Source of the DNA: Pedobacter sp. SYSU D00535
Lineage (GTDB): Bacteria; Bacteroidota; Bacteroidia; Sphingobacteriales; Sphingobacteriaceae
Length of the DNA stretch: 64,000 nt
Direction of reading: 5' to 3'
Assembly: GCF_017355855.1 (NCBI RefSeq)
Contig: NZ_JAFEWD010000001.1
Coordinates: 868,001-932,000 of the forward strand
Part shown: piece after piece, positions 1 to 64,000 of the stretch
Layout of the letters: each line of letters opens with the position of its first letter
Position numbering within the stretch: position 1 is the first letter of the stretch
Notes under the pieces: generated by a model
The model's input: only the letters and a program-made list of their open reading frames with translations
What the model was told of the DNA's origin: nothing
The model's database searches: none
Position numbers and translations under genes: made by a program

Positions 1-468
1 ATCTTTGATTTTCAGCAACAATACTTCTTTCTCCTCGTTATTTCCCGCAATATCATACCCCTCAGTATAGCCTTTTAAGGTCGTCGACAGCTCTTCTTCT
101 ATCGCAGCTATTTGTTGCTCACACTTAGCTAAGGCTGCCGGATCAGGATCAAACTCAAGCTCCATCAAGGTCTCATTCACATCCATTACCTCAATTAGGA
201 AGGACTGTGGAAGCTGGTACTTCTCACCTTCTGTCACCAAGCCGTGGCTTTGCAGGATGTACTCCAAACGTCTTGCAGGCTTGGAAAGCACTTGAAAGGC
301 CTTATTGTTGAGAGTTGAGAGTTCCAGTATCTCCTGCTGTTTCTCCTCACGCTCGTTGATGTAAAAGTCTGGGTGAAATTCCTTACTTAAAGCGTAAAAC
401 TTCCGCTTTATCACTGCTTCATCCAAATGGAAAGCTTCGGGAACTCCGTAAAATTCAAAGTAGTTCAT
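1..468 (-). CDS. hscB: Fe-S cluster co-chaperone HscB, 3' end outside window
   Basis: J-domain co-chaperone that would deliver the IscU scaffold to the Hsp70 HscA during iron-sulfur cluster assembly in the cytoplasm. The 156 visible codons begin MNYFEFYG and carry the J-domain HPD triad at residues 32-34 (context EFHPDF), followed by the family-typical stretch LSTLNNKAFQVLSKPARRLEYIL. The remaining part looks like the start of the acidic helical HscB C-terminal domain (ELEFDPDPAALAKCE). The gene runs off the left edge, so the C-terminus is not seen. The ATG at 468 lies 3 bases after the rseP stop, so it is probably the last visible cistron of the dxr-rseP transcript. A generic DnaJ-domain protein is the alternative; the missing C-terminus limits certainty. 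Confidence 0.8.
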   Translation of the reverse strand, partial: MNYFEFYGVPEAFHLDEAVIKRKFYALSKEFHPDFYINEREEKQQEILELSTLNNKAFQVLSKPARRLEYILQSHGLVTEGEKYQLPQSFLIEVMDVNETLMELEFDPDPAALAKCEQQIAAIEEELSTTLKGYTEGYDIAGNNEEKEVLLLKIKD

Positions 469-471
469 CCG

Positions 472-1794
472 CTACTTAATCACGTATTTAAAGATATCAT
501 TGCCCAGTACGAATACCATCAGGGCAACGATGATCACGAAGCCAACAATCTGAGCCTTTTCCATGAACTTGTCACTTAAAGGCTTTCCCTTAATCATCTC
601 AATAAGTAAAAACAAAGCATGCCCCCCATCAAGTGCCGGAATAGGCAGCAGGTTCATCAACGCCAGCGCCATCGACAGAAGCCCTACGAGTGTCCAGAAC
701 TTCAACCAGTTTACTTCCGCCCCGAACATATTTGCGATCCCTACGGGGCCTGTAAACGCTTTCTGCGCTTTAACTTGTCCGGTTACTACCTTACCTAATC
801 CCTTCGCATTGTCAGTAAAAGATCCCCACGCTTTGGAAGCACCAACAGGCAGCGACTCCAGGAATCCGTATTTCTGCGATTCTTCCGGAATTTCGGAAAT
901 GTCAGGACCAAAGCCAATCGTCCCCTCCTTATCCACCAGGGGCGTTAGTGCTACCGTATCCTGCGCACGCCGTACCGAAAGCTGTACCTGTTTATTTTTC
1001 TGCGATTGTAGTTCCTGTTTCAACTGGTCAAGGAACTGTACAGGTTTACCATTGATCGCCACAATGCGATCTCCGGGCTGCAATCCGGCTTTGCTTGCAT
1101 TGCTATTGGGAACCACCTGTCCCACTTTTGTGGTTACCCGTGGACTCACCACTTCTGCGATACCATGATCAGCTACTTTCTCCAAAATGTCACCAGGCAC
1201 TTGGACAGTCTTAATCGCACCATTTCTCTCAACAGTCAATTGACCGTTACCCAAAAGCACTTTAGAACTTGCTATTTCCTCAAAGCGTTTGATCGGCTGA
1301 CCATTTACTTCCAGGATTCTGTCACCTGGCTGCAACCCTATTTCCTTGCCAACGATACCAGGCACTACTCCGTTTGCCAATTTATCGTTCGGAATGTAGC
1401 TCTCGCCCACTTTGAAGGTAAGCATCCAGAAAATAAGAATACCTAATACGATGTTGACAGCAATACCTCCCAGCATCACAATCAGACGCTGCCAAGCCGG
1501 TTTAGACCTAAACTCCCAGGGTTGTGGAGGGCCGGCCAGTTGGTCGGTGTCCATTGACTCATCGATCATACCTGCAATTTTTACGTAGCCACCCAGAGGA
1601 AGCCAGCCAATGCCGTACTCACAATCTTTATATTTAAAGCTGAAAAGCTTGAAACCCCAGGCATCAAAGAAGAGATAAAACTTCTCTACTTTAATGCCGA
1701 ATGCACGCGCGGCCCAGAAATGCCCGAGTTCGTGCAGAATAATTAATATTGATAAACCCAGCAAAAGCTGGCCTGCCATAACCAATCCGTCCAT
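472..1794 (-). CDS. rseP: RIP metalloprotease RseP (site-2 protease, M50B)
   Basis: Intramembrane zinc protease of the inner membrane; the family cleaves anti-sigma factors and leftover signal peptides within the bilayer. The first transmembrane segment holds HELGH at residues 21-25 (two His zinc ligands and catalytic Glu). Two PDZ domains follow at roughly residues 130-210 and 215-290, each with the GLQPGDRI signature. The C-terminal membrane part contains NLLPIPALDGGH near residue 390, which provides the third ligand region. At 440 aa it has normal length for Bacteroidota. It follows dxr by 32 bases and precedes hscB by 3, a common pairing because dxr and rseP are neighbours in many bacteria. 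Confidence 0.95.
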   Translation of the reverse strand: MDGLVMAGQLLLGLSILIILHELGHFWAARAFGIKVEKFYLFFDAWGFKLFSFKYKDCEYGIGWLPLGGYVKIAGMIDESMDTDQLAGPPQPWEFRSKPAWQRLIVMLGGIAVNIVLGILIFWMLTFKVGESYIPNDKLANGVVPGIVGKEIGLQPGDRILEVNGQPIKRFEEIASSKVLLGNGQLTVERNGAIKTVQVPGDILEKVADHGIAEVVSPRVTTKVGQVVPNSNASKAGLQPGDRIVAINGKPVQFLDQLKQELQSQKNKQVQLSVRRAQDTVALTPLVDKEGTIGFGPDISEIPEESQKYGFLESLPVGASKAWGSFTDNAKGLGKVVTGQVKAQKAFTGPVGIANMFGAEVNWLKFWTLVGLLSMALALMNLLPIPALDGGHALFLLIEMIKGKPLSDKFMEKAQIVGFVIIVALMVFVLGNDIFKYVIK

Positions 1795-1826
1795 GTATAT
1801 TGTTTATTTGTTATTGGATATACTCT

Positions 1827-2981
1827 CTAACTATTTGTTACCAACTCTTGCGCATAAATCCGGGTTTCCCGGTCTGTCTCCAGGTAATCCTCTAAGCTAG
1901 GCTGGCGAATATAAGTGATTTTATTCATACAGGTTTCTATCACATCACTCATGTGAAGAAAGCCGATGCCGTCTTTCAAAAACTCAGCCACTACCACTTC
2001 ATTCGCGGCATTGATGACACAGGGCATATTACCACCAGTCTCCAGTGCCTCGAAGGCAAGGGCGAGATTTCTAAATGTATTTTTGTCAGGTTGTTCGAAA
2101 GTCAGCTCTGAGTATTGTAAAAAATCAAAACGGGGAAAATTGCTTTTTATTCTTTGGGGATAGGCGAGCGCATACTGAATGGGCAGCTTCATGTCAGGCA
2201 AACCCATCTGCGCCTTCATCGACCCGTCGTTAAACTGCGCAATTGAATGTATAATAGACTGAGGATGAACAATTACGTCTATTTGATCTACAGTTAAATC
2301 GAACAACCATTTTGCTTCGATTACCTCCAGGCCCTTATTCATCAGTGTAGCTGAATCGATAGTAATTTTTGCGCCCATTACCCAATTGGGATGCTTAAGG
2401 GCTTGCGCCTTGGTAACTGATGCGAGGAAAGCTGAGTCCTTCCCCCTGAACGGTCCGCCGGACGCGGTGAGATAGATCTTCTCCAACTCATTCCCCTCTT
2501 CTCCTGCCAGACACTGATAAATCGCTGAGTGCTCGGAATCAACCGGAAGTATTTTTACTCCTTTTGCTTTTGCCAGGGAAGTTACGATGTCTCCTGCAAC
2601 CACCAGCGTTTCTTTGTTTGCCAAAGCGATGTGTTTACCGGCATTTATTGCGGCGATGGTGGGACGTAAACCGCAAAAGCCTACCAGTGCTGTCAGCACA
2701 ATGTCGAGCGACTCCAGTTGCACGACTTCGCACAAAGCTACTTCCCCCGCAAGTACCCGTATAGGCAGGTGAGCTAAAGCGCTTTTTACCTCCTCGTATT
2801 TGCGCTCGTCTGCAATGACTACACATTCAGGAAGAAATTCCATTGCTTGCTGAATCAGCAACTCAGCATTCTGGTTAACCGTTAAGACGGTAGCTTTAAA
2901 TAAACCAGGATGCTCTCTGATCACTTCCAGTGCTTGTGTTCCTATGCTTCCGCTCGACCCTAATATTGCTATCTGTTTCAA
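1827..2981 (-). CDS. dxr: 1-deoxy-D-xylulose 5-phosphate reductoisomerase
   Basis: NADPH-dependent enzyme of the MEP pathway that converts 1-deoxy-D-xylulose 5-phosphate to 2-C-methyl-D-erythritol 4-phosphate for isoprenoid synthesis. The N-terminus MKQIAILGSSGSIGTQALEV is the Rossmann nucleotide-binding loop. The catalytic region shows VDSEHSAIYQC (metal-binding Asp/Glu), the flexible-loop SGGPFR and the substrate-binding MNKGLEVIEA. Length (384 aa) is typical. It lies 40 bases downstream of the GH3-like gene and immediately upstream of rseP on the same strand, which suggests a shared transcript. Nothing unusual is seen. Confidence 0.96.
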   Translation of the reverse strand: MKQIAILGSSGSIGTQALEVIREHPGLFKATVLTVNQNAELLIQQAMEFLPECVVIADERKYEEVKSALAHLPIRVLAGEVALCEVVQLESLDIVLTALVGFCGLRPTIAAINAGKHIALANKETLVVAGDIVTSLAKAKGVKILPVDSEHSAIYQCLAGEEGNELEKIYLTASGGPFRGKDSAFLASVTKAQALKHPNWVMGAKITIDSATLMNKGLEVIEAKWLFDLTVDQIDVIVHPQSIIHSIAQFNDGSMKAQMGLPDMKLPIQYALAYPQRIKSNFPRFDFLQYSELTFEQPDKNTFRNLALAFEALETGGNMPCVINAANEVVVAEFLKDGIGFLHMSDVIETCMNKITYIRQPSLEDYLETDRETRIYAQELVTNS

Positions 2982-3021
2982 TGAATTAACTGTTATAAAC
3001 GATTTTGAATAGCGGCAGATC

Positions 3022-4524
3022 CTAGCGTTTCACGAAACGCTCCAATTTGTCCGCAATCTTCCGGTCGTTTGATAATCTGGGAACCTTATTCTGGCCCCCA
3101 AGCTTACCTTCCGCTTTCATGTAATTAATAAAGGCATCTGCCTCCAGCTGTCGGATAATGAGGGGCTGTAGAATCCTACCCGAGATTAAATCATAGTAAT
3201 ACGAATTCTTTTTCTGTAACGCGGCATCTACCTTCATCCGAAAAGCGTCAAGGTCTGCCGGCGCTTTGGAAAATTCGATGAACCACTCGTGGTACGGCAA
3301 ACCGCCCTCCACAGGACTAACCTGCGGCGCTACCGTAAATTCTGTGATCTCAACTCCCTCATCCCTGGCTACTGATAAAATCGACTGTTCAACTTCTTCT
3401 CCAATTACATGCTCACCAAACGCTGATATAAAGTGTTTTATCCTTCCCGTCACCAAAATCTTATAGGGATTTTTAGAAACAAACTTTACCGTATCGCCGA
3501 TACTATATCCCCAGAGACCCGCATTCGTATTCAGGATGATGGCATAGTTCTTATTTAGCTCAACATCCCGCAGGGAAAGCCGTGTAGGGCTTTCATTAAA
3601 ATACTCCTCCGCCGGAACAAATTCATAAAAAATCCCTGAGTTGGCGAGCAGCAAAAGCCCCTCCTCTTGTTGAGAATCCTGGTAGGCAATAAAACCTTCG
3701 GAAGCAGGATAGGTTTCAATCGAGTCGATCTTCTTTCCAATAACCTCTTCCATTTTAGCCCGGTACGGTTCGTAGTTAACACCGCCATACACGAAAAGGC
3801 TGAAATTTTTGAAAATATCTTTGATTTTTTTTCCCCCTGCCCGCTCCGATAACCTGTCGAAATACATCTGCACCCAAGGCGGAATACCCGAGATGAGACG
3901 CATGTCCTCGTTGATTGTTTCACCTACAATGGCATCCACCTTCTCTTCCCAGTCTTCAATGCAGTTGGTCTGGTAGGATGGCAGACGATTCTTCTGCAGG
4001 TACTGAGGAACGTGATGAGCAGTGATACCCGACAACCTTCCGGTAGGCACTTTGTACTTCGTATCCAGCACGGGACTGCCCTGAAGAAAGATCATTTTTC
4101 CATCGACAAAATCTGCTTTACCAGTCTCATGTACATAGGTAAGAAGGGCGTTTCTGGCTGCCTTTATGTGCTCAGGCATCGATTCCTTGGATATAGGGAT
4201 ATATTTAACGCCAGAGGTAGTTCCCGAGGTTTTAGCGAAATAAATCGGGAGACCCGGCCATAATACGTTCTCCTCTCCCTTTACTACCCGTTCAATGTAG
4301 GCTTTCAGCTCTTCATAATCTCTGATGGGTACCTGCTTTTTGAAATCCTCATAAGAGCGTATTTCAGCAAACTTATGATCTTTCCCAAAAGCTGTTTCTC
4401 TGGCCGATGCTATTAATTTCTGAAAAACTGCCTCCTGCACCTCGGCTGCCCGCTTCTTCCATTTATTTACTTGCCGGACAGCGAAATAAGCAAAGGGTTT
4501 GCTTAATGCTGATTTTAGTCCCAT
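3022..4524 (-). CDS. GH3 (auxin-responsive promoter) family adenylating enzyme
   Basis: The protein belongs to the GH3 branch of acyl-adenylating (ANL-like) enzymes; plant members join amino acids to jasmonate or auxin, while the bacterial substrates are unknown. The N-terminal helical region (VNKWKKRAAEVQEAVFQKLI) is followed by the phosphate-binding loop FAKTSGTTSGVKYIP near residues 108-122, the family segment PEHIKAARNALL, and the later motif YGGVNYEPY. The segment LVTGRIKHFISAFGEHV near residues 355-375 is the hinge leading to the small C-terminal domain. Length of 500 aa matches bacterial members. It sits between a membrane protein gene (6-base gap) and dxr. The family assignment is firm; the reaction is not known. 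Confidence 0.85.
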   Translation of the reverse strand: MGLKSALSKPFAYFAVRQVNKWKKRAAEVQEAVFQKLIASARETAFGKDHKFAEIRSYEDFKKQVPIRDYEELKAYIERVVKGEENVLWPGLPIYFAKTSGTTSGVKYIPISKESMPEHIKAARNALLTYVHETGKADFVDGKMIFLQGSPVLDTKYKVPTGRLSGITAHHVPQYLQKNRLPSYQTNCIEDWEEKVDAIVGETINEDMRLISGIPPWVQMYFDRLSERAGGKKIKDIFKNFSLFVYGGVNYEPYRAKMEEVIGKKIDSIETYPASEGFIAYQDSQQEEGLLLLANSGIFYEFVPAEEYFNESPTRLSLRDVELNKNYAIILNTNAGLWGYSIGDTVKFVSKNPYKILVTGRIKHFISAFGEHVIGEEVEQSILSVARDEGVEITEFTVAPQVSPVEGGLPYHEWFIEFSKAPADLDAFRMKVDAALQKKNSYYYDLISGRILQPLIIRQLEADAFINYMKAEGKLGGQNKVPRLSNDRKIADKLERFVKR

Positions 4525-4530
4525 TCTTCT

Positions 4531-5532
4531 TTAGATAATGTTATCCATGATATCCGGATCCTCATCACCGGTGTATTCGCTCATCATTTGATAGTAAGCT
4601 ACACCGATAATCACACTTGATAAAGGAACAATAATAAAAGAGTAAATCAAACTGATCGCTAAAGAAAGCAGGTAATATTCCTTGGCCTGAAGGTAGCCGG
4701 CTACTAGTTGGCAGACAACGATTAACGCCATCAGGATGAGAATACGGGTGAAGTTCCCTCTGGTTACGGCCAGGCTAAAGCGAAGCGAACGAAAAGTATT
4801 ACACTCCTGATCCAATATAAAGAATGGAAAAAAAGAAATTCGGATAAGAACGATCAGTCCGAGAACGACTCCCATTCCAAGAGCGATAGGAACGATTTTC
4901 TCCATTGGCATACCCAGCAGTACAAAGGGAAAGAATAGAGCTCCGATCAACATAATAATTAGGAAGAAAGCAGCCATTGAAGTGATGAAAGCAACAAGAA
5001 ACCTTCTGAACTGTGTCTTCGTGGGCCAGTAATCTTTCATCATTGAGAAAAAGGGCTTAATCTGGTTCCAGAGGCGAATGACCACGAAGAGCAAGCCTAG
5101 AAAGACGGCGAGTAGTGTAAAGATCACCTGGTTGATCCCAAATAGGGCGCTGATGAATGACATGAACACTAGAAACAGTAGTGGAACCACCACGATAGTG
5201 ACAATCTGTTTCCATTTGCTACGTACAAAAGTGGCAAAAATTTGCACGAAGCCCTCTTCGTTATTGTCTTCGAAATTAATGGCGTGTAGAATGTACTTAA
5301 ACAGCGTTAGCTGCAGTCCCAGATAAAGCACTATGAAGCCTAAAATAGCCAGGATATTGAAAAATGACACACCTTTGTCTGTGAAAGAAGAAAGGAAGGT
5401 AGACATCCACAAAAGCAAAAACATGGTAAGACATAGGCCGGCTATGTTCTTATAGTTTTTGTATAGGACAACCCACGATTTGTTAATTACCTCATTGACG
5501 GCAAATGTACTCTCCTTGAGAAAATCGATCAT
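4531..5532 (-). CDS. Polytopic membrane protein of unknown function
   Basis: A 333-aa integral membrane protein with about six to seven hydrophobic segments, for example around residues 25-50, 60-85, 110-150, 180-235 and 265-310. No catalytic motif is recognised. The general shape resembles uncharacterised membrane proteins often placed beside polyprenyl-linked glycosyltransferases, but this is inference. Its ATG overlaps the stop codon of the upstream glycosyltransferase by four bases (ATGA), which implies translational coupling. Six bases separate it from the GH3-family gene downstream, so these genes are probably one operon. Confidence 0.75.
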   Translation of the reverse strand: MIDFLKESTFAVNEVINKSWVVLYKNYKNIAGLCLTMFLLLWMSTFLSSFTDKGVSFFNILAILGFIVLYLGLQLTLFKYILHAINFEDNNEEGFVQIFATFVRSKWKQIVTIVVVPLLFLVFMSFISALFGINQVIFTLLAVFLGLLFVVIRLWNQIKPFFSMMKDYWPTKTQFRRFLVAFITSMAAFFLIIMLIGALFFPFVLLGMPMEKIVPIALGMGVVLGLIVLIRISFFPFFILDQECNTFRSLRFSLAVTRGNFTRILILMALIVVCQLVAGYLQAKEYYLLSLAISLIYSFIIVPLSSVIIGVAYYQMMSEYTGDEDPDIMDNII

Positions 5533-6500
5533 TTTTCTTTAAGAATTATTCTTTTAGCAAAATCCTGCATAAATCCTAATCCATAGGCAGTTAGCTGAAC
5601 AAACGCAGCGATGATACTTAAAAAAGCAACTTTAGCTGATTTGTTTTGGCTCCACGAATGAAAAAACAATAACAATATGTATACTGCCAAAAAGAAGTTA
5701 CACAAGATTGCTAACGGGAGCCTAAAAATATTAACAATAAGTGTAAATAGCAGAAATAAAGTAAATAATGACGGAAAAAAGTGAACCAGCTTTAATTGGG
5801 AAGGAAAGAACTTGTAAATATTGATCCTGGCCCTGCCGAAGAAATGCAGCTGCTTGTAAAATTGCTTGAAATTTGTTCGCCTTTTATGATAAACAATCGC
5901 TCCTGGTATAAGGCCGATTTTGAATCCCATTGAATGTATTCGGATGCTGAACTCGATGTCCTCCCCTAATCTGGTCAGGATAAATCCACCTGTCGCTTCC
6001 CATACCTTGCGGGAAATTCCCATATTAAAGCTCCTGGGATGAAATTGTCCCCCCAGATTCTTTTTATTGCCCCGAATGCCACCGGTGGTAAACGGAGAGG
6101 TCATGGAGTAGCTGATTGCCTTTTGAACAGGTGTAAAAGAAGAATGAGCAGCATCCGGACCGCCGTAGGCATCGAGCTGATGCTTTAACAGAAAATCCCG
6201 TACGGTCTCCAGGTAGTTGGATGGAATGAGGCAGTCTGAATCAAAAACGATAAAATAATCGCCTTTAGCTCTAGCAAACGCGTAATTCCGGGTAAAGCCC
6301 TGTCCCTCATTCTGCTTAAAGTAGTAGCTCACATCCAGGCGATCCTTGTATCCTTCAACTATCTCTTTAGCAGGATACTTAGAACCGTCTTCTATAACTA
6401 AAACCTCAAATTGCGGGTAGGTTTGATGAGTGAGAGTTTCGAGTAGCTCATCAATTTCCTGCGGGCGGTTATATAAAGGGATAATTATCGAAAAGAACAT
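5529..6500 (-). CDS. Family 2 glycosyltransferase, membrane-associated
   Basis: Inverting GT-A glycosyltransferase expected to use a nucleotide sugar at the cytoplasmic membrane. The catalytic domain starts with SIIIPLYNRPQEIDELL, has the DxD-type FDSDC motif and the acceptor-side GEDIEFSIR motif, followed by hydrophobic segments near the C-terminus. I place the start at the ATG at 6500 (MFFSIIIP), which has a purine-rich GGAGAAGGGAG just upstream and gives the usual GT2 N-terminus. An upstream ATG at 6617 would add 39 residues, including a Cys-x-x-Cys stretch, and overlap the preceding gene by 17 bases; it remains possible. Sugar and acceptor are unknown. Confidence 0.85.
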   Translation of the reverse strand: MFFSIIIPLYNRPQEIDELLETLTHQTYPQFEVLVIEDGSKYPAKEIVEGYKDRLDVSYYFKQNEGQGFTRNYAFARAKGDYFIVFDSDCLIPSNYLETVRDFLLKHQLDAYGGPDAAHSSFTPVQKAISYSMTSPFTTGGIRGNKKNLGGQFHPRSFNMGISRKVWEATGGFILTRLGEDIEFSIRIHSMGFKIGLIPGAIVYHKRRTNFKQFYKQLHFFGRARINIYKFFPSQLKLVHFFPSLFTLFLLFTLIVNIFRLPLAILCNFFLAVYILLLFFHSWSQNKSAKVAFLSIIAAFVQLTAYGLGFMQDFAKRIILKEK

Positions 6501-6600
6501 GCGGCTCCCTTCTCCCTGAATCTGATTCTTATTGAAATTTCGTTTATCAACTTGAAAAACCTGATAGCCATCGTTGTTACAATCGTCGCAGAGAACAGAC

Positions 6601-7551
6601 TTATAATTTCTTCTCAATCTGATAATGGTTCCTCTCGGATGAATTTCGAGACACCAGTTCTGCTACAAACCCGGTAAGGAACAGCTGAAAGCCCACAACG
6701 ATCGCGACGAGCGCAATATAAAAAAGCGGTTGATCGGTCACATTACGATACTTGGCATTGTTGGCAATATCGATCAGCTTTTCTGCTATCAACCAGATGG
6801 TAATAAATAAACCGGCTATAAAACTCAGCACACCCATAGTACCAAAAAAGTGCATGGGCCGTTTACCGAACTTTCCTACAAAAAATATCGAAAGCAGATC
6901 CAGAAAGCCGTTGATAAACCTGCTGAATCCAAATTTAGTGGTGCCATACTTTCTCGGTCTGTGTTCCACCACCTGCTCGCCAATGCGTTTGAATCCCGCC
7001 CATTTAGCAAGAACAGGGATATAGCGGTGCATTTCCCCATAAACCTCAATGCTTTTCACCACCTCTCGCTTATACGCTTTGAGGCCGCAATTGAAGTCGT
7101 GAAGGTTATGAATACCCGACATTTTCCGAGTAGCCGAATTAAACAGCTTGGTTGGGAGTGTTTTTGACAGGGGATCGTGGCGTTTCTTCTTCCAGCCCGA
7201 AACGAGATCGTATCGCTCTTCGGTGATACGGCGGTAAAGCTCCGGAATTTCGTCAGGACTGTCCTGTAGGTCCGCATCCATGGTGATAACCACGTTACCC
7301 TGAACAGCCTCGAAGCCAACATTTAGGGCTGCAGACTTCCCATAGTTCCGTCTGAATTTGATTGCTTTGATACAGGGATTTTGTGCTCGAAGCTGCTCTA
7401 TTACCTCCCAGGATTCGTCGCTGCTTCCATCATCTACTAAAATGATTTCGTAAGAAAAGCCGTGGGCTTCCATCACCCTACGGTTCCAGTCGACTAATTC
7501 TGGCAGCGACTCAGCTTCATTGTAAAGAGGTACAACTACGGATATATCCAT
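6601..7551 (-). CDS. Family 2 glycosyltransferase, DPM1/ArnC-like, two C-terminal membrane helices
   Basis: Likely transfers a sugar from a nucleotide donor to a polyprenyl phosphate at the inner membrane, as in the dolichol-phosphate mannosyltransferase and ArnC group. It shows VVPLYNEAESLPELV at the N-terminus, LVDDGSSDESW, the metal-binding DADLQDSPDEI, and HRPRKYGTTKFG, which is typical of this group. Two hydrophobic helices follow (about residues 235-260 and 275-300 of the shorter form). The ATG at 7551 is chosen because the domain begins there and because a Bacteroidota promoter lies at 7594-7623. A TTG at 7623 would extend the frame but starts inside that promoter. Acceptor unknown. 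Confidence 0.88.
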   Translation of the reverse strand: MDISVVVPLYNEAESLPELVDWNRRVMEAHGFSYEIILVDDGSSDESWEVIEQLRAQNPCIKAIKFRRNYGKSAALNVGFEAVQGNVVITMDADLQDSPDEIPELYRRITEERYDLVSGWKKKRHDPLSKTLPTKLFNSATRKMSGIHNLHDFNCGLKAYKREVVKSIEVYGEMHRYIPVLAKWAGFKRIGEQVVEHRPRKYGTTKFGFSRFINGFLDLLSIFFVGKFGKRPMHFFGTMGVLSFIAGLFITIWLIAEKLIDIANNAKYRNVTDQPLFYIALVAIVVGFQLFLTGFVAELVSRNSSERNHYQIEKKL

Positions 7552-7593
7552 GTACGATGTGAGGTCTTGAAGGGAGGATAATTCCTCGTATTC

Positions 7594-7623
7594 CAAAAAT
7601 AAAAAACGTGCAAATTTGGTCAA
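7594..7623 (-). promoter_or_regulatory. Bacteroidota sigma-A-type promoter before the glycosyltransferase operon
   Basis: Read on the minus strand there is TTG (7621-7623), 19 bases, then TATTTTTG (7594-7601), matching the Bacteroidota -33/-7 form TTTG-N19-TAnnTTTG. It would give transcription from about 7588 and a leader of roughly 37 bases before the ATG at 7551. Confidence 0.45.
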
Positions 7624-7668
7624 TTAATCCCACAAAATCTGCACGCTTAAAAATTATCTTTTATTCTG

Positions 7669-8238
7669 TTACTCTTTGTTCGAATAAGGGGCTTCCCTTT
7701 TGAAGATCGCAGCAAATATTAGTGATACAACAAAGATGACGATGATAGAAACTACTATACCTTGAATTAGCTTGCCGGCACCTGGAGCCGCCTCCTCGTC
7801 CATACTTTCCCGAATCTGTTCTACCTTTTCGTCGATCTGCTCGGTTGCCATGCCTTGCCGTTCCATCATCGAAGATGTTACTTTTATTACATTCTCCTTT
7901 ACCGCCGTATTGACCCCGGGATTAACAGTTTTTGTGAAAGCATACGTCCCAAGAGAATAAAGAAAATAGGCCACCACAAACATGATAAAAATCCCACTGG
8001 TCGCTTCCCGCAAGGACCAATAACCCCCAATGCTTTTCCGAAGATTTAAACAAAAATAAACCGCAATACCAAGCGGTAACAACAGACTAAGAAGCAGGGG
8101 AAAAGACAAAATAACAGCAGCAGAATCAGTGCTGGCCAGAATGTACAGTGAGATGATAGCAACAACCAACTGGATGGCACCAAATATCAAACCATTTACG
8201 GCTGCCTTTTTCTGCAGCGCTGCTTTTGAGAATTGCAT
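7669..8238 (-). CDS. DUF4199 family membrane protein
   Basis: A 189-aa membrane protein matching the DUF4199 pattern, which is common in Bacteroidota and has no known function. The N-terminus QKKAAVNGLIFGAIQLVVAI opens the first of four hydrophobic segments (about residues 15-38, 43-66, 80-105 and 155-180). Between segments three and four is a soluble loop rich in Glu, Met and Gln (MMERQGMATEQIDEKVEQI), typical of the family. One base separates it from the acidic protein gene upstream, so the two are probably co-transcribed after the dihydroorotase-like gene. In several Bacteroidota DUF4199 genes lie near dihydroorotase and glycosyltransferase genes, as here. Confidence 0.85.
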   Translation of the reverse strand: MQFSKAALQKKAAVNGLIFGAIQLVVAIISLYILASTDSAAVILSFPLLLSLLLPLGIAVYFCLNLRKSIGGYWSLREATSGIFIMFVVAYFLYSLGTYAFTKTVNPGVNTAVKENVIKVTSSMMERQGMATEQIDEKVEQIRESMDEEAAPGAGKLIQGIVVSIIVIFVVSLIFAAIFKREAPYSNKE

Positions 8239-8239
8239 A

Positions 8240-8911
8240 TTAGTTTTGATTAAAGGCCGTTAGCAAGGCATATACAGGAACGTCAAATTCCGGATCTTCG
8301 CTGTTTGCTTTAAACGTTTCAATGTCGTTTTCGGATGGCTGCTGCTGGTAGAAAAATGCCATAACAGGATAAAATAGCTCCTTGAAATCAGAAGATTCAT
8401 CCAGCCCTTTAGCTACCCGGGAGATCTCTTCCAGGTCGCTCTCCATCAGCATTTGATTTGCAATAACATCCTCGTAAATACGGTGTTCATCCTGGAACTC
8501 ATCTTCATCCACCAACAAAAATTCCTTCAAAAAATCTTCCAGGTCAGGCTCGATATCCTCATCCTGACACTCCCTAATGTAAAGCAACACGTTAAGCAGC
8601 TCAGTGCCACGATCAATTGTCTCGTCCTCAATGGCTTCCCACTCTTCCGATTCCAGGTAATCCTCCTCCAGTTTCTTAACGTCTTCCACAAAGAAGTTGA
8701 TCATCAGAAGGTCGAAGAACACTTCCCTGAGCGCCTCCAGTTTAGGGTAGTCATCAAATGCTTCGTCCAGCTCATCTACCTTCTCCATAAATTCCTTGTC
8801 GGCATCTAATATGCCCACAATACGTGTCCGAAACTCGGCTGTATTTTCAGAACTTACCTTTTCAAATTGCTGAAGCGCAGCATTCAAAGACTTTTCTACT
8901 TGCTTATCCAT
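8240..8911 (-). CDS. Acidic cytoplasmic protein of unknown function
   Basis: A 223-aa protein with no signal peptide and no membrane segment. It is strongly acidic: Asp and Glu are dense throughout, for example EEDYLESEEWEAIEDETID and LVDEDEFQDEHRIYED. Predicted structure by eye is mostly alpha-helical. I do not recognise the family. It is four bases downstream of the dihydroorotase-like gene and one base upstream of the DUF4199 gene, a tight three-gene set. The conserved spacing suggests co-expression, but no function can be assigned from the sequence. Confidence 0.75.
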   Translation of the reverse strand: MDKQVEKSLNAALQQFEKVSSENTAEFRTRIVGILDADKEFMEKVDELDEAFDDYPKLEALREVFFDLLMINFFVEDVKKLEEDYLESEEWEAIEDETIDRGTELLNVLLYIRECQDEDIEPDLEDFLKEFLLVDEDEFQDEHRIYEDVIANQMLMESDLEEISRVAKGLDESSDFKELFYPVMAFFYQQQPSENDIETFKANSEDPEFDVPVYALLTAFNQN

Positions 8912-8915
8912 AGGT

Positions 8916-10184
8916 TCAAGAATTAGTGTATACCTGATTGTTGTTCGCTGTTAGAATTACCTTTCCCTGCAGCTTTTGTTCTAAAAATGGTGTATTTGCC
9001 GACTTCGACCTGTTACTTGATCTCTCGAAAATCCACTCTTCGTTCATATCAAATAATACCAGGTTCGCCGGCTCTCCTGCCTCAAATACAGGAACCGGAA
9101 GGTTCAAAATCTGCCGGGGTTTGATAGCCAGCTTCTCCACAATCTCTGCAGCTGTTAACCTGGCCAATACCAGGGCGGGCAGCACTGTCTGTAATCCGAT
9201 GATCCCAAAAGAGGCAATTTCAAACTCCACCTCTTTATATTCAATTTCGTGCGGCGTGTGTTGAGAGACCACCGCATCGATAGTGCCATCGCGCAAGCCC
9301 TCTAACAGAGCTCTTACATCTGCAGCAGTTCTCAGGGGCGGCTTAACTTTGTAGTTGCTGTCAAAGCCTGCCAACTCCTCATCTGTCAGCACCAAATGAT
9401 GAGCAGCCACGTCACAGGTAACTTTAAGTCCCCGTTTTTTTGCCTCCCGGATTAAAGCCACGCTACGACCAGAAGAAATAGTGCTGAAATGAATGGGAGA
9501 GTCGTTGTATTCCGCCAGGTAAAGATCTCTGGAGATCTGTACTTCCTCGGCCAGCGCAGGTATTCCTTTCATACCAAGGTAAGTGCTCATCTCTCCTTCG
9601 TTCATTTTTCCCTTGCCGGCGATAGAGACATCTTCCGGAAAGGAAAAAATAAGTCCATCGAAGCCTTTTGCGTACATCAAAGCCCGGCTCATCAGGCCAG
9701 AGTCGGTAACTGGACGGGTACCATCGCTAAATGCTACCGCCCCTGCTAAACGCATGTCATACAACTCGGCAATATCCTTCCCTTCCCTGTTATAGCTGAT
9801 ACAGCCCACAGGATAGATGTCAGTTAAAAAATCCCTACTTCTGTTAACGATATAGGCCACTTCTGCCTTTGAATGAACAGGTGGGTTAGTTGCTGGCTGT
9901 ACTGCTACTCCGGTAAAGCCTCCCGCCGCCGCCGCAAGGCTGCCCGACAACAGATCTTCCCTGGTTTCATAGCCCGGCTCGCCGAAGTTAGCGTTCAAAT
10001 CAAAGAAACCCGGAGCCAGATTTTTTCCTTCTGCATCAATCAGCATAACATCTGCTTCCTCTGCATTTACCTGATCTGCAATCTCAGCAATTCTACCATC
10101 TTTTATAAGTACATCGACTTTTTTTCCATCAAATTGCGAGAGCGGATGAATGATCGTGACTGAACGAAGAAGTATAGTTTTCAT
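8916..10184 (-). CDS. Dihydroorotase-like protein lacking the metal site (probable pseudoenzyme)
   Basis: By fold this is a class I dihydroorotase (amidohydrolase family), the pyrimidine-pathway enzyme that closes carbamoyl-aspartate to dihydroorotate. The scaffold is intact over 422 aa: APGFFDLNANFGEPG (57-71), GGFTGVAVQPATNPP, MNEGEMSTYLGMKGIPALAEEV, AAHHLVLTDEEL and SQHTPHE (307-313). The metal and catalytic positions are changed. The HxH pair is Asn64/Asn66, the His of the HxED motif is Phe (FPED, about 182-185), the HVST His is Thr (near 235) and the catalytic Asp of TDHAPH is Gln308. It is thus unlikely to be a zinc hydrolase. Pseudomonas PyrC' is a known inactive homologue that assembles with aspartate transcarbamoylase; a similar role here is inference. 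It heads the operon with the acidic and DUF4199 genes. Confidence 0.85.
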   Translation of the reverse strand: MKTILLRSVTIIHPLSQFDGKKVDVLIKDGRIAEIADQVNAEEADVMLIDAEGKNLAPGFFDLNANFGEPGYETREDLLSGSLAAAAGGFTGVAVQPATNPPVHSKAEVAYIVNRSRDFLTDIYPVGCISYNREGKDIAELYDMRLAGAVAFSDGTRPVTDSGLMSRALMYAKGFDGLIFSFPEDVSIAGKGKMNEGEMSTYLGMKGIPALAEEVQISRDLYLAEYNDSPIHFSTISSGRSVALIREAKKRGLKVTCDVAAHHLVLTDEELAGFDSNYKVKPPLRTAADVRALLEGLRDGTIDAVVSQHTPHEIEYKEVEFEIASFGIIGLQTVLPALVLARLTAAEIVEKLAIKPRQILNLPVPVFEAGEPANLVLFDMNEEWIFERSSNRSKSANTPFLEQKLQGKVILTANNNQVYTNS

Positions 10185-10261
10185 TTAAGTATTTATTCTT
10201 TAACGCCCTCCACCAAGAGTGCCCTTACGCCCCCATTATCCCTGCACCCGGTTTCAGCTGG

Positions 10262-12301
10262 CTATATGCTGACCTTCCCGTTCTTTATAAACGTGATGAT
10301 AAAAATCTCTGCTGCCAGGAAAATCAGGGCTAAAATTAGACAAAGTTTCCACAACTGCATACCATAATTTACAGCTTTAATTGCCGTGTCGATGGATTCG
10401 CGGCCGGGTTGAAACACATCTACTTTCTGCTTAGGGAATTTTTCTTTCAACTCATCTTCGCTTGCATAGGACAGGTCCGACTCCGACCGGTTGTCGTTGA
10501 ACGCATAAACGGCTAGCAAGCTATCCCCCTTCAGCAGGTCGTAGTTCCCCTGCCGTCTCACCTGATCCGCAATAAATAAACGGGTACCTCCTCCTCCCGG
10601 TCGCACATCCGGAATAGCCTCGAACTCTTTGTTTCTCAGCCTCAAACTTTGGTTAGGAGAAAGGGCGATGTTTCCTGCTTCCAGAAACTGATCTTTGCCA
10701 ACAATGTAGAAAAGACGATTATCCCGAAGGCTTAGAAAGGCCGACTGGTACATCAGCGGAACAAAAACCGAATGTCTTACCAGATTACTTGCCTCTTCGT
10801 CGAGTGGCACGGCAGAAAGATAAACACTCCCCTTGCCTAACCTGAACTGGCTTAGGAATGTTCTTCTGCCTGGAAGCTCCAGTATCGGTTGTTTTGCTGC
10901 GCCGCTCCTGGCATATTGAATATATCTTCCAGCCCTCGGCAAATCCATGTTCTTAGGCAGCTGCTCAAACACGCCTGCAAACAATGGATGACGAAGATTG
11001 ATACTGCTTACCCTTGTTTCCTGAGCGACAATACCTTGAGGGCTATCCGTACCAAGGGCCTGACTGAGCGTGCGCAAGCCGCTCAAATCCTCTGTCAAAG
11101 AAGGGAAAACCATGAGCGTACCACCCTGCTGCACATAGCCCTTGAGCTGTTGCGCGAGCCCTTCCGAGATCTGGCCACTCCCGTTTAAAATTACCGTAGG
11201 ATAAGAGGCTAGCGAAGAATAGTTGATACTGGCCAGGTTGGTATTTACAAGATTGAAAAAAGGATCGGCGCTATAGACTGCCTGCAGGTAAGGATTAACT
11301 GCTTGTTCGTTAATAGCCAGCACCTGAAGCCGCCTTTCCACAAAAAAGGTGAAGTGAAAGCGGTCATCAAACACGATAGGGTAGTCGGTAATGGTTACTT
11401 CTCCCCTTCGCCAGCCTCCTTGCAGTCCGCTAAATGATAGTGTGTCGCGACTGCTGCCCCTTGCTTCCACAGGCAAACTCGCAATCGCTTTTTGCTGACC
11501 ATTGATCGTCAGCTTCAAAGGCACGCTCTCCGCTTTTTTATCGGAGTTATTCCTAAGCTGCACCACCAGCTGTTCAGTCTCGCCCGGACGGTGAACCGGT
11601 GAAAGGAACCAAACCGAATCAACGGAAATATTAGGGGAAGGGTTAGCGGTCAGTCGTACCAGACGAAGATTAATGCCCGTATCTACTTCCAAACTTCCTG
11701 GATCGACCATGTTCTTCTGAAAATCAGAAACCATATAGATCGTCTTGCCTGCATTCTCCGCCGAAACGATATCCTGCTGGCGATTCAACACCTGGCTCAT
11801 GCTCCGGCTGCTTGCGCTAATCTTTACCTCGTCGACCGCTGCTACAAAATCCTCGTAGCTCAGAAGTCGCTGATGCCGGCCCTCAAAATCATTCGTTAAG
11901 AGCTGAAACCGGTCGTTCATTCCATGAGCAGCAGCGATTTCCTTTGCCCGCCGCTTTGCCTCATCCAATAGAGTACCTTCCCGATTGACGGTTTCCAAGC
12001 TATAAGAATTATCGATATAGATACTGATCGCCTGATCGCGATGTCCTGCGGCATCAGTTCCGGAAGGGATGTAGGGCCGTGCAAAAGCAAAAACCAGAAA
12101 AACTATGGCGAGAACCCGGGCTGCCAGCAGCAACCAATCCCTGATTTGCCGGGAGGAAGACGTTTTTTGCTCAATTTCCTTTAGAAAGCGGACATTACTA
12201 AAATATACCTTCTTAAATTTTCGAAAATTGAACAGATGTATAATTACCGGGATAGCAACAGCAAATAAGGCAAAAAGAAATCCGGGAAAAAGGAATCTCA
12301 T
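10262..12301 (-). CDS. BatA/von Willebrand domain membrane protein
   Basis: A 679-aa inner-membrane protein with the N-terminal BatA domain: MRFLFPGFLFALFAVAIPVI followed by HLFNFRKFKKVYFSNVRFL and a second helix DWLLLAARVLAIVFLVFAFARP. A von Willebrand type A fold begins after that, with the metal-site motif IDNSYS (Asp-x-Ser-x-Ser). The middle (about 190-290) is a beta-sandwich-like extracytoplasmic region, then a glutamine-amidotransferase-like domain with TVILNGSGQISEGLAQQLK. A last transmembrane helix lies close to the C-terminus (LWKLCLILALIFLAAEIFII). Function is unknown; BatA relatives are linked to aerotolerance and envelope stress. The ATG at 12301 is preferred over a TTG two codons upstream. 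Confidence 0.85.
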   Translation of the reverse strand: MRFLFPGFLFALFAVAIPVIIHLFNFRKFKKVYFSNVRFLKEIEQKTSSSRQIRDWLLLAARVLAIVFLVFAFARPYIPSGTDAAGHRDQAISIYIDNSYSLETVNREGTLLDEAKRRAKEIAAAHGMNDRFQLLTNDFEGRHQRLLSYEDFVAAVDEVKISASSRSMSQVLNRQQDIVSAENAGKTIYMVSDFQKNMVDPGSLEVDTGINLRLVRLTANPSPNISVDSVWFLSPVHRPGETEQLVVQLRNNSDKKAESVPLKLTINGQQKAIASLPVEARGSSRDTLSFSGLQGGWRRGEVTITDYPIVFDDRFHFTFFVERRLQVLAINEQAVNPYLQAVYSADPFFNLVNTNLASINYSSLASYPTVILNGSGQISEGLAQQLKGYVQQGGTLMVFPSLTEDLSGLRTLSQALGTDSPQGIVAQETRVSSINLRHPLFAGVFEQLPKNMDLPRAGRYIQYARSGAAKQPILELPGRRTFLSQFRLGKGSVYLSAVPLDEEASNLVRHSVFVPLMYQSAFLSLRDNRLFYIVGKDQFLEAGNIALSPNQSLRLRNKEFEAIPDVRPGGGGTRLFIADQVRRQGNYDLLKGDSLLAVYAFNDNRSESDLSYASEDELKEKFPKQKVDVFQPGRESIDTAIKAVNYGMQLWKLCLILALIFLAAEIFIITFIKNGKVSI

Positions 12302-12412
12302 TAACAATCAAAGTTAGTCTTTTGAACAAACAATAACGCCAAAAAGCTGAAATTGATTATCTAAACGGAAAGCTGTCTCAAAAACACTACAATAAAAAAG
12401 AAGAAAGGTGCT

Positions 12413-12449
12413 TTACCAAGCGAAAAAATGCTTGGCATCATCTTGGTAA
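12413..12449 (+). promoter_or_regulatory. Overlapping, mutually exclusive inverted repeats before the 53-codon gene
   Basis: CCAAGC (12416-12421) can pair with GCTTGG (12430-12435), while TTACCAAG (12413-12420) can pair with CTTGGTAA (12442-12449). The two pairings share the first arm and exclude each other. The set could be an RNA switch in a leader or a protein operator on DNA. A TA-N3-TTTG sequence follows at 12450-12458, so the operator reading is also plausible. Confidence 0.4.
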
Positions 12450-12476
12450 TACTCTTTGCAACCAAACGATACTGCT

Positions 12477-12638
12477 ATGAAGACAACAACTAATAACATC
12501 GATCGCTTAACGAAACAATTCGACAAAGAGCTTAGAGCATTATTAAATAAGGATTTAAAGCAATTCAAAGCAGGACGCGGTAAATTCATGAGCAAACACC
12601 AGGCTCACAACCAGGATAAAGACCTACTGGTTGCCTGA
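12477..12638 (+). CDS. Small 53-aa protein of unknown function
   Basis: A short reading frame from the ATG at 12477 gives a charged 53-residue product, MKTTTNNIDRLTKQFDKEL at the start and HQAHNQDKDLLVA at the end. The middle (FDKELRALLNKDLKQFK) is a likely amphipathic helix, and the remainder is rich in Lys and Gln. There is no signal peptide. Support for a real gene comes from the flanks: paired inverted repeats at 12413-12449 and a strong terminator at 12671-12705, 32 bases after the stop, with no other plus-strand gene nearby to use it. The alternative is that the transcript acts as a small RNA and the frame is incidental. Confidence 0.5.
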   Translation: MKTTTNNIDRLTKQFDKELRALLNKDLKQFKAGRGKFMSKHQAHNQDKDLLVA

Positions 12639-12670
12639 TCAACATATATATAAATCAATCTATTAATAAA

Positions 12671-12705
12671 AAAGAGTTTTGCTAAATGGCAAGGCTCTTT
12701 TTTTT
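12671..12705 (+). terminator. Rho-independent terminator of the 53-codon gene
   Basis: A 12-bp stem with two G-U pairs (12671-12682 with 12689-12700), a six-base loop TAAATG and a run of eight T (12698-12705). Confidence 0.8.
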
Positions 12706-12842
12706 GAAAAAAAAACACCCTCCTCTATCCAATGCTGTCCCATTATCTGCTCTACCTCGTAAGCATACTTTGTCGGAGCTGCCGCTTCTACTTGGTTTAG
12801 GTTAAGGCTTGACGCTACTATCACTCTACATTTCCACTTCAT

Positions 12843-12873
12843 AAAAAAATCCCGCGCCGGGGAAAACGCGGGA
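12843..12873 (-). terminator. Rho-independent terminator downstream of the DUF3817 gene
   Basis: On the minus strand TCCCGCG (12873-12867) pairs with CGCGGGA (12856-12850) around a ten-base loop and is followed by seven T (12849-12843). It is the first terminator after the DUF3817 stop at 13049. Confidence 0.75.
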
Positions 12874-13048
12874 TTCATTGCTATTTAATTGAGGAGAGTA
12901 AATTCAGACTAAGTCTTAAACCTTGTCTGTTGCACTAATATGATAAATGTTTCTTTGACACTCATCCTGTACCATCCTGAAAATCGAATATTTATATTCT
13001 CACCTCTTTTTTTGCTGTAAAAACCGGGGTTTGTATAGCAAGCGTTTG

Positions 13049-13342
13049 CTACACAAAGAGCTTTTTCTCCGCCCAAAACGTGCCGAAAGGAACCAGGGAA
13101 ACAAGAAAAGCCAGTGATGCTTTGTAGAATGACCATTTGTACTGCAGCGTAACCTGCAATAGTAGCAAGACATAAAGTATAAACAACACACCATGCGCCA
13201 TCCCTACTACGTAATTAGGGCCCGGCATCGCAAACTTATACTTTAAAATCATGGTTAAACCAAGTAGCAGGTAGGAAACGCCTTCGAGAACCGCTACAAT
13301 CCGAAATCTTCCAAGCGGAGTATTTTGCACGTCTTTTAACAT
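13049..13342 (-). CDS. DUF3817 family small membrane protein
   Basis: A 97-aa membrane protein with the DUF3817 pattern: LGRFRIVAVLEGVSYLLLG at the N-terminus, KYKFAMPGPNYVVGMAHGVLF in the middle and two more hydrophobic stretches to the end FGTFWAEKKL. Three transmembrane helices are expected. The family function is unknown; some members are called integral membrane YdzA-like proteins. The start is placed at the ATG at 13342 (MLKDVQNTPLGRF), since the 27 codons upstream are low in conservation and run towards the divergent polygalacturonase gene. A good terminator follows at 12843-12873. Confidence 0.85.
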   Translation of the reverse strand: MLKDVQNTPLGRFRIVAVLEGVSYLLLGLTMILKYKFAMPGPNYVVGMAHGVLFILYVLLLLQVTLQYKWSFYKASLAFLVSLVPFGTFWAEKKLFV

Positions 13343-13474
13343 AATGCCGCAAAGTAAAAGGTTTGCGTGTGAGGTGTGTGTAATGGAATTATCAAATCTT
13401 GCTTTATAACAAAAGCAATACACGCAGGGCTAAAATGTCCGATTTTTTCTAGTATTGCAAACTATCTAATTATC

Positions 13475-15136
13475 ATGGCAACAACACACGCAGAAAGATT
13501 ATTTAAAACGATCTCCAGACCAGTCTCCAATCGTGGTCTGGTTCGTACTGTCACCTTTTTAAGCCTCATTGTAATTTCGGCCTGCGCCGGGATCAAGTCG
13601 AAGGAGCAAAAACCGGTAGTTTCCGCCTCTATTCCTACCATCGACCAGGTGGGTGCATTAAGAATGCCGGCAGAAATTGCACCCATTTCAGCACCCTTCC
13701 CCATGCCGCAATTGAAAAGACCGCAGTTCCCGAACAGAAGTTTCTCCATCCTATCCCGGGGAGCTACGCAAAGCAGAATCACTACAAAAGAGATCCAGGC
13801 AGCCATCGACGAGATGAACAAACTGGGTGGAGGTACAGTGATTGTTCCCGCCGGAAAGTGGAAAACGGGCCGTATCAGCTTAAAAAGTAATGTAAACCTG
13901 CACCTGGAGCAAGGGGCAGAACTACACTTTAGCGGACAGATCGAAGATTACCGGCCTGCAGTTTTTACCAGGAACGAAGGCGTAGAAGTGATGTCTCTCG
14001 GCGCCTGCATTTATGCTAACGGACAAGAAAATATTGCCGTTACGGGAAAAGGGAAATTGATCGGACCACCCAAAGACTCTCCGGTAAGGAAGCGCGTAAT
14101 GAGTGTGGACGTAATTGAGAATGTGATTCCTCATGATAAGCCGGTGGCCGAAAGGGTGTACGAAGGCTATAATGATGAGTTCATCTTCCTGCCGATGTTC
14201 ATCTCGCCTATCAACTGTAAAAATATCCTGATCGAAGGAATTTCCTTAGAAAACACTCCGTTCTGGAATATTGTGCCCGTTTATTGTGACGGCGTTATTA
14301 TTCGCGGGGTTACCGTCAACTCTGTTGGTATACCTCGCGGAGATGGTATCGATATTGAATCAACCCGGAATGTGCTAATTGAATATTGTACCTTAAGTTG
14401 CGGCGACGATTGTTTCACGATGAAAGCTGGAAGAGGAGAAGACGGAATGCGCGTGAATAAGCCAACCGAAAATGTGGTAGTGCGTTTTTGTCTGGCCCGC
14501 GAGGGACATGGCGGTATCACCTGCGGAAGCGAGACGGCCGGCATGATTCGCAATCTTTATGTTCATGATTCTGTCTTCGATGATACAGGCGTGGGTATCC
14601 GCTTTAAAACCCGCAGACCAAGAGGTGGTGGCGGCGAAAACCTGCATTACGAGCGCATCCGGATGAACCTACGCGAAGATGCTTTCCGCTGGGATATGCT
14701 GGGAAGCAAGATGTATGTTGGAGAACTGGCCACTCGCTTACCAGCCAGAGATATCAATCGACTGACACCGGTGTACAGAAATATCACAGCTAAAGATTTC
14801 ATCATCGAGAATGCAAGAACATTTGTCAGGATAGACGGGATCCCTGAATCTCCTATGACCAACTTTAAGCTGGAAAACGCGGTGGTTAACTCTCGCAGTC
14901 TGTTTAAAGCAAGCGACGCTAAAGATATACTGATCAAAAACGTCCGCATCAAATCGCAGGATTCTTTGATAACGTTAGTGGATACCAGAAACCTTACCTT
15001 CAAAAATGTCGTTTTCGATATCCCTGGAAAGGAAATTATCACCAGTGTCTCCGGTGAGCTTTCTGAGGATATTGAATTCGAAAATACTTCCCCCGTCAAA
15101 CCAAAGGGCTGGAAGGACAATGAATGGAAAAAGTAG
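13475..15136 (+). CDS. GH28 polygalacturonase-like lipoprotein
   Basis: Predicted right-handed beta-helix glycoside hydrolase of family 28, which hydrolyses alpha-1,4-galacturonan or related pectin links with inversion. The catalytic region is clear: GDGIDIESTRN (the NTD-type Asp), CGDDCFTMKAG (Asp-Asp), REGHGGITCGSE (His) and GVGIRFKTRR (the RIK-type basic pair). The N-terminus from the ATG at 13475 has a hydrophobic segment and the lipobox-like LIVISACAG, so export and lipidation are likely. A longer frame from 13376 adds 33 residues of poor quality. It is about 37 kb from the nearest gene of the pectin locus at 51.9-64 kb. The exact substrate, homogalacturonan or rhamnogalacturonan, cannot be told. 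Confidence 0.88.
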   Translation: MATTHAERLFKTISRPVSNRGLVRTVTFLSLIVISACAGIKSKEQKPVVSASIPTIDQVGALRMPAEIAPISAPFPMPQLKRPQFPNRSFSILSRGATQSRITTKEIQAAIDEMNKLGGGTVIVPAGKWKTGRISLKSNVNLHLEQGAELHFSGQIEDYRPAVFTRNEGVEVMSLGACIYANGQENIAVTGKGKLIGPPKDSPVRKRVMSVDVIENVIPHDKPVAERVYEGYNDEFIFLPMFISPINCKNILIEGISLENTPFWNIVPVYCDGVIIRGVTVNSVGIPRGDGIDIESTRNVLIEYCTLSCGDDCFTMKAGRGEDGMRVNKPTENVVVRFCLAREGHGGITCGSETAGMIRNLYVHDSVFDDTGVGIRFKTRRPRGGGGENLHYERIRMNLREDAFRWDMLGSKMYVGELATRLPARDINRLTPVYRNITAKDFIIENARTFVRIDGIPESPMTNFKLENAVVNSRSLFKASDAKDILIKNVRIKSQDSLITLVDTRNLTFKNVVFDIPGKEIITSVSGELSEDIEFENTSPVKPKGWKDNEWKK

Positions 15137-15147
15137 AAAAATAACAG

Positions 15148-15182
15148 CTGGTCTTGCTCCTTCAGCGACAAGACCAGTTCTT
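15148..15182 (+). terminator. Probable terminator after the GH28 gene
   Basis: CTGGTCTTG (15148-15156) pairs perfectly with CAAGACCAG (15169-15177) around a 12-base loop. The following T-tract is weak (TTCTTCC), so termination may be partial. Confidence 0.55.
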
Positions 15183-15218
15183 CCAAAACCTTAAGCAAAC
15201 ACGGTTGTTCCCACTGAA

Positions 15219-16166
15219 ATGAAAGCTATTATTTTACCTGAAGCAGGAGAAGCTGAAAAACTTCAACTTACTGAAATCCCGATGCCAGAGATTGATCTTA
15301 ACGAGGTTCGGGTAAAAGTGAAAGCAATGAGCATCAACCCCGTTGACGTCAAAACCAGAAGTGGAAAGGCTTTGTATAGTCAGTTGAAAGAACAGGAGCC
15401 CGTTATCTTAGGCTGGGATATTTCAGGAGAAATTGCATCGACTGGCAAGAGTGTAGCCGGACTAGAGGTCGGCGATGAGGTATTTGGGATGGTCAACTTC
15501 CCGGGACACGGCAGGGCGTATGCAGAATTTGTAGTTGCTCCCTTCCATCACCTGGCTAAGAAGCCGGCCAACATTACGCACGAGGAAGCCGCTGTCTCTA
15601 CCCTGGCAGCCTTAACAGCCTGGCAGGTATTGAAAGATCAGCTGAAAATTCAAGCTGGCGAGCGGGTGCTGATTCATGCAGGCGCGGGCGGTGTAGGGCA
15701 TTTTGCTATTCAGATTGCCAAACACCTCGGTGCTTATGTCATTACAACCACTTCAGCAGCCAATGCGGACTTTGTGAAGGAGTTGGGCGCAGACGAACAC
15801 ATCGACTACCGGGCAACAGCGTTTGAAGAGGCAGTATCAAGCGTTGATGCAGTGTTCGACACCGTAGGCGGGGATATTTCAGCAAGATCGCTGGCTTGTC
15901 TTAAAAACGGTGGACGATTGGTAGCAATTGCAGGAGGCATCACGGAGGAAGTAAAAGCACAGGCGGCAGAAAAAGCAATTCAAGCTTTACCGTACCTTGT
16001 TCAGTCAAGCGGTAACGATATGAAGTCGTTGGCGGAGCTTCTGGAGAAAGGAGTTATAAAGCCTTGTGTTTCACATGTATTTCCTTTCGGGGAAATGGCT
16101 GCAGCTCATCAACAGATAGAAACAGGAAGAACACGAGGAAAGGTTATTGTAAAACTTGAGGATTAG
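15219..16166 (+). CDS. Zinc-free NADP-dependent oxidoreductase (quinone reductase type)
   Basis: Medium-chain dehydrogenase/reductase of the quinone oxidoreductase group, 315 aa, cytoplasmic. The N-terminal GroES-like fold includes VKAMSINPVDVKTRSGK and PVILGWDISGEIASTG. The nucleotide-binding domain shows LIHAGAGGVGHFAIQIAKHLGA near residues 145-170. The zinc ligands of alcohol dehydrogenases are absent, as expected for this group, so it probably reduces quinones or activated alkenes with NADPH. It lies 28 bases upstream of a glycosyltransferase start, but a functional link is not evident. Physiological substrate unknown. Confidence 0.88.
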   Translation: MKAIILPEAGEAEKLQLTEIPMPEIDLNEVRVKVKAMSINPVDVKTRSGKALYSQLKEQEPVILGWDISGEIASTGKSVAGLEVGDEVFGMVNFPGHGRAYAEFVVAPFHHLAKKPANITHEEAAVSTLAALTAWQVLKDQLKIQAGERVLIHAGAGGVGHFAIQIAKHLGAYVITTTSAANADFVKELGADEHIDYRATAFEEAVSSVDAVFDTVGGDISARSLACLKNGGRLVAIAGGITEEVKAQAAEKAIQALPYLVQSSGNDMKSLAELLEKGVIKPCVSHVFPFGEMAAAHQQIETGRTRGKVIVKLED

Positions 16167-16194
16167 GATTATATTTAGCGAATAATCGCTACCC

Positions 16195-17325
16195 GTGAAT
16201 CATCCTATCCTCAATTTAACCAATATACCTGCGCCCTATCGTGAACGTTTTCACGAAATTCTTTACAGGCATTACGGAGGGAATTATCAGGTTGTTTATT
16301 GCGCCAGTTCTGAGCCAAACAGAAAATGGAAGTTCCCCTACGGCGACTATCAAAAAGTCTTTCTTTCCCACGAAAACAGGACTTACGTTCATAACAATCC
16401 CGGCGTCTGGAAAGTCCTGAATCAGGTTAAACCCGCGGTTGTTATTTCTACAGGCTTCAATCCCACCATGATGTATGCTTTTGCCTGGTGTTTGCTGAAC
16501 CGCTCCAAACATATCTGTTTTAGTGACGGAACCTTGAAGTCGGAAAAAACGCTTTCAGTGCTTCACCGCATCGTGAGGCTGGTCTTTTTTGCAGGTTCAA
16601 AAGCATTTGTGGCTGCGAGTGAAGGAGGCCAGGATCTTTTTAAGAGCTATAAAATCAGCAAAAACAGAATTTTCAGAAGCTATTTAAGCATAGAGAACGA
16701 GCTGTACCACCAGCTGGATTACGAGGAGAAAGAATTTGACCTGATGTTCTCAGGGCAGTTTATTGAAAGAAAAATGCCCTTCTTTTTTGTAGAGGTAGCA
16801 AAAGAAGTAAAACGGCGGCGAGGCAAATGCAAAGTGCTGCTTCTGGGAGATGGAGAACTTCGGGTACAGGTTCTTCGGGAATTAGAAGCAAGCGGGATAG
16901 ACTATTTCTATCCGGGATTTATCGATCAGAAGTCCTTACCCTCCTGGTATTCAAAAGCTAAAATCTTTCTCTTTCCGACCCAAAACGATCCCTGGGGTGT
17001 AGTGGCTAATGAGGCCATGGCGGCAGGTTTGCCGGTAATTACTTGTCCAGCTGCAGGAGCTGCTTACGACCTGGTAGAACATGAGGTGAACGGCTATGTG
17101 CTTCCCTTGTCCGCGCAAAGATGGGCCGATCACTGCCAGCTGTTATTAGAAGATAAGGAACGTTACACGCATTTCTCTAACAATGCGCTCAGGCTGGTAC
17201 AACTGTATAACTCTTACCATTCGGCTCAGGGTGTGATCGAAAGTGTAAGCTTCGCAATGGGAAAACCCAAGTGTGTAGAACAATTAAATCAAAGGCAGAG
17301 TAGCTTAGAGGCCGTGACAGATTGA
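16195..17325 (+). CDS. Family 4 glycosyltransferase
   Basis: Retaining GT-B glycosyltransferase of the GT4 type, 376 aa, probably acting on cell-surface glycans. The N-terminal domain begins ILNLTNIPAPYRERFHEIL, typical of these proteins. The C-terminal donor domain shows DLMFSGQFIERKMP, VLLLGDGELR, and the E-x7-E region NDPWGVVANEAMAAGLPVI followed by CPAAGAAYDLVEHEVNGYVLP. Translation is assigned to the GTG at 16195 because the conserved N-terminus starts there and no nearby in-frame ATG exists. The gene end overlaps the convergent pncA gene by 21 bases. Confidence 0.87.
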   Translation: MNHPILNLTNIPAPYRERFHEILYRHYGGNYQVVYCASSEPNRKWKFPYGDYQKVFLSHENRTYVHNNPGVWKVLNQVKPAVVISTGFNPTMMYAFAWCLLNRSKHICFSDGTLKSEKTLSVLHRIVRLVFFAGSKAFVAASEGGQDLFKSYKISKNRIFRSYLSIENELYHQLDYEEKEFDLMFSGQFIERKMPFFFVEVAKEVKRRRGKCKVLLLGDGELRVQVLRELEASGIDYFYPGFIDQKSLPSWYSKAKIFLFPTQNDPWGVVANEAMAAGLPVITCPAAGAAYDLVEHEVNGYVLPLSAQRWADHCQLLLEDKERYTHFSNNALRLVQLYNSYHSAQGVIESVSFAMGKPKCVEQLNQRQSSLEAVTD

Positions 17326-17922
17326 TGTACTATTTATGATGCTGCCACCCCTGGCAATGATCTCCCCCTTCATCTTTGCAAAACCTTCCAGGCTGATGGC
17401 ACGGGTAGCATCTTCTATTACAAACGTATTAAATCCTTCCTCTATGGCATCGAGGGCAGAAAAGCTTACACAAAAATCAGCAGCAAGGCCAGCAATGTAC
17501 AAATCGGTAATGTCCTTACCCCGCAGGTAATTGGCGAGGCCCGTGCTTTTTAAATGGCCATTGTCATAAAAGCCACTGTAGCTGTCGATCTCCGGATTTG
17601 TGCCCTTTCTGAAGATTACTTCTACCCTTCCGGTATCCAGCTCTTTTGAAAATTCGGCGCCCATGCTACCTTGTTCACAGTGCACCGGCCAAAGGACCTG
17701 TTCCAGTCCATTGACCTGGATGGTGTCAAAAACACTTGTCCCGGGGTGATGCACAGCAAAACTTTTATGATTGGACGGATGCCAGTCCTGCGTTGCCACT
17801 ACCAGGTCAAAGCTGTCTTGCAGCTTATTCACCAAGGGGATTATAACATCGCCTTGTGGCACAGCCAGAGCGCCACCAGGCAAAAAGTCGTTCTGAATAT
17901 CTATAAGAAGTAATGCCTTCAT
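17305..17922 (-). CDS. pncA: Nicotinamidase/pyrazinamidase
   Basis: Hydrolyses nicotinamide to nicotinate and ammonia for NAD salvage; the enzyme also acts on pyrazinamide. The start MKALLLIDIQNDFLPGG carries the catalytic Asp at residue 8. TQDWHPSNHKSF holds the metal-binding Asp and His residues, VIFRKGTNPEIDSYSGFYDN the catalytic Lys, and IAGLAADFCVSFSALDA the nucleophilic Cys with the preceding cis-peptide region. Length of 205 aa is normal. It is six bases downstream of the META-domain gene, so both may be co-transcribed. The 3' end overlaps the convergent GT4 gene. Confidence 0.95.
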   Translation of the reverse strand: MKALLLIDIQNDFLPGGALAVPQGDVIIPLVNKLQDSFDLVVATQDWHPSNHKSFAVHHPGTSVFDTIQVNGLEQVLWPVHCEQGSMGAEFSKELDTGRVEVIFRKGTNPEIDSYSGFYDNGHLKSTGLANYLRGKDITDLYIAGLAADFCVSFSALDAIEEGFNTFVIEDATRAISLEGFAKMKGEIIARGGSIINSTSICHGL

Positions 17923-17928
17923 GCGCTT

Positions 17929-18333
17929 TTATTTGCGGAAGGTAAGTAGTAATACGTCCGTGCTGTACAAATAGAGCATGCCGTTTTTGATGTCGTACCT
18001 TCTTACTTCGCGCAGGTTGGAAAGCAGTTCCTGCTCCTCATCCATTAGTCCCTCACAATACATCTTGGTGGAAACAATATCTTGAAAAGTAATCTGGTCG
18101 CTACCCATCAATTCGAATTCTGCTGAGATGGAATTACAAAATGCCTTTCCTTTCACTTCCAGCTCTTTCTCATCGAACTCTAAAACGGCCTTTCCACTTC
18201 CGTCTACAGGTTTATGTGCAATGGCCGTCAGCGTCCACTTTTGTCCGCCAAGAGAAAGAATGCCTCTGTCAGGTTTCAATGCGTTGCAGTTAGTAAGGGT
18301 AATTAACGCGATGGCTAGTAAAAAATATCTCAT
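17929..18333 (-). CDS. META-domain (HslJ-like) lipoprotein
   Basis: A 134-aa exported lipoprotein with one META domain. The N-terminus MRYFLLAIALITLTNCN is a short signal peptide with the lipobox LTNC. The domain shows GGQKWTLTAIAHKP, LEFDEKELEVKGKAFCNSISAEFEL, STKMYCEGLMDEEQELLSNL and LYLYSTDVLLLTFRK, the standard META/HslJ order. The family is associated with envelope or heat stress in E. coli HslJ, but the molecular role is unknown. The ATG at 18333 fits a signal peptide start better than an upstream ATG at 18399, which would overlap the next gene. Confidence 0.85.
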   Translation of the reverse strand: MRYFLLAIALITLTNCNALKPDRGILSLGGQKWTLTAIAHKPVDGSGKAVLEFDEKELEVKGKAFCNSISAEFELMGSDQITFQDIVSTKMYCEGLMDEEQELLSNLREVRRYDIKNGMLYLYSTDVLLLTFRK

Positions 18334-18379
18334 ATAATTAAGTTTATAATAAGATAACATACACCGGCGTGGGATGTTT

Positions 18380-19573
18380 TTAATGCAAATGCTGGGCAAT
18401 CACAAAGCCGCTGGCCCATGCCCACTGAAAATTATAACCTCCCAGCCATCCTGTCACATCCACACATTCGCCACCAAAAAAGAGCCCCTGCACGTTCTTC
18501 GCTTCGAGGGTTTTAGAAGAGAGCTCGCTGGTAGCCACCCCTCCCCGCATGACCTCTGCCTTGTCGTATCCTTTATCGCCGGCAGGCTTCACCCGGAACG
18601 AGTGAATGAAGTTTTCAATTTTGGTGAGTTCCTCCTTGCTCAACGATGCCAGATTCTTGTCGACCGGCAGATACTTCGCCAAGGCCTCCGCGAACTTTTT
18701 GGTATATAGCGTGGCGAGGAAAGTGCCGAGCTGTTTTTTGCCGTTCCGCTGCTTTTCTTCTCCAATCAGATTAGACACAGAACGGCCCGGAAGCATATCA
18801 ATAGTTATAGACTCGCCGGGCTTCCAGTAAGAGGAGATCTGAAGAATAGCTGGTCCGCTTAGTCCCCAGTGTGTAAACAGGATATTCTCTTCAAAGCTGA
18901 TTTTTTCGTTGCTTACCCTGCAGAAGATACTATTGCCCGAAAGGCTGGCATACCATTCGGCATCCTTCCCGGTAACGGTCAAAGGGACGAGTGCCGGCGC
19001 CGTTGGTGTTACTCTTAACCCAAAATGCTTAGCCACACGGAGCCCGAAATCAGTTGCCCCCATCTTTTGTATGGGTAAGCCCCCAGTTGCAATCACCACA
19101 TTAGGTGCTTGTTCTTGACGGGCTTTCCCCTCCTGCTCGTAACTGACTGTAAATACTCCATCGGCACTTCTGTTTACTGCCTTAACCTCTGCATTGCAGC
19201 GGATGGTTTGATCCAGATCCTGGCATAAATTAAGAAAGACGTCAACAATATCACGAGCTTTATTAGTAGTGGGAAACAGCTGGCCAAGGGTCTTCTCGCG
19301 ACCCTCAATCCCATAAGTCTGAAAAAAGCTGATAGTGTCTTCTACTGTCCATTGGGAAAAGGCCGACTTACAGAAGTGCTCGTTCTCCGAAATGAAGTTG
19401 GACGCTGAGGTGAAAAGATTAGTGTAATTACAGCGCCCTCCACCCGAAATAAGGATCTTCGCTCCTGCTTTCTCTGTCTTTTCAAGCACCAGTACTTTTT
19501 TACCCAGAAACCCTGCCTGAACCGCACACATCAGTCCACAGGCCCCAGCCCCAATTATAATCGCATCAACCAT
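18380..19573 (-). CDS. HI0933-family FAD-dependent oxidoreductase (YhiN-like)
   Basis: A 397-aa flavoprotein of the HI0933/YhiN group. The FAD-binding Rossmann motif IIIGAGACGLMCAVQAGFLG begins at residue 5, followed by KILISGGGRCNYTN, which is diagnostic of the family. Further motifs are PNVVIATGG, the middle domain ILFTHWGLSGPAILQIS and the C-terminal GLFFGGECVDVTGWLGGYN followed by FQWAWASGFVIA. The physiological reaction is not established; annotations as aminoacetone oxidase rest on weak evidence. It ends 47 bases upstream of the META-domain start on the same strand. Confidence 0.9.
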   Translation of the reverse strand: MVDAIIIGAGACGLMCAVQAGFLGKKVLVLEKTEKAGAKILISGGGRCNYTNLFTSASNFISENEHFCKSAFSQWTVEDTISFFQTYGIEGREKTLGQLFPTTNKARDIVDVFLNLCQDLDQTIRCNAEVKAVNRSADGVFTVSYEQEGKARQEQAPNVVIATGGLPIQKMGATDFGLRVAKHFGLRVTPTAPALVPLTVTGKDAEWYASLSGNSIFCRVSNEKISFEENILFTHWGLSGPAILQISSYWKPGESITIDMLPGRSVSNLIGEEKQRNGKKQLGTFLATLYTKKFAEALAKYLPVDKNLASLSKEELTKIENFIHSFRVKPAGDKGYDKAEVMRGGVATSELSSKTLEAKNVQGLFFGGECVDVTGWLGGYNFQWAWASGFVIAQHLH

Positions 19574-19629
19574 GAATTACAAAAGTACGCTTTGAAGCGG
19601 ATGTGATGGCGACAAAAAAGCTTTTCCTG

Positions 19630-20364
19630 TTACGAACCTGCCCCTCCTGCTTGTACGTCAACTACTCCCTTCAATCGCTTCTGACTGTACAACTCTATTC
19701 TTCTTAGAATGGAAATGGAGATGATTAACCAAATAATGCCAGCACAGAATCCGGCTAATACATCGCTGGCGTAATGTACCCGAAGGTACACGCGGCTAAA
19801 GCCAATCATGAAGATAAACAAGAGTAATGCGCCAATCAGGACTGTCTTTATCCAGCCTTTCATATGCCGGCGATAAATAAAGAAAATTAACAAGCCAAAG
19901 AAAGTAACGCTGCTCATCGCATGGCCACTTGGAAAGCTGAGTCCGTGTGCCGGCTCAACCAAGGGGATTAAGGGTCGCGGGCGGTTGAACCATATCTTTA
20001 ATAGAGACATGATAACCAAACTGCTTAGCGCGATTGCGGGTATTTTTATCGAATACCACTTGTTTCTTCTAATGAAAAGAAAGTAGGCAATAAGCAAAAC
20101 ATTCGCAGTAACGAGTGCATGATAGTTTCCGAAAAAGGTAACAAACGACATCAATCTGGTTGTACTCTCGCTTGTGAAAGCACCCACATACTCGAATGCC
20201 CGCTGATCAAATTCCTCTTTTCCTTCCAGAAAAACGTATTTAGCTATGAACAGGAATAAGATGAACGAGGAAAAGAAAAGAATGGTGGACAGGATGGCAC
20301 CTGCCGTAAACAATACAGCTCTCGCTATTATGCGCTTATACAAAGTTTTTACCCGCGTGATCAT
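19630..20364 (-). CDS. PAP2-family membrane phosphatase
   Basis: Integral membrane phosphatase of the PAP2/acid phosphatase superfamily, probably acting on lipid phosphates such as undecaprenyl pyrophosphate or phosphatidate. All three catalytic motifs are present: KIWFNRPRP (motif 1), SFPSGHAMSS (motif 2) and SRVYLRVHYASDV (motif 3). About six transmembrane helices are visible over 244 aa. It starts four bases after the stop of the FRG-domain gene, so the pair is probably one transcript. Exact substrate unknown. Confidence 0.9.
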   Translation of the reverse strand: MITRVKTLYKRIIARAVLFTAGAILSTILFFSSFILFLFIAKYVFLEGKEEFDQRAFEYVGAFTSESTTRLMSFVTFFGNYHALVTANVLLIAYFLFIRRNKWYSIKIPAIALSSLVIMSLLKIWFNRPRPLIPLVEPAHGLSFPSGHAMSSVTFFGLLIFFIYRRHMKGWIKTVLIGALLLFIFMIGFSRVYLRVHYASDVLAGFCAGIIWLIISISILRRIELYSQKRLKGVVDVQAGGAGS

Positions 20365-20368
20365 CCGT

Positions 20369-21094
20369 CTATTTAAAATATCTCCATTGCAGATAAGAGC
20401 ATAAACCCTCTAACTCAGGAAAAATGGTAAAAGCATTGATTCCCAAAGTATGCAGGTCTGCTCTGATCTCCTGGAAGTTTTCCATCGCTATCTTAATCTT
20501 TAATAACTTTTCAGAAAACTCCTCGGTTTGATCGAGTTCTCTCTTTTGTTCAATTTCGGCCGAGGGCTGGATAGAAAAGACCCCGGATTGATTATTTATG
20601 CGCTGCTTAATAATCCTTGGCCGGAAAATCTTGGTTTCCTTTGTGTCGAAAGGATGCAAATTAGCGATGTCCAGGCTATAGTCGTCCGCATCGGCCATAA
20701 GCACCCAAACTACGGCGTAGGCGCCAGGCGAACTGGAGTAAGAATTACCATCGGTAGCAAACCATAACGCCGTTAAGGCATTATTAGACCAATCGAGGAG
20801 GCGCGTAGGTAATCCAAAGTGCTGACCGAGCGTCAAATAATCCCAGTCGTCATAGGGTTTGTGCTCATCTATAAGCAGCGGGTTGGTCCGCTTAAATTCC
20901 TCCAGCAAGAGCCGCTCGGTAGCAAGAAGATCGGACTTGGGACAAAGTCTGCTTATTTTGGGTATCAGGGGATGGTCCCCGGTTTGCCCCCGAAAGACGA
21001 AGTCTTCGACAATTTGACCCTCGCCTTTCTGCTGCTTGTAGCGCTTGATCACTTCGAGATATTCTGAAACACTTTGTATTTCTTCCACTAGCAT
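20369..21094 (-). CDS. FRG-domain protein
   Basis: A 241-aa soluble protein with an FRG domain, named after the conserved FxFRGQ motif: FVFRGQTGDHPLIPKISRL near residues 27-45. It also shows RLLLEEFKRTNP and the second family block DWDYLTLGQHFGLPTRLLDW, then NALTALWFAT. The biochemical role of FRG domains is unknown; they occur alone and in some defence- or toxin-like proteins. Here the domain fills most of the protein and there is no partner toxin or nuclease next to it, only the co-oriented PAP2 gene. Immunity function is therefore not supported. Confidence 0.88.
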   Translation of the reverse strand: MLVEEIQSVSEYLEVIKRYKQQKGEGQIVEDFVFRGQTGDHPLIPKISRLCPKSDLLATERLLLEEFKRTNPLLIDEHKPYDDWDYLTLGQHFGLPTRLLDWSNNALTALWFATDGNSYSSSPGAYAVVWVLMADADDYSLDIANLHPFDTKETKIFRPRIIKQRINNQSGVFSIQPSAEIEQKRELDQTEEFSEKLLKIKIAMENFQEIRADLHTLGINAFTIFPELEGLCSYLQWRYFK

Positions 21095-21132
21095 ATCAAA
21101 TAAAAGCCCGGAAGGAAAAAATGTTTGACAGA

Positions 21133-21164
21133 AACAAGAAAGGCGGGCTTCAAGGCCCGCCTTT
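21133..21164 (-). terminator. Terminator of the cobalamin uptake operon
   Basis: A ten-base stem AAAGGCGGGC/GCCCGCCTTT (21139-21148 with 21155-21164) with a short loop, followed on the minus strand by a T-rich stretch (TTTCTTGTTTC). It lies just after the BtuG-like stop at 21185. Confidence 0.65.
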
Positions 21165-21184
21165 GAGTATGGGAAAGAAAGTTT

Positions 21185-22255
21185 TTACTTCGTGTAGAAT
21201 TTTAGTTTTGCAGGCATAACGGCCGCATCAAAAGAAAATTTCTTTTTTCCTTCTTTGCTGTAGCAATGTACGGTGCCAGCAGATACGAAATTTTTCGCGT
21301 CAGTAATATAGATATCACTGCTGCTAGGATCAACTGCAATGCCATAAGGCAGCTGGATAGCCGTCTGGGTGCCGTCAGTAATGAAGCTTGACCCTGGAGT
21401 TTCCGTTAACACATTTAGTGTAAGGTATCCAATATCATAAGAGTTAGTGCTAAATTTATAATTTGCTTTATAAATGTAAGCGATATCGCCAGAAATAGCC
21501 AGACCTGTAGCTGGAATATTCAAGGCGATCGCCTGATCTGTTGTAGTTTTGATTACATATAAATTAGGATCGATGCCTGCATAATTTCCCTTGGTTACGA
21601 CATAAACATCTCCATATTTATCAGCAATTACCTGCGCCGGGTTTACCCCGACTGTTATTTTCTTAAGTTCGGTAAATGTGGTCAAATCTATAACTGATAC
21701 TGTATTTGCGAAAGTCGCTTCGAACCCGCCTGAATTCGCCACGTACAACTTATTACCAACGACCGCCATTCCTTCAGGATCTTTCCCTACGGGAATGGTG
21801 TGAGTAACTGACAAATTGGTTGTGTCTATGGCGTAGACGTTATCCGTATAAGAACTTACAAACACCTTCCCATTCGCTACAGCTATTGATCTTGGAGAAT
21901 TGATAGTTACTGTGGCAATTTTTTTTGCCGTTTTTGCATTAACCACTTCAACTTTGTTTGAACCATTTACGGATATATACATTTTAGAACCATAAATTTC
22001 GATATCCTCACCGAGGTCTCCCAGGTTTGCTCCGGCGTTAGCTGCACCAAAGTAGTTTTCAGTAACGGCCTTGCTGTCGAAAGAGTAGTAGCTTAAAACC
22101 GAATTGTTTTGATTAAAATTCCCCTGGCTTAATACGTACACCCCCTGACTAACAGGTTCTGGTTCTGGTTCGGGCCCATTGTCTTTCCGGCAGGATGCAA
22201 ATCCAATAACGAATGCTACTGCAAGTGTTGCTTTAAAATAGTTTCTAATTCTCAT
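21185..22255 (-). CDS. btuG: BtuG-like surface beta-propeller lipoprotein (YncE/DUF5074 type)
   Basis: A 356-aa lipoprotein that probably captures cobalamin at the cell surface and passes it to the adjacent BtuB. The signal peptide ends in FASC at the lipobox, then a PEPEPEP linker typical of surface-exposed lipoproteins. The remainder is a YVTN/YncE-type beta-propeller with repeats such as VYVLSQGNFNQNNSVLSYY, NSPRSIAVANGKVFVSSY, VGKDPEGMAVVGNKLYVANS and GVNPAQVIADKYGDVYVV. Bacteroides BtuG is the known example of this kind of partner. The gene follows btuB by 12 bases behind a cobalamin riboswitch, which supports the role. Cobalamin-binding residues cannot be checked by eye. Confidence 0.78.
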   Translation of the reverse strand: MRIRNYFKATLAVAFVIGFASCRKDNGPEPEPEPVSQGVYVLSQGNFNQNNSVLSYYSFDSKAVTENYFGAANAGANLGDLGEDIEIYGSKMYISVNGSNKVEVVNAKTAKKIATVTINSPRSIAVANGKVFVSSYTDNVYAIDTTNLSVTHTIPVGKDPEGMAVVGNKLYVANSGGFEATFANTVSVIDLTTFTELKKITVGVNPAQVIADKYGDVYVVTKGNYAGIDPNLYVIKTTTDQAIALNIPATGLAISGDIAYIYKANYKFSTNSYDIGYLTLNVLTETPGSSFITDGTQTAIQLPYGIAVDPSSSDIYITDAKNFVSAGTVHCYSKEGKKKFSFDAAVMPAKLKFYTK

Positions 22256-22267
22256 CTGATGTATTTA

Positions 22268-24271
22268 TTAAAAGTTCGTGTTTAATGCAATTTGAAACGA
22301 TCGTCCCGGCATTGGGTAATTCCTGACCACCTCGTAAGGAAGGTCAAAAACATTATAAATCCCCGCTGTTATTTTAAAGATGCGCTCCTTAAAAGCACGA
22401 CGATAGGATAATGAAACATCCGAGGTATACCAGGGCTCCAGGTAACTATCCGAACGATTCGGTTGGAGACCATATCTTTCGCCGGTGTAGATGTAGCTGT
22501 AATTGATGCTTGTATTATTCAAGACAAGACTGAGATTGGCAGATCCCGCGTGTACGGGGGCATAAGGAAGCAATTTTCCATAAAAACTCCCGGGGGTAAT
22601 ATCGACGGCCTTTTGGAATGTATAGTTCAGATTTCCCGTCAGGTAGTTTCGTGAAGCAAATCTAAATTCAGAACTAGTGCCTAGCTCAAATCCCCTGATA
22701 CGCGTCTTGCCCAAATTCATCATGGACCATAAAAAGAGCCCCCTTGTCGGGATCGCTACTATTTTGTCCTTTACGTTGTTCTGATAAATATCACCACGAA
22801 AGGACAGAAAAGAGATCCTTCCTCCAAAGGTCTTCTGATAATCAAAACCCACATTGTACTGGTTCGCGTATTCGGGTTTTAATGCAGTATTTCCGATGAG
22901 CGTATAATACTGATCATTGAAAGTGGGGAGACGAAAACTCGACTTATAGAACGCTCTGATATTCAGATTTTCGGAAAATGGCTTCCAGGAAACAGAGACA
23001 GCCGGTGTAATGGCGTCTTTGTTATTGGCACTTTGTCCCCGTTCCACTGCCTCGCTGGTAATGGTGCCCAATAAGTTGGCTTCTGCTGTTAATTTCTTAA
23101 ACCTCAGGGATCCTGTCAAAGAAAGAAGGCTGGTCCAGCGAGTAGGCTCCGGGAAACCCGTAGGATTAAAATCGATCTCTGCATCTAACGTATTTCTGAT
23201 GATATCCGAAGCAAAGGCCAGTCGAAACAAGGGCGTGACCTGATATCTCTGCGCAACTGAAAGATACAACTCCTGTTGCTTATACCAGTTACTTATTTCA
23301 CCCGAGCTTCCAAGCCAATCAGGATCCTGATATCTGCTATAGCTGTAGCCGTATTTACCTCTTACACTAAGATCATATTTCAATCCGAACGATTTGCTAT
23401 AATACATCTGACTAAAGAACTCGTCGTCCCACAAGCGCTCCCGCGAATCGTAAGCATTTTCTACAATCACCCTCGGCAGCCCTCTTTCTGAACGGTAGCC
23501 ATACATCTGCACAGACCATCGGCTGCTATCACTACCTCTGCCATATACGGCGGCCTCGAGCCTCAGTGATTGCAGGTCGCCGTTGGTACGGGTCAACAGA
23601 CTATCGAAAGTACCGTTCACATGTCTAAACTTATACCTTCCGTTCGACGACTGCCACTCTGCACTTGCCGTACTATATACGCTTCCACTCAGTTTTTCCT
23701 GCCAGGTAATTGATGGGTTAAACAAGCCGAAAGAACCTGCTCTAAGTTTTGACTGAATATATCGTTTTCGGTCTCCTGTAAAGACGGGCTGCCTGGTTCG
23801 CAAATAAAGGCTATTGGCCAGGGTGTAAGCCCGTGCGGGCAGGTTTTCCTTGTCGGAACTTCCGTTATACAGCTCTATCGTTTCTATATTATCTAAGGAG
23901 ATCCTCCCTAGATCCACCTGCCCATTCTGAGCGTTTCCGAGTTGAACTCCATCATAAAAGACACCCGTGTGGAGGCTTCCTAAACTGCGAACGTTAACTG
24001 TCTTAAGTCCACCTAGCCCACCGTAGTCCTTCACCTGAACACCTGAAAAATGACGGATTGCCTCTGCAACTGATTGGCTATTCAGCTTCTCAAGCTGTGC
24101 CCCATTCAATACCTGCAGCGGATGCAGGTCGGATTTTACCGTATTGATCCTGTTACCAGTAACCGCAACCTCCTTCAGCGTATCGGCTTGCTGGGCGTAC
24201 AGCTCTCCCTCCCCGAATTGGACGAAGCAGATAAAAACAATTGAGAGCCTGAAGAAGCAAAACTTGACCAT
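22268..24271 (-). CDS. btuB: TonB-dependent cobalamin receptor BtuB
   Basis: Outer-membrane TonB-dependent transporter, 667 aa. The signal peptide is followed by a TonB-box region (DTLKEVAVTGNRI) and a plug domain with LNGAQLEKLNSQSVAEAIRH, FSGVQVKDYGGLGGLKTVNV and RSLGSLHTGVFYDGVQLGNA. The remainder alternates polar and aromatic strands as in a 22-strand barrel and ends with an aromatic Phe (IALNTNF). The substrate is assigned from the cobalamin riboswitch at 24363-24535 directly upstream and the BtuG-like gene downstream. By length it belongs to the small Cir/BtuB group rather than the SusC group. Confidence 0.9.
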   Translation of the reverse strand: MVKFCFFRLSIVFICFVQFGEGELYAQQADTLKEVAVTGNRINTVKSDLHPLQVLNGAQLEKLNSQSVAEAIRHFSGVQVKDYGGLGGLKTVNVRSLGSLHTGVFYDGVQLGNAQNGQVDLGRISLDNIETIELYNGSSDKENLPARAYTLANSLYLRTRQPVFTGDRKRYIQSKLRAGSFGLFNPSITWQEKLSGSVYSTASAEWQSSNGRYKFRHVNGTFDSLLTRTNGDLQSLRLEAAVYGRGSDSSRWSVQMYGYRSERGLPRVIVENAYDSRERLWDDEFFSQMYYSKSFGLKYDLSVRGKYGYSYSRYQDPDWLGSSGEISNWYKQQELYLSVAQRYQVTPLFRLAFASDIIRNTLDAEIDFNPTGFPEPTRWTSLLSLTGSLRFKKLTAEANLLGTITSEAVERGQSANNKDAITPAVSVSWKPFSENLNIRAFYKSSFRLPTFNDQYYTLIGNTALKPEYANQYNVGFDYQKTFGGRISFLSFRGDIYQNNVKDKIVAIPTRGLFLWSMMNLGKTRIRGFELGTSSEFRFASRNYLTGNLNYTFQKAVDITPGSFYGKLLPYAPVHAGSANLSLVLNNTSINYSYIYTGERYGLQPNRSDSYLEPWYTSDVSLSYRRAFKERIFKITAGIYNVFDLPYEVVRNYPMPGRSFQIALNTNF

Positions 24272-24362
24272 GATCCTACAAAAGCCGGGGGAAATAAAAT
24301 GAGAAATGAGAATACACGAAAGGTACTTTCATCCAAGCTTCAATCCCCGAAAGCTATGAATA

Positions 24363-24535
24363 CTTAAACTTGTGGCAGGTCTTCTGACTTACTCCCGGTT
24401 ATTCTGCCTTCCCATCCTGTACAGACAGTGGCTTGAGATCGAATAATCGTTGGTGGAGATTACAGCAGCGGGACTGTCCGGGAATTTCACCCGAGTTCCC
24501 TTTTAATCCTTCAACTGAGTTGGAGGAACCAAAAG
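24363..24535 (-). ncRNA. Cobalamin riboswitch
   Basis: Read on the minus strand the region holds the family elements in order: AAAAGGGAACTCGGGTGAAA, ATTCCCGGACAGTCCCGCTG, the B12-box segment GCCACTG (24426-24432) and the closing GGAGTAAGTCAGAAGACCTG. This is the conserved cobalamin aptamer. It lies 92 bases before the btuB ATG, consistent with repression of translation or transcription of btuB by adenosylcobalamin. A hairpin AGCTT/AAGCT lies between aptamer and gene, but the expression platform is not resolved. Confidence 0.93.
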
Positions 24536-24540
24536 CGCTG

Positions 24541-24571
24541 CAAAGGTAAGAGAAGAAACGACATTAACAAA
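24541..24571 (-). promoter_or_regulatory. Bacteroidota promoter of the btuB riboswitch operon
   Basis: On the minus strand TTTG (24571-24568) is followed by exactly 19 bases and TACCTTTG (24548-24541). This is a full match to TTTG-N19-TAnnTTTG and would start transcription just before the riboswitch aptamer. Confidence 0.65.
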
Positions 24572-24638
24572 GGCGCTGTCCATCTTTACCTGTTCCCCTC
24601 GCCCTGGTAGCAACACAGCAAGTTTTGTCCATCCATCC

Positions 24639-24680
24639 TGTCATTTTGACAAATCGGCGACGTTTGGAACAGGGCTTGAT
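24639..24680 (+). promoter_or_regulatory. Palindrome and sigma-54-like element upstream of htpG
   Basis: TGTCATTTTGACA (24639-24651) is a perfect inverted repeat of five-base arms around TTT. Thirteen bases later TGGAAC-N5-TTGAT (24665-24680) has the GG-GC-type spacing of sigma-54 promoters (TGGCAC-N5-TTGCW), with one mismatch in each half. The ATG follows at 24708. A heat-shock control function is inference from the gene. Confidence 0.45.
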
Positions 24681-24707
24681 AAGGGAAAGAAAATTAAAAT
24701 CTGAATC

Positions 24708-26591
24708 ATGCAAGAAAAAGGTACTATTTCGATTCACACCGAAAACATCTTTCCTATAATTAAGAAGTTCTTATACTCTGACCACGAGATCTTTCTTCGT
24801 GAGCTGGTTTCTAATGCTGTAGATGCTTCCCAAAAAATCAAACGTCTTTCTTCTCTGGGCCAATACCAAGGCGAACTTGGAAATCTGCAGGTGGAAGTTT
24901 CACTCGACGAAGAGAAAAAGACCATCACCATTTCTGACAGAGGTTTGGGAATGACAGCTGATGAGATTAAAAAGTACATTAATCAAATCGCGTTTTCAGG
25001 AGCAACTGAATTTGTTGAGAAGTTTAAAGAATCTAAAGATGCCAACGAGCTGATCGGAAAATTCGGATTGGGTTTTTACTCTGCTTTCATGGTGGCAGAT
25101 AAGGTGGAAATTCAAACCCTCTCCTACCAGGAAGGTGCAGAACCTGCCAGATGGAACTGTGACGGAAGTACTGAATTTGAAATTACCGAAGGCAGCCGTA
25201 CCGAGAGAGGAACTGACATTATTCTTCATGTAAACCAGGATTCTGAGGAGTTCCTCAGCAAATACAAACTGCAGGAAATCCTGGATAAATACTGCCGCTT
25301 CCTGCCTGTGCCTATTAAGTTCGGAACCAAAACCGAATCGGAAGAAGATGGAGTGGACGAAGAAGGCAAGCCAAAATATAAATCGGTTGAAGTTGATAAC
25401 ATCATCAACAATACCAACCCGATCTGGACAAAGGCTCCTGCGGATCTGAAAGACGAGGATTACCTGGCTTTCTACAAGGAGTTGTATCCATTCTCTGAGG
25501 ATCCTCTTTTCTGGATCCACCTGAATGTAGATTATCCTTTCAATCTTACCGGTGTGCTGTACTTCCCTAAAGTGAAGAACGACTTCGACTTCCAGAAGAA
25601 CAAGATCAAGTTGTTCTCCCGTCAGGTGTTCATTACAGACGAGGTAAAAGACATTGTGCCTGAATTCCTGATGCTGCTGCACGGGGTGATCGACTCCCCA
25701 GATATTCCTCTTAACGTTTCCCGCAGCTTCCTGCAAGCGGATAGCAACGTTAAGAAGATCAATACTTACATCACGAAGAAGGTAGCCGACAAGCTTTCTG
25801 AACTTTTCAAGAAAGACCGCAAGGCTTTCGAAGAAAAATGGCAGGACATCGGTCTGTTCGTGAAGTACGGTATGGTAAGCGAAGAGAAATTCAACGAGAA
25901 AGCGAAGGACTTCGCCCTGCTAAACAATACAAAGAATGAGTACTTCACGCTTGACGAGTACAAGGAGAAGGTGAAACCCATTCAGACAGACAAAAACGAC
26001 ACGGTAGTGTACCTATATACTACTGACGCTGCCAAGCAGGACGCCTTCATCCAGTCAGCCGACAAGAAAGGATACGATGTATTGCTGATGAACTCTCCGA
26101 TCGACAACCATTTCATCAGTCACCTGGAGCAGAAGCTCGAGAAAACTTCCTTAAAACGTGTCGACTCGGATGTAATCGACAAGCTGATTGTGAAGGATGA
26201 CAACCCTGCACACGCTTTGACGGAAGAGCAGACCACGAAAGTAAAAACCGTATTCGAAGGAGCTATTTCGAAACCTAACATGAAGGTCGAAATTGAAAGT
26301 TTAAGTCCGGATGAACTGCCTGTTCATGTGACGATGGACGAGTTTATGCGTCGGATGAAAGACATGGCACAAATGGGTGGCGGCATGAGCTTCTATGGAT
26401 CTCTGCCTGATAACTACAAAGTAGCCATTAACGGCAATCACCCGCTGATTACCCGCATCGCTCAAACAGAAGACGCCGAAGAGCAAAGCAAATTGGCGAA
26501 GCAAGCGTTTGACCTTGCACTGCTTTCCCAGGGAATGCTTACCGGTGCTGAGCTGACGGAGTTTGTTAAGCGGAGCGTCCAATTAATTTAA
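24708..26591 (+). CDS. htpG: Molecular chaperone HtpG (Hsp90)
   Basis: ATP-dependent cytosolic chaperone, 627 aa. The N-terminal GHKL ATPase domain shows FLRELVSNAVDASQKIKRL (Asn/Glu of Mg-ATP binding), ITISDRGLGMTADEIKKYI and LIGKFGLGFYSAFMVADKVE (the G-rich ATP lid). The middle domain contains KIKLFSRQVFITD and IDSPDIPLNVSRSFLQAD with the conserved Arg. The C-terminal dimerisation domain is present but lacks the eukaryotic MEEVD tail, as usual. It is a single gene with its own control region and a terminator at 26612-26645. Nothing is broken. Confidence 0.97.
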   Translation: MQEKGTISIHTENIFPIIKKFLYSDHEIFLRELVSNAVDASQKIKRLSSLGQYQGELGNLQVEVSLDEEKKTITISDRGLGMTADEIKKYINQIAFSGATEFVEKFKESKDANELIGKFGLGFYSAFMVADKVEIQTLSYQEGAEPARWNCDGSTEFEITEGSRTERGTDIILHVNQDSEEFLSKYKLQEILDKYCRFLPVPIKFGTKTESEEDGVDEEGKPKYKSVEVDNIINNTNPIWTKAPADLKDEDYLAFYKELYPFSEDPLFWIHLNVDYPFNLTGVLYFPKVKNDFDFQKNKIKLFSRQVFITDEVKDIVPEFLMLLHGVIDSPDIPLNVSRSFLQADSNVKKINTYITKKVADKLSELFKKDRKAFEEKWQDIGLFVKYGMVSEEKFNEKAKDFALLNNTKNEYFTLDEYKEKVKPIQTDKNDTVVYLYTTDAAKQDAFIQSADKKGYDVLLMNSPIDNHFISHLEQKLEKTSLKRVDSDVIDKLIVKDDNPAHALTEEQTTKVKTVFEGAISKPNMKVEIESLSPDELPVHVTMDEFMRRMKDMAQMGGGMSFYGSLPDNYKVAINGNHPLITRIAQTEDAEEQSKLAKQAFDLALLSQGMLTGAELTEFVKRSVQLI

Positions 26592-26611
26592 TAAATCGAA
26601 ACTAAGATAGT

Positions 26612-26645
26612 GAGCTGCCCTCTAAAGGGGCGGCTCTTTTTATTT
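26612..26645 (+). terminator. Rho-independent terminator of htpG
   Basis: GAGCTGCCC (26612-26620) pairs with GGGCGGCTC (26628-26636), one G-U pair, followed by TTTTTATTTT. Confidence 0.8.
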
Positions 26646-26703
26646 TAAGCCTCCCTTCAAATTAATCTTTCTTGCCCCGGAAATCTTCTAGCTTCGGTTA
26701 AGC

Positions 26704-26758
26704 TACAGTTAGTGTACAGTATAGGTACAGTTTAAGTACAGTGTACCTCCAGTCTCTT
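26704..26758 (+). repeat. Five direct TACAGT repeats with exact 11-bp period
   Basis: TACAGT occurs at 26704, 26715, 26726 and 26737, and TCCAGT at 26748. Each unit is 11 bases long with five variable bases, so all copies face one side of the helix. It lies between htpG and the thioredoxin-like gene. Confidence 0.75.
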
Positions 26759-26899
26759 AACTTCTAACATAAAACCTGTTGAAAATCGAAGAGACACGAG
26801 TAAGATCACCGCTTTAGTGACAGGAGAACATCCACCAGTAACAATTGACCAACAGGAAGTTAAAACAATTTCCTACCTTGTATTCAAAATAACCTAAAT

Positions 26900-27796
26900 A
26901 TGAAACAGCTACTATCTATTGCCCTGTTGTTCGTAGCATCCCTCGCTCAAGCACAGGAAGAAAAAGGAATGAAATTCGAACATGCCAACTCCTGGGCAGA
27001 AGTAAAAGCCAAAGCCAAAGCCGAAAACAAGTACATCTTTCTCGATGCCTACACCACCTGGTGCGGTCCCTGTATCATGATGGCAAAAGAAATTTTCCCG
27101 CTAAAAGAGGTGGGCGATTTTTACAATGCGAATTTTATCAATGTGAAAGTTCAGCTGGATGAAACTGCGAAAGATTCGGAAGAAGTAAAAAAATGGCGGA
27201 GCGACGCAAAGTATTTGGCTGACACCTATTCAATCCGTGCCTACCCCACCTATTTGTTTTTCAACCCCGATGGAGAAGTTGTTCACCGCGCTGTCGGTTC
27301 CTCTCCGGGTGAGGTGTTCATTTCGAAAGGCAAGGACGCTTTGGACCCGGACAAACAATATTATACGTTGAAGAAACAGTACCTGGAAGGTAAAACGGAC
27401 ACGACCTTTCTTCTAAAAGTCACCAATGCCTCTATCGAAGCTTACGACGCAGACTTCAGCAAAAAAGTGGCAGCAGAATATCTGGCGACTCAAACTGACC
27501 TGCTTAGCCCTCAGAACTTAAAGCTGCTTGCCCGTACTACGGAAAAGACCAGCGACCGCGGTTTTGCTATACTGAAAAACAATGTGGCGAAAGCGGACGA
27601 GGCGATCGGTAAAGGCAGGACTAAAAGCATCCTTCATAATATCGCCATGCGAGAGTTCGTGATGCCGGCCCTGTCCACCGCGATGCAGAATTCGGCAGAA
27701 CCTGACTGGACTGCACTACAACAAAAATTAAATAAAGATATCCCGGAGATGGCACAAGAGCTGGTGCTCTCTGGAAAGCCGATGTACTACATGTGA
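26900..27796 (+). CDS. Thioredoxin-fold exported protein, N-terminal part before an in-frame TGA
   Basis: A 298-aa periplasmic thioredoxin-like protein. The signal peptide is MKQLLSIALLFVASLAQAQ, followed by a domain with ANSWAEVKAKAKAENKYIFL, the active-site CGPC at residues 55-58 (YTTWCGPCIMMAKEIF) and a cis-Pro region SIRAYPTYLFFNPDGEVV. The second half is helical. The frame stops at TGA 27794-27796, but the same frame continues without another stop to 28147 and encodes a clearly protein-like helical repeat. The gene is thus probably truncated by a point mutation, a base error or readthrough. Redox role is expected from the CGPC motif; the partner is unknown. Confidence 0.75.
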   Translation: MKQLLSIALLFVASLAQAQEEKGMKFEHANSWAEVKAKAKAENKYIFLDAYTTWCGPCIMMAKEIFPLKEVGDFYNANFINVKVQLDETAKDSEEVKKWRSDAKYLADTYSIRAYPTYLFFNPDGEVVHRAVGSSPGEVFISKGKDALDPDKQYYTLKKQYLEGKTDTTFLLKVTNASIEAYDADFSKKVAAEYLATQTDLLSPQNLKLLARTTEKTSDRGFAILKNNVAKADEAIGKGRTKSILHNIAMREFVMPALSTAMQNSAEPDWTALQQKLNKDIPEMAQELVLSGKPMYYM

Positions 27797-28147
27797 GCAA
27801 AAGACTGGCTCAAATTCAGCGCTTCTGTAACTGAATACTTTTCTAAATTCAGCGATAGTATTGATCCTAATATGCTGAACAACTACGCATGGGAGATCTT
27901 TAAGAAATGTGATGACATGGCCTGCATTCAACAGGCGCTTGCCTGGTCGAAGAAAACCCTGGAAGGTAAAAACGCAAAGGAAGTAATGTATCTCGACACC
28001 TATGCTAACCTGCTACATAAATCAGGAAGGACAGCCGAAGCCATCAAAATCCAGGAAGAGGCAGTAGCCTTATCCGGCGAAAAGGATGATAATGGCAATC
28101 TAACCAAGGTGCTTAACAAGATGAAAAAAGGTGAAAAAACCTGGTAG
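27797..28147 (+). pseudogene. C-terminal continuation of the thioredoxin-fold gene after the in-frame TGA
   Basis: These 116 codons lie in the same frame as the gene upstream and start directly after TGA 27794-27796 with AKDWLKFSASVTEYFSKFSD. The rest, from MLNNYAWEIFKKCDDMACI and later DTYANLLHKSGRTAEAIKIQ, is TPR-like (Trp/Tyr/Ala spacing) and is common as the C-terminal part of such thioredoxin-fold proteins. The Met at 27872 could allow restart, but there is no ribosome-binding signal that I can point to. Without the stop the whole protein would be 415 aa. Confidence 0.6.
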
Positions 28148-28178
28148 TATCTATTTCAATCAGTAACCTAATTAAAGA

Positions 28179-28209
28179 AACAGCTGTTGTGAAAGCAGCT
28201 GTTTTTTTT
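28179..28209 (+). terminator. Rho-independent terminator after the thioredoxin-fold gene
   Basis: AACAGCTG (28179-28186) pairs perfectly with CAGCTGTT (28196-28203), nine-base loop, then a T run to 28209. Confidence 0.8.
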
Positions 28210-28217
28210 GCTCCAGC

Positions 28218-28985
28218 CTATTTCGCAGCCTCCCTCACCAATTTGGACGCCAGCTCCTTCCCTAAAAACTTGTCGATTAAATTATGTGCGACATATAAGA
28301 TCGGGGTCATAAGAAGGGCCACTATAAACTTGTAGCTGTAATTTACCAAGCCAATAGCTGCTACCATCTTCCAGCTCCAGTTGTAAGCCGGGTTGATGTA
28401 AAAAGCAATAAAGATCACCACGAAGCTGTCTATACACTGGGATGCCAGCGTAGAACCCGTTGCCCTTAGCCATAAAGATTTCTCGCCTGTTAACTTCTTG
28501 ATCCGGTGAAAAATGATCACGTCTACCAACTGCCCTATCAAAAAAGCAGCGATGGAACCGCAAATAATCCACATTCCTTGTCCGAACACCGCATCGAAGG
28601 CATTGTCCATATTGACAGCTTGCCCGTTTACAGTTTGGTTAATCCAGAAGTCGGAAGGCACAAGTCGCATACAAAGCCCGACCACAAGAAACGCATAGGC
28701 GATCAGAATGGCGGTTAAGATGGAAAGAAACCGCACCTGCTTAATACCAAAATATTCGTTAATGATATCGGTCATGATAAAAATGAGCGGCCAGGTAATC
28801 ACGCCGGCCGACATGTTGAATGACAAGTCAGGCACCCCAAATAAATTCACATCCAGCTTCTCGACTCCAAGTGAGCCTTCCACGGTAAAAATTTTCACCC
28901 CAATAAATTCTGCGAGGATAGCATTGGAAACGAGAAAAGTGGCAAGGATTATAAAAAGCCGGCTCTCCGGGGTTTTAAAAGTCAT
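28218..28985 (-). CDS. Queuosine precursor transporter (YhhQ/VUT family)
   Basis: Inner-membrane transporter of the vitamin-uptake-transporter (DUF165) group, which imports preQ0/preQ1 for tRNA queuosine synthesis. The 255-aa sequence has six to seven helices. Typical features are LVSNAILAEFIGVKIF at the N-terminus, GVITWPLIFIMTDIINEYFG in the middle, FLIGQLVDVIIFHRIKKLTG and WLRATGSTLASQCIDSFVVI towards the end. These match the YhhQ signature of conserved Asp, Asn and Glu in the membrane. It stands alone between two plus-strand genes, with terminator 28179-28209 close to its 3' end. Confidence 0.88.
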   Translation of the reverse strand: MTFKTPESRLFIILATFLVSNAILAEFIGVKIFTVEGSLGVEKLDVNLFGVPDLSFNMSAGVITWPLIFIMTDIINEYFGIKQVRFLSILTAILIAYAFLVVGLCMRLVPSDFWINQTVNGQAVNMDNAFDAVFGQGMWIICGSIAAFLIGQLVDVIIFHRIKKLTGEKSLWLRATGSTLASQCIDSFVVIFIAFYINPAYNWSWKMVAAIGLVNYSYKFIVALLMTPILYVAHNLIDKFLGKELASKLVREAAK

Positions 28986-29065
28986 AATTCTATCGTTGAT
29001 GAGTAAATTTAGCTATTTTTAGCACCTTTTTAACACGAATAGTAGACGTCGTTCAGTTTTAGGTT

Positions 29066-30211
29066 GTGATTCAGATAAAATCGAAGTTACCGAAGGTAGA
29101 AACTACCATTTTCAGCGTCATGTCTCGACTAGCCGCCGAGCATAATGCCATTAACCTTTCGCAGGGTTTCCCCGATTTTGATTCGCCACCTGAATTAATA
29201 GCACTGGTAGACAAGTACCTAAGGGCCGGGAATAATCAATATGCTCCCATGGCAGGCTTGCCTGCACTCAGGGAGGTAATCGCCGAAAAAGTTGATTATT
29301 TATACGGCTCCAATTACGACCCAGAAACGGAGATAACGGTTACAGCCGGCGGCACTCAGGCAATTTTCACCGCGCTTGCTGCGGTAATTCAACCCGGCGA
29401 TGAGGTGATCGTCTTTGAACCCGCCTACGATTCCTATGCGCCCTCAATAAGATTACTGGGAGGTCTTGTAAAGCCCTTTGAACTAGCTCCACCCGATTAT
29501 AAAATCGATTGGACGATGGTCAGGAAGCTGATCTCTGCCAGAACCAGGATGATTATCATTAATTCGCCGCAAAATCCGACTGGAGCAATTCTAGATGAGG
29601 ACGATATTCAACAGCTAATCACGATTACCCGCGGAACCGACATCTTGATTTTGAGTGATGAGGTGTATGAGCACCTCGTTTATGACGGTAAAGCGCACCT
29701 AAGCATGGCCCGTTACGAGGAATTAAAAGAAAGAAGCTTTATTACCGTTTCATTTGGCAAGCTATTTCATACAACCGGTTGGAAGATTGGTTACTGCCTT
29801 GCTCCGACGCCCCTGATGAGCGAGTTCCGAAAAGTACATCAGTTTCTTGTATTTAGTGTCAACACGCCAATGCAATATGCCATTGCTGAATTTCTGAAAC
29901 AAAAAGACTATTATACCGGTTTAAGTGCTTTTTTCCAGGAGAAAAGAGATTTTTTCAGGAGATTGATGAAAGAAACGAGATTTGAATTATTACCTTGTGC
30001 CGGCTCGTACTTCCAGTGCGCTGATATAAAAAACCTTACCGACGAACGGGACACTGAATTTGTGAAACGCTTAACTACAGATTTCGGAGTTGCAGCAATT
30101 CCAAGCTCGGCATTTTACGGCAGGGGGACAGATTTCAGAATAATAAGATTTTGTTTTGCTAAGAAGCAAGAAACTTTGGAACAAGCAGTAAGTCTCCTGA
30201 CTAAAGTTTAA
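29066..30211 (+). CDS. Methionine aminotransferase (class I/II, YbdL-like)
   Basis: PLP-dependent aminotransferase, 381 aa, of the methionine/glutamine:2-oxoacid type. The N-terminal signature NAINLSQGFPDFDSPPELI and NQYAPMAGLPALREVIAE are diagnostic. The active site shows NSPQNPTGAIL (Asn), LSDEVYEHLVYDG (Asp, Tyr) and VSFGKLFHTTGWKIGYCLAP (PLP Lys). Translation is assigned to GTG at 29066, because the conserved sequence begins there and no in-frame ATG precedes it nearby. The nitrilase-family gene 28 bases downstream is a likely omega-amidase partner: transamination with glutamine or methionine would give keto acids that the amidase removes. Confidence 0.9.
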   Translation: MIQIKSKLPKVETTIFSVMSRLAAEHNAINLSQGFPDFDSPPELIALVDKYLRAGNNQYAPMAGLPALREVIAEKVDYLYGSNYDPETEITVTAGGTQAIFTALAAVIQPGDEVIVFEPAYDSYAPSIRLLGGLVKPFELAPPDYKIDWTMVRKLISARTRMIIINSPQNPTGAILDEDDIQQLITITRGTDILILSDEVYEHLVYDGKAHLSMARYEELKERSFITVSFGKLFHTTGWKIGYCLAPTPLMSEFRKVHQFLVFSVNTPMQYAIAEFLKQKDYYTGLSAFFQEKRDFFRRLMKETRFELLPCAGSYFQCADIKNLTDERDTEFVKRLTTDFGVAAIPSSAFYGRGTDFRIIRFCFAKKQETLEQAVSLLTKV

Positions 30212-30239
30212 ATTAGTTGATGATTTTATAAGCCTATAG

Positions 30240-31019
30240 ATGAGCATCTTAAAAATAACTACATTTCAGGCATACCTTTTTTGGGAAAACATAGATAAGA
30301 ATCTTCAAAACCTATCTTTACGACTTTCCTCCATAAGGGAAAAAACGGACCTGATTGTACTTCCGGAAATGTTTAGTACTGGCTTTTCAATGAATGCCGC
30401 TTCGCTGGCAGAAGAAATGGGTGGCAAAACCATGCAGTGGATGCATAGTCAGGCCGAACGTTTTGAAAGCGTGATAACAGGAAGTTTGATCATCAAAGAA
30501 GATGGGAAGTACTATAATCGCCTTATTTGGATGCGCCCGGATGGGTCTTACGAAAAGTACGATAAACGCCATCTTTTTGGTCTGGGAAAGGAAGACAGTG
30601 TGTACGAGGCAGGCAAAGACAAACTGTTTGTAGAGTTAAACGGCTGGAGGATTTGTCCGGCAATCTGCTACGACTTACGCTTCCCCGTGTGGCTTAGAAA
30701 TAAGGGAGGCGAATATGATCTGCTATTGGTGGTAGCGAATTGGCCTGAAAGACGTTCCGCTCATTGGCGGGCCCTTATCCCCGCAAGAGCCGTTGAAAAC
30801 CAGGCCTTTGTTGTCGGAGTAAATCGAGTAGGCCACGATGGCAACGAAATTTATCATTCGGGCGATTCGATGTGCATAGATCCAAATGGCAAAACGGTCT
30901 ATTACAAACCCAACGACGAGGATTTATACACGTTTTCCATATCAAAAGATGAACTGGTGAAGGTTCGCAGGGCTTATCCATTCCTCAGAGACGCCGATGA
31001 CTTTGAGATCCTGAATTAA
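30240..31019 (+). CDS. Nitrilase-family omega-amidase (YafV-like)
   Basis: C-N hydrolase of 259 aa, matching YafV-type omega-amidases that hydrolyse 2-oxoglutaramate and related omega-amides. The catalytic triad is visible: LIVLPEMFSTGFSM (Glu), YDKRHLFGLGKED (Lys) and CPAICYDLRFPVWLRN (Cys). The NWPERRSAHW and ARAVENQAFVVGVNRVGHDG motifs complete the fold. It directly follows the methionine aminotransferase. Together they fit the glutamine transaminase/omega-amidase route, which makes use of methionine-derived 2-oxo-4-methylthiobutyrate; this pathway link is inference from adjacency. Confidence 0.88.
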   Translation: MSILKITTFQAYLFWENIDKNLQNLSLRLSSIREKTDLIVLPEMFSTGFSMNAASLAEEMGGKTMQWMHSQAERFESVITGSLIIKEDGKYYNRLIWMRPDGSYEKYDKRHLFGLGKEDSVYEAGKDKLFVELNGWRICPAICYDLRFPVWLRNKGGEYDLLLVVANWPERRSAHWRALIPARAVENQAFVVGVNRVGHDGNEIYHSGDSMCIDPNGKTVYYKPNDEDLYTFSISKDELVKVRRAYPFLRDADDFEILN

Positions 31020-31136
31020 GCGACACTCCTAATAGTTAACATCATTCAGCAAGATTTTTATCTGAGAAAATAATTTTATCAGGACAAACCTGTTTATAGA
31101 ATTTGAAGTTTCAGAGAAAGTGTTTACAGATACTAT

Positions 31137-33590
31137 ATGTTTAGAGAAATAAAGAATAAACCAGTACGATATTTTGCCATCCTTTTATATTTTGTAATTC
31201 TGTTTTTTTGCGCGATCGAGCTCAACTTTCTTGGCTTGTTCGGGTATTCGCCAACCCATCGCGATATTGAAACGCCAAACATGCGTATCGCTTCTGAACT
31301 TTATACAGCCGACGGCAAGCTGATCGGCAAATACTATAAGGAAAACCGTACGCCCATCGAGTTCAATCAACTTACTCCCGAAACTATCAATGCCCTCATC
31401 GCAACAGAGGACGTCCGGTTTTTCAATCACTGGGGCGTCGACATTCGTTCGGTGTTTTCTTCCGCCCTTTCTACAGCTAGCGGCGATAAACGGGGAGCCA
31501 GTACCATTACACAGCAACTTGCTAAAAACCTGTACAGAACCCGGAATAATAAGAACCAGGGCTTGGTAAGGTACATCCCAGGAGTGCGCACTATCGTCTA
31601 TAAGTTTAAAGAGTGGATTACAGCCATGAAGCTGGAAGGGGAATATTCGAAGCAGGAAATACTTACTCTATACTTCAACACGGTTCCCTTCGGAAACAAC
31701 ACTTTCGGACTTAAAACCGCTGCAAAAAAATACTTCAATAAGGATACAGAGAAGTTAAGCGTAGATCAGGCAGCTCTGCTTGTAGGAATGTTGAAAGCGA
31801 GCACTACGTATAATCCCCAATATTATCCCGAAAGAGCACTCGAAAGAAGAAACGTAGTGCTTTCGCAGATGGAGAAGTACAATTATCTGGATAAGCAGGA
31901 GTTCCAAAAATATAGTAGTAGACCGTTGGGCCTTGCTTTAGGGAAAGTAGAAGATGACAGTCGCGGAGATTCTTACCTCCGTTCTGCCGTTGCTCGCTAC
32001 CTGGAAGACTGGGCCGAAGAGAATGGTTACGATCTCTATGAATCGGGACTTAAAATATATACTACCATCGATTCCAAGCTTCAAAAGTACGCCGAGGAAG
32101 CAGTGGCAGAACAAATGAAGATTTTGCAAAGAAGATTGGATAATCAATGGCAGGGACAAAAGCCCTGGAGAACTTCAGACGGTAAAGAGATTGAAAACTT
32201 TGCTTTAAAGGCGGCTCAACGACTGCCCTACTATGATTATCTCAAAAACAAGTACGATAACAATCAGGACTCCATAAACTATTATCTCAACCTTAAAAAG
32301 GATATGAAGGTGTTTAGCTGGAATGGAGAGAAGGAAGTACGTTTTTCTACCCTCGATTCCATCGAATACTATTCAAAAATCCTGAATACCGGAATGATGA
32401 CCCTTGATCCTTTCACAGGCCATATTAAGGTTTGGGTTGGAGGTATTGATTTCGATCACTTCAAATTTGATCACGTAAACCAGTCGAAAAGACAAGCCGG
32501 ATCTACGTTTAAACCATTTGCCTACCTGGCGGCATTAGAAAGCGGAATGAGTCCTTGTGATCGTTTTGTGGATAAGCCTATTCAGATTGCGTACGATGAG
32601 AACAATGAACATAAAGTATGGGAGCCTAAAAACTCTGATTACTCGTTTTCCTGGCAGGAAATGACACTTCGCCACGCCATGGGTAAATCCGTAAACTCCA
32701 TTACAGCACAAATAACAGAACAGGTAGGTTGGGATAAAGTGGTAAAATATGCACATCAGGTGGGAATTGAAAGTCCATTAAAAGCAGTTCCTTCTGTTAG
32801 TTTAGGCTCTAACGACGTAACAGTATTTGAAATGGTGAAGGCCTACGGCACATTCTTGAACAAGGGAATCAAAACTGAACCAATATTAGTTAAGCGCATT
32901 ACCGACCATAACGGCCACCTGATTGAAGAATTTAAAGCAGAGCAGAAGCGCGTGCTTAGTGAAGAGATAGCTTGGTTAATGCTCTATATGTTCCGCGGGG
33001 GCATGGAAGAACCAGGAGGAACGTCACGTTCGCTTTGGGAATGGGACCTGTGGAAAAAGGGCAATCAGATAGGCGGTAAAACAGGAACTTCGTCAGACTT
33101 TGTGGACGGCTGGTACATGGGGATCACCAAAGATCTGGTATCAGGAGTCTGGGTGGGGGCTGACGAGCGGAGTGTCCATTTCAGAACCTCCGGGACCGGT
33201 GAAGGAGCGCACACTGCGCTACCTATTTTCGGAAAGTTTATGGAGAAAGTTTACCGCGACCCGAGTACCGGATATACTTACGGTCCATTTCCGAAACCTA
33301 CTGTAGAGATCACCCGTGAGTATAATTGTGTGACTCCTTATGTTGAGGTAGATACAACCATAACTGATAGCGTTTTTGTAGATTCTTTGGCAACTCCTGA
33401 CACGAGTGCTATACAAACACCTGTAGAAGAGCCGACGGAAGAACGTGCCCCTCAACAGAATAACCAGACAGAACGGAATCAGAACCCAGCCGGAAACGTA
33501 CAACCAGAAGAGCCAGTTGACAGAAGGACCAGACGAGAAATAAATAGAGAGGCACGACGTCAAAAAAGGCAGGAGCAGTCAAACAATTAG
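31137..33590 (+). CDS. Class A penicillin-binding protein 1A
   Basis: Bifunctional peptidoglycan synthase of the inner membrane, 817 aa. A short cytoplasmic start is followed by one transmembrane helix (FAILLYFVILFFCAIELNF). The glycosyltransferase domain GT51 shows NALIATEDVRFFNHWGVD (catalytic Glu), GASTITQQLAKNLY and ITAMKLEGEYSKQEILTLY. The transpeptidase domain has SKRQAGSTFKPFAYLAALE (Ser-x-x-Lys), KSVNSITAQI (SxN) and GGKTGTSSDFVDGWY (KTG). The C-terminal tail is long, disordered and rich in Thr, Glu, Pro, Arg and Gln (REINREARRQKRQEQ). A single gene, 116 bases after the omega-amidase. Confidence 0.95.
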   Translation: MFREIKNKPVRYFAILLYFVILFFCAIELNFLGLFGYSPTHRDIETPNMRIASELYTADGKLIGKYYKENRTPIEFNQLTPETINALIATEDVRFFNHWGVDIRSVFSSALSTASGDKRGASTITQQLAKNLYRTRNNKNQGLVRYIPGVRTIVYKFKEWITAMKLEGEYSKQEILTLYFNTVPFGNNTFGLKTAAKKYFNKDTEKLSVDQAALLVGMLKASTTYNPQYYPERALERRNVVLSQMEKYNYLDKQEFQKYSSRPLGLALGKVEDDSRGDSYLRSAVARYLEDWAEENGYDLYESGLKIYTTIDSKLQKYAEEAVAEQMKILQRRLDNQWQGQKPWRTSDGKEIENFALKAAQRLPYYDYLKNKYDNNQDSINYYLNLKKDMKVFSWNGEKEVRFSTLDSIEYYSKILNTGMMTLDPFTGHIKVWVGGIDFDHFKFDHVNQSKRQAGSTFKPFAYLAALESGMSPCDRFVDKPIQIAYDENNEHKVWEPKNSDYSFSWQEMTLRHAMGKSVNSITAQITEQVGWDKVVKYAHQVGIESPLKAVPSVSLGSNDVTVFEMVKAYGTFLNKGIKTEPILVKRITDHNGHLIEEFKAEQKRVLSEEIAWLMLYMFRGGMEEPGGTSRSLWEWDLWKKGNQIGGKTGTSSDFVDGWYMGITKDLVSGVWVGADERSVHFRTSGTGEGAHTALPIFGKFMEKVYRDPSTGYTYGPFPKPTVEITREYNCVTPYVEVDTTITDSVFVDSLATPDTSAIQTPVEEPTEERAPQQNNQTERNQNPAGNVQPEEPVDRRTRREINREARRQKRQEQSNN

Positions 33591-33686
33591 AAACTTCAAG
33601 TATTATTCATAATTAATAGCTAAGCTTGTCCAGCCGGAACAATATTCTTAACTATTAATTATATTCGTCTCTCTTAATATATAAGT

Positions 33687-36600
33687 ATGGAACAAGGATA
33701 CAACCCGCTCCAAAAGCAGGGAATTAAACTATTGCTTCTATTTCTTCTGACGATAGCAATAGTTGTTCCTTCCCGGGCTCAATATTTCGGTCAAAACCTG
33801 GTGCGCTACGAAAACTTTAAATTTGTAGTTAAACAGTCGCCGCACTTCGAGCTTTATCATTATCTCCGTAATGATAGTCTGATCACCAATTTCCTCCAGG
33901 AAAGTGAGACCTGGTACGATCTTCATCAGCAGGTATTCCGAGACACTTTTAAAAGAAAAAATCCATTTATCCTCTACGCCAACCATCCTGATTTTCAATC
34001 AACAACAGTATTGCAAGGTGGTGCTGGTGTAGGAACAGGTGGTGTTACTGAAGGAATGAAGAATCGGGTAATAATGCCGGTTCATATGCTTAACCATCAA
34101 ACGAGGCACGTTTTGGGACACGAGCTGGTCCATGCCTTTCAGTACCATTCCTTAATCGAAGGAGACTCTACAAATCTCGAAAATATCGGCAACTTGCCTC
34201 TTTGGATGGTGGAAGGGATGGCCGAATATCTTTCTGTAGGAAAGGTAGATGCGTTTACTGCGATGTGGATGCGAGATGCCTACCTCAATCGTGATATTCC
34301 AACCCTCCGGCAATTAACGGAGAGTAACCGATATTTTCCATACCGCTACGGCCAGGCCTTTTGGTCCTACATTGGTTCCACCTATGGCGATACAGTAATT
34401 GTTCCCTTATTTAAAGCCACTGCCCGGTACGGGTATGAAGCAGCAATAAGAAGAACCTTTGGCTATGACGAACGAACTCTTTCCAGCCTATGGCGAACTG
34501 CTATCGAAAACACTTACAAACCGCTGTTGAAAGACACCTCGCAAGTTCCTATCGGAAAGAGTGTAATCAACACTACGAACGCGGGAAGCATGAACGTTGC
34601 TCCCGCCATCTCTCCTGATGGGAAATACATTGCCTTCCTCTCTGAAAAGGAACTTCTCAGCATAGACTTATTTCTCGCAGACGCTCAGACGGGCGAAGTG
34701 ATACGAAAGCTCACGAGTAAGACCTCCAACTCCCATATTGAAGAATTTAGTTTTATAGAATCGGCAGGTGCCTGGTCGCCGGATAGTAAACGCTTTGCCT
34801 TTAGTGCCTTTAGCGGTGGTCGAACGCGACTATTTGTCGTCAATGTTGCTAACGGAAAGAACATTATGAGAGAAGCAATGCCTGGTGTTGAAGAATTTAG
34901 CAACCTTAGCTGGTCTCCCAATGGGGAAGACATCGCTTTTACGGGGCTGAAAAACGGACATAGCGACCTCTACATTTACAACACCCGTACGAAGAAGCTC
35001 ACCCAGTTAACCAACGATAACTTCTCTGATTACCAGCCTAGCTTTTCTCCTGATGGACGTTCTATCGTATTTTCCACGGACAGAACTACCTTGAGAGCGG
35101 GGCAAAGAGGAGTAGACATTACGTATAACCTGGCGATTATCGATTTAGATACCCGGCAGGTAAGAGACATCAATGTTTTTTACGGCGCAAACAATTTAAA
35201 TCCTCAGTTTTCAGCTAACGGGCAACAGATCTACTTCCTGTCGAACAGAGATGGTTTTAGAAACATGTACCGCTACACGCTGGCGGGTGGCTTAGTTGAA
35301 CAATTAACTGATTATTTTACGGGTATCAGTGGTATTACTGAGTACTCACCGGCTTTGAGTGTTTCAAGAAACGATGATATTGTCTATTCGTACTATCGTT
35401 CTCAAAAGTACACCATCTACAACGCTAAGGCAAGTGCCTTTACGCCTGTAACCGTTGATCCAACCGCTATTGACTTCACTGCAGCTACATTGCCACCGGC
35501 CAAATCAGTAGGGGTCAATATCATCAACGCCAACCTGAATAATTTTGAACGATTTGAAACGATAACCAAGGCACAGATAGAACCGGTACCCTACCGGCCA
35601 CAATTTAAACTGGACTATCTGGCAAGTAATGGCGTGGGAGCCTCAGTGGGGGGAAGAATGGGAACAGGTTTAGCTAGCGGGATCCAGGCAATGTTCAGCG
35701 ATATCCTCGGCAGAAACCAAATTTTTGCAGCTGCCTCTATCAACGGAGAAATCTATGACTTTGGCGGTCAGGTGGGATATTTCAATCAACAAGGAAGAAT
35801 CACCTGGGGTGGTGCTGTCTCACATATTCCTTACGTCTCGGGATTAGGATATTATACACGGGATCCGAACGGAAACATTGTAGAAAACACCGACCTTCTC
35901 AGAACCTTCGAAGATCAGATACAATTGATGGCCTTCTACCCTTTTTCAAGAGTACATCGCTTTGAGACCGGTGTGGGAGCCGCCCATTATAGCTACCGAC
36001 TAGACCGGTTTTCTTATCTGTATAATCAGGCGGGCTTCCCGATAGATGCACAAAGGCGAAGAGTTCCAAACGATGAAGCGGCTCAAGAATCTTTCTATAG
36101 AAACTACGGCATCGACTTTCAGTCATTCAGTATTCTTCAGCTAAACGCTGCTTTTGTCGGAGACAACTCGTACTTCGGCTTAACTGCACCACTTGCCGGT
36201 TTCCGTTACCGGGTAGGTGTAGAGAATTTAATTGGAGATATCCAGTTTACCGCATTAACAGCAGATGGCCGCCGGTATGTGCGCTTGAATCCGGTGACCC
36301 TTGCAGCAAGACTCTTCAGTTATCAAAGAATTGGCCAGGATGAGAACAGACTCTATCCACTTTTCATCGGTTACCCCTATTATATCCGAGGCTATGAGGC
36401 AAATTCGTTTTATCGGAGAGGAACCCAAACTGCTGATGCATTTAACATCAATCAACTGACGGGTAGTAGAATCGCAGTCGCCAACTTCGAGGTACGTTTG
36501 CCATTTACCGGACCAGAACGGTTGACAGCTATCGAATCAAGGTTCCTCTTTTCAGATTTGAATGCCTTTTTTGATATTGGTTTAGCCTATGACGGTGATT

Positions 36601-36836
36601 CAAAAGTAGCTTTTCGAGGCCGGCCGCGACAAATCGGAACTACTTTCCAGGAAGATGAAAATGGGAATGTTAACCCAGTTCCTATTCTGGAGCGCGTTCC
36701 TGCCATGAGTGCCGGTATTTCTCTCCGTGTCAATGTATTTGGTTACTTTGTAATTGAACCCTATGCGGCAATTCCATTTCAACGTAGAGACGTTAAAGGA
36801 CCAGTAATTGGTTTAACGTTTGCTCCCGGCTGGTAG
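33687..36836 (+). CDS. Large exported protein: zinc peptidase-like, PD40 propeller and outer-membrane barrel
   Basis: A 1049-aa exported protein with three parts. A signal peptide-like segment (LLLLFLLTIAIVVPSRAQ) is followed by a gluzincin peptidase-like region with HELVHA at residues 145-150 and a third-ligand-like WMVEGMAEYLS (about 173-183). Residues about 300-550 carry TolB/PD40 propeller repeats such as NVAPAISPDGKYIAFLSE, WSPDSKRFAFSAF and YQPSFSPDGRSIVFSTD. From about 640 onward the sequence looks like an outer-membrane beta-barrel (VGGRMGTGLASGIQAMF, YPYYIRGYEANSF, ending GLTFAPGW). I do not recognise a named family. The architecture suggests a surface-linked protease, but activity is unproven. 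Confidence 0.7.
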   Translation: MEQGYNPLQKQGIKLLLLFLLTIAIVVPSRAQYFGQNLVRYENFKFVVKQSPHFELYHYLRNDSLITNFLQESETWYDLHQQVFRDTFKRKNPFILYANHPDFQSTTVLQGGAGVGTGGVTEGMKNRVIMPVHMLNHQTRHVLGHELVHAFQYHSLIEGDSTNLENIGNLPLWMVEGMAEYLSVGKVDAFTAMWMRDAYLNRDIPTLRQLTESNRYFPYRYGQAFWSYIGSTYGDTVIVPLFKATARYGYEAAIRRTFGYDERTLSSLWRTAIENTYKPLLKDTSQVPIGKSVINTTNAGSMNVAPAISPDGKYIAFLSEKELLSIDLFLADAQTGEVIRKLTSKTSNSHIEEFSFIESAGAWSPDSKRFAFSAFSGGRTRLFVVNVANGKNIMREAMPGVEEFSNLSWSPNGEDIAFTGLKNGHSDLYIYNTRTKKLTQLTNDNFSDYQPSFSPDGRSIVFSTDRTTLRAGQRGVDITYNLAIIDLDTRQVRDINVFYGANNLNPQFSANGQQIYFLSNRDGFRNMYRYTLAGGLVEQLTDYFTGISGITEYSPALSVSRNDDIVYSYYRSQKYTIYNAKASAFTPVTVDPTAIDFTAATLPPAKSVGVNIINANLNNFERFETITKAQIEPVPYRPQFKLDYLASNGVGASVGGRMGTGLASGIQAMFSDILGRNQIFAAASINGEIYDFGGQVGYFNQQGRITWGGAVSHIPYVSGLGYYTRDPNGNIVENTDLLRTFEDQIQLMAFYPFSRVHRFETGVGAAHYSYRLDRFSYLYNQAGFPIDAQRRRVPNDEAAQESFYRNYGIDFQSFSILQLNAAFVGDNSYFGLTAPLAGFRYRVGVENLIGDIQFTALTADGRRYVRLNPVTLAARLFSYQRIGQDENRLYPLFIGYPYYIRGYEANSFYRRGTQTADAFNINQLTGSRIAVANFEVRLPFTGPERLTAIESRFLFSDLNAFFDIGLAYDGDSKVAFRGRPRQIGTTFQEDENGNVNPVPILERVPAMSAGISLRVNVFGYFVIEPYAAIPFQRRDVKGPVIGLTFAPGW

Positions 36837-36854
36837 GAAGCATTTAAATATAAT

Positions 36855-36880
36855 AAAAAAAGCGGCTCAGGCCGCTTTTT
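36855..36880. terminator. Bidirectional terminator
   Basis: AGCGGC (36861-36866), loop TCAG, GCCGCT (36871-36876), with A-tract before and T-tract after. It serves the propeller/barrel gene and the converging GIY-YIG-like gene. Confidence 0.8.
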
Positions 36881-36889
36881 CTATTATAT

Positions 36890-37231
36890 CTACATTGCAA
36901 AGTACCGCTGGTGAACATGCATCCCGGTGGTATGAAGCACCTTTTCAAAATCTAGTCCTATGCTCAGATCCAACCAATCAGGATTAACTGCCCTGATCAG
37001 CTTCTCCTTCTGCGCCCTGGTAAATTTGCTGATTATATTGAAGCGATGAATAGCAGCAGCTTCACTTGTCAACTCTTCAAAATAGATCAATCGGGTAAGC
37101 TGCTGAGAACTATCAAAGAACAAGCTGGGCATCTGCCGGTAAAAGCCTACTGTTTTTAGCAAATCAGAACTCATTCCTACATGCAAAGAAGCCCGGTTCC
37201 TGTCAGTAACGATAAACACATACCTTTTCAT
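36890..37231 (-). CDS. GIY-YIG-like protein with degenerate active site
   Basis: A 113-aa protein with the fold pattern of single-domain GIY-YIG (UvrC-type) proteins: YVFIVTDRNRASLHVGMSSD at the start, LTRLIYFEELTSEAAAIHRF in the middle, and LIRAVNPDWLDLSIGL at the end. The NPDWLDL ending is strongly typical. The catalytic residues seem changed: the GIY Tyr position is Phe6, YIG is HVG (His17), the Arg of the first helix is missing, and the metal-binding Glu of the AxREK motif is Phe64. It is therefore probably not a nuclease but may still bind DNA or RNA. It is divergent from the XRE-S24 regulator, sharing an 89-bp intergenic region. Confidence 0.75.
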   Translation of the reverse strand: MKRYVFIVTDRNRASLHVGMSSDLLKTVGFYRQMPSLFFDSSQQLTRLIYFEELTSEAAAIHRFNIISKFTRAQKEKLIRAVNPDWLDLSIGLDFEKVLHTTGMHVHQRYFAM

Positions 37232-37249
37232 AATTAATCTATCTTGATT

Positions 37250-37318
37250 TGAAAATAAATTGCTAATTTTATGAGCATAAAGTTACTAACTATTTTAGCA
37301 AATGCAAATTTATTTTCA
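37250..37318. promoter_or_regulatory. Large inverted repeat between GIY-YIG-like gene and XRE-S24 gene
   Basis: TGAAAATAAATTGCTAA (37250-37266) is answered by TTAGCAA-ATGCAAA-TTTATTTTCA (37295-37318), the complement with a seven-base insert made by a local duplication. The 28-base space is AT-rich. The second arm ends two bases before the regulator ATG, so it may be the autoregulatory operator of the regulator. Confidence 0.5.
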
Positions 37319-37320
37319 AC

Positions 37321-38097
37321 ATGGGTAATATCTCTAATAACCTAAAGTACCTTAGAAAGAAAAAGGGCCTTACACAGCAGCAATTCGCTGATTTGATGGA
37401 AATTAAACGTTCGCTGGTTGGCGCCTATGAAGAGGACCGGGCGGAGCCAAAATATGATTTGCTAAAAAAATTCGCAGAATTTTATGAATTGAGCATGGAC
37501 GAGCTGGTAAATGAAAAAATTACCGAGAAGTGGAGTCCAAAGCAAAAACCGGAAGCGGGTAACATGCGGGTGCTCAGTATTTCTGTCGATTCGCAGGAAA
37601 GAGAAAACATTGAACTGGTACCGGTAAAAGCAAGTGCCGGTTATCTAAACGGCTTTGCTGATCCCGAATTTATCAGCGAGCTTCCCAAATTTCACTTACC
37701 TATTTTGAAACAGGGCACTTATCGGGCCTTCGAGATTAAGGGTGATTCAATGCTACCGCTGCAATCAGGCACGATCGTAATCGGTGAATATCTGGAAAAC
37801 TGGACTGATGTTAAACCAGGTGAAACGTATGTATTTATTACCAAATCTGATGGGGTAGTTTATAAAAGAGCCGGAAATCGCTTCCGTGAAAACAAATCAT
37901 TAAAACTCATTTCAGATAATACCATCTATGAGCCCTACACAGTAGATGCAGAAGATATTGTAGAGATATGGAAAGCGAAGGCTTACATTTCCACTTCTTT
38001 CCCTGAGCCCAACCCTGAGCCGACTATGGAAAGCCTGACTTCTATGATGGCTCAAATGCAAAAATCTATTGCCCAATTGAAACAGAATAATAACTAG
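37321..38097 (+). CDS. XRE-family regulator with S24 (LexA-like) protease domain
   Basis: A 258-aa transcriptional regulator. Residues 5-60 form a Cro/CI-type helix-turn-helix (LKYLRKKKGLTQQQFADLME, then SLVGAYEEDRAEPK). The C-terminal part is an S24 peptidase-like domain with the Ser of KGDSMLPLQSG at 143 and the Lys of VVYKRAGN at 182, the LexA-type catalytic pair. An Ala-Gly pair at 106-107 (ASAGYLNG) is a plausible self-cleavage site. The C-terminal tail (SLTSMMAQMQKSIAQLKQ) is probably coiled coil. The gene may respond to DNA damage or stress by self-cleavage, which is inference. No prophage genes surround it. Confidence 0.87.
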   Translation: MGNISNNLKYLRKKKGLTQQQFADLMEIKRSLVGAYEEDRAEPKYDLLKKFAEFYELSMDELVNEKITEKWSPKQKPEAGNMRVLSISVDSQERENIELVPVKASAGYLNGFADPEFISELPKFHLPILKQGTYRAFEIKGDSMLPLQSGTIVIGEYLENWTDVKPGETYVFITKSDGVVYKRAGNRFRENKSLKLISDNTIYEPYTVDAEDIVEIWKAKAYISTSFPEPNPEPTMESLTSMMAQMQKSIAQLKQNNN

Positions 38098-38104
38098 AGT
38101 CTAG

Positions 38105-38136
38105 AACGGATGAGGCTAACCTCCTCATCCGTTTCT
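38105..38136 (+). terminator. Rho-independent terminator of the XRE-S24 gene
   Basis: AACGGATGAGG (38105-38115) pairs perfectly with CCTCATCCGTT (38123-38133) and is followed by a short T-rich end (TTTCTT). Confidence 0.75.
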
Positions 38137-38222
38137 TGCTTCCCTCCTCCTTAACATCTTTTAACACTCTGCCATTAAACCTTCATACCTTATTCCTATC
38201 TATTCCTAAAAATTCAATAAGT

Positions 38223-38630
38223 ATGAAGATGAAAAATTTAGCATTAACAGCGATACTGTTTTGTTCACTGGCAATTAGCGGTTTCGCACAGGAAAGACCT
38301 AAGCACGAGAACAGAACACCTGAGCAAAAAGCTCAGATGATGACCGACAAAATGAGTGAAAAACTATCACTGTCTCCTAGCCAAAAATCTGAGGTTTATA
38401 AATTAAACCTGGAGCGCGCTAAAGAAATGGAGAAATTCCACAAAGAACGTAAGGAGGACAGACAGAAAGACTTTGCTAAAAGGAAAGAGCATTTTAAGAA
38501 ATCTGAAGATAAGCTCAACAAAATCCTTACTGAAGAGCAACGTAAGACCTACGCTGCTATGAAGGAGGAGAGAATGGCAAAGTTTAAAGACCGCAAGAGT
38601 GAAAAAGGCACCAGAAGAAAAGCAAAATAG
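38223..38630 (+). CDS. Small exported, highly charged Spy-like protein
   Basis: A 135-aa periplasmic protein with signal peptide MKMKNLALTAILFCSLAISG ending FAQ. The mature part is helical and dense in Lys and Glu (MTDKMSEKLSLSPSQKSEVY, EKFHKERKEDRQKDFAKRKE, ILTEEQRKTYAAMKEERMAK). The pattern is Spy/CpxP-like: an LSxxQ segment followed by a helix and a second segment LTEEQRKTYAAM, but the Spy family motif LTxxQ is only partly kept. A chaperone-like role is inference. The start at the ATG at 38223 fits the signal peptide; upstream in-frame codons do not. A terminator follows at 38653-38684. Confidence 0.82.
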   Translation: MKMKNLALTAILFCSLAISGFAQERPKHENRTPEQKAQMMTDKMSEKLSLSPSQKSEVYKLNLERAKEMEKFHKERKEDRQKDFAKRKEHFKKSEDKLNKILTEEQRKTYAAMKEERMAKFKDRKSEKGTRRKAK

Positions 38631-38652
38631 TTAAGGGGTTTAATGATTGAAG

Positions 38653-38684
38653 AAAAAAAGCGGCCATGTGTGCCGCTTTTTTTA
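38653..38684 (+). terminator. Terminator of the Spy-like gene, just upstream of bioF
   Basis: AAAAAAAGCGGC (38653-38664), loop CATGTGT, GCCGCTTTTTTT (38672-38683). The stem is strong and the frame of bioF runs through it when read from TTG 38647, which argues against that start. Confidence 0.75.
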
Positions 38685-38703
38685 TTTTAGACCCAAAATA
38701 GAT

Positions 38704-39825
38704 TTGGAAAGTGCGCAGTCATATATCAGATCAAGATTGTTGGAAAGGGAGCAAAACTCCAGCCTCAGACAATTAAGAAAGACGGAAAACCTTATAGATT
38801 TTTGTTCTAACGATTATCTTGGCTTTGCTCAATCACCGGTTCTGCATGACCTCCTAAAGCAAGAATTCTTAGCAAATGGAGACCATCTGACAGGCTCTAC
38901 CGGCTCGCGCCTCATTTCTGGTAACAGCACTCTCACCGAACTTCTTGAAGCAGAAATTGCAGCCTTCCATATTTCGGGGGCGGCTTTGTTGTTTAACTCT
39001 GGCTATGATGCTAATCTCGGGCTTTTTTCAGCCCTACTCCAAAGAGGCGATACTGTCATTTTAGATGAGTTGATTCATGCTTCCATCATTGATGGCTGCA
39101 GGCTTAGTTTTGCGAATAAGTATACATTTCGGCACAACGACCTAACCAGTCTCGAAGAGAAGCTCAAAGTTGCTAAGGGCAGGGTTTACATAGGGATCGA
39201 AAGTATCTACTCGATGGACGGTGATACAGCGCCACTACTAGAGATTGTTGAACTGGCCGAAAAATACGATGCGGCTTTAGTTGTAGATGAGGCACACGCC
39301 ACAGGTATTTTCGGGGCACAAGGAAGGGGATTAGTTTGCCGGTATGGACTGGAAAATCGGGTTTTCGCCCGGGTAATTACCTTTGGAAAGGCACTGGGCT
39401 GCCATGGTGCGGCAGTGTTAGGTGATGAAAATCTGCGGCAGTACCTGATTAATTTTGCTCGTTCTTTTATTTACACAACCGCCGCCGCTCCTTTAAACCA
39501 TCTGGCCATAAGAGCAGCCTACCAGCTATTGCAGGAAAGTACGGCACAAGAACAGCTGCGACAGAAGATTCTCTTCTTCCAATCGAAGCTTTGCTCTCTT
39601 ACAGATAGCTTTATTGCCAGTGATTCCGCCATTCAATGTCTGGTTGTAGGCGGGAATGAGCAAACAAAAATCTTAGAAAAAAAAATTCAACAAGGCGGCA
39701 TGGATGTCCGGGCAATCTTGCACCCTACTGTTCCGGCGGGCAAGGAAAGGCTCCGCATCTGTCTCCACACATTTAATACAGAGGATCAGATCGACAACCT
39801 GATCAATTTAATTAAGAACTCATGA
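38704..39825 (+). CDS. bioF: 8-amino-7-oxononanoate synthase
   Basis: PLP-dependent alpha-oxoamine synthase that joins pimeloyl-ACP or -CoA with alanine in biotin synthesis. Diagnostic motifs are IDFCSNDYLGFAQSPVLHD, GSTGSRLISGNSTLTELLE, DELIHASIIDGCRLSFAN, VVDEAHATGIFGAQGRGL and VITFGKALGCHGAAVLGD with the PLP Lys. No in-frame ATG exists near the conserved N-terminus. I start it at TTG 38704, because the natural N-terminal helix (ESAQSYIRSRLLERE) begins there and the frame from TTG 38647 would run through a terminator. The stop overlaps bioD by four bases. bioF and bioD are translationally coupled. Confidence 0.9.
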   Translation: MESAQSYIRSRLLEREQNSSLRQLRKTENLIDFCSNDYLGFAQSPVLHDLLKQEFLANGDHLTGSTGSRLISGNSTLTELLEAEIAAFHISGAALLFNSGYDANLGLFSALLQRGDTVILDELIHASIIDGCRLSFANKYTFRHNDLTSLEEKLKVAKGRVYIGIESIYSMDGDTAPLLEIVELAEKYDAALVVDEAHATGIFGAQGRGLVCRYGLENRVFARVITFGKALGCHGAAVLGDENLRQYLINFARSFIYTTAAAPLNHLAIRAAYQLLQESTAQEQLRQKILFFQSKLCSLTDSFIASDSAIQCLVVGGNEQTKILEKKIQQGGMDVRAILHPTVPAGKERLRICLHTFNTEDQIDNLINLIKNS

Positions 39826-40436
39826 AAGCAGTGTTCATTACCGGCATCGGAACCGAAGTTGGAAAAACGGTGACGTCGGCAGTTTTGGTAGAGAAATTTA
39901 AGATAGATTACTGGAAGCCTATCCAGTCTGGCGACCTTGATAATTCTGACACGGATAAGGTAAAGCGACTGGTATCGAACAACGAAAGCAAGTTTCATTC
40001 GGAAGCCTACCGACTTAGTCAACCCTTCTCTCCCCATAAATCCGCAGCACTGGACGGCATCGAGATCAGCCTTTCTCAAATTACCATCCCTCCTACTAAG
40101 AACGACTTGTTAATAGAGGGAGCCGGGGGACTGATGGTACCCTTAAATGACCAACATTACATTATCGATCTTATTCAAAGGTTGGAAACTGAAGTGATTT
40201 TGGTGATAAGACATTATCTGGGGAGCATTAATCACACCCTGCTCAGTATTGATGCCTTAAAAAGCCGCGATATTTCACTTAGGGGTATCATATTTAATGG
40301 AGCATCGGACGAATACTCTGAAAAAGCTATTTTGAATTACAGCGGAGCACGGGTTCTGGGAAGAATCCCAGACATGGAAGTGCTTACACCAGAAACTATC
40401 ACCGCCGCAGGAAGAGGAATCAGTGCAATATTTTAA
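39822..40436 (+). CDS. bioD: Dethiobiotin synthase
   Basis: ATP-dependent carboxylase that makes dethiobiotin from 7,8-diaminononanoate. The start MKAVFITGIGTEVGKTVTS is the P-loop motif; KPIQSGDLDNSDTD binds substrate and nucleotide, LLIEGAGGLMVPLNDQH carries the Gly-rich loop with the Glu, and GIIFNGASDEYSE the Asn of the adenine site. Length of 204 aa is normal. It follows bioF with an ATGA overlap. Its 3' end overlaps the convergent holA gene by 17 bases. Confidence 0.93.
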   Translation: MKAVFITGIGTEVGKTVTSAVLVEKFKIDYWKPIQSGDLDNSDTDKVKRLVSNNESKFHSEAYRLSQPFSPHKSAALDGIEISLSQITIPPTKNDLLIEGAGGLMVPLNDQHYIIDLIQRLETEVILVIRHYLGSINHTLLSIDALKSRDISLRGIIFNGASDEYSEKAILNYSGARVLGRIPDMEVLTPETITAAGRGISAIF

Positions 40437-41451
40437 AGACAAGTTCCTTTAGTAACTCGCCATCAGAGGTGTTCCCGGTAGCGTCAACGCCTTTAGTTTT
40501 GAGATCATACTCCCGCAGGTAGCTAATGACATCAAAAGTTTTTCCCGCATTGTAGTTTCTGGCAGCTAACTCGTAATCTTTCACAAAAAACGGGTTTACC
40601 CCAAGCTCTTTAGCAAGATTCTGGGCAGACTTGTCTGAAACATAATGGCATTTTAGGATCTTGGTAAACCAAGTGTTAAGTGCGCCTAGCACCATCTGAA
40701 TAGGATTGGACTTCGGATTTGCAGAAAAATAGTCAATAATTTGATTTGCCTTGAAGGGATCACGTTTAGCGAGCGCGTCCTGCAGTTCAAATACATTGTA
40801 CTCCTTACTGATGCCGATATTATCCTGGACATGCTCTGCTGTAATTTCTGTTCCTTTAGGAATGTTAAGCATCAGCTTCTCCAGCTCGTTAGCGATCTTT
40901 GAAAGATCATTACCCAGGTATTCAGCAATTAAAGCAGCGGCACGTGGTTGAACGCGATAAGCCTTCTCCCTCACAAAATCTTCTACCCAGCCGGCCACTT
41001 TATTATCATAGATGGTAGCGGATTCAAATACCACCCCGTTCTTTTCTATCGCCTTGTAGGTCTTTTTGCGCTTGTCAAACTTGGCATGTTTGTAGCAAAA
41101 CACCAGTATGGTGCTAGGGACAGGTTTTTCCAGATAGGCCAGCAAGGGATCCACTGCTTTTTTATCGTCGTCTGAATCCTTTCCCCATTTCAAGTCCTGA
41201 GCCTCCTTCACTAAAACCAACTGATAATCACTCATCATGGGAAAGCGCTTTGCCGCATTCAGAATAGAAATGACGTCTACATCCCGACCGTAAACCACTG
41301 TCTGATTAAAACCTCGTTCAGCCTCTGATAACAGATTACTTTCAATATAGTTACTAAACAGGTCAACGTAGTAAGGTTCCTCCCCATGAAACAGATAAAC
41401 GGGCTTGAATTTCCGGCTCTTCAAGTCGGCCATTAAGGCAGCAGCAGTCAT
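40420..41451 (-). CDS. holA: DNA polymerase III subunit delta
   Basis: Clamp-loader delta subunit, which opens the sliding clamp at the replication fork. The N-terminal domain has KPVYLFHGEEPYYVDLFSNY and VVYGRDVDVISILNAAKRFP followed by MMSDYQLVLVKEAQDL, typical of HolA. The middle carries KVAGWVEDFVREKAYRVQPR and LIAEYLGNDLSKIANELEKL, and the C-terminal collar domain shows NAGKTFDVISYLREYDLKTK and DGELLKELVF. At 343 aa the length is as expected. The ATG at 41451 is 92 bases from the divergent HsdR_N-domain gene. Confidence 0.92.
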   Translation of the reverse strand: MTAAALMADLKSRKFKPVYLFHGEEPYYVDLFSNYIESNLLSEAERGFNQTVVYGRDVDVISILNAAKRFPMMSDYQLVLVKEAQDLKWGKDSDDDKKAVDPLLAYLEKPVPSTILVFCYKHAKFDKRKKTYKAIEKNGVVFESATIYDNKVAGWVEDFVREKAYRVQPRAAALIAEYLGNDLSKIANELEKLMLNIPKGTEITAEHVQDNIGISKEYNVFELQDALAKRDPFKANQIIDYFSANPKSNPIQMVLGALNTWFTKILKCHYVSDKSAQNLAKELGVNPFFVKDYELAARNYNAGKTFDVISYLREYDLKTKGVDATGNTSDGELLKELVFKILH

Positions 41452-41543
41452 TCTGCAAAATAAAGCTAAAAACTGTAAAGGCTGAATATGATTTAAAAGA
41501 AAAAGCTATTCCAGTCGCCGACTTTTTTTCGGAGATTTGTGAC

Positions 41544-42005
41544 GTGTTTGAGCCGGTCCCGTTAAATCTCCCTCCCTACCCATTCAGGATAAAACAAGAA
41601 GCCTCCGGGACATTTATTTTCGATGAAATACGGAAAAAGTTTCTGGTACTAACTCCCGAAGAGTGGGTTCGGCAACACCTCGTTCAGTTCATTATAAAAG
41701 AAAAAAAGTATCCTCGATCCTTGATAAAGCTTGAAGGAGGTTTGCGATTAAACACCTTGGCTAAGCGAACGGACGTTATCGTCTATAACTCCAGCGGAGA
41801 AAAGGTCTTATTAATCGAATGTAAAGCTCCTGACGTGAAAATCACCCAAAAGGTCTTTGATCAGATAGCCCGCTACAACATCGTGCACAGAGTCCCCTTG
41901 CTCGCTGTCAGCAACGGCCTCGACCACTACTTCTGTAGTATCGACTTTGAATCACAATCTTATCAATTTCTGGAAAGCCTTCCCCAGTACAAAAGCCGGG
42001 CTTAA
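41544..42005 (+). CDS. HsdR_N-type PD-(D/E)xK nuclease-fold protein
   Basis: A 153-aa protein with the N-terminal nuclease fold of type I restriction HsdR, here as a single domain. The conserved set is visible: TPEEWVRQHLVQFIIKEKKY, LAKRTDVIVYNSSGEKVLLI with the catalytic Asp, then ECKAPDVKITQKVFDQIARY with the E-x-K motif. Such solitary genes are common in Bacteroidota beside holA and are called restriction-enzyme-like, but no methylase, specificity or helicase subunit is present, so a restriction system is not supported. Start is GTG at 41544 since no upstream ATG is in frame. It overlaps the convergent lipoprotein gene by four bases. Confidence 0.88.
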   Translation: MFEPVPLNLPPYPFRIKQEASGTFIFDEIRKKFLVLTPEEWVRQHLVQFIIKEKKYPRSLIKLEGGLRLNTLAKRTDVIVYNSSGEKVLLIECKAPDVKITQKVFDQIARYNIVHRVPLLAVSNGLDHYFCSIDFESQSYQFLESLPQYKSRA

Positions 42006-42670
42006 CCCTTATTTACCACTCGGATCTTAGCTAGTTTCACCTGATACTTATCAAAGGAGGGATGTGTTGAGCTGATCTCCTGATCTCCCATTATCGCCCG
42101 GAGTTCCTCTGAGTCCTGTTCCGCTTCCAATGAAAACACTCCTCCAAAGCAGGGTATTTCTCCTGCCAGTTTTCCTTTATCAAAGCTTACAAAGGTGCCC
42201 CCGTAATCCCAACCAAAACCATATAATTTCAATGATTTACCGTTCATTTTCTCGATCTCTTTCAAGGTAGTACCGATTTTGATGCCATTAGCAAATGCAT
42301 AGGGAGCATTCGGCTGAGAAATCTCCAGATAATCAATGGTGTTAAAAGGAGCTTTCTTCTCCTTCCACACTATAGTAATTTCGCGGGAAGTACCTCTCCA
42401 CGCTTTTGTAATCAGCCCTTCAAACATTCCCTCGAGCATCAGGGAGTCCTGAACCAAATTATCCTTGCCCAACTTTTCTTCCAAAGCGGGAAGATCGTCT
42501 CCCAATTCAATGGAACCTATTCCCCAACAAGTAATTTGGTCAGAGTTTTCGTGAGTACCTAAGTTGGAGGATGATTGGTCGAAGGCAGCAGAGTCAGCGC
42601 CGGAACTCGTTGTTTTCTGCTGCTGACAGCTGATAAAAACGACTATAAAAAACGAAAGGAAAAAACGCAT
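42002..42670 (-). CDS. Lipoprotein of unknown function, copy 1 of tandem paralogues
   Basis: A 222-aa exported lipoprotein. The N-terminus MRFFLSFFIVVFISC is a short signal peptide with lipobox FISC, then a disordered Ser/Gln stretch. The domain starts with ITCWGIGSIELGDDLPALEE, similar to ISCDGIGEAKLSDTYADLEK of the following gene, and both keep the pattern IGxxLxExxKxNG and PCxGGxxxxE towards the end. I do not recognise the family. The pair is a tandem duplication with moderate divergence (about one third identity by eye). It ends 4 bases inside the HsdR_N gene and starts 34 bases after the second copy's stop. Confidence 0.8.
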   Translation of the reverse strand: MRFFLSFFIVVFISCQQQKTTSSGADSAAFDQSSSNLGTHENSDQITCWGIGSIELGDDLPALEEKLGKDNLVQDSLMLEGMFEGLITKAWRGTSREITIVWKEKKAPFNTIDYLEISQPNAPYAFANGIKIGTTLKEIEKMNGKSLKLYGFGWDYGGTFVSFDKGKLAGEIPCFGGVFSLEAEQDSEELRAIMGDQEISSTHPSFDKYQVKLAKIRVVNKG

Positions 42671-42704
42671 GGGCTTTTTCCTTTCAAAAATATCAATTCT
42701 TTAC

Positions 42705-43340
42705 TTATTGTTTTGCAGAAACCCGGATGCTGCTTAAAACCACCTCCATCCGTTGCAATAGTTTATCGTAGGATTCCAGCACCTCCTGCTTTTTAAAATT
42801 CTCATGCTCGGCCGCGTAGATATTCGTTTGCTTCACCCACTCGAGCTTTCCTCCCAAGCAAGGAGTTACCTTCGTAATCTCACCATTGTTGAAGGTAGTA
42901 ATTAAGCCGCTCTGTTCTTCCGCATAAAAGTTCCGGAAAGTCACAGGCATGCTCCCGTTCTTCTTCACCACTTCCCGGAGAGTTAATCCAATACGCACAC
43001 TATCTTTTGTGAGATAAGAAGACATTGCATCTGTCGCCTCCATGTACTTGATGCGTTTGTAGGGCTGACTCTTTTCTTCCCAAAAAATATTAATCTGCTC
43101 TGGCTTATTTTCCCACAAAGTGGTGTATTTCCCTAATTCAGTATTTTCGTGCTCCGACAAGGCCGCAGCGCCGAACTTCTTTTCCAGATCTGCATACGTA
43201 TCGCTTAGCTTCGCCTCCCCTATTCCGTCGCAGGAGATAAGTTTTTTGGGATCAATCTGAGGTTCGGGAGCTTTTGCCACCTGTTTCTGCTGACAGGAAA
43301 ACAATCCGGCAAGGAATACTAATAGAAAGGTTTTTTTCAT
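42705..43340 (-). CDS. Lipoprotein of unknown function, copy 2 of tandem paralogues
   Basis: A 211-aa lipoprotein. The ATG at 43340 gives the signal peptide MKKTFLLVFLAGLFSC with lipobox LFSC; an upstream in-frame start would add 16 residues without support. The body matches the neighbouring gene: GIGEAKLSDTYADLEKKFG against GIGSIELGDDLPALEEKLG; IGLTLREVVKKNG against IGTTLKEIEKMNG; and TPCLGGKLEW against IPCFGGVFSL. It is longer in the C-terminal helix than its partner. The common ancestor and function are unknown; both are likely attached to the envelope. Confidence 0.8.
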   Translation of the reverse strand: MKKTFLLVFLAGLFSCQQKQVAKAPEPQIDPKKLISCDGIGEAKLSDTYADLEKKFGAAALSEHENTELGKYTTLWENKPEQINIFWEEKSQPYKRIKYMEATDAMSSYLTKDSVRIGLTLREVVKKNGSMPVTFRNFYAEEQSGLITTFNNGEITKVTPCLGGKLEWVKQTNIYAAEHENFKKQEVLESYDKLLQRMEVVLSSIRVSAKQ

Positions 43341-43390
43341 AAAAATTGCATCTAAGGTTTTAGGGTCTAAAATATCAAATAAGAACAATT

Positions 43391-43425
43391 AAAAAGAGTC
43401 CGCCCTCACCCGGCGGACCCTTTTT
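43391..43425 (-). terminator. Terminator of valS
   Basis: GTCCGCC (43398-43404) pairs with GGCGGAC (43412-43418) around CTCACCC, with T-tracts on both strands. It lies three bases after the valS stop and in front of the lipoprotein pair. Confidence 0.75.
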
Positions 43426-43427
43426 AT

Positions 43428-46058
43428 CTACAAGACTTTTAAACTCTCCTGCAGCATTGCAATCTTCGCTTCGGCATCTGCCTTCTTTTTGCGCTCGTTG
43501 TCCACGATGTCGGCCTTGGCGTTCTGCACAAAACGCTCATTAGACAGCTTGGCATCCACTGACTTTAAAAAGCCGTGCAGGTACTCCAATTCCTTGCTGA
43601 TACGTTCTTTTTCAGCTTCTTTGTCGATGTTGCCTTCCAGCACTACAAAGAACTCGTCGCGACCAGCGATAAAAGAAGTTGCACCGGCAATTTTATCTTC
43701 AGCAAAAGAGAAATCGCTGATGTTAGCCAGCTTTTTAATCACTGTAAGATTCGAATCGTAGTCTATCCCCGAATTCACTTTCACGGAAAGAGGCAATGCT
43801 TCTTTCGGAGAAATCTGCTTACTGTTTCTGATGTTGCGAACCTCAGAAATTACCTGCTTAACAATTTCAACCTCTTTCAATAGATTTTCATCCACGGACT
43901 GGGAATGCGGATAAGAAGCTACAATACAGCAGTCGTCAGCCGTTCTCTCTCCAAATATCTCGTCGTGCCATAGCTCCTCGGAGATAAAAGGCATAAACGG
44001 ATGAATTAAGGTTAACACCCTTTCAAAGAAAGCAGTAGTTGCATCAAAAGTAGCTTTATCGATAGGTTGCTGGTAGGCAGGTTTTACCATTTCCAGGTAC
44101 CAGGAACAGAAGTCATCCCACACGAGCTTATAAATCGCCATAAGCGCTTCAGATAGTCTGTACTGACTAAAGTGACTCTCGATCTCGGCCAAGGCCTCGT
44201 TGAACCGGTTGTCAAACCAGTGTATTGCTTTTGCATTCGGTGCTTCCAATTCGCTGTTTACCTCCCAGCCTTTCACCAGTCTGAATGCATTCCAGATCTT
44301 GTTGGCGAAGTTTCTACCCTGCTCGCAATAACTTTCGTCGAACATCAAATCGTTGCCCGCAGGAGAACACAGAAGCATTCCCACCCGTACACCGTCTGCT
44401 CCGTATTTTTCAATTAAATCGATTGGATCCGGAGAGTTTCCAAGCGACTTTGACATTTTTCTTCCGATCTTATCACGTACAATACCGGTTAGGTATACAT
44501 TCCTGAACGGAACTTCTCCCCTAAACTCATTTCCTGCCATGATCATACGGGCTACCCAGAAGAAGAGGATTTCGGGTGCAGTCACCAGGTCGTTGGTTGG
44601 ATAGTAATAGTTCAAATCGGCGTTCCCTTCTTTTTCAGGATGACCGCAAACGGAAGGATCAAACACGGAAATCGGCCATAGCCAGGATGAGAACCAGGTG
44701 TCCACTACATCTTCATCCTGACGGATACCGTTAGTTGTGAAACCCGCCTTTTCAAACTCTGCTTCAGCCTCTGATTGTGTTTTTGCCACTACCCACTGTC
44801 CGCTCTCGTTGTACCATGCCGGAATCCTCTGACCCCACCAAAGTTGTCGGCTAATACACCAATCCTTCACGTTTTCCATCCAGTGGCGGTAGGTGTTGAT
44901 AAACTTGTCAGGAATTAATTTGATATCTCCATTTAGCACGTAGTCGAGAGCCGGCTTAGCCATCTCCTCCATCTTGCAGAACCACTGCATAGAAAGCTTG
45001 GGTTCAATAGCTGCGTCTGTGCGCTCGGAAAAACCCACGTGCGACTTGTAATCTTCTACCTTATCAAGCTGACCTGCTTCTTCCAGCATGACGGCCACCT
45101 TTTTACGGGCAGCAAAGCGGTCCTCTCCTACTAGGATTTCTGCTTTTTCGTTTAAAGTTCCGTCATCATTTAAAATATCGATTACCGGAAGCTGATGTTT
45201 CAAACCTAGTTCGTAGTCGTTCAGGTCATGCGCAGGCGTAACCTTCAAACATCCGGTTCCGAACTCCATTTCCACGTATTCATCCTCAATCAGCGGTATT
45301 TCGCGATTGATCAAAGGAACGAGGACCTTCTTGCCTTTCAGATGTTTATATCGCTCATCGTTTGGATTAATACAGACAGCCGTATCCGCCATGATGGTTT
45401 CAGGACGCGTAGTAGCGATCGTTACAAACTCGTCGGCAGACCCTGCAACGGCGTATTTGATATAATAGAGCTTTTGATTGACCTCCTTACGGATTACCTC
45501 TTCATCCGAAACGGCGGTTTTTCCCTTGGGATCCCAATTTACCATGCGCACGCCACGGTACACCAGGCCTTTTTTGTACAGGTGAATGAAGGTGTCAATT
45601 ACGGCTTCTGAAAGCGCCTCATCCATGGTAAAGCTGGTTCTATCCCAATCGCAGGAAGCTCCTAGCTTCTCCAACTGCTTCAGGATGATGCCACCGTACT
45701 TCTCTTTCCACTCCCAGGCATATTTTAGAAACTCTTCCCGGGTGATGTCCTTTTTTTCAATCCCTCGTTCTTTGAGCATGGCCACCACCTTCGCTTCTGT
45801 AGCAATAGAAGCGTGGTCTGTTCCGGGTACCCAGCATGCATTTTTACCCTGCATTCTTGCCCGGCGGATCAGCACATCCTGGATGGTATTGTTAAGCATA
45901 TGCCCCATATGTAAAACTCCGGTAACGTTAGGTGGAGGAATTACAATCGTATAAGGTTCGCGGTCGTCGGGTACGGATTTGAAAAATTTCTTATCCAGCC
46001 AGTACTGATACCACTTATCTTCTGTTTCTTTTGGGTTATATGTTTTAGCGATGCTCAT
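43428..46058 (-). CDS. valS: Valine--tRNA ligase
   Basis: Class I aminoacyl-tRNA synthetase, 876 aa, cytoplasmic, which charges tRNA-Val. The HIGH-type signature is HMGH at residues 50-53 ([14 protein letters not shown]), the KMSKS motif is [16 protein letters not shown], and an editing domain with [20 protein letters not shown] lies between. The anticodon-binding and C-terminal coiled-coil arm ([20 protein letters not shown] and [14 protein letters not shown]) are typical of ValRS. Length is normal for Bacteroidota. The transcript probably starts at the TAnnTTTG box at 46084-46091. Confidence 0.96.
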
Positions 46059-46083
46059 AATGTTATTGAGAGAAATTGAGGTG

Positions 46084-46091
46084 CAAAAATA
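46084..46091 (-). promoter_or_regulatory. Possible -7 promoter element of valS
   Basis: The minus-strand TATTTTTG matches TAnnTTTG and lies 26 bases before the valS ATG. No clear TTG lies 19 bases upstream (TGA instead), so this is a weak call. Confidence 0.35.
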
Positions 46092-46299
46092 AGCTTTCAG
46101 GCGGTAATCTTCAGACCCTTTTTAGTCGGCAGGAATGGTGCCAAGAAAAACAAAATCGGGCTAACAATAATTTAATAGGTATAAAGTTTAAGATATGTTG
46201 ATCTATAAAAACATGAAACTGCGCAGTAATACCAAGTTCTCAAACTTTATTTTGGACTATTTATGCCTGGGTCGATTAATAAGATGGTTTAACAAATAG

Positions 46300-46713
46300 C
46301 TATAAAAAACTTTCAAGAGCCAGGCGGTAACTCTGCAAGCCAAAACCCGTAATGACACCTTTGCAGTTTTTTGCCATTCGGGATGTATGCCGGAACTCTT
46401 CACGGGCATAGACATTAGAAATGTGGACTTCTATAACCGGAGTATTTATACCAGCAATAGCATCAGCAATAGCAATAGATGTATGCGTGTATGCGCCGGC
46501 GTTCATAATAACGCCATCATAGCTAAAACCTACTTCATGAAGTTTGTTAATGATTTCGCCCTCTGTATTGCTTTGAAAGTATTCCATCTCCACAGCCGGG
46601 TACTTAGCTCTTAACTCTTCCAGAAAAGATTCAAATCCCTTATCTCCATAAATAGACTTCTCCCGAATTCCGAGCAGGTTAAGATTGGGGCCGTTTATGA
46701 TTTGTATTTTCAT
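46300..46713 (-). CDS. aroQ: Type II 3-dehydroquinate dehydratase
   Basis: Third enzyme of the shikimate pathway, converting 3-dehydroquinate to 3-dehydroshikimate through an enolate. The signature MKIQIINGPNLNLLGIREKS with the catalytic Tyr of IYG, MEYFQSNTEGEIINKLHEVG, IMNAGAYTHTSIAIADAI with the His, and VIEVHISNVYAREEFRHTSR with the conserved Arg are all present. The 137 aa length is typical of AroQ. It is divergent from xerD with 108 bases between them. Confidence 0.95.
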   Translation of the reverse strand: MKIQIINGPNLNLLGIREKSIYGDKGFESFLEELRAKYPAVEMEYFQSNTEGEIINKLHEVGFSYDGVIMNAGAYTHTSIAIADAIAGINTPVIEVHISNVYAREEFRHTSRMAKNCKGVITGFGLQSYRLALESFL

Positions 46714-46821
46714 CTAAATAATATGTTCTTTGGTTTCGATATCAAAAAAATCAGCTGTTGAATTATTGGTTTCAAACTTAAGAGTTTTAGGCGTTATTTC
46801 AGCAGTCGCACAAAATTTGGA

Positions 46822-47718
46822 ATGGATTGGACAAGCACGATCAGGGGATTTAGAACGCATTTGAAACTGGAGCGTTCACTGTCGCCTAACAGCGTAGAAG
46901 CGTATCTGCGGGATGTGGACAAACTGTATCAGTACGCAGAGACCCTTGGTGGGAAAGCTCCGGAAACGATCGGCACGAGTGATCTAAAAAACTTTCTCAT
47001 CTGGATAAATGAACTAGGGATGACTGCGCAGACGCAAGCGCGAGTACTGTCGGGTTTGAAGGCTTTTTTCAGATACATGGTGCTTGAAAACATCATCAGT
47101 ACGGATCCCGCCGCATTAATTGAAAGTCCGCGACTAAGCAGAAAACTGCCTGACACTCTTAGTATCCACGAAATTAATCAACTAATTGCAGCAATAGACC
47201 TTTCTAAACCAGAGGGCATGCGTAACAAGGCACTGCTGGAGGTATTGTATGGCTGTGGCTTACGGGTATCAGAAGTGTGTAACCTCAAAATTTCAAACCT
47301 CTACCTCGATATCGAATTTGTAAAAGTCACCGGTAAAGGAGACAAGGAACGTCTTGTTCCCATCGGATCTTCGGCGGTCAAGTTTCTAAATATTTTCTTG
47401 CAGGAGATTCGGGTTCATATGCCAATTAAGCCCGGTAAAGAGGATTTTGTCTTTTTAAATCGTCGCGGCTCGCCCTTAAGCAGGGTCATGGTTTTCCTGA
47501 TCATTAAAGATCTGGCAGTGAAAGCAGGTTTAAAAAAAACGATCAGCCCCCATACTTTCAGGCACTCATTCGCTACTCATCTTATCGAGGGCGGAGCGGA
47601 TCTTCGGGCGGTACAAGAAATGCTGGGGCATGAGAGTATCACCACCACTGAGATCTACACCCATCTGGACAGAGATTATCTGAGGGATACGATCATCCAG
47701 TACCATCCGAGAAGCTAA
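46822..47718 (+). CDS. xerD: Site-specific tyrosine recombinase XerD
   Basis: Tyrosine recombinase that resolves chromosome dimers at dif together with its partner. The N-terminal core-binding domain shows LSPNSVEAYLRDVDKLYQYA and VLSGLKAFFRYMVLENII. The catalytic domain has LLEVLYGCGLRVSEVCNLKI (Arg), KVTGKGDKERLVPIGSSAVK (Lys), SPHTFRHSFATHLIEGGADL (His-x-x-Arg) and QEMLGHESITTTEIYTHLDR (His and the nucleophilic Tyr). Length is 298 aa and the sequence is intact. There is no integrase or mobile element context; it is the housekeeping copy by position and size. Confidence 0.93.
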   Translation: MDWTSTIRGFRTHLKLERSLSPNSVEAYLRDVDKLYQYAETLGGKAPETIGTSDLKNFLIWINELGMTAQTQARVLSGLKAFFRYMVLENIISTDPAALIESPRLSRKLPDTLSIHEINQLIAAIDLSKPEGMRNKALLEVLYGCGLRVSEVCNLKISNLYLDIEFVKVTGKGDKERLVPIGSSAVKFLNIFLQEIRVHMPIKPGKEDFVFLNRRGSPLSRVMVFLIIKDLAVKAGLKKTISPHTFRHSFATHLIEGGADLRAVQEMLGHESITTTEIYTHLDRDYLRDTIIQYHPRS

Positions 47719-47750
47719 AAAAAAGCCTGCTCGGTTTTACCCAACAGGCT
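47717..47750 (-). terminator. Terminator of the PRC-barrel gene
   Basis: On the minus strand AGCCTG and CAGGCT (47750-47745 with 47729-47724) enclose a 15-base loop, followed by eight T (47724-47717). It overlaps the last base pairs of xerD. Confidence 0.7.
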
Positions 47751-47767
47751 ATGAGGCGAAGCTCTAG

Positions 47768-48517
47768 TTAAAATCTACCGTAGTAGCTCCCGAAATGGGT
47801 ATCGAAGTCGTCACCGTGGGTCATTGATTCATCGTAGTGCGGAGAATCTTTGATCTCCTCTTTTGAAAGACTTACAACTACTTCAGACATTTCCCATCTA
47901 ATGTCCCGGATCACCCTTGGAGGGATCAGAATTTTCTTGTCTTTAAACCAACCGCCAATATCTGCAACCATGTACTCTATTTTCCAGCTCTGGTCGTCAA
48001 AAACAAAGTCGTCGATTTCGCCAATACTACCATCAGATGCGTGGATCGAATAGCCTTTCACCTCTGAAGTACTGCGAAGATGCGTATCGGTATGCGTATG
48101 CTTTTCGGCGGTTTCCTCTGCCTGGCGCATGTGGATCTCCTCCTCCAGGGGCATGGAATTATAAGCCATCATTCCTACTGTAAAGTAGCCCGACTGCCAA
48201 TAGCGGTTCCATGGGTAATACTCGTGCATCAACTGCTCGTGTTCGCGGGAAACCGGCTTTTCAGTGTCAATGTCTGGTCCGTTCTTGATTTGTTCGCGGG
48301 TTAAGTTGATCGGAAACACACCGGCGTTAAAGTCAGGCTGTTGAACAGAATCTGTAGAGATCAGCACCTTTTTTCCTGAAAACCAATTTCCGGTTTCTAC
48401 TACCAGGTAACGTACAGTCCAGGTCTGATCGTCAAAATAAAAGCCTTTCACCTCACCGATATCGCCGTCCGTGGCCCCCATTTTATATCCTAATAAGCTT
48501 TTTACATTTCGTAACAT
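47768..48517 (-). CDS. Protein with two PRC-barrel domains
   Basis: A 249-aa soluble protein with two copies of the PRC-barrel. The first is SLLGYKMGATDGDIGEVKGF with YLVVETGNWFSGKKVLISTD (about 5-75), the second VKGYSIHASDGSIGEIDDFV with YMVADIGGWFKDKKILIPPR (about 148-215). Between them is a linker rich in His, Glu and Thr. The C-terminus DFDTHFGSYYGRF is typical of stress-type PRC proteins. The function is unknown, though similar proteins occur with envelope stress genes. It stands alone with a palindrome upstream at 48574-48596 and a terminator after it. Confidence 0.88.
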   Translation of the reverse strand: MLRNVKSLLGYKMGATDGDIGEVKGFYFDDQTWTVRYLVVETGNWFSGKKVLISTDSVQQPDFNAGVFPINLTREQIKNGPDIDTEKPVSREHEQLMHEYYPWNRYWQSGYFTVGMMAYNSMPLEEEIHMRQAEETAEKHTHTDTHLRSTSEVKGYSIHASDGSIGEIDDFVFDDQSWKIEYMVADIGGWFKDKKILIPPRVIRDIRWEMSEVVVSLSKEEIKDSPHYDESMTHGDDFDTHFGSYYGRF

Positions 48518-48573
48518 AGTACCTCCGTTTTTATAGTTATTGATTAAGTACTTTAACCATTAGAGTATTTATA

Positions 48574-48596
48574 CTTAGTACAACCATTGTACCAAG
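48574..48596. promoter_or_regulatory. Palindrome upstream of the PRC-barrel gene
   Basis: GTACAACCATTGTAC (48578-48592) is a perfect inverted repeat of six-base arms. Extended outward it is a 23-bp palindrome, CTTAGTACAA and TTGTACCAAG, with one mismatch. It lies about 60 bases before the ATG at 48517. A regulator-binding role is inference. Confidence 0.4.
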
Positions 48597-48670
48597 TGTT
48601 TGTTTAGTAGAACCAATTAACCCTCAAACAATTAAGCCTACAGTCGCGACTGAAGGAGAAGCTACTACCC

Positions 48671-49909
48671 CTACTGCGACCGCGCCTTGCTTTGGTCCTC
48701 TTGTTCAACATCCAGCCGGAGTTCATCCAGAAGCAGTTTGTACTTCTCTTCCTTATCCACAAACTTAAGCTGCTCTATCAATTGAAGCAACGCTTTCCGT
48801 ACTAGCCTATCTTTGCGACCATAGTCCCATATTGCTAAGACCGAGGCCTCAAAGAGCTCCTCGAAGCTCCTTTCGCGTGTGATAACCCGCAACTTACCCT
48901 GGCCATCTAGCAGCGCATTTGGAATGTCCTTAAACATCCGAAAAGCGAGAAGGTCTGTCAGGGCATTGAGACTCATTATTGCAGTCCCCGGATCATTGAT
49001 CCCCGGGCTTAGCGCCTTCATCCCGGCTTCCGTCAGATGCTGAAATCCATAGTAAGGATTTTTGTCGATCTCCTGACCATAGTAAAAGTCGATATTGGAG
49101 AAAATCTTCGCGTTACAGTCTTCATCTATGTTCCCTTTCAGGATGAGAAAGGGCGTTCCTTTTAGTATGTAGCTACCCTCAGGATGCAGAAACTGAATTT
49201 GGAAGTCATGTTTTTCAGCTAGTTTAATTAGTCCTGCAGCACTGAAACCCTGAAAGTAACCACTTTCATTCGCAAGGATCTGCTGCCCTTCCAAAGTCAT
49301 GGCAATCGTCTCTACACGTTTCATTTTGAAGATATAGCGATTCAGCGTTCGCATGGTCTGGTGATGGAGGCGTTGAATTAATTGTTGGTAAATAAAAGAC
49401 TGGGTAATATGATGCAGGAAATAGACAAAAAGAAAAATGTCCAGAATAGTAAAAAATACCAGAAGGTAAACACTAAATGAAGGCACGTTTTTATCGTCAG
49501 CCGCCTCGCTTATGTTGCTGAGCAACAACAACGAATAAACGACGGTTCCTATGTAGAAACTCAGTACCAACTTTTGTTTCCAGTCACTTATCACGTTATC
49601 GAGTAACCTGTTACTCATTTGAGAAGCCGCCTGATTCATAACCAGCATCACCAGTGAAAAGCTGAAGACGGTTAAAGAAATAATTCCTGTAGCTATAGTA
49701 GACACAACAGTCCGGGCGGTATCAGCATCCTTGAGGGTTAGCCAGGTAACTCTCTCATTTAACCACAATCCCCATCCGGCAGAGTCAAGTTCCATTGCAA
49801 GAATTGCAAGCAGTACGAACACAAAGGCAATTATTGCAGGAAAAAAGGCAATACTATGAAGAAATTTATTAGAGTACTTTCTTATGATCTTTAAAAGATA
49901 ACCGTCCAT
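48671..49909 (-). CDS. DUF2254 family membrane protein
   Basis: A 412-aa membrane protein of the DUF2254 family. Four hydrophobic segments occupy the first half (about residues 18-42, 65-90, 108-130 and 145-170), with the conserved FSFSLVMLVMNQAASQMSNR block between. The C-terminal part is soluble with AGMKALSPGINDPGTAIMSL, the strongest signature of the family, and IWDYGRKDRLVRKALLQLIE. Function is unknown. It is a single gene with 258 bases to prfC and no operon partner. Confidence 0.87.
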   Translation of the reverse strand: MDGYLLKIIRKYSNKFLHSIAFFPAIIAFVFVLLAILAMELDSAGWGLWLNERVTWLTLKDADTARTVVSTIATGIISLTVFSFSLVMLVMNQAASQMSNRLLDNVISDWKQKLVLSFYIGTVVYSLLLLSNISEAADDKNVPSFSVYLLVFFTILDIFLFVYFLHHITQSFIYQQLIQRLHHQTMRTLNRYIFKMKRVETIAMTLEGQQILANESGYFQGFSAAGLIKLAEKHDFQIQFLHPEGSYILKGTPFLILKGNIDEDCNAKIFSNIDFYYGQEIDKNPYYGFQHLTEAGMKALSPGINDPGTAIMSLNALTDLLAFRMFKDIPNALLDGQGKLRVITRERSFEELFEASVLAIWDYGRKDRLVRKALLQLIEQLKFVDKEEKYKLLLDELRLDVEQEDQSKARSQ

Positions 49910-50051
49910 ATTTACTGCGCGTTTTACAGGAGAAACAGTGTTGCCGCAGATTGTTTTAATCCGATATAAAGTTGAGACAAACTGTTTCCGCGCTAGTTTT
50001 AAACCTACCCTGGTAACATCAACTTTTATTCGGACAGCGTTAAAAAATCGC

Positions 50052-50059
50052 TACCTTTG
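50052..50059 (+). promoter_or_regulatory. Promoter -7 element upstream of prfC
   Basis: TACCTTTG matches the Bacteroidota -7 element TAnnTTTG. Nineteen bases upstream lies TTCG, a weak -33. Transcription would begin near 50065, giving a leader of about 100 bases before the ATG at 50168. Confidence 0.45.
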
Positions 50060-50167
50060 TCGCCGATGAAGAAGAACATCCAAACATATTTAGTTAACCT
50101 TCTATTCTTCTAACACCTTTAATTTCAAGAAAGTACTTTTCTGCGTTTTACTACGTAAGTAAATATC

Positions 50168-51769
50168 ATGAGCAATCATACCGAAATAGAAAAAAGAAAA
50201 ACCTTCGCCATTATCAGTCACCCGGATGCTGGTAAAACTACGCTAACGGAGAAGTTCCTGTTATTTGGTGGGGCTATCAATACCGCCGGGGCTATTAAAA
50301 GAAACAAGGCGAATCAGAATACCACCTCCGATTTTATGGAGATTGAAAAGCAGCGTGGAATTTCCGTTGCTACGTCCGTGATGGGTTTTGAGTATAATGG
50401 AAAACGGATTAACATTCTAGATACTCCCGGTCACAAAGATTTTGCGGAGGATACCTACCGAACGCTGTCTGCCGTAGATAGTGTTATCCTGGTGGTAGAC
50501 AGCGTGAAAGGGGTTGAGGAGCAAACGCAGAAGCTGATGGAAGTTTGCCGCATGCGGAATACCCCGGTAATCATCTTTATCAATAAGCTCGATCGTGAAG
50601 GTAAAGACCCTTTTGATTTGCTGGATGAGCTTGAAGATATCTTAAAGATCAGCGTTTGTCCGCAGTCCTGGCCCATCGGTCAGGGATATACCTTTAAGGG
50701 AGTGTACAACATTCACGGGAATCAGCTGAACCTGTTTGAACCGGACAAGAGCAAAGTAACCGAGCCTGTTATTCAGGTGAAAAACCTGGAGGACGAACTT
50801 TTGAAGGAACATCTGGCGGAAAAACCGCTCCAAAAGCTAAAGGAAGATCTGGAGTTGGTAGAAGGCATTTATGGTGCTCTTGATAAAGAAATGTATTTGG
50901 AGGGATTACTGGCGCCGGTTTTCTTCGGCAGTGCCATCAATAATTTTGGTATCAGAGAGTTGTTAGACACCTTCATCAATATTGCTCCCAGTCCTTCGAG
51001 CCGGGAAGCAGAAGAGCGAACAGTTATTGCCACCGAGAAGGCCTTTACGGGATTTGTCTTTAAGATTCACGCCAACCTGGATCCCAACCACCGCGACCGT
51101 ATTGCCTTTTTAAGGATCTGTTCCGGAAAGTTCGAGCGAAACAAGTTCTATTACCATACCAGGTTGGATAAAAAACTGAAGTTCTCCAACCCGATGGATT
51201 TTATGGCCAACGAAAAGAGCCTTGTAGAAGAGGCCTGGCCAGGAGATGTTGTCGGCTTATACGATAGTGGAAACTTCAAAATCGGGGACACCCTGACCGA
51301 AGGAGAAAAACTGCAATTTAAAGGTATTCCGAGCTTCTCGCCCGAGATCTTTAAGGAGGTGGAGAACCGCGACCCGATGAAAACCAAGCAGCTGGAAAAA
51401 GGAATTCAGCAATTAACGGAAGAGGGTGTGGCGCAGCTATTTATCCAGCAACCCGGAAACAGAAAAATCATCGGGACAGTGGGCGAACTGCAGTTCGAGG
51501 TAATCAGCTTCAGGCTAGAGCAGGAATATGGAGCGAAAGCGGGTTTCCGTCCACTATCCTTCAAACGGTCCAGCTGGATGACTTCAAGCGACAAGAAAAA
51601 TCTGGAAGAAATTATATACCGCAGGGCTTCCAATATCGCTTACGATAAAGATGGCAACCCGGTATTTTTAGCTGAAAACGATTGGTCGATCAACACCGCC
51701 CGACGCGATTTCCCGGAAATCGAATTCCATACCACTTCCGAGTTCAATAGAAGAACGGAGAAAGTATAA
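50168..51769 (+). CDS. prfC: Peptide chain release factor 3
   Basis: Translational GTPase that recycles release factors 1 and 2 after peptide release. The G domain carries [13 protein letters not shown] (17-29), the switch region [30 protein letters not shown] and [20 protein letters not shown]. The RF3-specific central and C-terminal domains show [20 protein letters not shown] and [20 protein letters not shown]. At 533 aa the length is normal. It is a single gene with a promoter-like box at 50052-50059 and a strong terminator at 51790-51835. Confidence 0.95.
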
Positions 51770-51789
51770 GCAAGACTATATAAGGAGTA

Positions 51790-51835
51790 AAGTCCTGATA
51801 CAATGAGAATCGACTCCGTATCAGGACTTCTTTTT
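51790..51835. terminator. Strong terminator between prfC and the pectin locus
   Basis: AAGTCCTGATAC (51790-51801) pairs perfectly with GTATCAGGACTT (51818-51829), a 12-bp stem, followed by CTTTTT on the plus strand. It could also act on the GH2 transcript arriving from the other side, though the minus-strand T-tract is short. Confidence 0.75.
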
Positions 51836-51853
51836 GACTGCTATACACCTCGC

Positions 51854-54800
51854 TTACTTAGCCGAGAAGGCCAGCATATTCAAGAGTAGTTGATGTGCTA
51901 CTATATTAGCCTTGTTGGCAGAAGAAGCGTTGATGGTAGTCATTGCTGCGTTTTCGCCATCTCCCTCCGCAAGTTTCCCGAGCTTCAAGTCCTTGATGGT
52001 GGACATGATATCCAGAGAGGAAAGAATGATCTTACCCCTGCCATGAGGCACAATACTCAAAGCCGAATAAACCTCCGGTTTATGATCGGCAACACAAGCC
52101 ACAACCGTTTCCCCGTTGAAAAGGCGCATACCAATTCTGCTTTTGTTGTAAGTAGCCAAGCTCTGATACTCCCAATTAAAAACACAGTTCTGAGGCAGGC
52201 CTTTGAATAGCTCGTGTTCCTTCACAAAGAAATTTCCGCCGTACCAGGTCTTCCCTAACTCTTTCGAGCCGCGGTAGTCGATCACTTCTTTTCGTCCCAG
52301 GAAGTTGGTCCAGTTGTCGATATTAGCAGCGACGATCAGGGTATTTCCCTCGTTTACCCATTCCAGAATCTCAGTAACCAGTGGATTACCTGTTTGCTGA
52401 GGATCAAATGCTCCGACCAACAAATACTTCCCCTGCGGCCGCCCCGACTTGAACTCTCTAAAAGAGTTAACACCGGCAGCCTTTAAAAAATTGCTTATTA
52501 CGCCGCTTGTATCGGCAACCATTCCGCCTGCAGGGATTCCAGTAGCATCCAGCTTCACCGCAAACACCTCGTCGCTCCCTCTTGCAACTACCTGTGTTCC
52601 CCGTTTCAGCTCTGCTTTAACGACGGTATAACCTGCTGATTTGGGAACTAGTACTATTCCAGCTGATAGCAGTTCACCATAAGTAGTACCACCCGTCAAG
52701 TTTACCGGTATGGTTCTCTTCAAAACCGGTTTGCCGGCAGGATCTACGGCAACTACTTCCAAATTGAAACTTCCCTTCAGATCTACTTCATTGACCATGT
52801 GAAGATCAACCAGGGAAGTATCTCCCACACCGAGCACCTTTCGATTCAGCTTTACAGCAACATACGCAGGAGCACAATAACGGGCTATTAACTCGGTGTC
52901 CCCTTTGGGATTTCTGTAATTGTCCACAATTCCCGAATGGTTTTCCAGCTTCATGCTCTCCCAGCCATTGATAGCATAACCATCTGCCTGGTTACCAATT
53001 CGAATATTTTCAATAGTGCGTCCCTGGTAGTAGTAAGCCACGTTACCCATTTTCCGCGTAAGCGAATCAACATTCGGAAAGGCCTTGGAAAACCCAGGGA
53101 TATTTTTCAGAAACTGATCATAAGCCTCGTACCATTTCAGGTAGGCATCCGTTTCCCAGCCTATGTTTTTTCCTGTTTTGAGGATTTCATCCCTGATCAA
53201 TTGGAGCCGCGGCGGTGTACCGATCGCTCCCTCCTCGCCCCAATATTGAATCTCGTCTTTATGATCAAAGTACCGCAAATAATCTTTAGGTCCTTTATAC
53301 AAATTATCGTGGTATGTTCCCGGGCCGCCCGCGTGGTGCTGGTCAAACCAGCCGTAATCCCGGAAGGTAAAATCATATGGTAGCAGGTGTAACTTAAACC
53401 GTGGATCTCTTCCCATCTTAATGTCTCCGTTAGAAGAATTGTAGGTTAAGATGCGCGTTTCATCCAGCTTGTGCGCCGCCAGCATCTGCAGACTATCCTG
53501 CTTCTGCGGTTGCGCACCTCGCTCGTTGTGCAAATTATAAATGACCAGGGAGGGATGATTCCGGTCGCGTTTTATCATGCGGAATAACTTTTCATCCCGG
53601 GCAGCGAAATAAAAGTCTTCTTGCTTTTTCCCTTCGGGATCCGTTGCATTGAATCGATCGGCGGGATACTGGTTGCCTCCCGGCTCTGCGAAATATAATA
53701 AGCCGAGTTCATCTGCATAATCCAACACGTTCTGCTGCCCTATTGTACGGTGGAAGTTCAGCATATTCAACCCAAGCTTTTTAGCTGTTTCAATTTGCTT
53801 GCGGGCAAGTGCGTCGCTTGGCGCGATTCCGTTCACCGGCCAGAAGCCCCAGCTAATTGAAGTAATTGCTACAAACCGCTTCCCATTCAGAAAGAACATT
53901 TTATCCCCGTTCACATCTCTCACCTCAAACCATCTAAAGCCGAAACGTTGGTGGTAGGTATCGTTCGTCTGGTCGTTCCCTTTCCACTGCACCGAGAGTT
54001 TGTAGAGGTTGGGCGAGTCCGGGCTCCATAGAGCAGCATTGTCCAGCCTCACGGTATAGGTGTTGACATTTGTTCCCTTGATCAGACTTGACACAGGATA
54101 AGTCTTCTCAAACACCAGATTCTGATTCCCTTTTGTCTCCCTGATCTGTAAAACGATATTCCCTTGCAGAGTTTTAGACCCTTGATTTTCCGTGGATACC
54201 TGCACATCGATCTCATTAGCGACAGGCTTATTTTTCACGAAAACATCGTCGATAAAAACACGATCCGTAGCCACAAGCTTCACTTTTCCGGTAATTCCAC
54301 CGAAACCATGGGTTGGATTAGTTCGATAGCTGCCCCACATAAAATTCTGTGAATCACGCCAGTCGAAATTACCATTAGGATCTGTAATCCGGACAGCTAT
54401 TTCGTTTGACTTACCATAATTCAGCACATTGCTCACATCCACTTTAAATGGAGTACCGTTTACCAGATCGTAGCCAACAAGCTTTTTATTAACAAATACT
54501 TCTGCCCGAAAACGAACGCTTTCAAAATCCAACACTACTCTTTTTCCTTTCATGGATGAAGGGACGTCCAGATTCGTAGTAAACCAGGAGACGCCGAGGT
54601 AGTTCCCGGCCACACCGAAGGGATTTCCGTTCAGGCCCCAGTGAAACTGCTCGACCGTTGCAGGTAACTGAACCGATAGTCCCTTTTCTTTCTCCAGCCA
54701 GTCCCAGCCGCCTGTCGGCGCATTCACCTTTAGCTTCCCAATTTGTACCGGAGGCGGATATAAGGAATCATTGATGTATTCAGCCTTAGGATCAAGGACC

Positions 54801-54913
54801 AGTTTCCATTTGTTTCCCGTTAGGTCTATCGATTGTCTTTCTGCATGTTGTGCCAGCGTTCCATAACTGCATGCGCTAAGCAGGAAAAGACCAATTGCAT
54901 TCTTTAAAAACAT
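51854..54913 (-). CDS. GH2-family glycoside hydrolase of the pectin locus
   Basis: A 1019-aa exported glycoside hydrolase of family 2. A signal peptide precedes the sugar-binding jelly roll (about 80-215, with FGVAGNYLGVSWFTTN), an immunoglobulin-like domain (217-330) and the catalytic TIM barrel (about 335-600). The acid/base pair is HNE at 462-464 (IYNLHNERGAQ) and the nucleophile candidate is Glu560 or Glu561 (YWGEEGAI). A C-terminal glutamine-amidotransferase-like module runs from about 800. GH2 enzymes remove beta-linked galactose, glucuronate or mannose; in a pectin locus a side-chain role is likely, but the sugar is not determined by the sequence. It is the last gene of the transcript. 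Confidence 0.85.
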   Translation of the reverse strand: MFLKNAIGLFLLSACSYGTLAQHAERQSIDLTGNKWKLVLDPKAEYINDSLYPPPVQIGKLKVNAPTGGWDWLEKEKGLSVQLPATVEQFHWGLNGNPFGVAGNYLGVSWFTTNLDVPSSMKGKRVVLDFESVRFRAEVFVNKKLVGYDLVNGTPFKVDVSNVLNYGKSNEIAVRITDPNGNFDWRDSQNFMWGSYRTNPTHGFGGITGKVKLVATDRVFIDDVFVKNKPVANEIDVQVSTENQGSKTLQGNIVLQIRETKGNQNLVFEKTYPVSSLIKGTNVNTYTVRLDNAALWSPDSPNLYKLSVQWKGNDQTNDTYHQRFGFRWFEVRDVNGDKMFFLNGKRFVAITSISWGFWPVNGIAPSDALARKQIETAKKLGLNMLNFHRTIGQQNVLDYADELGLLYFAEPGGNQYPADRFNATDPEGKKQEDFYFAARDEKLFRMIKRDRNHPSLVIYNLHNERGAQPQKQDSLQMLAAHKLDETRILTYNSSNGDIKMGRDPRFKLHLLPYDFTFRDYGWFDQHHAGGPGTYHDNLYKGPKDYLRYFDHKDEIQYWGEEGAIGTPPRLQLIRDEILKTGKNIGWETDAYLKWYEAYDQFLKNIPGFSKAFPNVDSLTRKMGNVAYYYQGRTIENIRIGNQADGYAINGWESMKLENHSGIVDNYRNPKGDTELIARYCAPAYVAVKLNRKVLGVGDTSLVDLHMVNEVDLKGSFNLEVVAVDPAGKPVLKRTIPVNLTGGTTYGELLSAGIVLVPKSAGYTVVKAELKRGTQVVARGSDEVFAVKLDATGIPAGGMVADTSGVISNFLKAAGVNSFREFKSGRPQGKYLLVGAFDPQQTGNPLVTEILEWVNEGNTLIVAANIDNWTNFLGRKEVIDYRGSKELGKTWYGGNFFVKEHELFKGLPQNCVFNWEYQSLATYNKSRIGMRLFNGETVVACVADHKPEVYSALSIVPHGRGKIILSSLDIMSTIKDLKLGKLAEGDGENAAMTTINASSANKANIVAHQLLLNMLAFSAK

Positions 54914-54955
54914 CTCTCTTTATGTAAATTCTATTGTATCCATTTAAAACGTATC

Positions 54956-57436
54956 CTATTGTTGCACGAATTGATAGGAAGAACCGGCGCTCGTACTAAA
55001 GTCAAATAACTTCCCTTCGTCTACTTGTGCTTTTTTCATTTCAGCTGCCTTAGAAACCAATGGCGCTTTCACATCTGCAAGCTCGTAAAAGGGATTAGGA
55101 TTCGGCCCAACAGCAGGTTTTAATGCGTTCTTGCTGGTCGGTGTTAGGGGACTGTGAACGCGAATACGACAGTTACCACCCAATTTCGAATGAACATTGA
55201 GGCGGGTGATCCTCCCCTTATCCCAGTCCATGTCCACCACAAAACCGCCCCGAGCCACCAATCCTTTAATACTACCTTTCTGCCATTTATCAGGCAAAGC
55301 TGGCAGGAGATGAATTTCCCCGTCGTGGGACTGCAAGAGCATTTCGGCGATACCAGAAGTACAGCCAAAATTACCGTCTATCTGAAAGGGCGGATGGGCA
55401 TCGAGAAGGTTCGGGTAAGTACCGCCGTTCTGACCGGAAGTCTCGAGCGGAGCAGGACTCAGCTGATCTTCAATCAACTTGTAAGCCCGGTTGCCGTCCT
55501 GCAGTCGCGCCCAGAGGTTGACCTTCCATCCCATAGACCAACCCGTGGACTTGTCTCCACGAGCAATAAGGGAAGCCTTCGCTGCCTGGAATAATTCGGG
55601 TTGACGGAATGGCGAAATCTGATTGCCGGGAAACAAGCCATATAAATGGGATACATGGCGATGTTTGTCGTCTTCCCGGTCCCAATCCTGAAGCCATTCC
55701 TGCAACTGCCCAAATTTTCCAATCTGCATTGGTGGTAAGCGTTTGGTAAGTTGCTTCAGCGTATCGGCAAAGGCTTCGTCCACGCCTAATAACTCAGCCG
55801 AACGGATAGCATTAGCGAATACGTCAAATACAAGCTGATTGTCCATGGTGGTCCCGGCACTGACCGAAACGCTTTTCATGTACGAATTTTCAGGAGACAT
55901 AGAAGGAGCCACGACCAGCCACTTGTTGGAGGGCTCCTCCTGAAGGACGTCGGCATAAAACATTGCAGCTCCTTTCAATAGCGGATAGTTCTTTTTAAGA
56001 AAAGCCTTATCCCCCGTATATAAATAGTGCTGCCATAAGTGCTGGCTCAGCCAGGCTCCCCCCATCGGCCACAAGCCATAAAAGCCTCCATCCACCGGAC
56101 CGGTAATCCTCCACAAATCTGTGTTGTGATGCACATTCCAACCCCGTGCCTGGTACATCTTCGACGCACTTTCTTTTCCGGTGATGGAAAGTTCGCGAAT
56201 CATTTCAAAAAGCGGCTGATGCATTTCTGGTAAGGCTGTCACTTCCGCAGGCCAGTAGTTCATCTCCGTATTGATGTTAATAGTGTATTTGCTGTCCCAG
56301 GGAGGGCTCAGCTTGTCGTTCCATTTTCCTTGTAAATTGGCGGGCTGGCTACCGGGCAGGGAACTGGAAATCAGCAGATACCGTCCGAACTGAAAATAAA
56401 GCGCAGTGAGAGCCGGATCATCGCTTTTAGCAAACGCTGCTATGCGCTGATCGGTTGGCTTCCTGATAGCATCCGTACTTCCCAGATCCAGCTGAACACG
56501 ATCGAAGTATCTTTTATAAGCTGCGATGTGGCCGGTCCTGATAGCGTTATAGTTCTTCTTTACCGCAGCAGCCAGATTGCCTGCGGCTCTTTTTGCTTCA
56601 TTCCCGCTGAGATCTTTATAATTAATATAATTCGTGGCAATGGAAATATAGAGGGTCACCGCATTCGCATTTGAAATCCGGATAGAGCTATCACTGGCAA
56701 CTACCCTTCCGCCTTCTGCCCGTGGCAGTACTTGTACCTGATACCGGACCTTCCCTACCTTATTATCCAGAGAGGTAGTGTTGCCGGAGAGCAGCAGCTT
56801 GCCTCCCTGAGTTTCAACAGAGTATTTTTTATAAGGCGTGTTCACGCCAAGGTTAAATGAGATACTCGAAGCCTTGTCGGCAGTAAGCCTTACCACCAGC
56901 ACCTGATCGGGAATAGCAGCTATGTACTCCCGTTTATAGGTGACACCCTTAGTGGTATAGGTGACACTGGCAATGGCTTTATTAATGTCCAGATCGCGGC
57001 GATAATTGCTTACCTCATCGTGGCCATCGAAGCTGAGAAGAAGATTTCCTGCAGTCTGGTAGGGCATTCCATAATTGAGCTCCGCAGGCGCTTGTCGCGG
57101 AAAAGCCTGATTGGCCAGGGCCTGAGCTTCCTGGTACTTTCCATCAAATAACAATCTTCTTATCTGATTAATAGGCTCCGAAGCATTTCGGGGAACATTA
57201 TTACCGGGCTCCCCTGCCCATATTGTTTCTTCATTCAATTGCAGGCGATCCATCGATGTACCTCCAAAAACCATCGCGGCCAGTTTACCATTTCCAATCG
57301 GAAGGGCCTCGTTCCAATTGGAAGCCGGTCGATCGTACCAAAGTGTTAGCGCATCCGGCGGAAGCTGAGCGTACACTTCTGCGACCAGAACCAGTAAAAA
57401 CAGGAATAGAGCCGATTTCAATTGCAGTACTTTCAT
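54956..57436 (-). CDS. GH95-family alpha-L-fucosidase/galactosidase
   Basis: An 826-aa secreted hydrolase of family 95, which inverts alpha-1,2-L-fucose or alpha-L-galactose linkages. The signal peptide is followed by the N-terminal domain LPIGNGKLAAMVFGG and LNEETIWAGEP. The (alpha/alpha)6 barrel shows the catalytic region ININTEMNYWPAEV (two Asn), APSMSPENSYMKS (Glu) and PFQIDGNFGCTSGIAEML (Asp). The C-terminal beta domain has LPALPDKWQKGSIKGLVARG. Fucose and L-galactose occur in rhamnogalacturonan side chains and xyloglucan, which fits the locus. It lies 42 bases after the start of GH2 and 33 bases from the PL1 gene. Confidence 0.92.
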   Translation of the reverse strand: MKVLQLKSALFLFLLVLVAEVYAQLPPDALTLWYDRPASNWNEALPIGNGKLAAMVFGGTSMDRLQLNEETIWAGEPGNNVPRNASEPINQIRRLLFDGKYQEAQALANQAFPRQAPAELNYGMPYQTAGNLLLSFDGHDEVSNYRRDLDINKAIASVTYTTKGVTYKREYIAAIPDQVLVVRLTADKASSISFNLGVNTPYKKYSVETQGGKLLLSGNTTSLDNKVGKVRYQVQVLPRAEGGRVVASDSSIRISNANAVTLYISIATNYINYKDLSGNEAKRAAGNLAAAVKKNYNAIRTGHIAAYKRYFDRVQLDLGSTDAIRKPTDQRIAAFAKSDDPALTALYFQFGRYLLISSSLPGSQPANLQGKWNDKLSPPWDSKYTININTEMNYWPAEVTALPEMHQPLFEMIRELSITGKESASKMYQARGWNVHHNTDLWRITGPVDGGFYGLWPMGGAWLSQHLWQHYLYTGDKAFLKKNYPLLKGAAMFYADVLQEEPSNKWLVVAPSMSPENSYMKSVSVSAGTTMDNQLVFDVFANAIRSAELLGVDEAFADTLKQLTKRLPPMQIGKFGQLQEWLQDWDREDDKHRHVSHLYGLFPGNQISPFRQPELFQAAKASLIARGDKSTGWSMGWKVNLWARLQDGNRAYKLIEDQLSPAPLETSGQNGGTYPNLLDAHPPFQIDGNFGCTSGIAEMLLQSHDGEIHLLPALPDKWQKGSIKGLVARGGFVVDMDWDKGRITRLNVHSKLGGNCRIRVHSPLTPTSKNALKPAVGPNPNPFYELADVKAPLVSKAAEMKKAQVDEGKLFDFSTSAGSSYQFVQQ

Positions 57437-57469
57437 GTAGTTATTTCAGTGTGTGTTTATGTTTCAATG

Positions 57470-58969
57470 CTAATTTTTCAGCTGATTCGTCGTAATCTCT
57501 CCAACCAACGAGTTAATATACACTTCAATATTGTCATATGCAGTACTTAGCTCGCGGGCGCTGGCGTTCGCCTTTTTCGGATCGAGTTTTTTCGAAACCT
57601 CCCACTCGTCCGGCATGCCATCGCCATCAGTATCAAGAGGCGCAGCGGTCTGCTTCAGTTCAGGATAACCGCCCACATCCGCAGGAGAATCAATAATACC
57701 GTTTGTCCCACCACGAGATCCTGGGAAAGAGAAGGTTTTATTCTTCACGTTAGTAACGATCCTGGCATCTACAGCATCTCGTTTTAAAGATGCACCTGCA
57801 TATTCCAGCACTCTCTCGTAAGCAATCTGAGCAGTATGAGTAGTTACATTATTATTGATAGGATGCTCAGATGTACGTCTCATGCTTTGCTTGTCGGCGT
57901 CTGACACGGTTCCGTAACTACTATGAAACTGGTTATAGACCCCGAAGGCCCAGTTATCGGTAGAAGCGTTGGTATAGCCGTCTACGAAGTTTCCGTTGAT
58001 GTAAAACTTGCCCCAGATATCGTAAGTTTCTGTTCCGGCAGTCTTCTCCTTATCGGGAGAAAAAATCCGGCCGCCTTTACTCCCGGTCGGTGTAGCAGGA
58101 CCAGGTTTATAGTAGTTATTAACGATGTTAATATTCATTGCCTCGCCGCCATACGCGCTATTTCCGGCCCAGTTATAAATGACGTTGTTTCGGAAGTCAA
58201 CCAGGTCCGTGAGGGCGAAGGCTTTTCCATCTTCCTCGCCGAAGCGTGGATTACGACTGTCGTGATGTGCTAACAGATTGTGATGGAAACTAGCCCGCTT
58301 TCCGCCGAAGATGCCAGCGTAGCCGTGAGCTCCTTTAATATGTGCTGATGTTTTTAAACTCTCGGAAATGATGGTCCACTGTACAGTAGTATTTTCATTT
58401 GCGTAAAACGAACAGGTTTCATCAACCGACCAGCTTACAGAACAATGATCGATGACGATGTTCTTATGGAACCGCCCACCCAAAGCATCAGCTTCTACAT
58501 TTTTTTCATCCCCCATTCTAAAACGCATGTAGCGAATGATCACGTTGTCGGCGTCCACGGTTACAGGGTAATTTTTCAAACAAATGCCGTCTCCTGGCGC
58601 TGTTTGTCCTGCAATGGTAACATCTCCATTTTTGATTTGCAAACTCGAGTTTAGCGCTATCGTACCCGATACTTTAAATACGATAATGCGGGGACCGGTT
58701 TTGTTCAGGGCAAATCTCAGGCTACCCTCCGTATTGTCGTCGGTAAGTTTCGTTACGAAGTAGACTGTTCCTCCGCGTCCCCCGGTCACCTCTTTGCCAA
58801 ACCCTTCCGCTCCCGGGAAAGCAAGAGCTGTTTCCTGCACAGGTACTGGCTTTTCTGTCACAGGATCGGTCCCTGTACCCTCTTCCACACCTGACTTTTT
58901 CTTACAGGCTACGCTTAGCATCAAGGCCGCACAGCAGATGGAGAGGGAAGTTTTTTTGAAGTTCATCAT
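57470..58969 (-). CDS. Pectate lyase, PL1 family, lipoprotein
   Basis: A 499-aa lipoprotein (lipobox LSVAC, then a linker with Pro and Glu) with a right-handed beta-helix pectate lyase domain. The parallel-helix motifs GDVTIAGQTAPGDGICLKN, VIDHCSVSWSVDETCSFYAN and the Ca/catalytic block HHNLLAHHDSRNPRFGEEDG (Arg of the family) are visible. Towards the C-terminus DTDGDGMPDEWEVSKKLDPK is a dockerin/thrombospondin-type Ca-binding segment, probably an EF-hand-like spacer. It cleaves polygalacturonate by beta-elimination once CE8 has removed methyl groups. It is anchored to the outer face of the cell envelope by its lipid. Confidence 0.9.
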   Translation of the reverse strand: MMNFKKTSLSICCAALMLSVACKKKSGVEEGTGTDPVTEKPVPVQETALAFPGAEGFGKEVTGGRGGTVYFVTKLTDDNTEGSLRFALNKTGPRIIVFKVSGTIALNSSLQIKNGDVTIAGQTAPGDGICLKNYPVTVDADNVIIRYMRFRMGDEKNVEADALGGRFHKNIVIDHCSVSWSVDETCSFYANENTTVQWTIISESLKTSAHIKGAHGYAGIFGGKRASFHHNLLAHHDSRNPRFGEEDGKAFALTDLVDFRNNVIYNWAGNSAYGGEAMNINIVNNYYKPGPATPTGSKGGRIFSPDKEKTAGTETYDIWGKFYINGNFVDGYTNASTDNWAFGVYNQFHSSYGTVSDADKQSMRRTSEHPINNNVTTHTAQIAYERVLEYAGASLKRDAVDARIVTNVKNKTFSFPGSRGGTNGIIDSPADVGGYPELKQTAAPLDTDGDGMPDEWEVSKKLDPKKANASARELSTAYDNIEVYINSLVGEITTNQLKN

Positions 58970-59035
58970 ATATTTTTCTTGAGCATGTTTAAACTTTCAG
59001 CTATCATCAGATCAGAAAAAGACCTTGTCTTGCAA

Positions 59036-59069
59036 GCTAATAAATGGTGCTCCCCTCGCGGGAGCACCA
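59036..59069 (-). terminator. Intercistronic hairpin between CE8 and PL1 genes
   Basis: TGGTGCTCCC (59045-59054) pairs with GGGAGCACCA (59060-59069) around five bases. On the minus strand it is followed only by a mixed AT stretch, so it may be a weak terminator or a processing/stability element inside the operon. Confidence 0.5.
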
Positions 59070-59132
59070 AACCTAATTGTTGAGGAAAGTAATTAGGGAG
59101 GATCTTTGAACAAGTATTGTCAATTACATTAG

Positions 59133-60137
59133 TTAGTAGGGTTTCCAGCTGCCTAATATTTTAGGGAGCGTATAATCTGCCGCTTCTGCAGCGCTAAGTT
59201 GCCGCGACCAGCTTCGTCTTTTCTCAGGCTGGGCACCCGGACCGGTACTGCGATACTCGGCGTAAAAAGCGGTGCTTTCGTTAGCCGGATCGTTCCAGTT
59301 ATGCCATCCCTCGGGTCTGATATGTTTACCCATCTCGCAATTGATAAATACCACATTGGAATAGGGGCGCCAGGGCCGACCTAAGTAGACCGAGGCATCT
59401 TTAGCCACCCCCGTAAGCTTGCAATTCAGAAAAACATAGCCGTACTTTTGACCCTGCGGCGTGGATGCAGCGGTAAGATAACCATCGCGTAAGCTGTGGA
59501 TAGTGCAACTATCAAATACAGCCGTAGAACCACCGAACATAAAATCAACCGTACCAGCGAGGTAACAGTCTTTCAGGTACTGCCTGGTATTGTTCGCAGC
59601 ATACCAGGTGTCCTGATGCCCTAAAAACCGGCAGTTCCTGAAAGCGGAAAAATCACCGCCAATGTTGATGGCGAGAGCTTGTCCCGCATCTATTCCCGCT
59701 GTATTTTCAAAGGTGAGATCTTCAGCGCGGAAGTGATTGCCGTTTATAAATACAGAGGCAGAGCGGGAGGTACCATATTCCACTCCGTTCGGGTCGAGTC
59801 TTTTGGCGTAATTATCATAAGTCAACACCGTCTTTTCGGCGTTTTCGCCCTTGAAAAACAGGTAGTTTTTATTCTTCGGAACTGTGATCACCTCCTTGTA
59901 GGTTCCATTTTTGATATAAATCACATAGGTCTTTGTTAAATTGAAAGGCGCGGCGTCGACAGCAGCCTGCACAGTAGTATAGTCTCCAGATCCGTCCTTT
60001 GCTACGATCTTATCCGGCTTCACATCTGTTTCTATGACTGCCTCGCCTTCCTCCGCAAGGGCATCCCCCTTCTTGCAACTTAAAAGTGTTAATGTAACAA
60101 GGCTTATCCACAATGATCTGACTGCGATCCTATTCAT
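59133..60137 (-). CDS. Pectin methylesterase, CE8 family, lipoprotein
   Basis: A 334-aa pectinesterase with lipoprotein signal MNRIAVRSLWISLVTLTLLS and lipobox LLSC. It removes methyl esters from galacturonate in pectin. The beta-helix holds the family motifs: GDYTTVQAAVDAAP, TAGIDAGQALAINIGGD (Gln), FLGHQDTWYAANNTRQYL (Asp), GTVDFMFGGSTAVFD (nucleophilic Asp) and VYLGRPWRPYSNVVF (Arg). All catalytic residues are kept. It sits between the DUF4957/5123 gene and PL1, which is the natural order of action: demethylation before lyase cleavage. Confidence 0.94.
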   Translation of the reverse strand: MNRIAVRSLWISLVTLTLLSCKKGDALAEEGEAVIETDVKPDKIVAKDGSGDYTTVQAAVDAAPFNLTKTYVIYIKNGTYKEVITVPKNKNYLFFKGENAEKTVLTYDNYAKRLDPNGVEYGTSRSASVFINGNHFRAEDLTFENTAGIDAGQALAINIGGDFSAFRNCRFLGHQDTWYAANNTRQYLKDCYLAGTVDFMFGGSTAVFDSCTIHSLRDGYLTAASTPQGQKYGYVFLNCKLTGVAKDASVYLGRPWRPYSNVVFINCEMGKHIRPEGWHNWNDPANESTAFYAEYRSTGPGAQPEKRRSWSRQLSAAEAADYTLPKILGSWKPY

Positions 60138-60175
60138 AGAAATTTTCGATGGTTTAAAATGAATTCTTGATACTT

Positions 60176-60205
60176 AGGAACCGGAGGCTTTCAGCTCCGG
60201 TTCCT
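60176..60205 (-). other. Intercistronic perfect hairpin between DUF4957/5123 and CE8 genes
   Basis: AGGAACCGGAG (60176-60186) pairs perfectly with CTCCGGTTCCT (60195-60205), 11 bp around eight bases. On the minus strand no T-run follows, so it is more likely a mRNA processing or stability element than a terminator. Confidence 0.5.
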
Positions 60206-60229
60206 GTTATAATCGGCAACCGGGATTAT

Positions 60230-61828
60230 TTAAGGTCTCCAGCGGGGATCTCCTGCCGTAGATTTTCCCGCAAAGGATAAATCCCTGAGTCTGAAGTCGC
60301 CTGCCTCCGGATTTGCCCAAAGAGCACTGGACGTTCCGGAATAGGATGTGAGACCAGGGAACTCATTCGACAAAACAGTGTAATCAGAGGTGGCATAAGT
60401 ACCCACCACCTGACTGGAAGTACTAGTTCCTGCCCGATAGCCCCTTACTGATTTATCACCGTTTACGTTACTCTTACCTACCCCCAAAATACTGTTGAGC
60501 AATTTAATATTATTAGTAACATTTACTGCATTATAGTCAACCAGGTAGTTCCCTGTTAAAGGCGCCTCGTTTATGGTGCAGTTTTCGATGATAACCGAAG
60601 CAGAGGCGTTTCTGCTGGTCACCACTTTTTCAGTTTTGAAGATCGTTGAATTGCTAATGGTTATATTTTCAATCTTTGGCGTAGTACCATCCACATTGAC
60701 AACGCCGTAATTTCCAACACTATCAATGACGCAATTATTGATGATGAAATTAGCAACGTTTGTCACTTTGTTCTGAAGACGCACCATTCCTCTGAACACT
60801 CTGGCTCTGCAATTATCAAAGACAATCTTTCCTACAGTGGAACCATTACTGGCATTCAGCACGTATTTTCCTGTGTAGTCTGTGCCCACCAGCCGCAGGT
60901 TTTTAAACACAAGCGAATCCATGGTGCTACCCTCCGTAAAGTTGAAGTTGCTGGAAAATCTGATGGACGGAAGCGGGCCAAAACCAGGGGCGCCATATAA
61001 GGTGAGCGATTTACTCAGATTGATTCCCGAATTCATATCGTAAGTCATACCCGGATCCAGCAGCACTACTGTTCCCGAAGCCCAATTTCCTTCCAGCACT
61101 CTTCTTAAGGATGCAGGATCTTCGTCTCCGCGAAGGTCAACGATGTTACTTCCGGTTGGGAATATTGGAGAGGGCTTGGTTGTGATGTCTTCCCATCCCC
61201 TGATATTTTCACCACTATAGAGGTACACGATGTAAGGTGTGTTACCGGTCAAATTCATCACCCGCTTAAATCCTTGTGTTCTGTCAAGATCAGTAAGCGG
61301 AACCTCTCTGACAAGGGAACTATCCGACGCTTTTAATACCTTGATGGAGGTCACTGGTTGCCCTGTAGGAGTCCAACGAAGAATTACTCCCACATCTGCA
61401 ATATCCTGTGCTACCTGCGGCGTGATAATGGTTGGGAATTTTGCACTCTTCATCTCGCCAAGGATAGAAAACTTTGAATTCATACTGGTATCCTGCGCTT
61501 CCGCTCTCACCCGAAGCTGATAGAGCTGATTCCATTTCAGGTTGTTAAAGGTTACCGCGTTGGTGTCGACCTTAAGTGATCTGTCTATGGTTTTAAAGGT
61601 ATCTCTACTGATTTGTACCGTATAAGAAGAGGCGCCCTTCACGTTCTGCCACGATACTTCGATCCAATTTCCACCCGAAACCATTTCACCTTTTACCGTT
61701 GGCCGGAAGAGCCGGTTAGGGCCTGTTGCTTCAAACTCGTCCTTTTTACAGGCTGTAAGTAAGATCATTCCTGCAAGCAGACAGAGAACGCTCTTTACTG
61801 AAATCATGTTTTTTATTGCGATTTTCAT
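60230..61828 (-). CDS. DUF4957/DUF5123 surface lipoprotein of the pectin locus
   Basis: A 532-aa lipoprotein, lipobox LLTAC, with an FN3-like N-terminal part (GGNWIEVSWQNVKGASSYTV and LKWNQLYQLRVRAEAQD) and a C-terminal beta-helix. Helix rungs are seen as repeats of the kind FKNLRLVGTDYTGKYVLNAS, IVFDNCRARVFRGMVRLQNK, FIINNCVIDSVGNYGVVNVD and IENITISNSTIFKTEKVVTS. This is the DUF4957/DUF5123 combination common in pectin loci. Its role is unknown; a carbohydrate-binding or lyase-like function is inferred from the beta-helix. It lies 12 bases before the SusD stop, in the same transcript. Confidence 0.85.
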   Translation of the reverse strand: MKIAIKNMISVKSVLCLLAGMILLTACKKDEFEATGPNRLFRPTVKGEMVSGGNWIEVSWQNVKGASSYTVQISRDTFKTIDRSLKVDTNAVTFNNLKWNQLYQLRVRAEAQDTSMNSKFSILGEMKSAKFPTIITPQVAQDIADVGVILRWTPTGQPVTSIKVLKASDSSLVREVPLTDLDRTQGFKRVMNLTGNTPYIVYLYSGENIRGWEDITTKPSPIFPTGSNIVDLRGDEDPASLRRVLEGNWASGTVVLLDPGMTYDMNSGINLSKSLTLYGAPGFGPLPSIRFSSNFNFTEGSTMDSLVFKNLRLVGTDYTGKYVLNASNGSTVGKIVFDNCRARVFRGMVRLQNKVTNVANFIINNCVIDSVGNYGVVNVDGTTPKIENITISNSTIFKTEKVVTSRNASASVIIENCTINEAPLTGNYLVDYNAVNVTNNIKLLNSILGVGKSNVNGDKSVRGYRAGTSTSSQVVGTYATSDYTVLSNEFPGLTSYSGTSSALWANPEAGDFRLRDLSFAGKSTAGDPRWRP

Positions 61829-61840
61829 AAAGTTTCGATT

Positions 61841-63685
61841 TTAGAATCCAAATCCGTATCCATCATTATTTAATACACCCATGCTGCTGGTAACGATGGT
61901 AGCATGCACCGGAAGAATATACCGGACTGGAGTTTGCCCGGTGTTGTCAGCATATCCCCGCCAGGTTCTTGCCACGAAATCACCGGCAGAAGAAGTTTGA
62001 CTATTGTAGAGCTGCGTACTTTTTAACCAGCCTGCCCTTAAATATCCATTTGGGTTGTCGCCTTTATTTGGCGAGTCTTTAACAGGAGGAATCACCGCAG
62101 GATCATACAGTCGGTTTAAAAAGGTGATTGAGCCGTCTTCATTACGTTTATAGTAGAGGTCGTCAGCGAGATTAGCGTACTGTCCTGTACCTGTATACTG
62201 ATCCATTCCCATCTGCAATAAGGTGCGTCTGGTTTCCGCGAGCTTCTTACCATAATTACCCCAGCGTATAAGATCGTACTTACGCAAAGCTTCACCACCA
62301 AATTCCCAACCGCGCTCGTTAACAATTGCTTCAAAGAAAGTTTCTCTGCTGCCGGATACGGAAGCAACATAGGCATCCACCTTTTCCCCATGATCTGCGG
62401 GGTCAAAAGCTCTCTTACGCACTTCTTTCAAATACTGCTGTGCAGTAGCATTGGGACCGTTCAATGCATTCTCCGATTCAGCAAGCATCAATAAAACATC
62501 TGCATATCTCATCAAAGGCCAGTTGATCCCTGTTCCTTTTGCCGAAGCTGCACCTAGCGGAGTGGGTACCAATAACCGGTTCCACTTGTTGGGGGCGATG
62601 GCGGTGATTGCGACAGGTTGTTGAAGGAGGTCTTTATCCCAGAAAACAATCGAACATGTTACGTCTCTCCTTTTATCCTTATCGTCAAAAGAATAATAAT
62701 AGCTGGGCGTTAAGCTCAGGTAGTTCGAACCCGATCCATAGGGATGGCTTCCCGCATCTACCCTCACCCCCATATTCCAGGCAACATCACCGAAGCCAGG
62801 ATGGAATGCTACTTCATAGAGTACATCCTCGTTTTTAGGTTTGATGTACTTGTTAACGTTCAGGAAAACCTGCGCGTAGTTAGGTGTTAAAACGTGGGGC
62901 TTCAAACTTACCAGCTTCTTACAGTACTCATTCGCTGTCCTGTAGTAGTCTTCCCAATCCTCCGCTCTTTTTTGGCTCATGTCCGGATAAAGAGCATAGC
63001 CCCCGCGCATCATAGACAACCTTGCAATCATTCCAATAACGAACTCACGATTGATGCGCTCTATCCCATAGTCGAGCTCTTCTGCCCACATCATCTTCGG
63101 CTCAATGGCCTTCAAATCATCAATGAGGAAGGTCAAAATTTCGTTCCTGTCGGTACGAGGAAGGTAAAATTCATCACCGGCTTTAGTGGGCGTAGTTTTC
63201 AAAGGAACGTCGCCCCAGTGATTGATCAGGTACCAGTACCAGATAGCCCGCAGTCCAGCCGCTTCTCCCCGAAGTTGTGTCATCGTTCTGTCGCTACTTT
63301 TGTAAAGATCGCTGCTTTCAATACCCTCTATACACTCATTCGCCCTGTTGATAGCTTTAAATGCATTATTCCAGACAGTAAGCAAATCCTGGTTAGAAGG
63401 TGTAGTTTCGAAAGACCAGATATCCCGGCGTGAATTATCAGGATTAGCAGATACCCCACCCACTTCAATGTCGGAGTTACCAGCGAAATTGTTGGACACA
63501 CGGGAGGTGAAGGCATCCTGGTTGAATAATGCATATACGCCGTAGACAGCCTTTGCTGCGTCGTTGGAGTTACTATATATATAAGTGTCTGTGAACACAG
63601 AAGGCGACTCTGATTCCAGAAACTTCTCGCAGGAAGTTGTCAGCAGAGAAACCGCCGTTAAACTTGAGATGATATATCGTTTCAT
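61841..63685 (-). CDS. SusD/RagB-family glycan-binding lipoprotein
   Basis: A 614-aa outer-membrane lipoprotein that works as the lid of the SusC transporter. The start at 63685 gives MKRYIISSLTAVSLLTTSCE with lipobox TTSC. The SusD TPR fold shows NDAAKAVYGVYALFNQDAFT, LLTVWNNAFKAINRANECIE, QLRGEAAGLRAIWYWYLINH with WGDVPLKTTP, and YADVLLMLAESENALNGPNA near the C-terminus, a very typical order. The upstream in-frame ATG at 63733 adds 16 residues without a signal role. The ligand is probably a pectin oligosaccharide, from the enzymes beside it. Confidence 0.94.
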   Translation of the reverse strand: MKRYIISSLTAVSLLTTSCEKFLESESPSVFTDTYIYSNSNDAAKAVYGVYALFNQDAFTSRVSNNFAGNSDIEVGGVSANPDNSRRDIWSFETTPSNQDLLTVWNNAFKAINRANECIEGIESSDLYKSSDRTMTQLRGEAAGLRAIWYWYLINHWGDVPLKTTPTKAGDEFYLPRTDRNEILTFLIDDLKAIEPKMMWAEELDYGIERINREFVIGMIARLSMMRGGYALYPDMSQKRAEDWEDYYRTANEYCKKLVSLKPHVLTPNYAQVFLNVNKYIKPKNEDVLYEVAFHPGFGDVAWNMGVRVDAGSHPYGSGSNYLSLTPSYYYSFDDKDKRRDVTCSIVFWDKDLLQQPVAITAIAPNKWNRLLVPTPLGAASAKGTGINWPLMRYADVLLMLAESENALNGPNATAQQYLKEVRKRAFDPADHGEKVDAYVASVSGSRETFFEAIVNERGWEFGGEALRKYDLIRWGNYGKKLAETRRTLLQMGMDQYTGTGQYANLADDLYYKRNEDGSITFLNRLYDPAVIPPVKDSPNKGDNPNGYLRAGWLKSTQLYNSQTSSAGDFVARTWRGYADNTGQTPVRYILPVHATIVTSSMGVLNNDGYGFGF

Positions 63686-63719
63686 AAACGTAACGTTTGT
63701 ATAAGTCAATAGATAATTC

Positions 63720-64000
63720 CTAAAAAGTTGCATTTACCCCTACCGTAAAGGTTCTTGCCTTTGGATAGGCAGAATAGTCTACACCCGGAGTAAGGGCGGC
63801 GTAAGAACTGCTTCTTGTAGTACTTACCTCGGGGTCGTAGCCCGAATACTTCGTCCAAAGCAGCGCGTTGTATACGGTGCCGTAAATCCTGAACTGAGAC
63901 ATTTTGATTCTGGAGATTAAGTTTTTAGGTAAACTATATCCCACCGTTATATTACTCAGGCGAAGGAAGGATCCATCCTCGACCGCCCAGGAGTGTACTA
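63720..64000 (-). CDS. SusC/RagA-type TonB-dependent transporter, C-terminal end
   Basis: The last 93 codons of a SusC-type outer-membrane transporter, of which the 5' part lies outside the window. Visible are EDGSFLRLSNITVGYSLPKN, the classical last-quarter signature, then NALLWTKYSGYDPEVST and the terminal strand TFTVGVNATF ending with Phe. It precedes susD by 34 bases and is the probable first gene of the pectin operon. Substrate class is inferred from the neighbouring enzymes. Confidence 0.93.
   Translation of the reverse strand, partial: VHSWAVEDGSFLRLSNITVGYSLPKNLISRIKMSQFRIYGTVYNALLWTKYSGYDPEVSTTRSSSYAALTPGVDYSAYPKARTFTVGVNATF

Follow-up and report, generated by a model that had tools for sequence, protein, structure and literature searches.

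A dihydroorotase homologue with a broken metal site, widespread in the Bacteroidia, is a probable aspartate transcarbamoylase subunit

Introduction

What might a bacterium that carries an intact dihydroorotase (DHO) do with a second homologue in which most of the metal site has been replaced? The question is raised by a gene in the window (the whole stretch of 64,000 nucleotides analysed here), for which an earlier note had proposed a structural or regulatory pseudoenzyme resembling the PyrC' protein of Pseudomonas. Precedents come from the aspartate transcarbamoylases (ATCases). According to excerpts of PMC7053772, PyrB of P. aeruginosa is monomeric and inactive alone and forms an active dodecamer with a pseudo-DHO, and in Aquifex two ATCase trimers are joined by three DHO dimers. 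The definition of class A2 (the Pseudomonas PyrB-PyrC' type), as excerpted there, does not require the two genes to be adjacent; in the records of relatives a position of the pseudo-DHO gene next to pyrB is usual.

We consider it probable (roughly 0.75) that the window protein, here called pDHO, is a catalytically dead type-I DHO kept as an assembly subunit of ATCase, and perhaps also as a regulatory one, by analogy with these systems.

Results

The metal site of pDHO

The metal ligands of Aquifex DHO are His61, His63, Asp153, His180, His232 and Asp305 (PMC3880350, excerpt). The gene and the codons at the equivalent positions, assigned from the sequence and its alignment, are as follows.

8916..10184, minus strand: pseudo-dihydroorotase (pDHO, P0001), 422 aa, from its open reading frame, family scores, motifs and predicted fold
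9987..9995, minus strand: codons of Asn64-Ala65-Asn66, the former HxH metal motif (Aquifex His61/His63)
9723..9725, minus strand: codon of Asp154 (Aquifex Asp153), the sole metal ligand retained, Asp in 127/133 aligned pseudo-DHOs
9639..9641, minus strand: codon of Phe182 (Aquifex His180, the His of HxED)
9480..9482, minus strand: codon of Thr235 (Aquifex His232, the His of HVST)
9261..9263, minus strand: codon of Gln308 (Aquifex Asp305, the Asp of TDHAPH)

The motifs of pDHO read FDLNANFGEPG, SFPED, HFSTISS and SQHTPH. Five of the six ligand positions are replaced, and the ligand set of an active type-I DHO is lacking. The earlier claim that all metal and catalytic positions had been lost is correct for Asn64, Asn66, Phe182, Thr235 and Gln308 and goes slightly too far for Asp154 and for His309 and His312 of SQHTPH, which are kept. 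By score the protein passes the dihydroorotase family TIGR00857 (344 bits, cut-off 279), falls under the cut-off of every equivalog among the 25 of 39 matched families shown, and does not reach the gathering threshold of Pfam Amidohydro_1 (19.9 bits against 25). Since TIGR00857 is passed, and since a broken copy from Rufibacter carries the record name 'dihydroorotase', this name is probably mistaken in a large part of the class.

An AlphaFold2 model of pDHO built with 44 sequences has a pLDDT of 96.2 and a pTM of 0.94. The best PDB match, by sequence and by predicted fold, is Aquifex DHO, including its complex with ATCase (3d6n_A, 4bjh_A; TM 0.94). Other bacterial DHOs reach TM 0.93–0.94, so the fold match is not specific to partners of ATCase. 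The open frames across the class and the confident DHO fold rule out a recent local pseudogene.

A second DHO and PyrB in the same genome

The earlier note had advised a search of the genome for a second, complete pyrC and for pyrB, and both were found. In the assembly, which is 99.9% complete in 20 contigs, TIGR00857 matches three places: pDHO, a second DHO at C11:625051 and one partial match of 29 bits. The second DHO has the motifs DDQVHFREPG, HCED, HILHIST and TDHAPH, is of the intact type, and passes the equivalog NF006688 (727 bits, cut-off 535); its best PDB match, 2gwn, is a dihydroorotase by title. PyrB is encoded on contig C18 and pDHO on C11, so that the pDHO gene does not lie next to pyrB. 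This PyrB is equally near to 6pnz and to Aquifex PyrB, and the ORF preceding it is presumably PyrR. No PyrI was found in the assembly, and the same search of a control Bacteroides genome yields one. The genome thus combines PyrB with a separate intact DHO and no PyrI, the gene content of class A2 genomes and the outcome expected if the comparison with PyrC' is right. The structural part of that comparison is well supported.

We note that in the DDQVH motif of the second DHO (L005) a Gln replaces the first His of HxH. The same is true of 2gwn, and relatives have either His or Gln.

Conservation of the broken site

We searched 392 genomes of the phylum and 296 of the source genome's own class, the Bacteroidia. 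In a first reading all 32 in-class orthologues were broken and all 16 from the other classes of the phylum were intact. A further 40 class loci (L061–L100, 12 of them from genomes of the first reading), together with L101 and a dozen strongly diverged copies (L103–L107, L110, L131–L136), proved broken as well, so that the catalytic site is broken in 73/73 distinct class genomes inspected. Their hosts include Mucilaginibacter, Pedobacter, Sphingobacterium, Flavobacterium, Polaribacter, Reichenbachiella and Spirosoma. Among the best 80 of 552 confirmed named loci, 76 are broken and four are intact, the latter from Balneolales, Acetivibrio, Melioribacteraceae and Longimonas, which we take to lie outside the class.

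Residues were counted in 133 non-identical pseudo-DHO sequences, 14 very diverged ones being excluded. None keeps all five of the core residues equivalent to His61, His63, His180, His232 and Asp305: no core residue is left in 42 sequences, one in 67, two in 19 and three in five. All five are kept in 23 of 23 active type-I entries (one sequence occurring twice); the loss is not due to chance. At the His61 position the six commonest residues among the 133 are Asn (37), Ser (27), Gln (24), Arg (18), His (8) and Gly (7), and the pseudo-DHOs vary more at His61, His63, His180 and His232 than they do at the median column.

Family f89 (L131–L135) has extremely diverged pseudo-DHO-like ORFs of 381–426 aa in which the His309 motif is lost too. 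A half-decayed copy was seen in a Bacteroidetes metagenome-assembled genome (L197, 6001–7269), where HxH is lost and the equivalents of His180, His232, Asp305, Arg65 and Asn95 remain.

Origin of the pseudo-DHOs

In each of two trees the sampled pseudo-DHOs of the class (53 and 33 sequences) lie together on one side of a branch with an SH-aLRT of 100. Both trees are quick searches with long branches, and the positions of the most diverged sequences are unsure. In the second tree three proteobacterial relatives whose motifs are gone (Acinetobacter, Sphingomonas, Sinorhizobium) form a separate group inside the active DHOs, which implies at least two losses of DHO activity on this long-branched tree. 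Those of Sphingomonas and Sinorhizobium are annotated directly after PyrB. Judged by sequence, the pseudo-DHO of the class probably arose independently of the proteobacterial ones, as a variant of the PyrB-PyrC' theme. An intact DHO directly follows PyrB in out-of-class L217, G224 and G188, and we infer that the ancestral arrangement was a pyrB-pyrC pair.

Presence of pseudo-DHO and the type of PyrB

Of the 296 class genomes, 254 match pDHO at E ≤ 1e-40. One of these (G072) was removed, as what matches there is an intact DHO that immediately follows PyrB, and 12 diverged copies found by profile were added, giving up to 265/296, of which 192 are counted by score alone. PyrB is present in 263 of these 265 and was not found in the other two (G406, G500). 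PyrI matches at E 2.7e-40 or lower occur in 15 of the 296 genomes, 13 of them above the curated cut-off. No pseudo-DHO was found in any of the 15 by BLAST or profile, and the best DHO match read in 13 of them is of the intact type; PyrI and pseudo-DHO were never found together among the 296. A further PyrI match in G029 (E 1.2e-5) contains five stops and was disregarded.

The 31 genomes without a pseudo-DHO comprise the 15 with PyrI, three with another type of PyrB (G012 and G095 of family f3, and G462), G072 with an active pyrB-pyrC pair instead, four with neither pseudo-DHO nor PyrB (G166, G420, G449, G546), and eight with PyrB and no complete pseudo-DHO (G562, G604, G566, G609, G568, G438, G423, G532). 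G367, which belongs to the phylum set only, likewise has no PyrB and, by score, no pseudo-DHO. The other five sampled members of the genus of G462 keep pseudo-DHO. Absence of pseudo-DHO therefore goes along with loss or exchange of PyrB, and co-occurrence and co-loss hold with the eight PyrB-only and two pseudo-DHO-only genomes as exceptions. Among the eight, BatA, the usual upstream neighbour, stops at a contig edge in G562 and G604, and in G423 a contig end truncates the pseudo-DHO; the other five have no such explanation. Since the PyrI genomes lie in few families, the independent events are fewer than the genomes counted.

Three candidates were not accepted as pseudo-DHOs: a 31-residue match at the empty locus of G420 (E 0.007), and a profile match in G586 (L102) and a fragment in G568 (L314), both of which belong to intact-type DHOs.

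The PyrBs themselves differ between these groups. Identity to the PyrB of the source genome is 32–36% in the PyrI genomes, 32% in G462, 40–42% in eight f3 genomes, 48% in G072 and 53–78% in most other pseudo-DHO genomes tested. Family f89 counts against the link to PyrB, as its PyrB is only 47–49% identical to that of the source genome and yet a diverged pseudo-DHO is present. In a tree of 67 PyrBs, in which L200 is not represented, the PyrI type, G462 and one PyrB of G503 split off with an SH-aLRT of 100, the f3 PyrBs make up a clade by themselves, and f89 and G615 lie outside the main pseudo-DHO group. That group (88, inner fork 96) unites the PyrBs of most pseudo-DHO genomes and stands next to out-of-class ones that accompany an intact DHO. 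This tree, too, is a quick search with long branches, in which the most diverged sequences are placed with little certainty.

Gene neighbourhood and alternative roles

The genes flanking pDHO in the window are the following.

10262..12307, minus strand: upstream neighbour, membrane protein with BatA N-terminal domain, 681 aa; present at 91/120 loci and judged not to be a partner
8240..8911, minus strand: downstream neighbour, acidic protein, 223 aa, no family match over cut-off (context)
7669..8238, minus strand: downstream neighbour, DUF4199 protein, 189 aa (context)

We surveyed 120 loci, of which four are outside the class and some are near-duplicates. BatA lies upstream of the pseudo-DHO in 91, a glycosyltransferase is nearby in 35, the acidic protein follows in 27 and DUF4199 is found in 26. 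PyrB adjoins at two out-of-class loci alone (L200, L217), as it also does in out-of-class G224 and G188, and lies beside the pseudo-DHO in no class locus read. The link to the acidic and DUF4199 proteins suggested by the earlier note was not borne out: both are far less frequent here than BatA, and BatA, DUF4199 and glycosyltransferase genes are found together where the pseudo-DHO is gone.

Elsewhere in the window, 3022–4524 on the minus strand encodes a GH3-family protein whose best NCBIfam match is OlsH (lyso-ornithine lipid synthetase), at 405 bits below the cut-off of 620. On 'plasmid 2' of Rufibacter tibetensis (L320, 12.5 kb), a pseudo-DHO, two DUF4199 genes and two glycosyltransferases make up the usual chromosomal cluster, and this record is possibly a misassembled piece of chromosome.

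The constancy of BatA, upstream and on the same strand, raises the alternative that the partners of pDHO are its cluster neighbours, genes for membrane and envelope functions (BatA, DUF4199, glycosyltransferases), and that its descent from a DHO is incidental. The partial distance correlation between pDHO and PyrB given BatA is 0.78 in the 20 of 25 genomes with all three proteins; on removal of two f78 genomes it falls to 0.17, and the distances of pDHO then track BatA instead (0.85 given PyrB). Moreover, among the 15 PyrI genomes BatA was not found in nine and is weak in three, and none was found in seven f3 genomes; because both absences coincide there, the pseudo-DHO may have been lost together with BatA in those genomes. 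Against this, ten genomes (G166, G367, G072, G420, G449, G546, G462, G492, G512, G586) keep BatA without pseudo-DHO, each lacking the native type of PyrB. In the stretches fetched from BatA-keeping genomes the place of the pseudo-DHO is empty, G512 and G546 showing the order BatA-DUF4199-glycosyltransferase with no pseudo-DHO between; in G462, an assembly of 410 contigs, tblastn found no start of a pseudo-DHO in the 307 bases from BatA to the contig end. Conversely, G091 has a pseudo-DHO and no BatA match, and in the out-of-class relatives read it is PyrB that the intact DHO adjoins. We regard a role in the envelope cluster as unlikely.

Still less likely is that pDHO remains an enzyme, acting as a DHO or another amidohydrolase through other residues, perhaps without zinc. 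Asp154, His309 and a large part of the scaffold persist, and PMC2770081 (excerpt) cites a PyrC paralogue of Pseudomonas that showed DHO activity although it lacks the zinc residues. However, the former catalytic positions vary by lineage, most of them above the median column, so that no new shared site is seen; the f89 copies lack His309 as well, and the genome already has an intact DHO. Least likely to our minds is that the association with PyrB type merely reflects shared ancestry, pDHO having some other role and being lost in the same lineages by chance. It is true that the PyrI genomes fall in few families, that f3 is a single family and that our counts ignore kinship, but pseudo-DHO is missing alongside a lost or exchanged PyrB in several separate families (those with PyrI, f3, f9, f86, and those of G546 and G462).

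Discussion

We therefore return to the ATCase subunit as the preferred role of pDHO. On the model of the holoenzymes of Aquifex (class A1) and Pseudomonas (class A2), pDHO dimers would link PyrB trimers into a dodecamer and would stabilise a composite ATCase active site, while dihydroorotate would be made by the second DHO, which belongs to another branch (C11:625051, DDQVHFREPG type). On this reading pDHO would bind PyrB in such a dodecamer, would be needed for ATCase activity and would have no DHO activity of its own.

Among known systems the closest in gene content is class A2, with a residue-lacking DHO homologue, PyrB, no PyrI and another DHO in the genome. It differs in that the pseudo-DHO of the Bacteroidia forms a clade apart from the three proteobacterial ones and is encoded away from pyrB, beside the BatA gene, the complex here being proposed from the genes. 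Class A1 (Aquifex aeolicus; 3d6n, 4bjh) offers the best match in sequence and fold, and out-of-class relatives have intact pyrB-pyrC pairs, but the Aquifex DHO is active in its complex, unlike a protein with five of six ligands replaced. In class B (PyrB-PyrI), PyrI would by analogy fill the same link between PyrB trimers (PMC7053772, excerpt), although it is an unrelated protein and was never found with a pseudo-DHO in the 296 class genomes. Yeast Ura2 also keeps a defective DHO-like domain with its ATCase (PMC7053772, excerpt; a reference title in PMC4581275); there, however, the domain is fused within a eukaryotic multienzyme, and we liken the two by description alone.

A broader and tentative proposal, which we hold to be somewhat short of an even chance, is that ATCase throughout almost all of the class strictly requires two genes, one of them coding for a dead DHO in the place of PyrI. 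Native-type PyrB would then be inactive alone, and the pseudo-DHO could be given up only when PyrB is lost or exchanged for a new one, whether this acts by itself or together with PyrI or an active PyrC. As to its origin, the dead DHO would have descended from an active class A1 partner once a second DHO had taken over catalysis.

If the preferred reading is true, bacteria of this class have a two-subunit ATCase hidden by annotation, and the same enzyme became a dead ATCase partner more than once. Our literature search, which most subscription papers lay outside, returned no paper on such a protein in Bacteroidota by title or start of abstract. The swaps between pseudo-DHO, PyrI and other PyrBs amount to a natural experiment on the purpose of ATCase partners.

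Two further observations concern the PyrBs of individual genomes. G503 (L297, L298) has, besides a native PyrB, a second one of the PyrI type; its pseudo-DHO lies elsewhere in the genome and no PyrI was found in it. Plasmid unnamed4 of Hymenobacter volaticus (L321) and G072 (L309) each carry an intact pyrB-pyrC pair, and their DHOs are nearly identical on the tree, which suggests that the pyrimidine pair was taken up by plasmid. In G166 and G367, of the same genus as G072, no PyrB was found.
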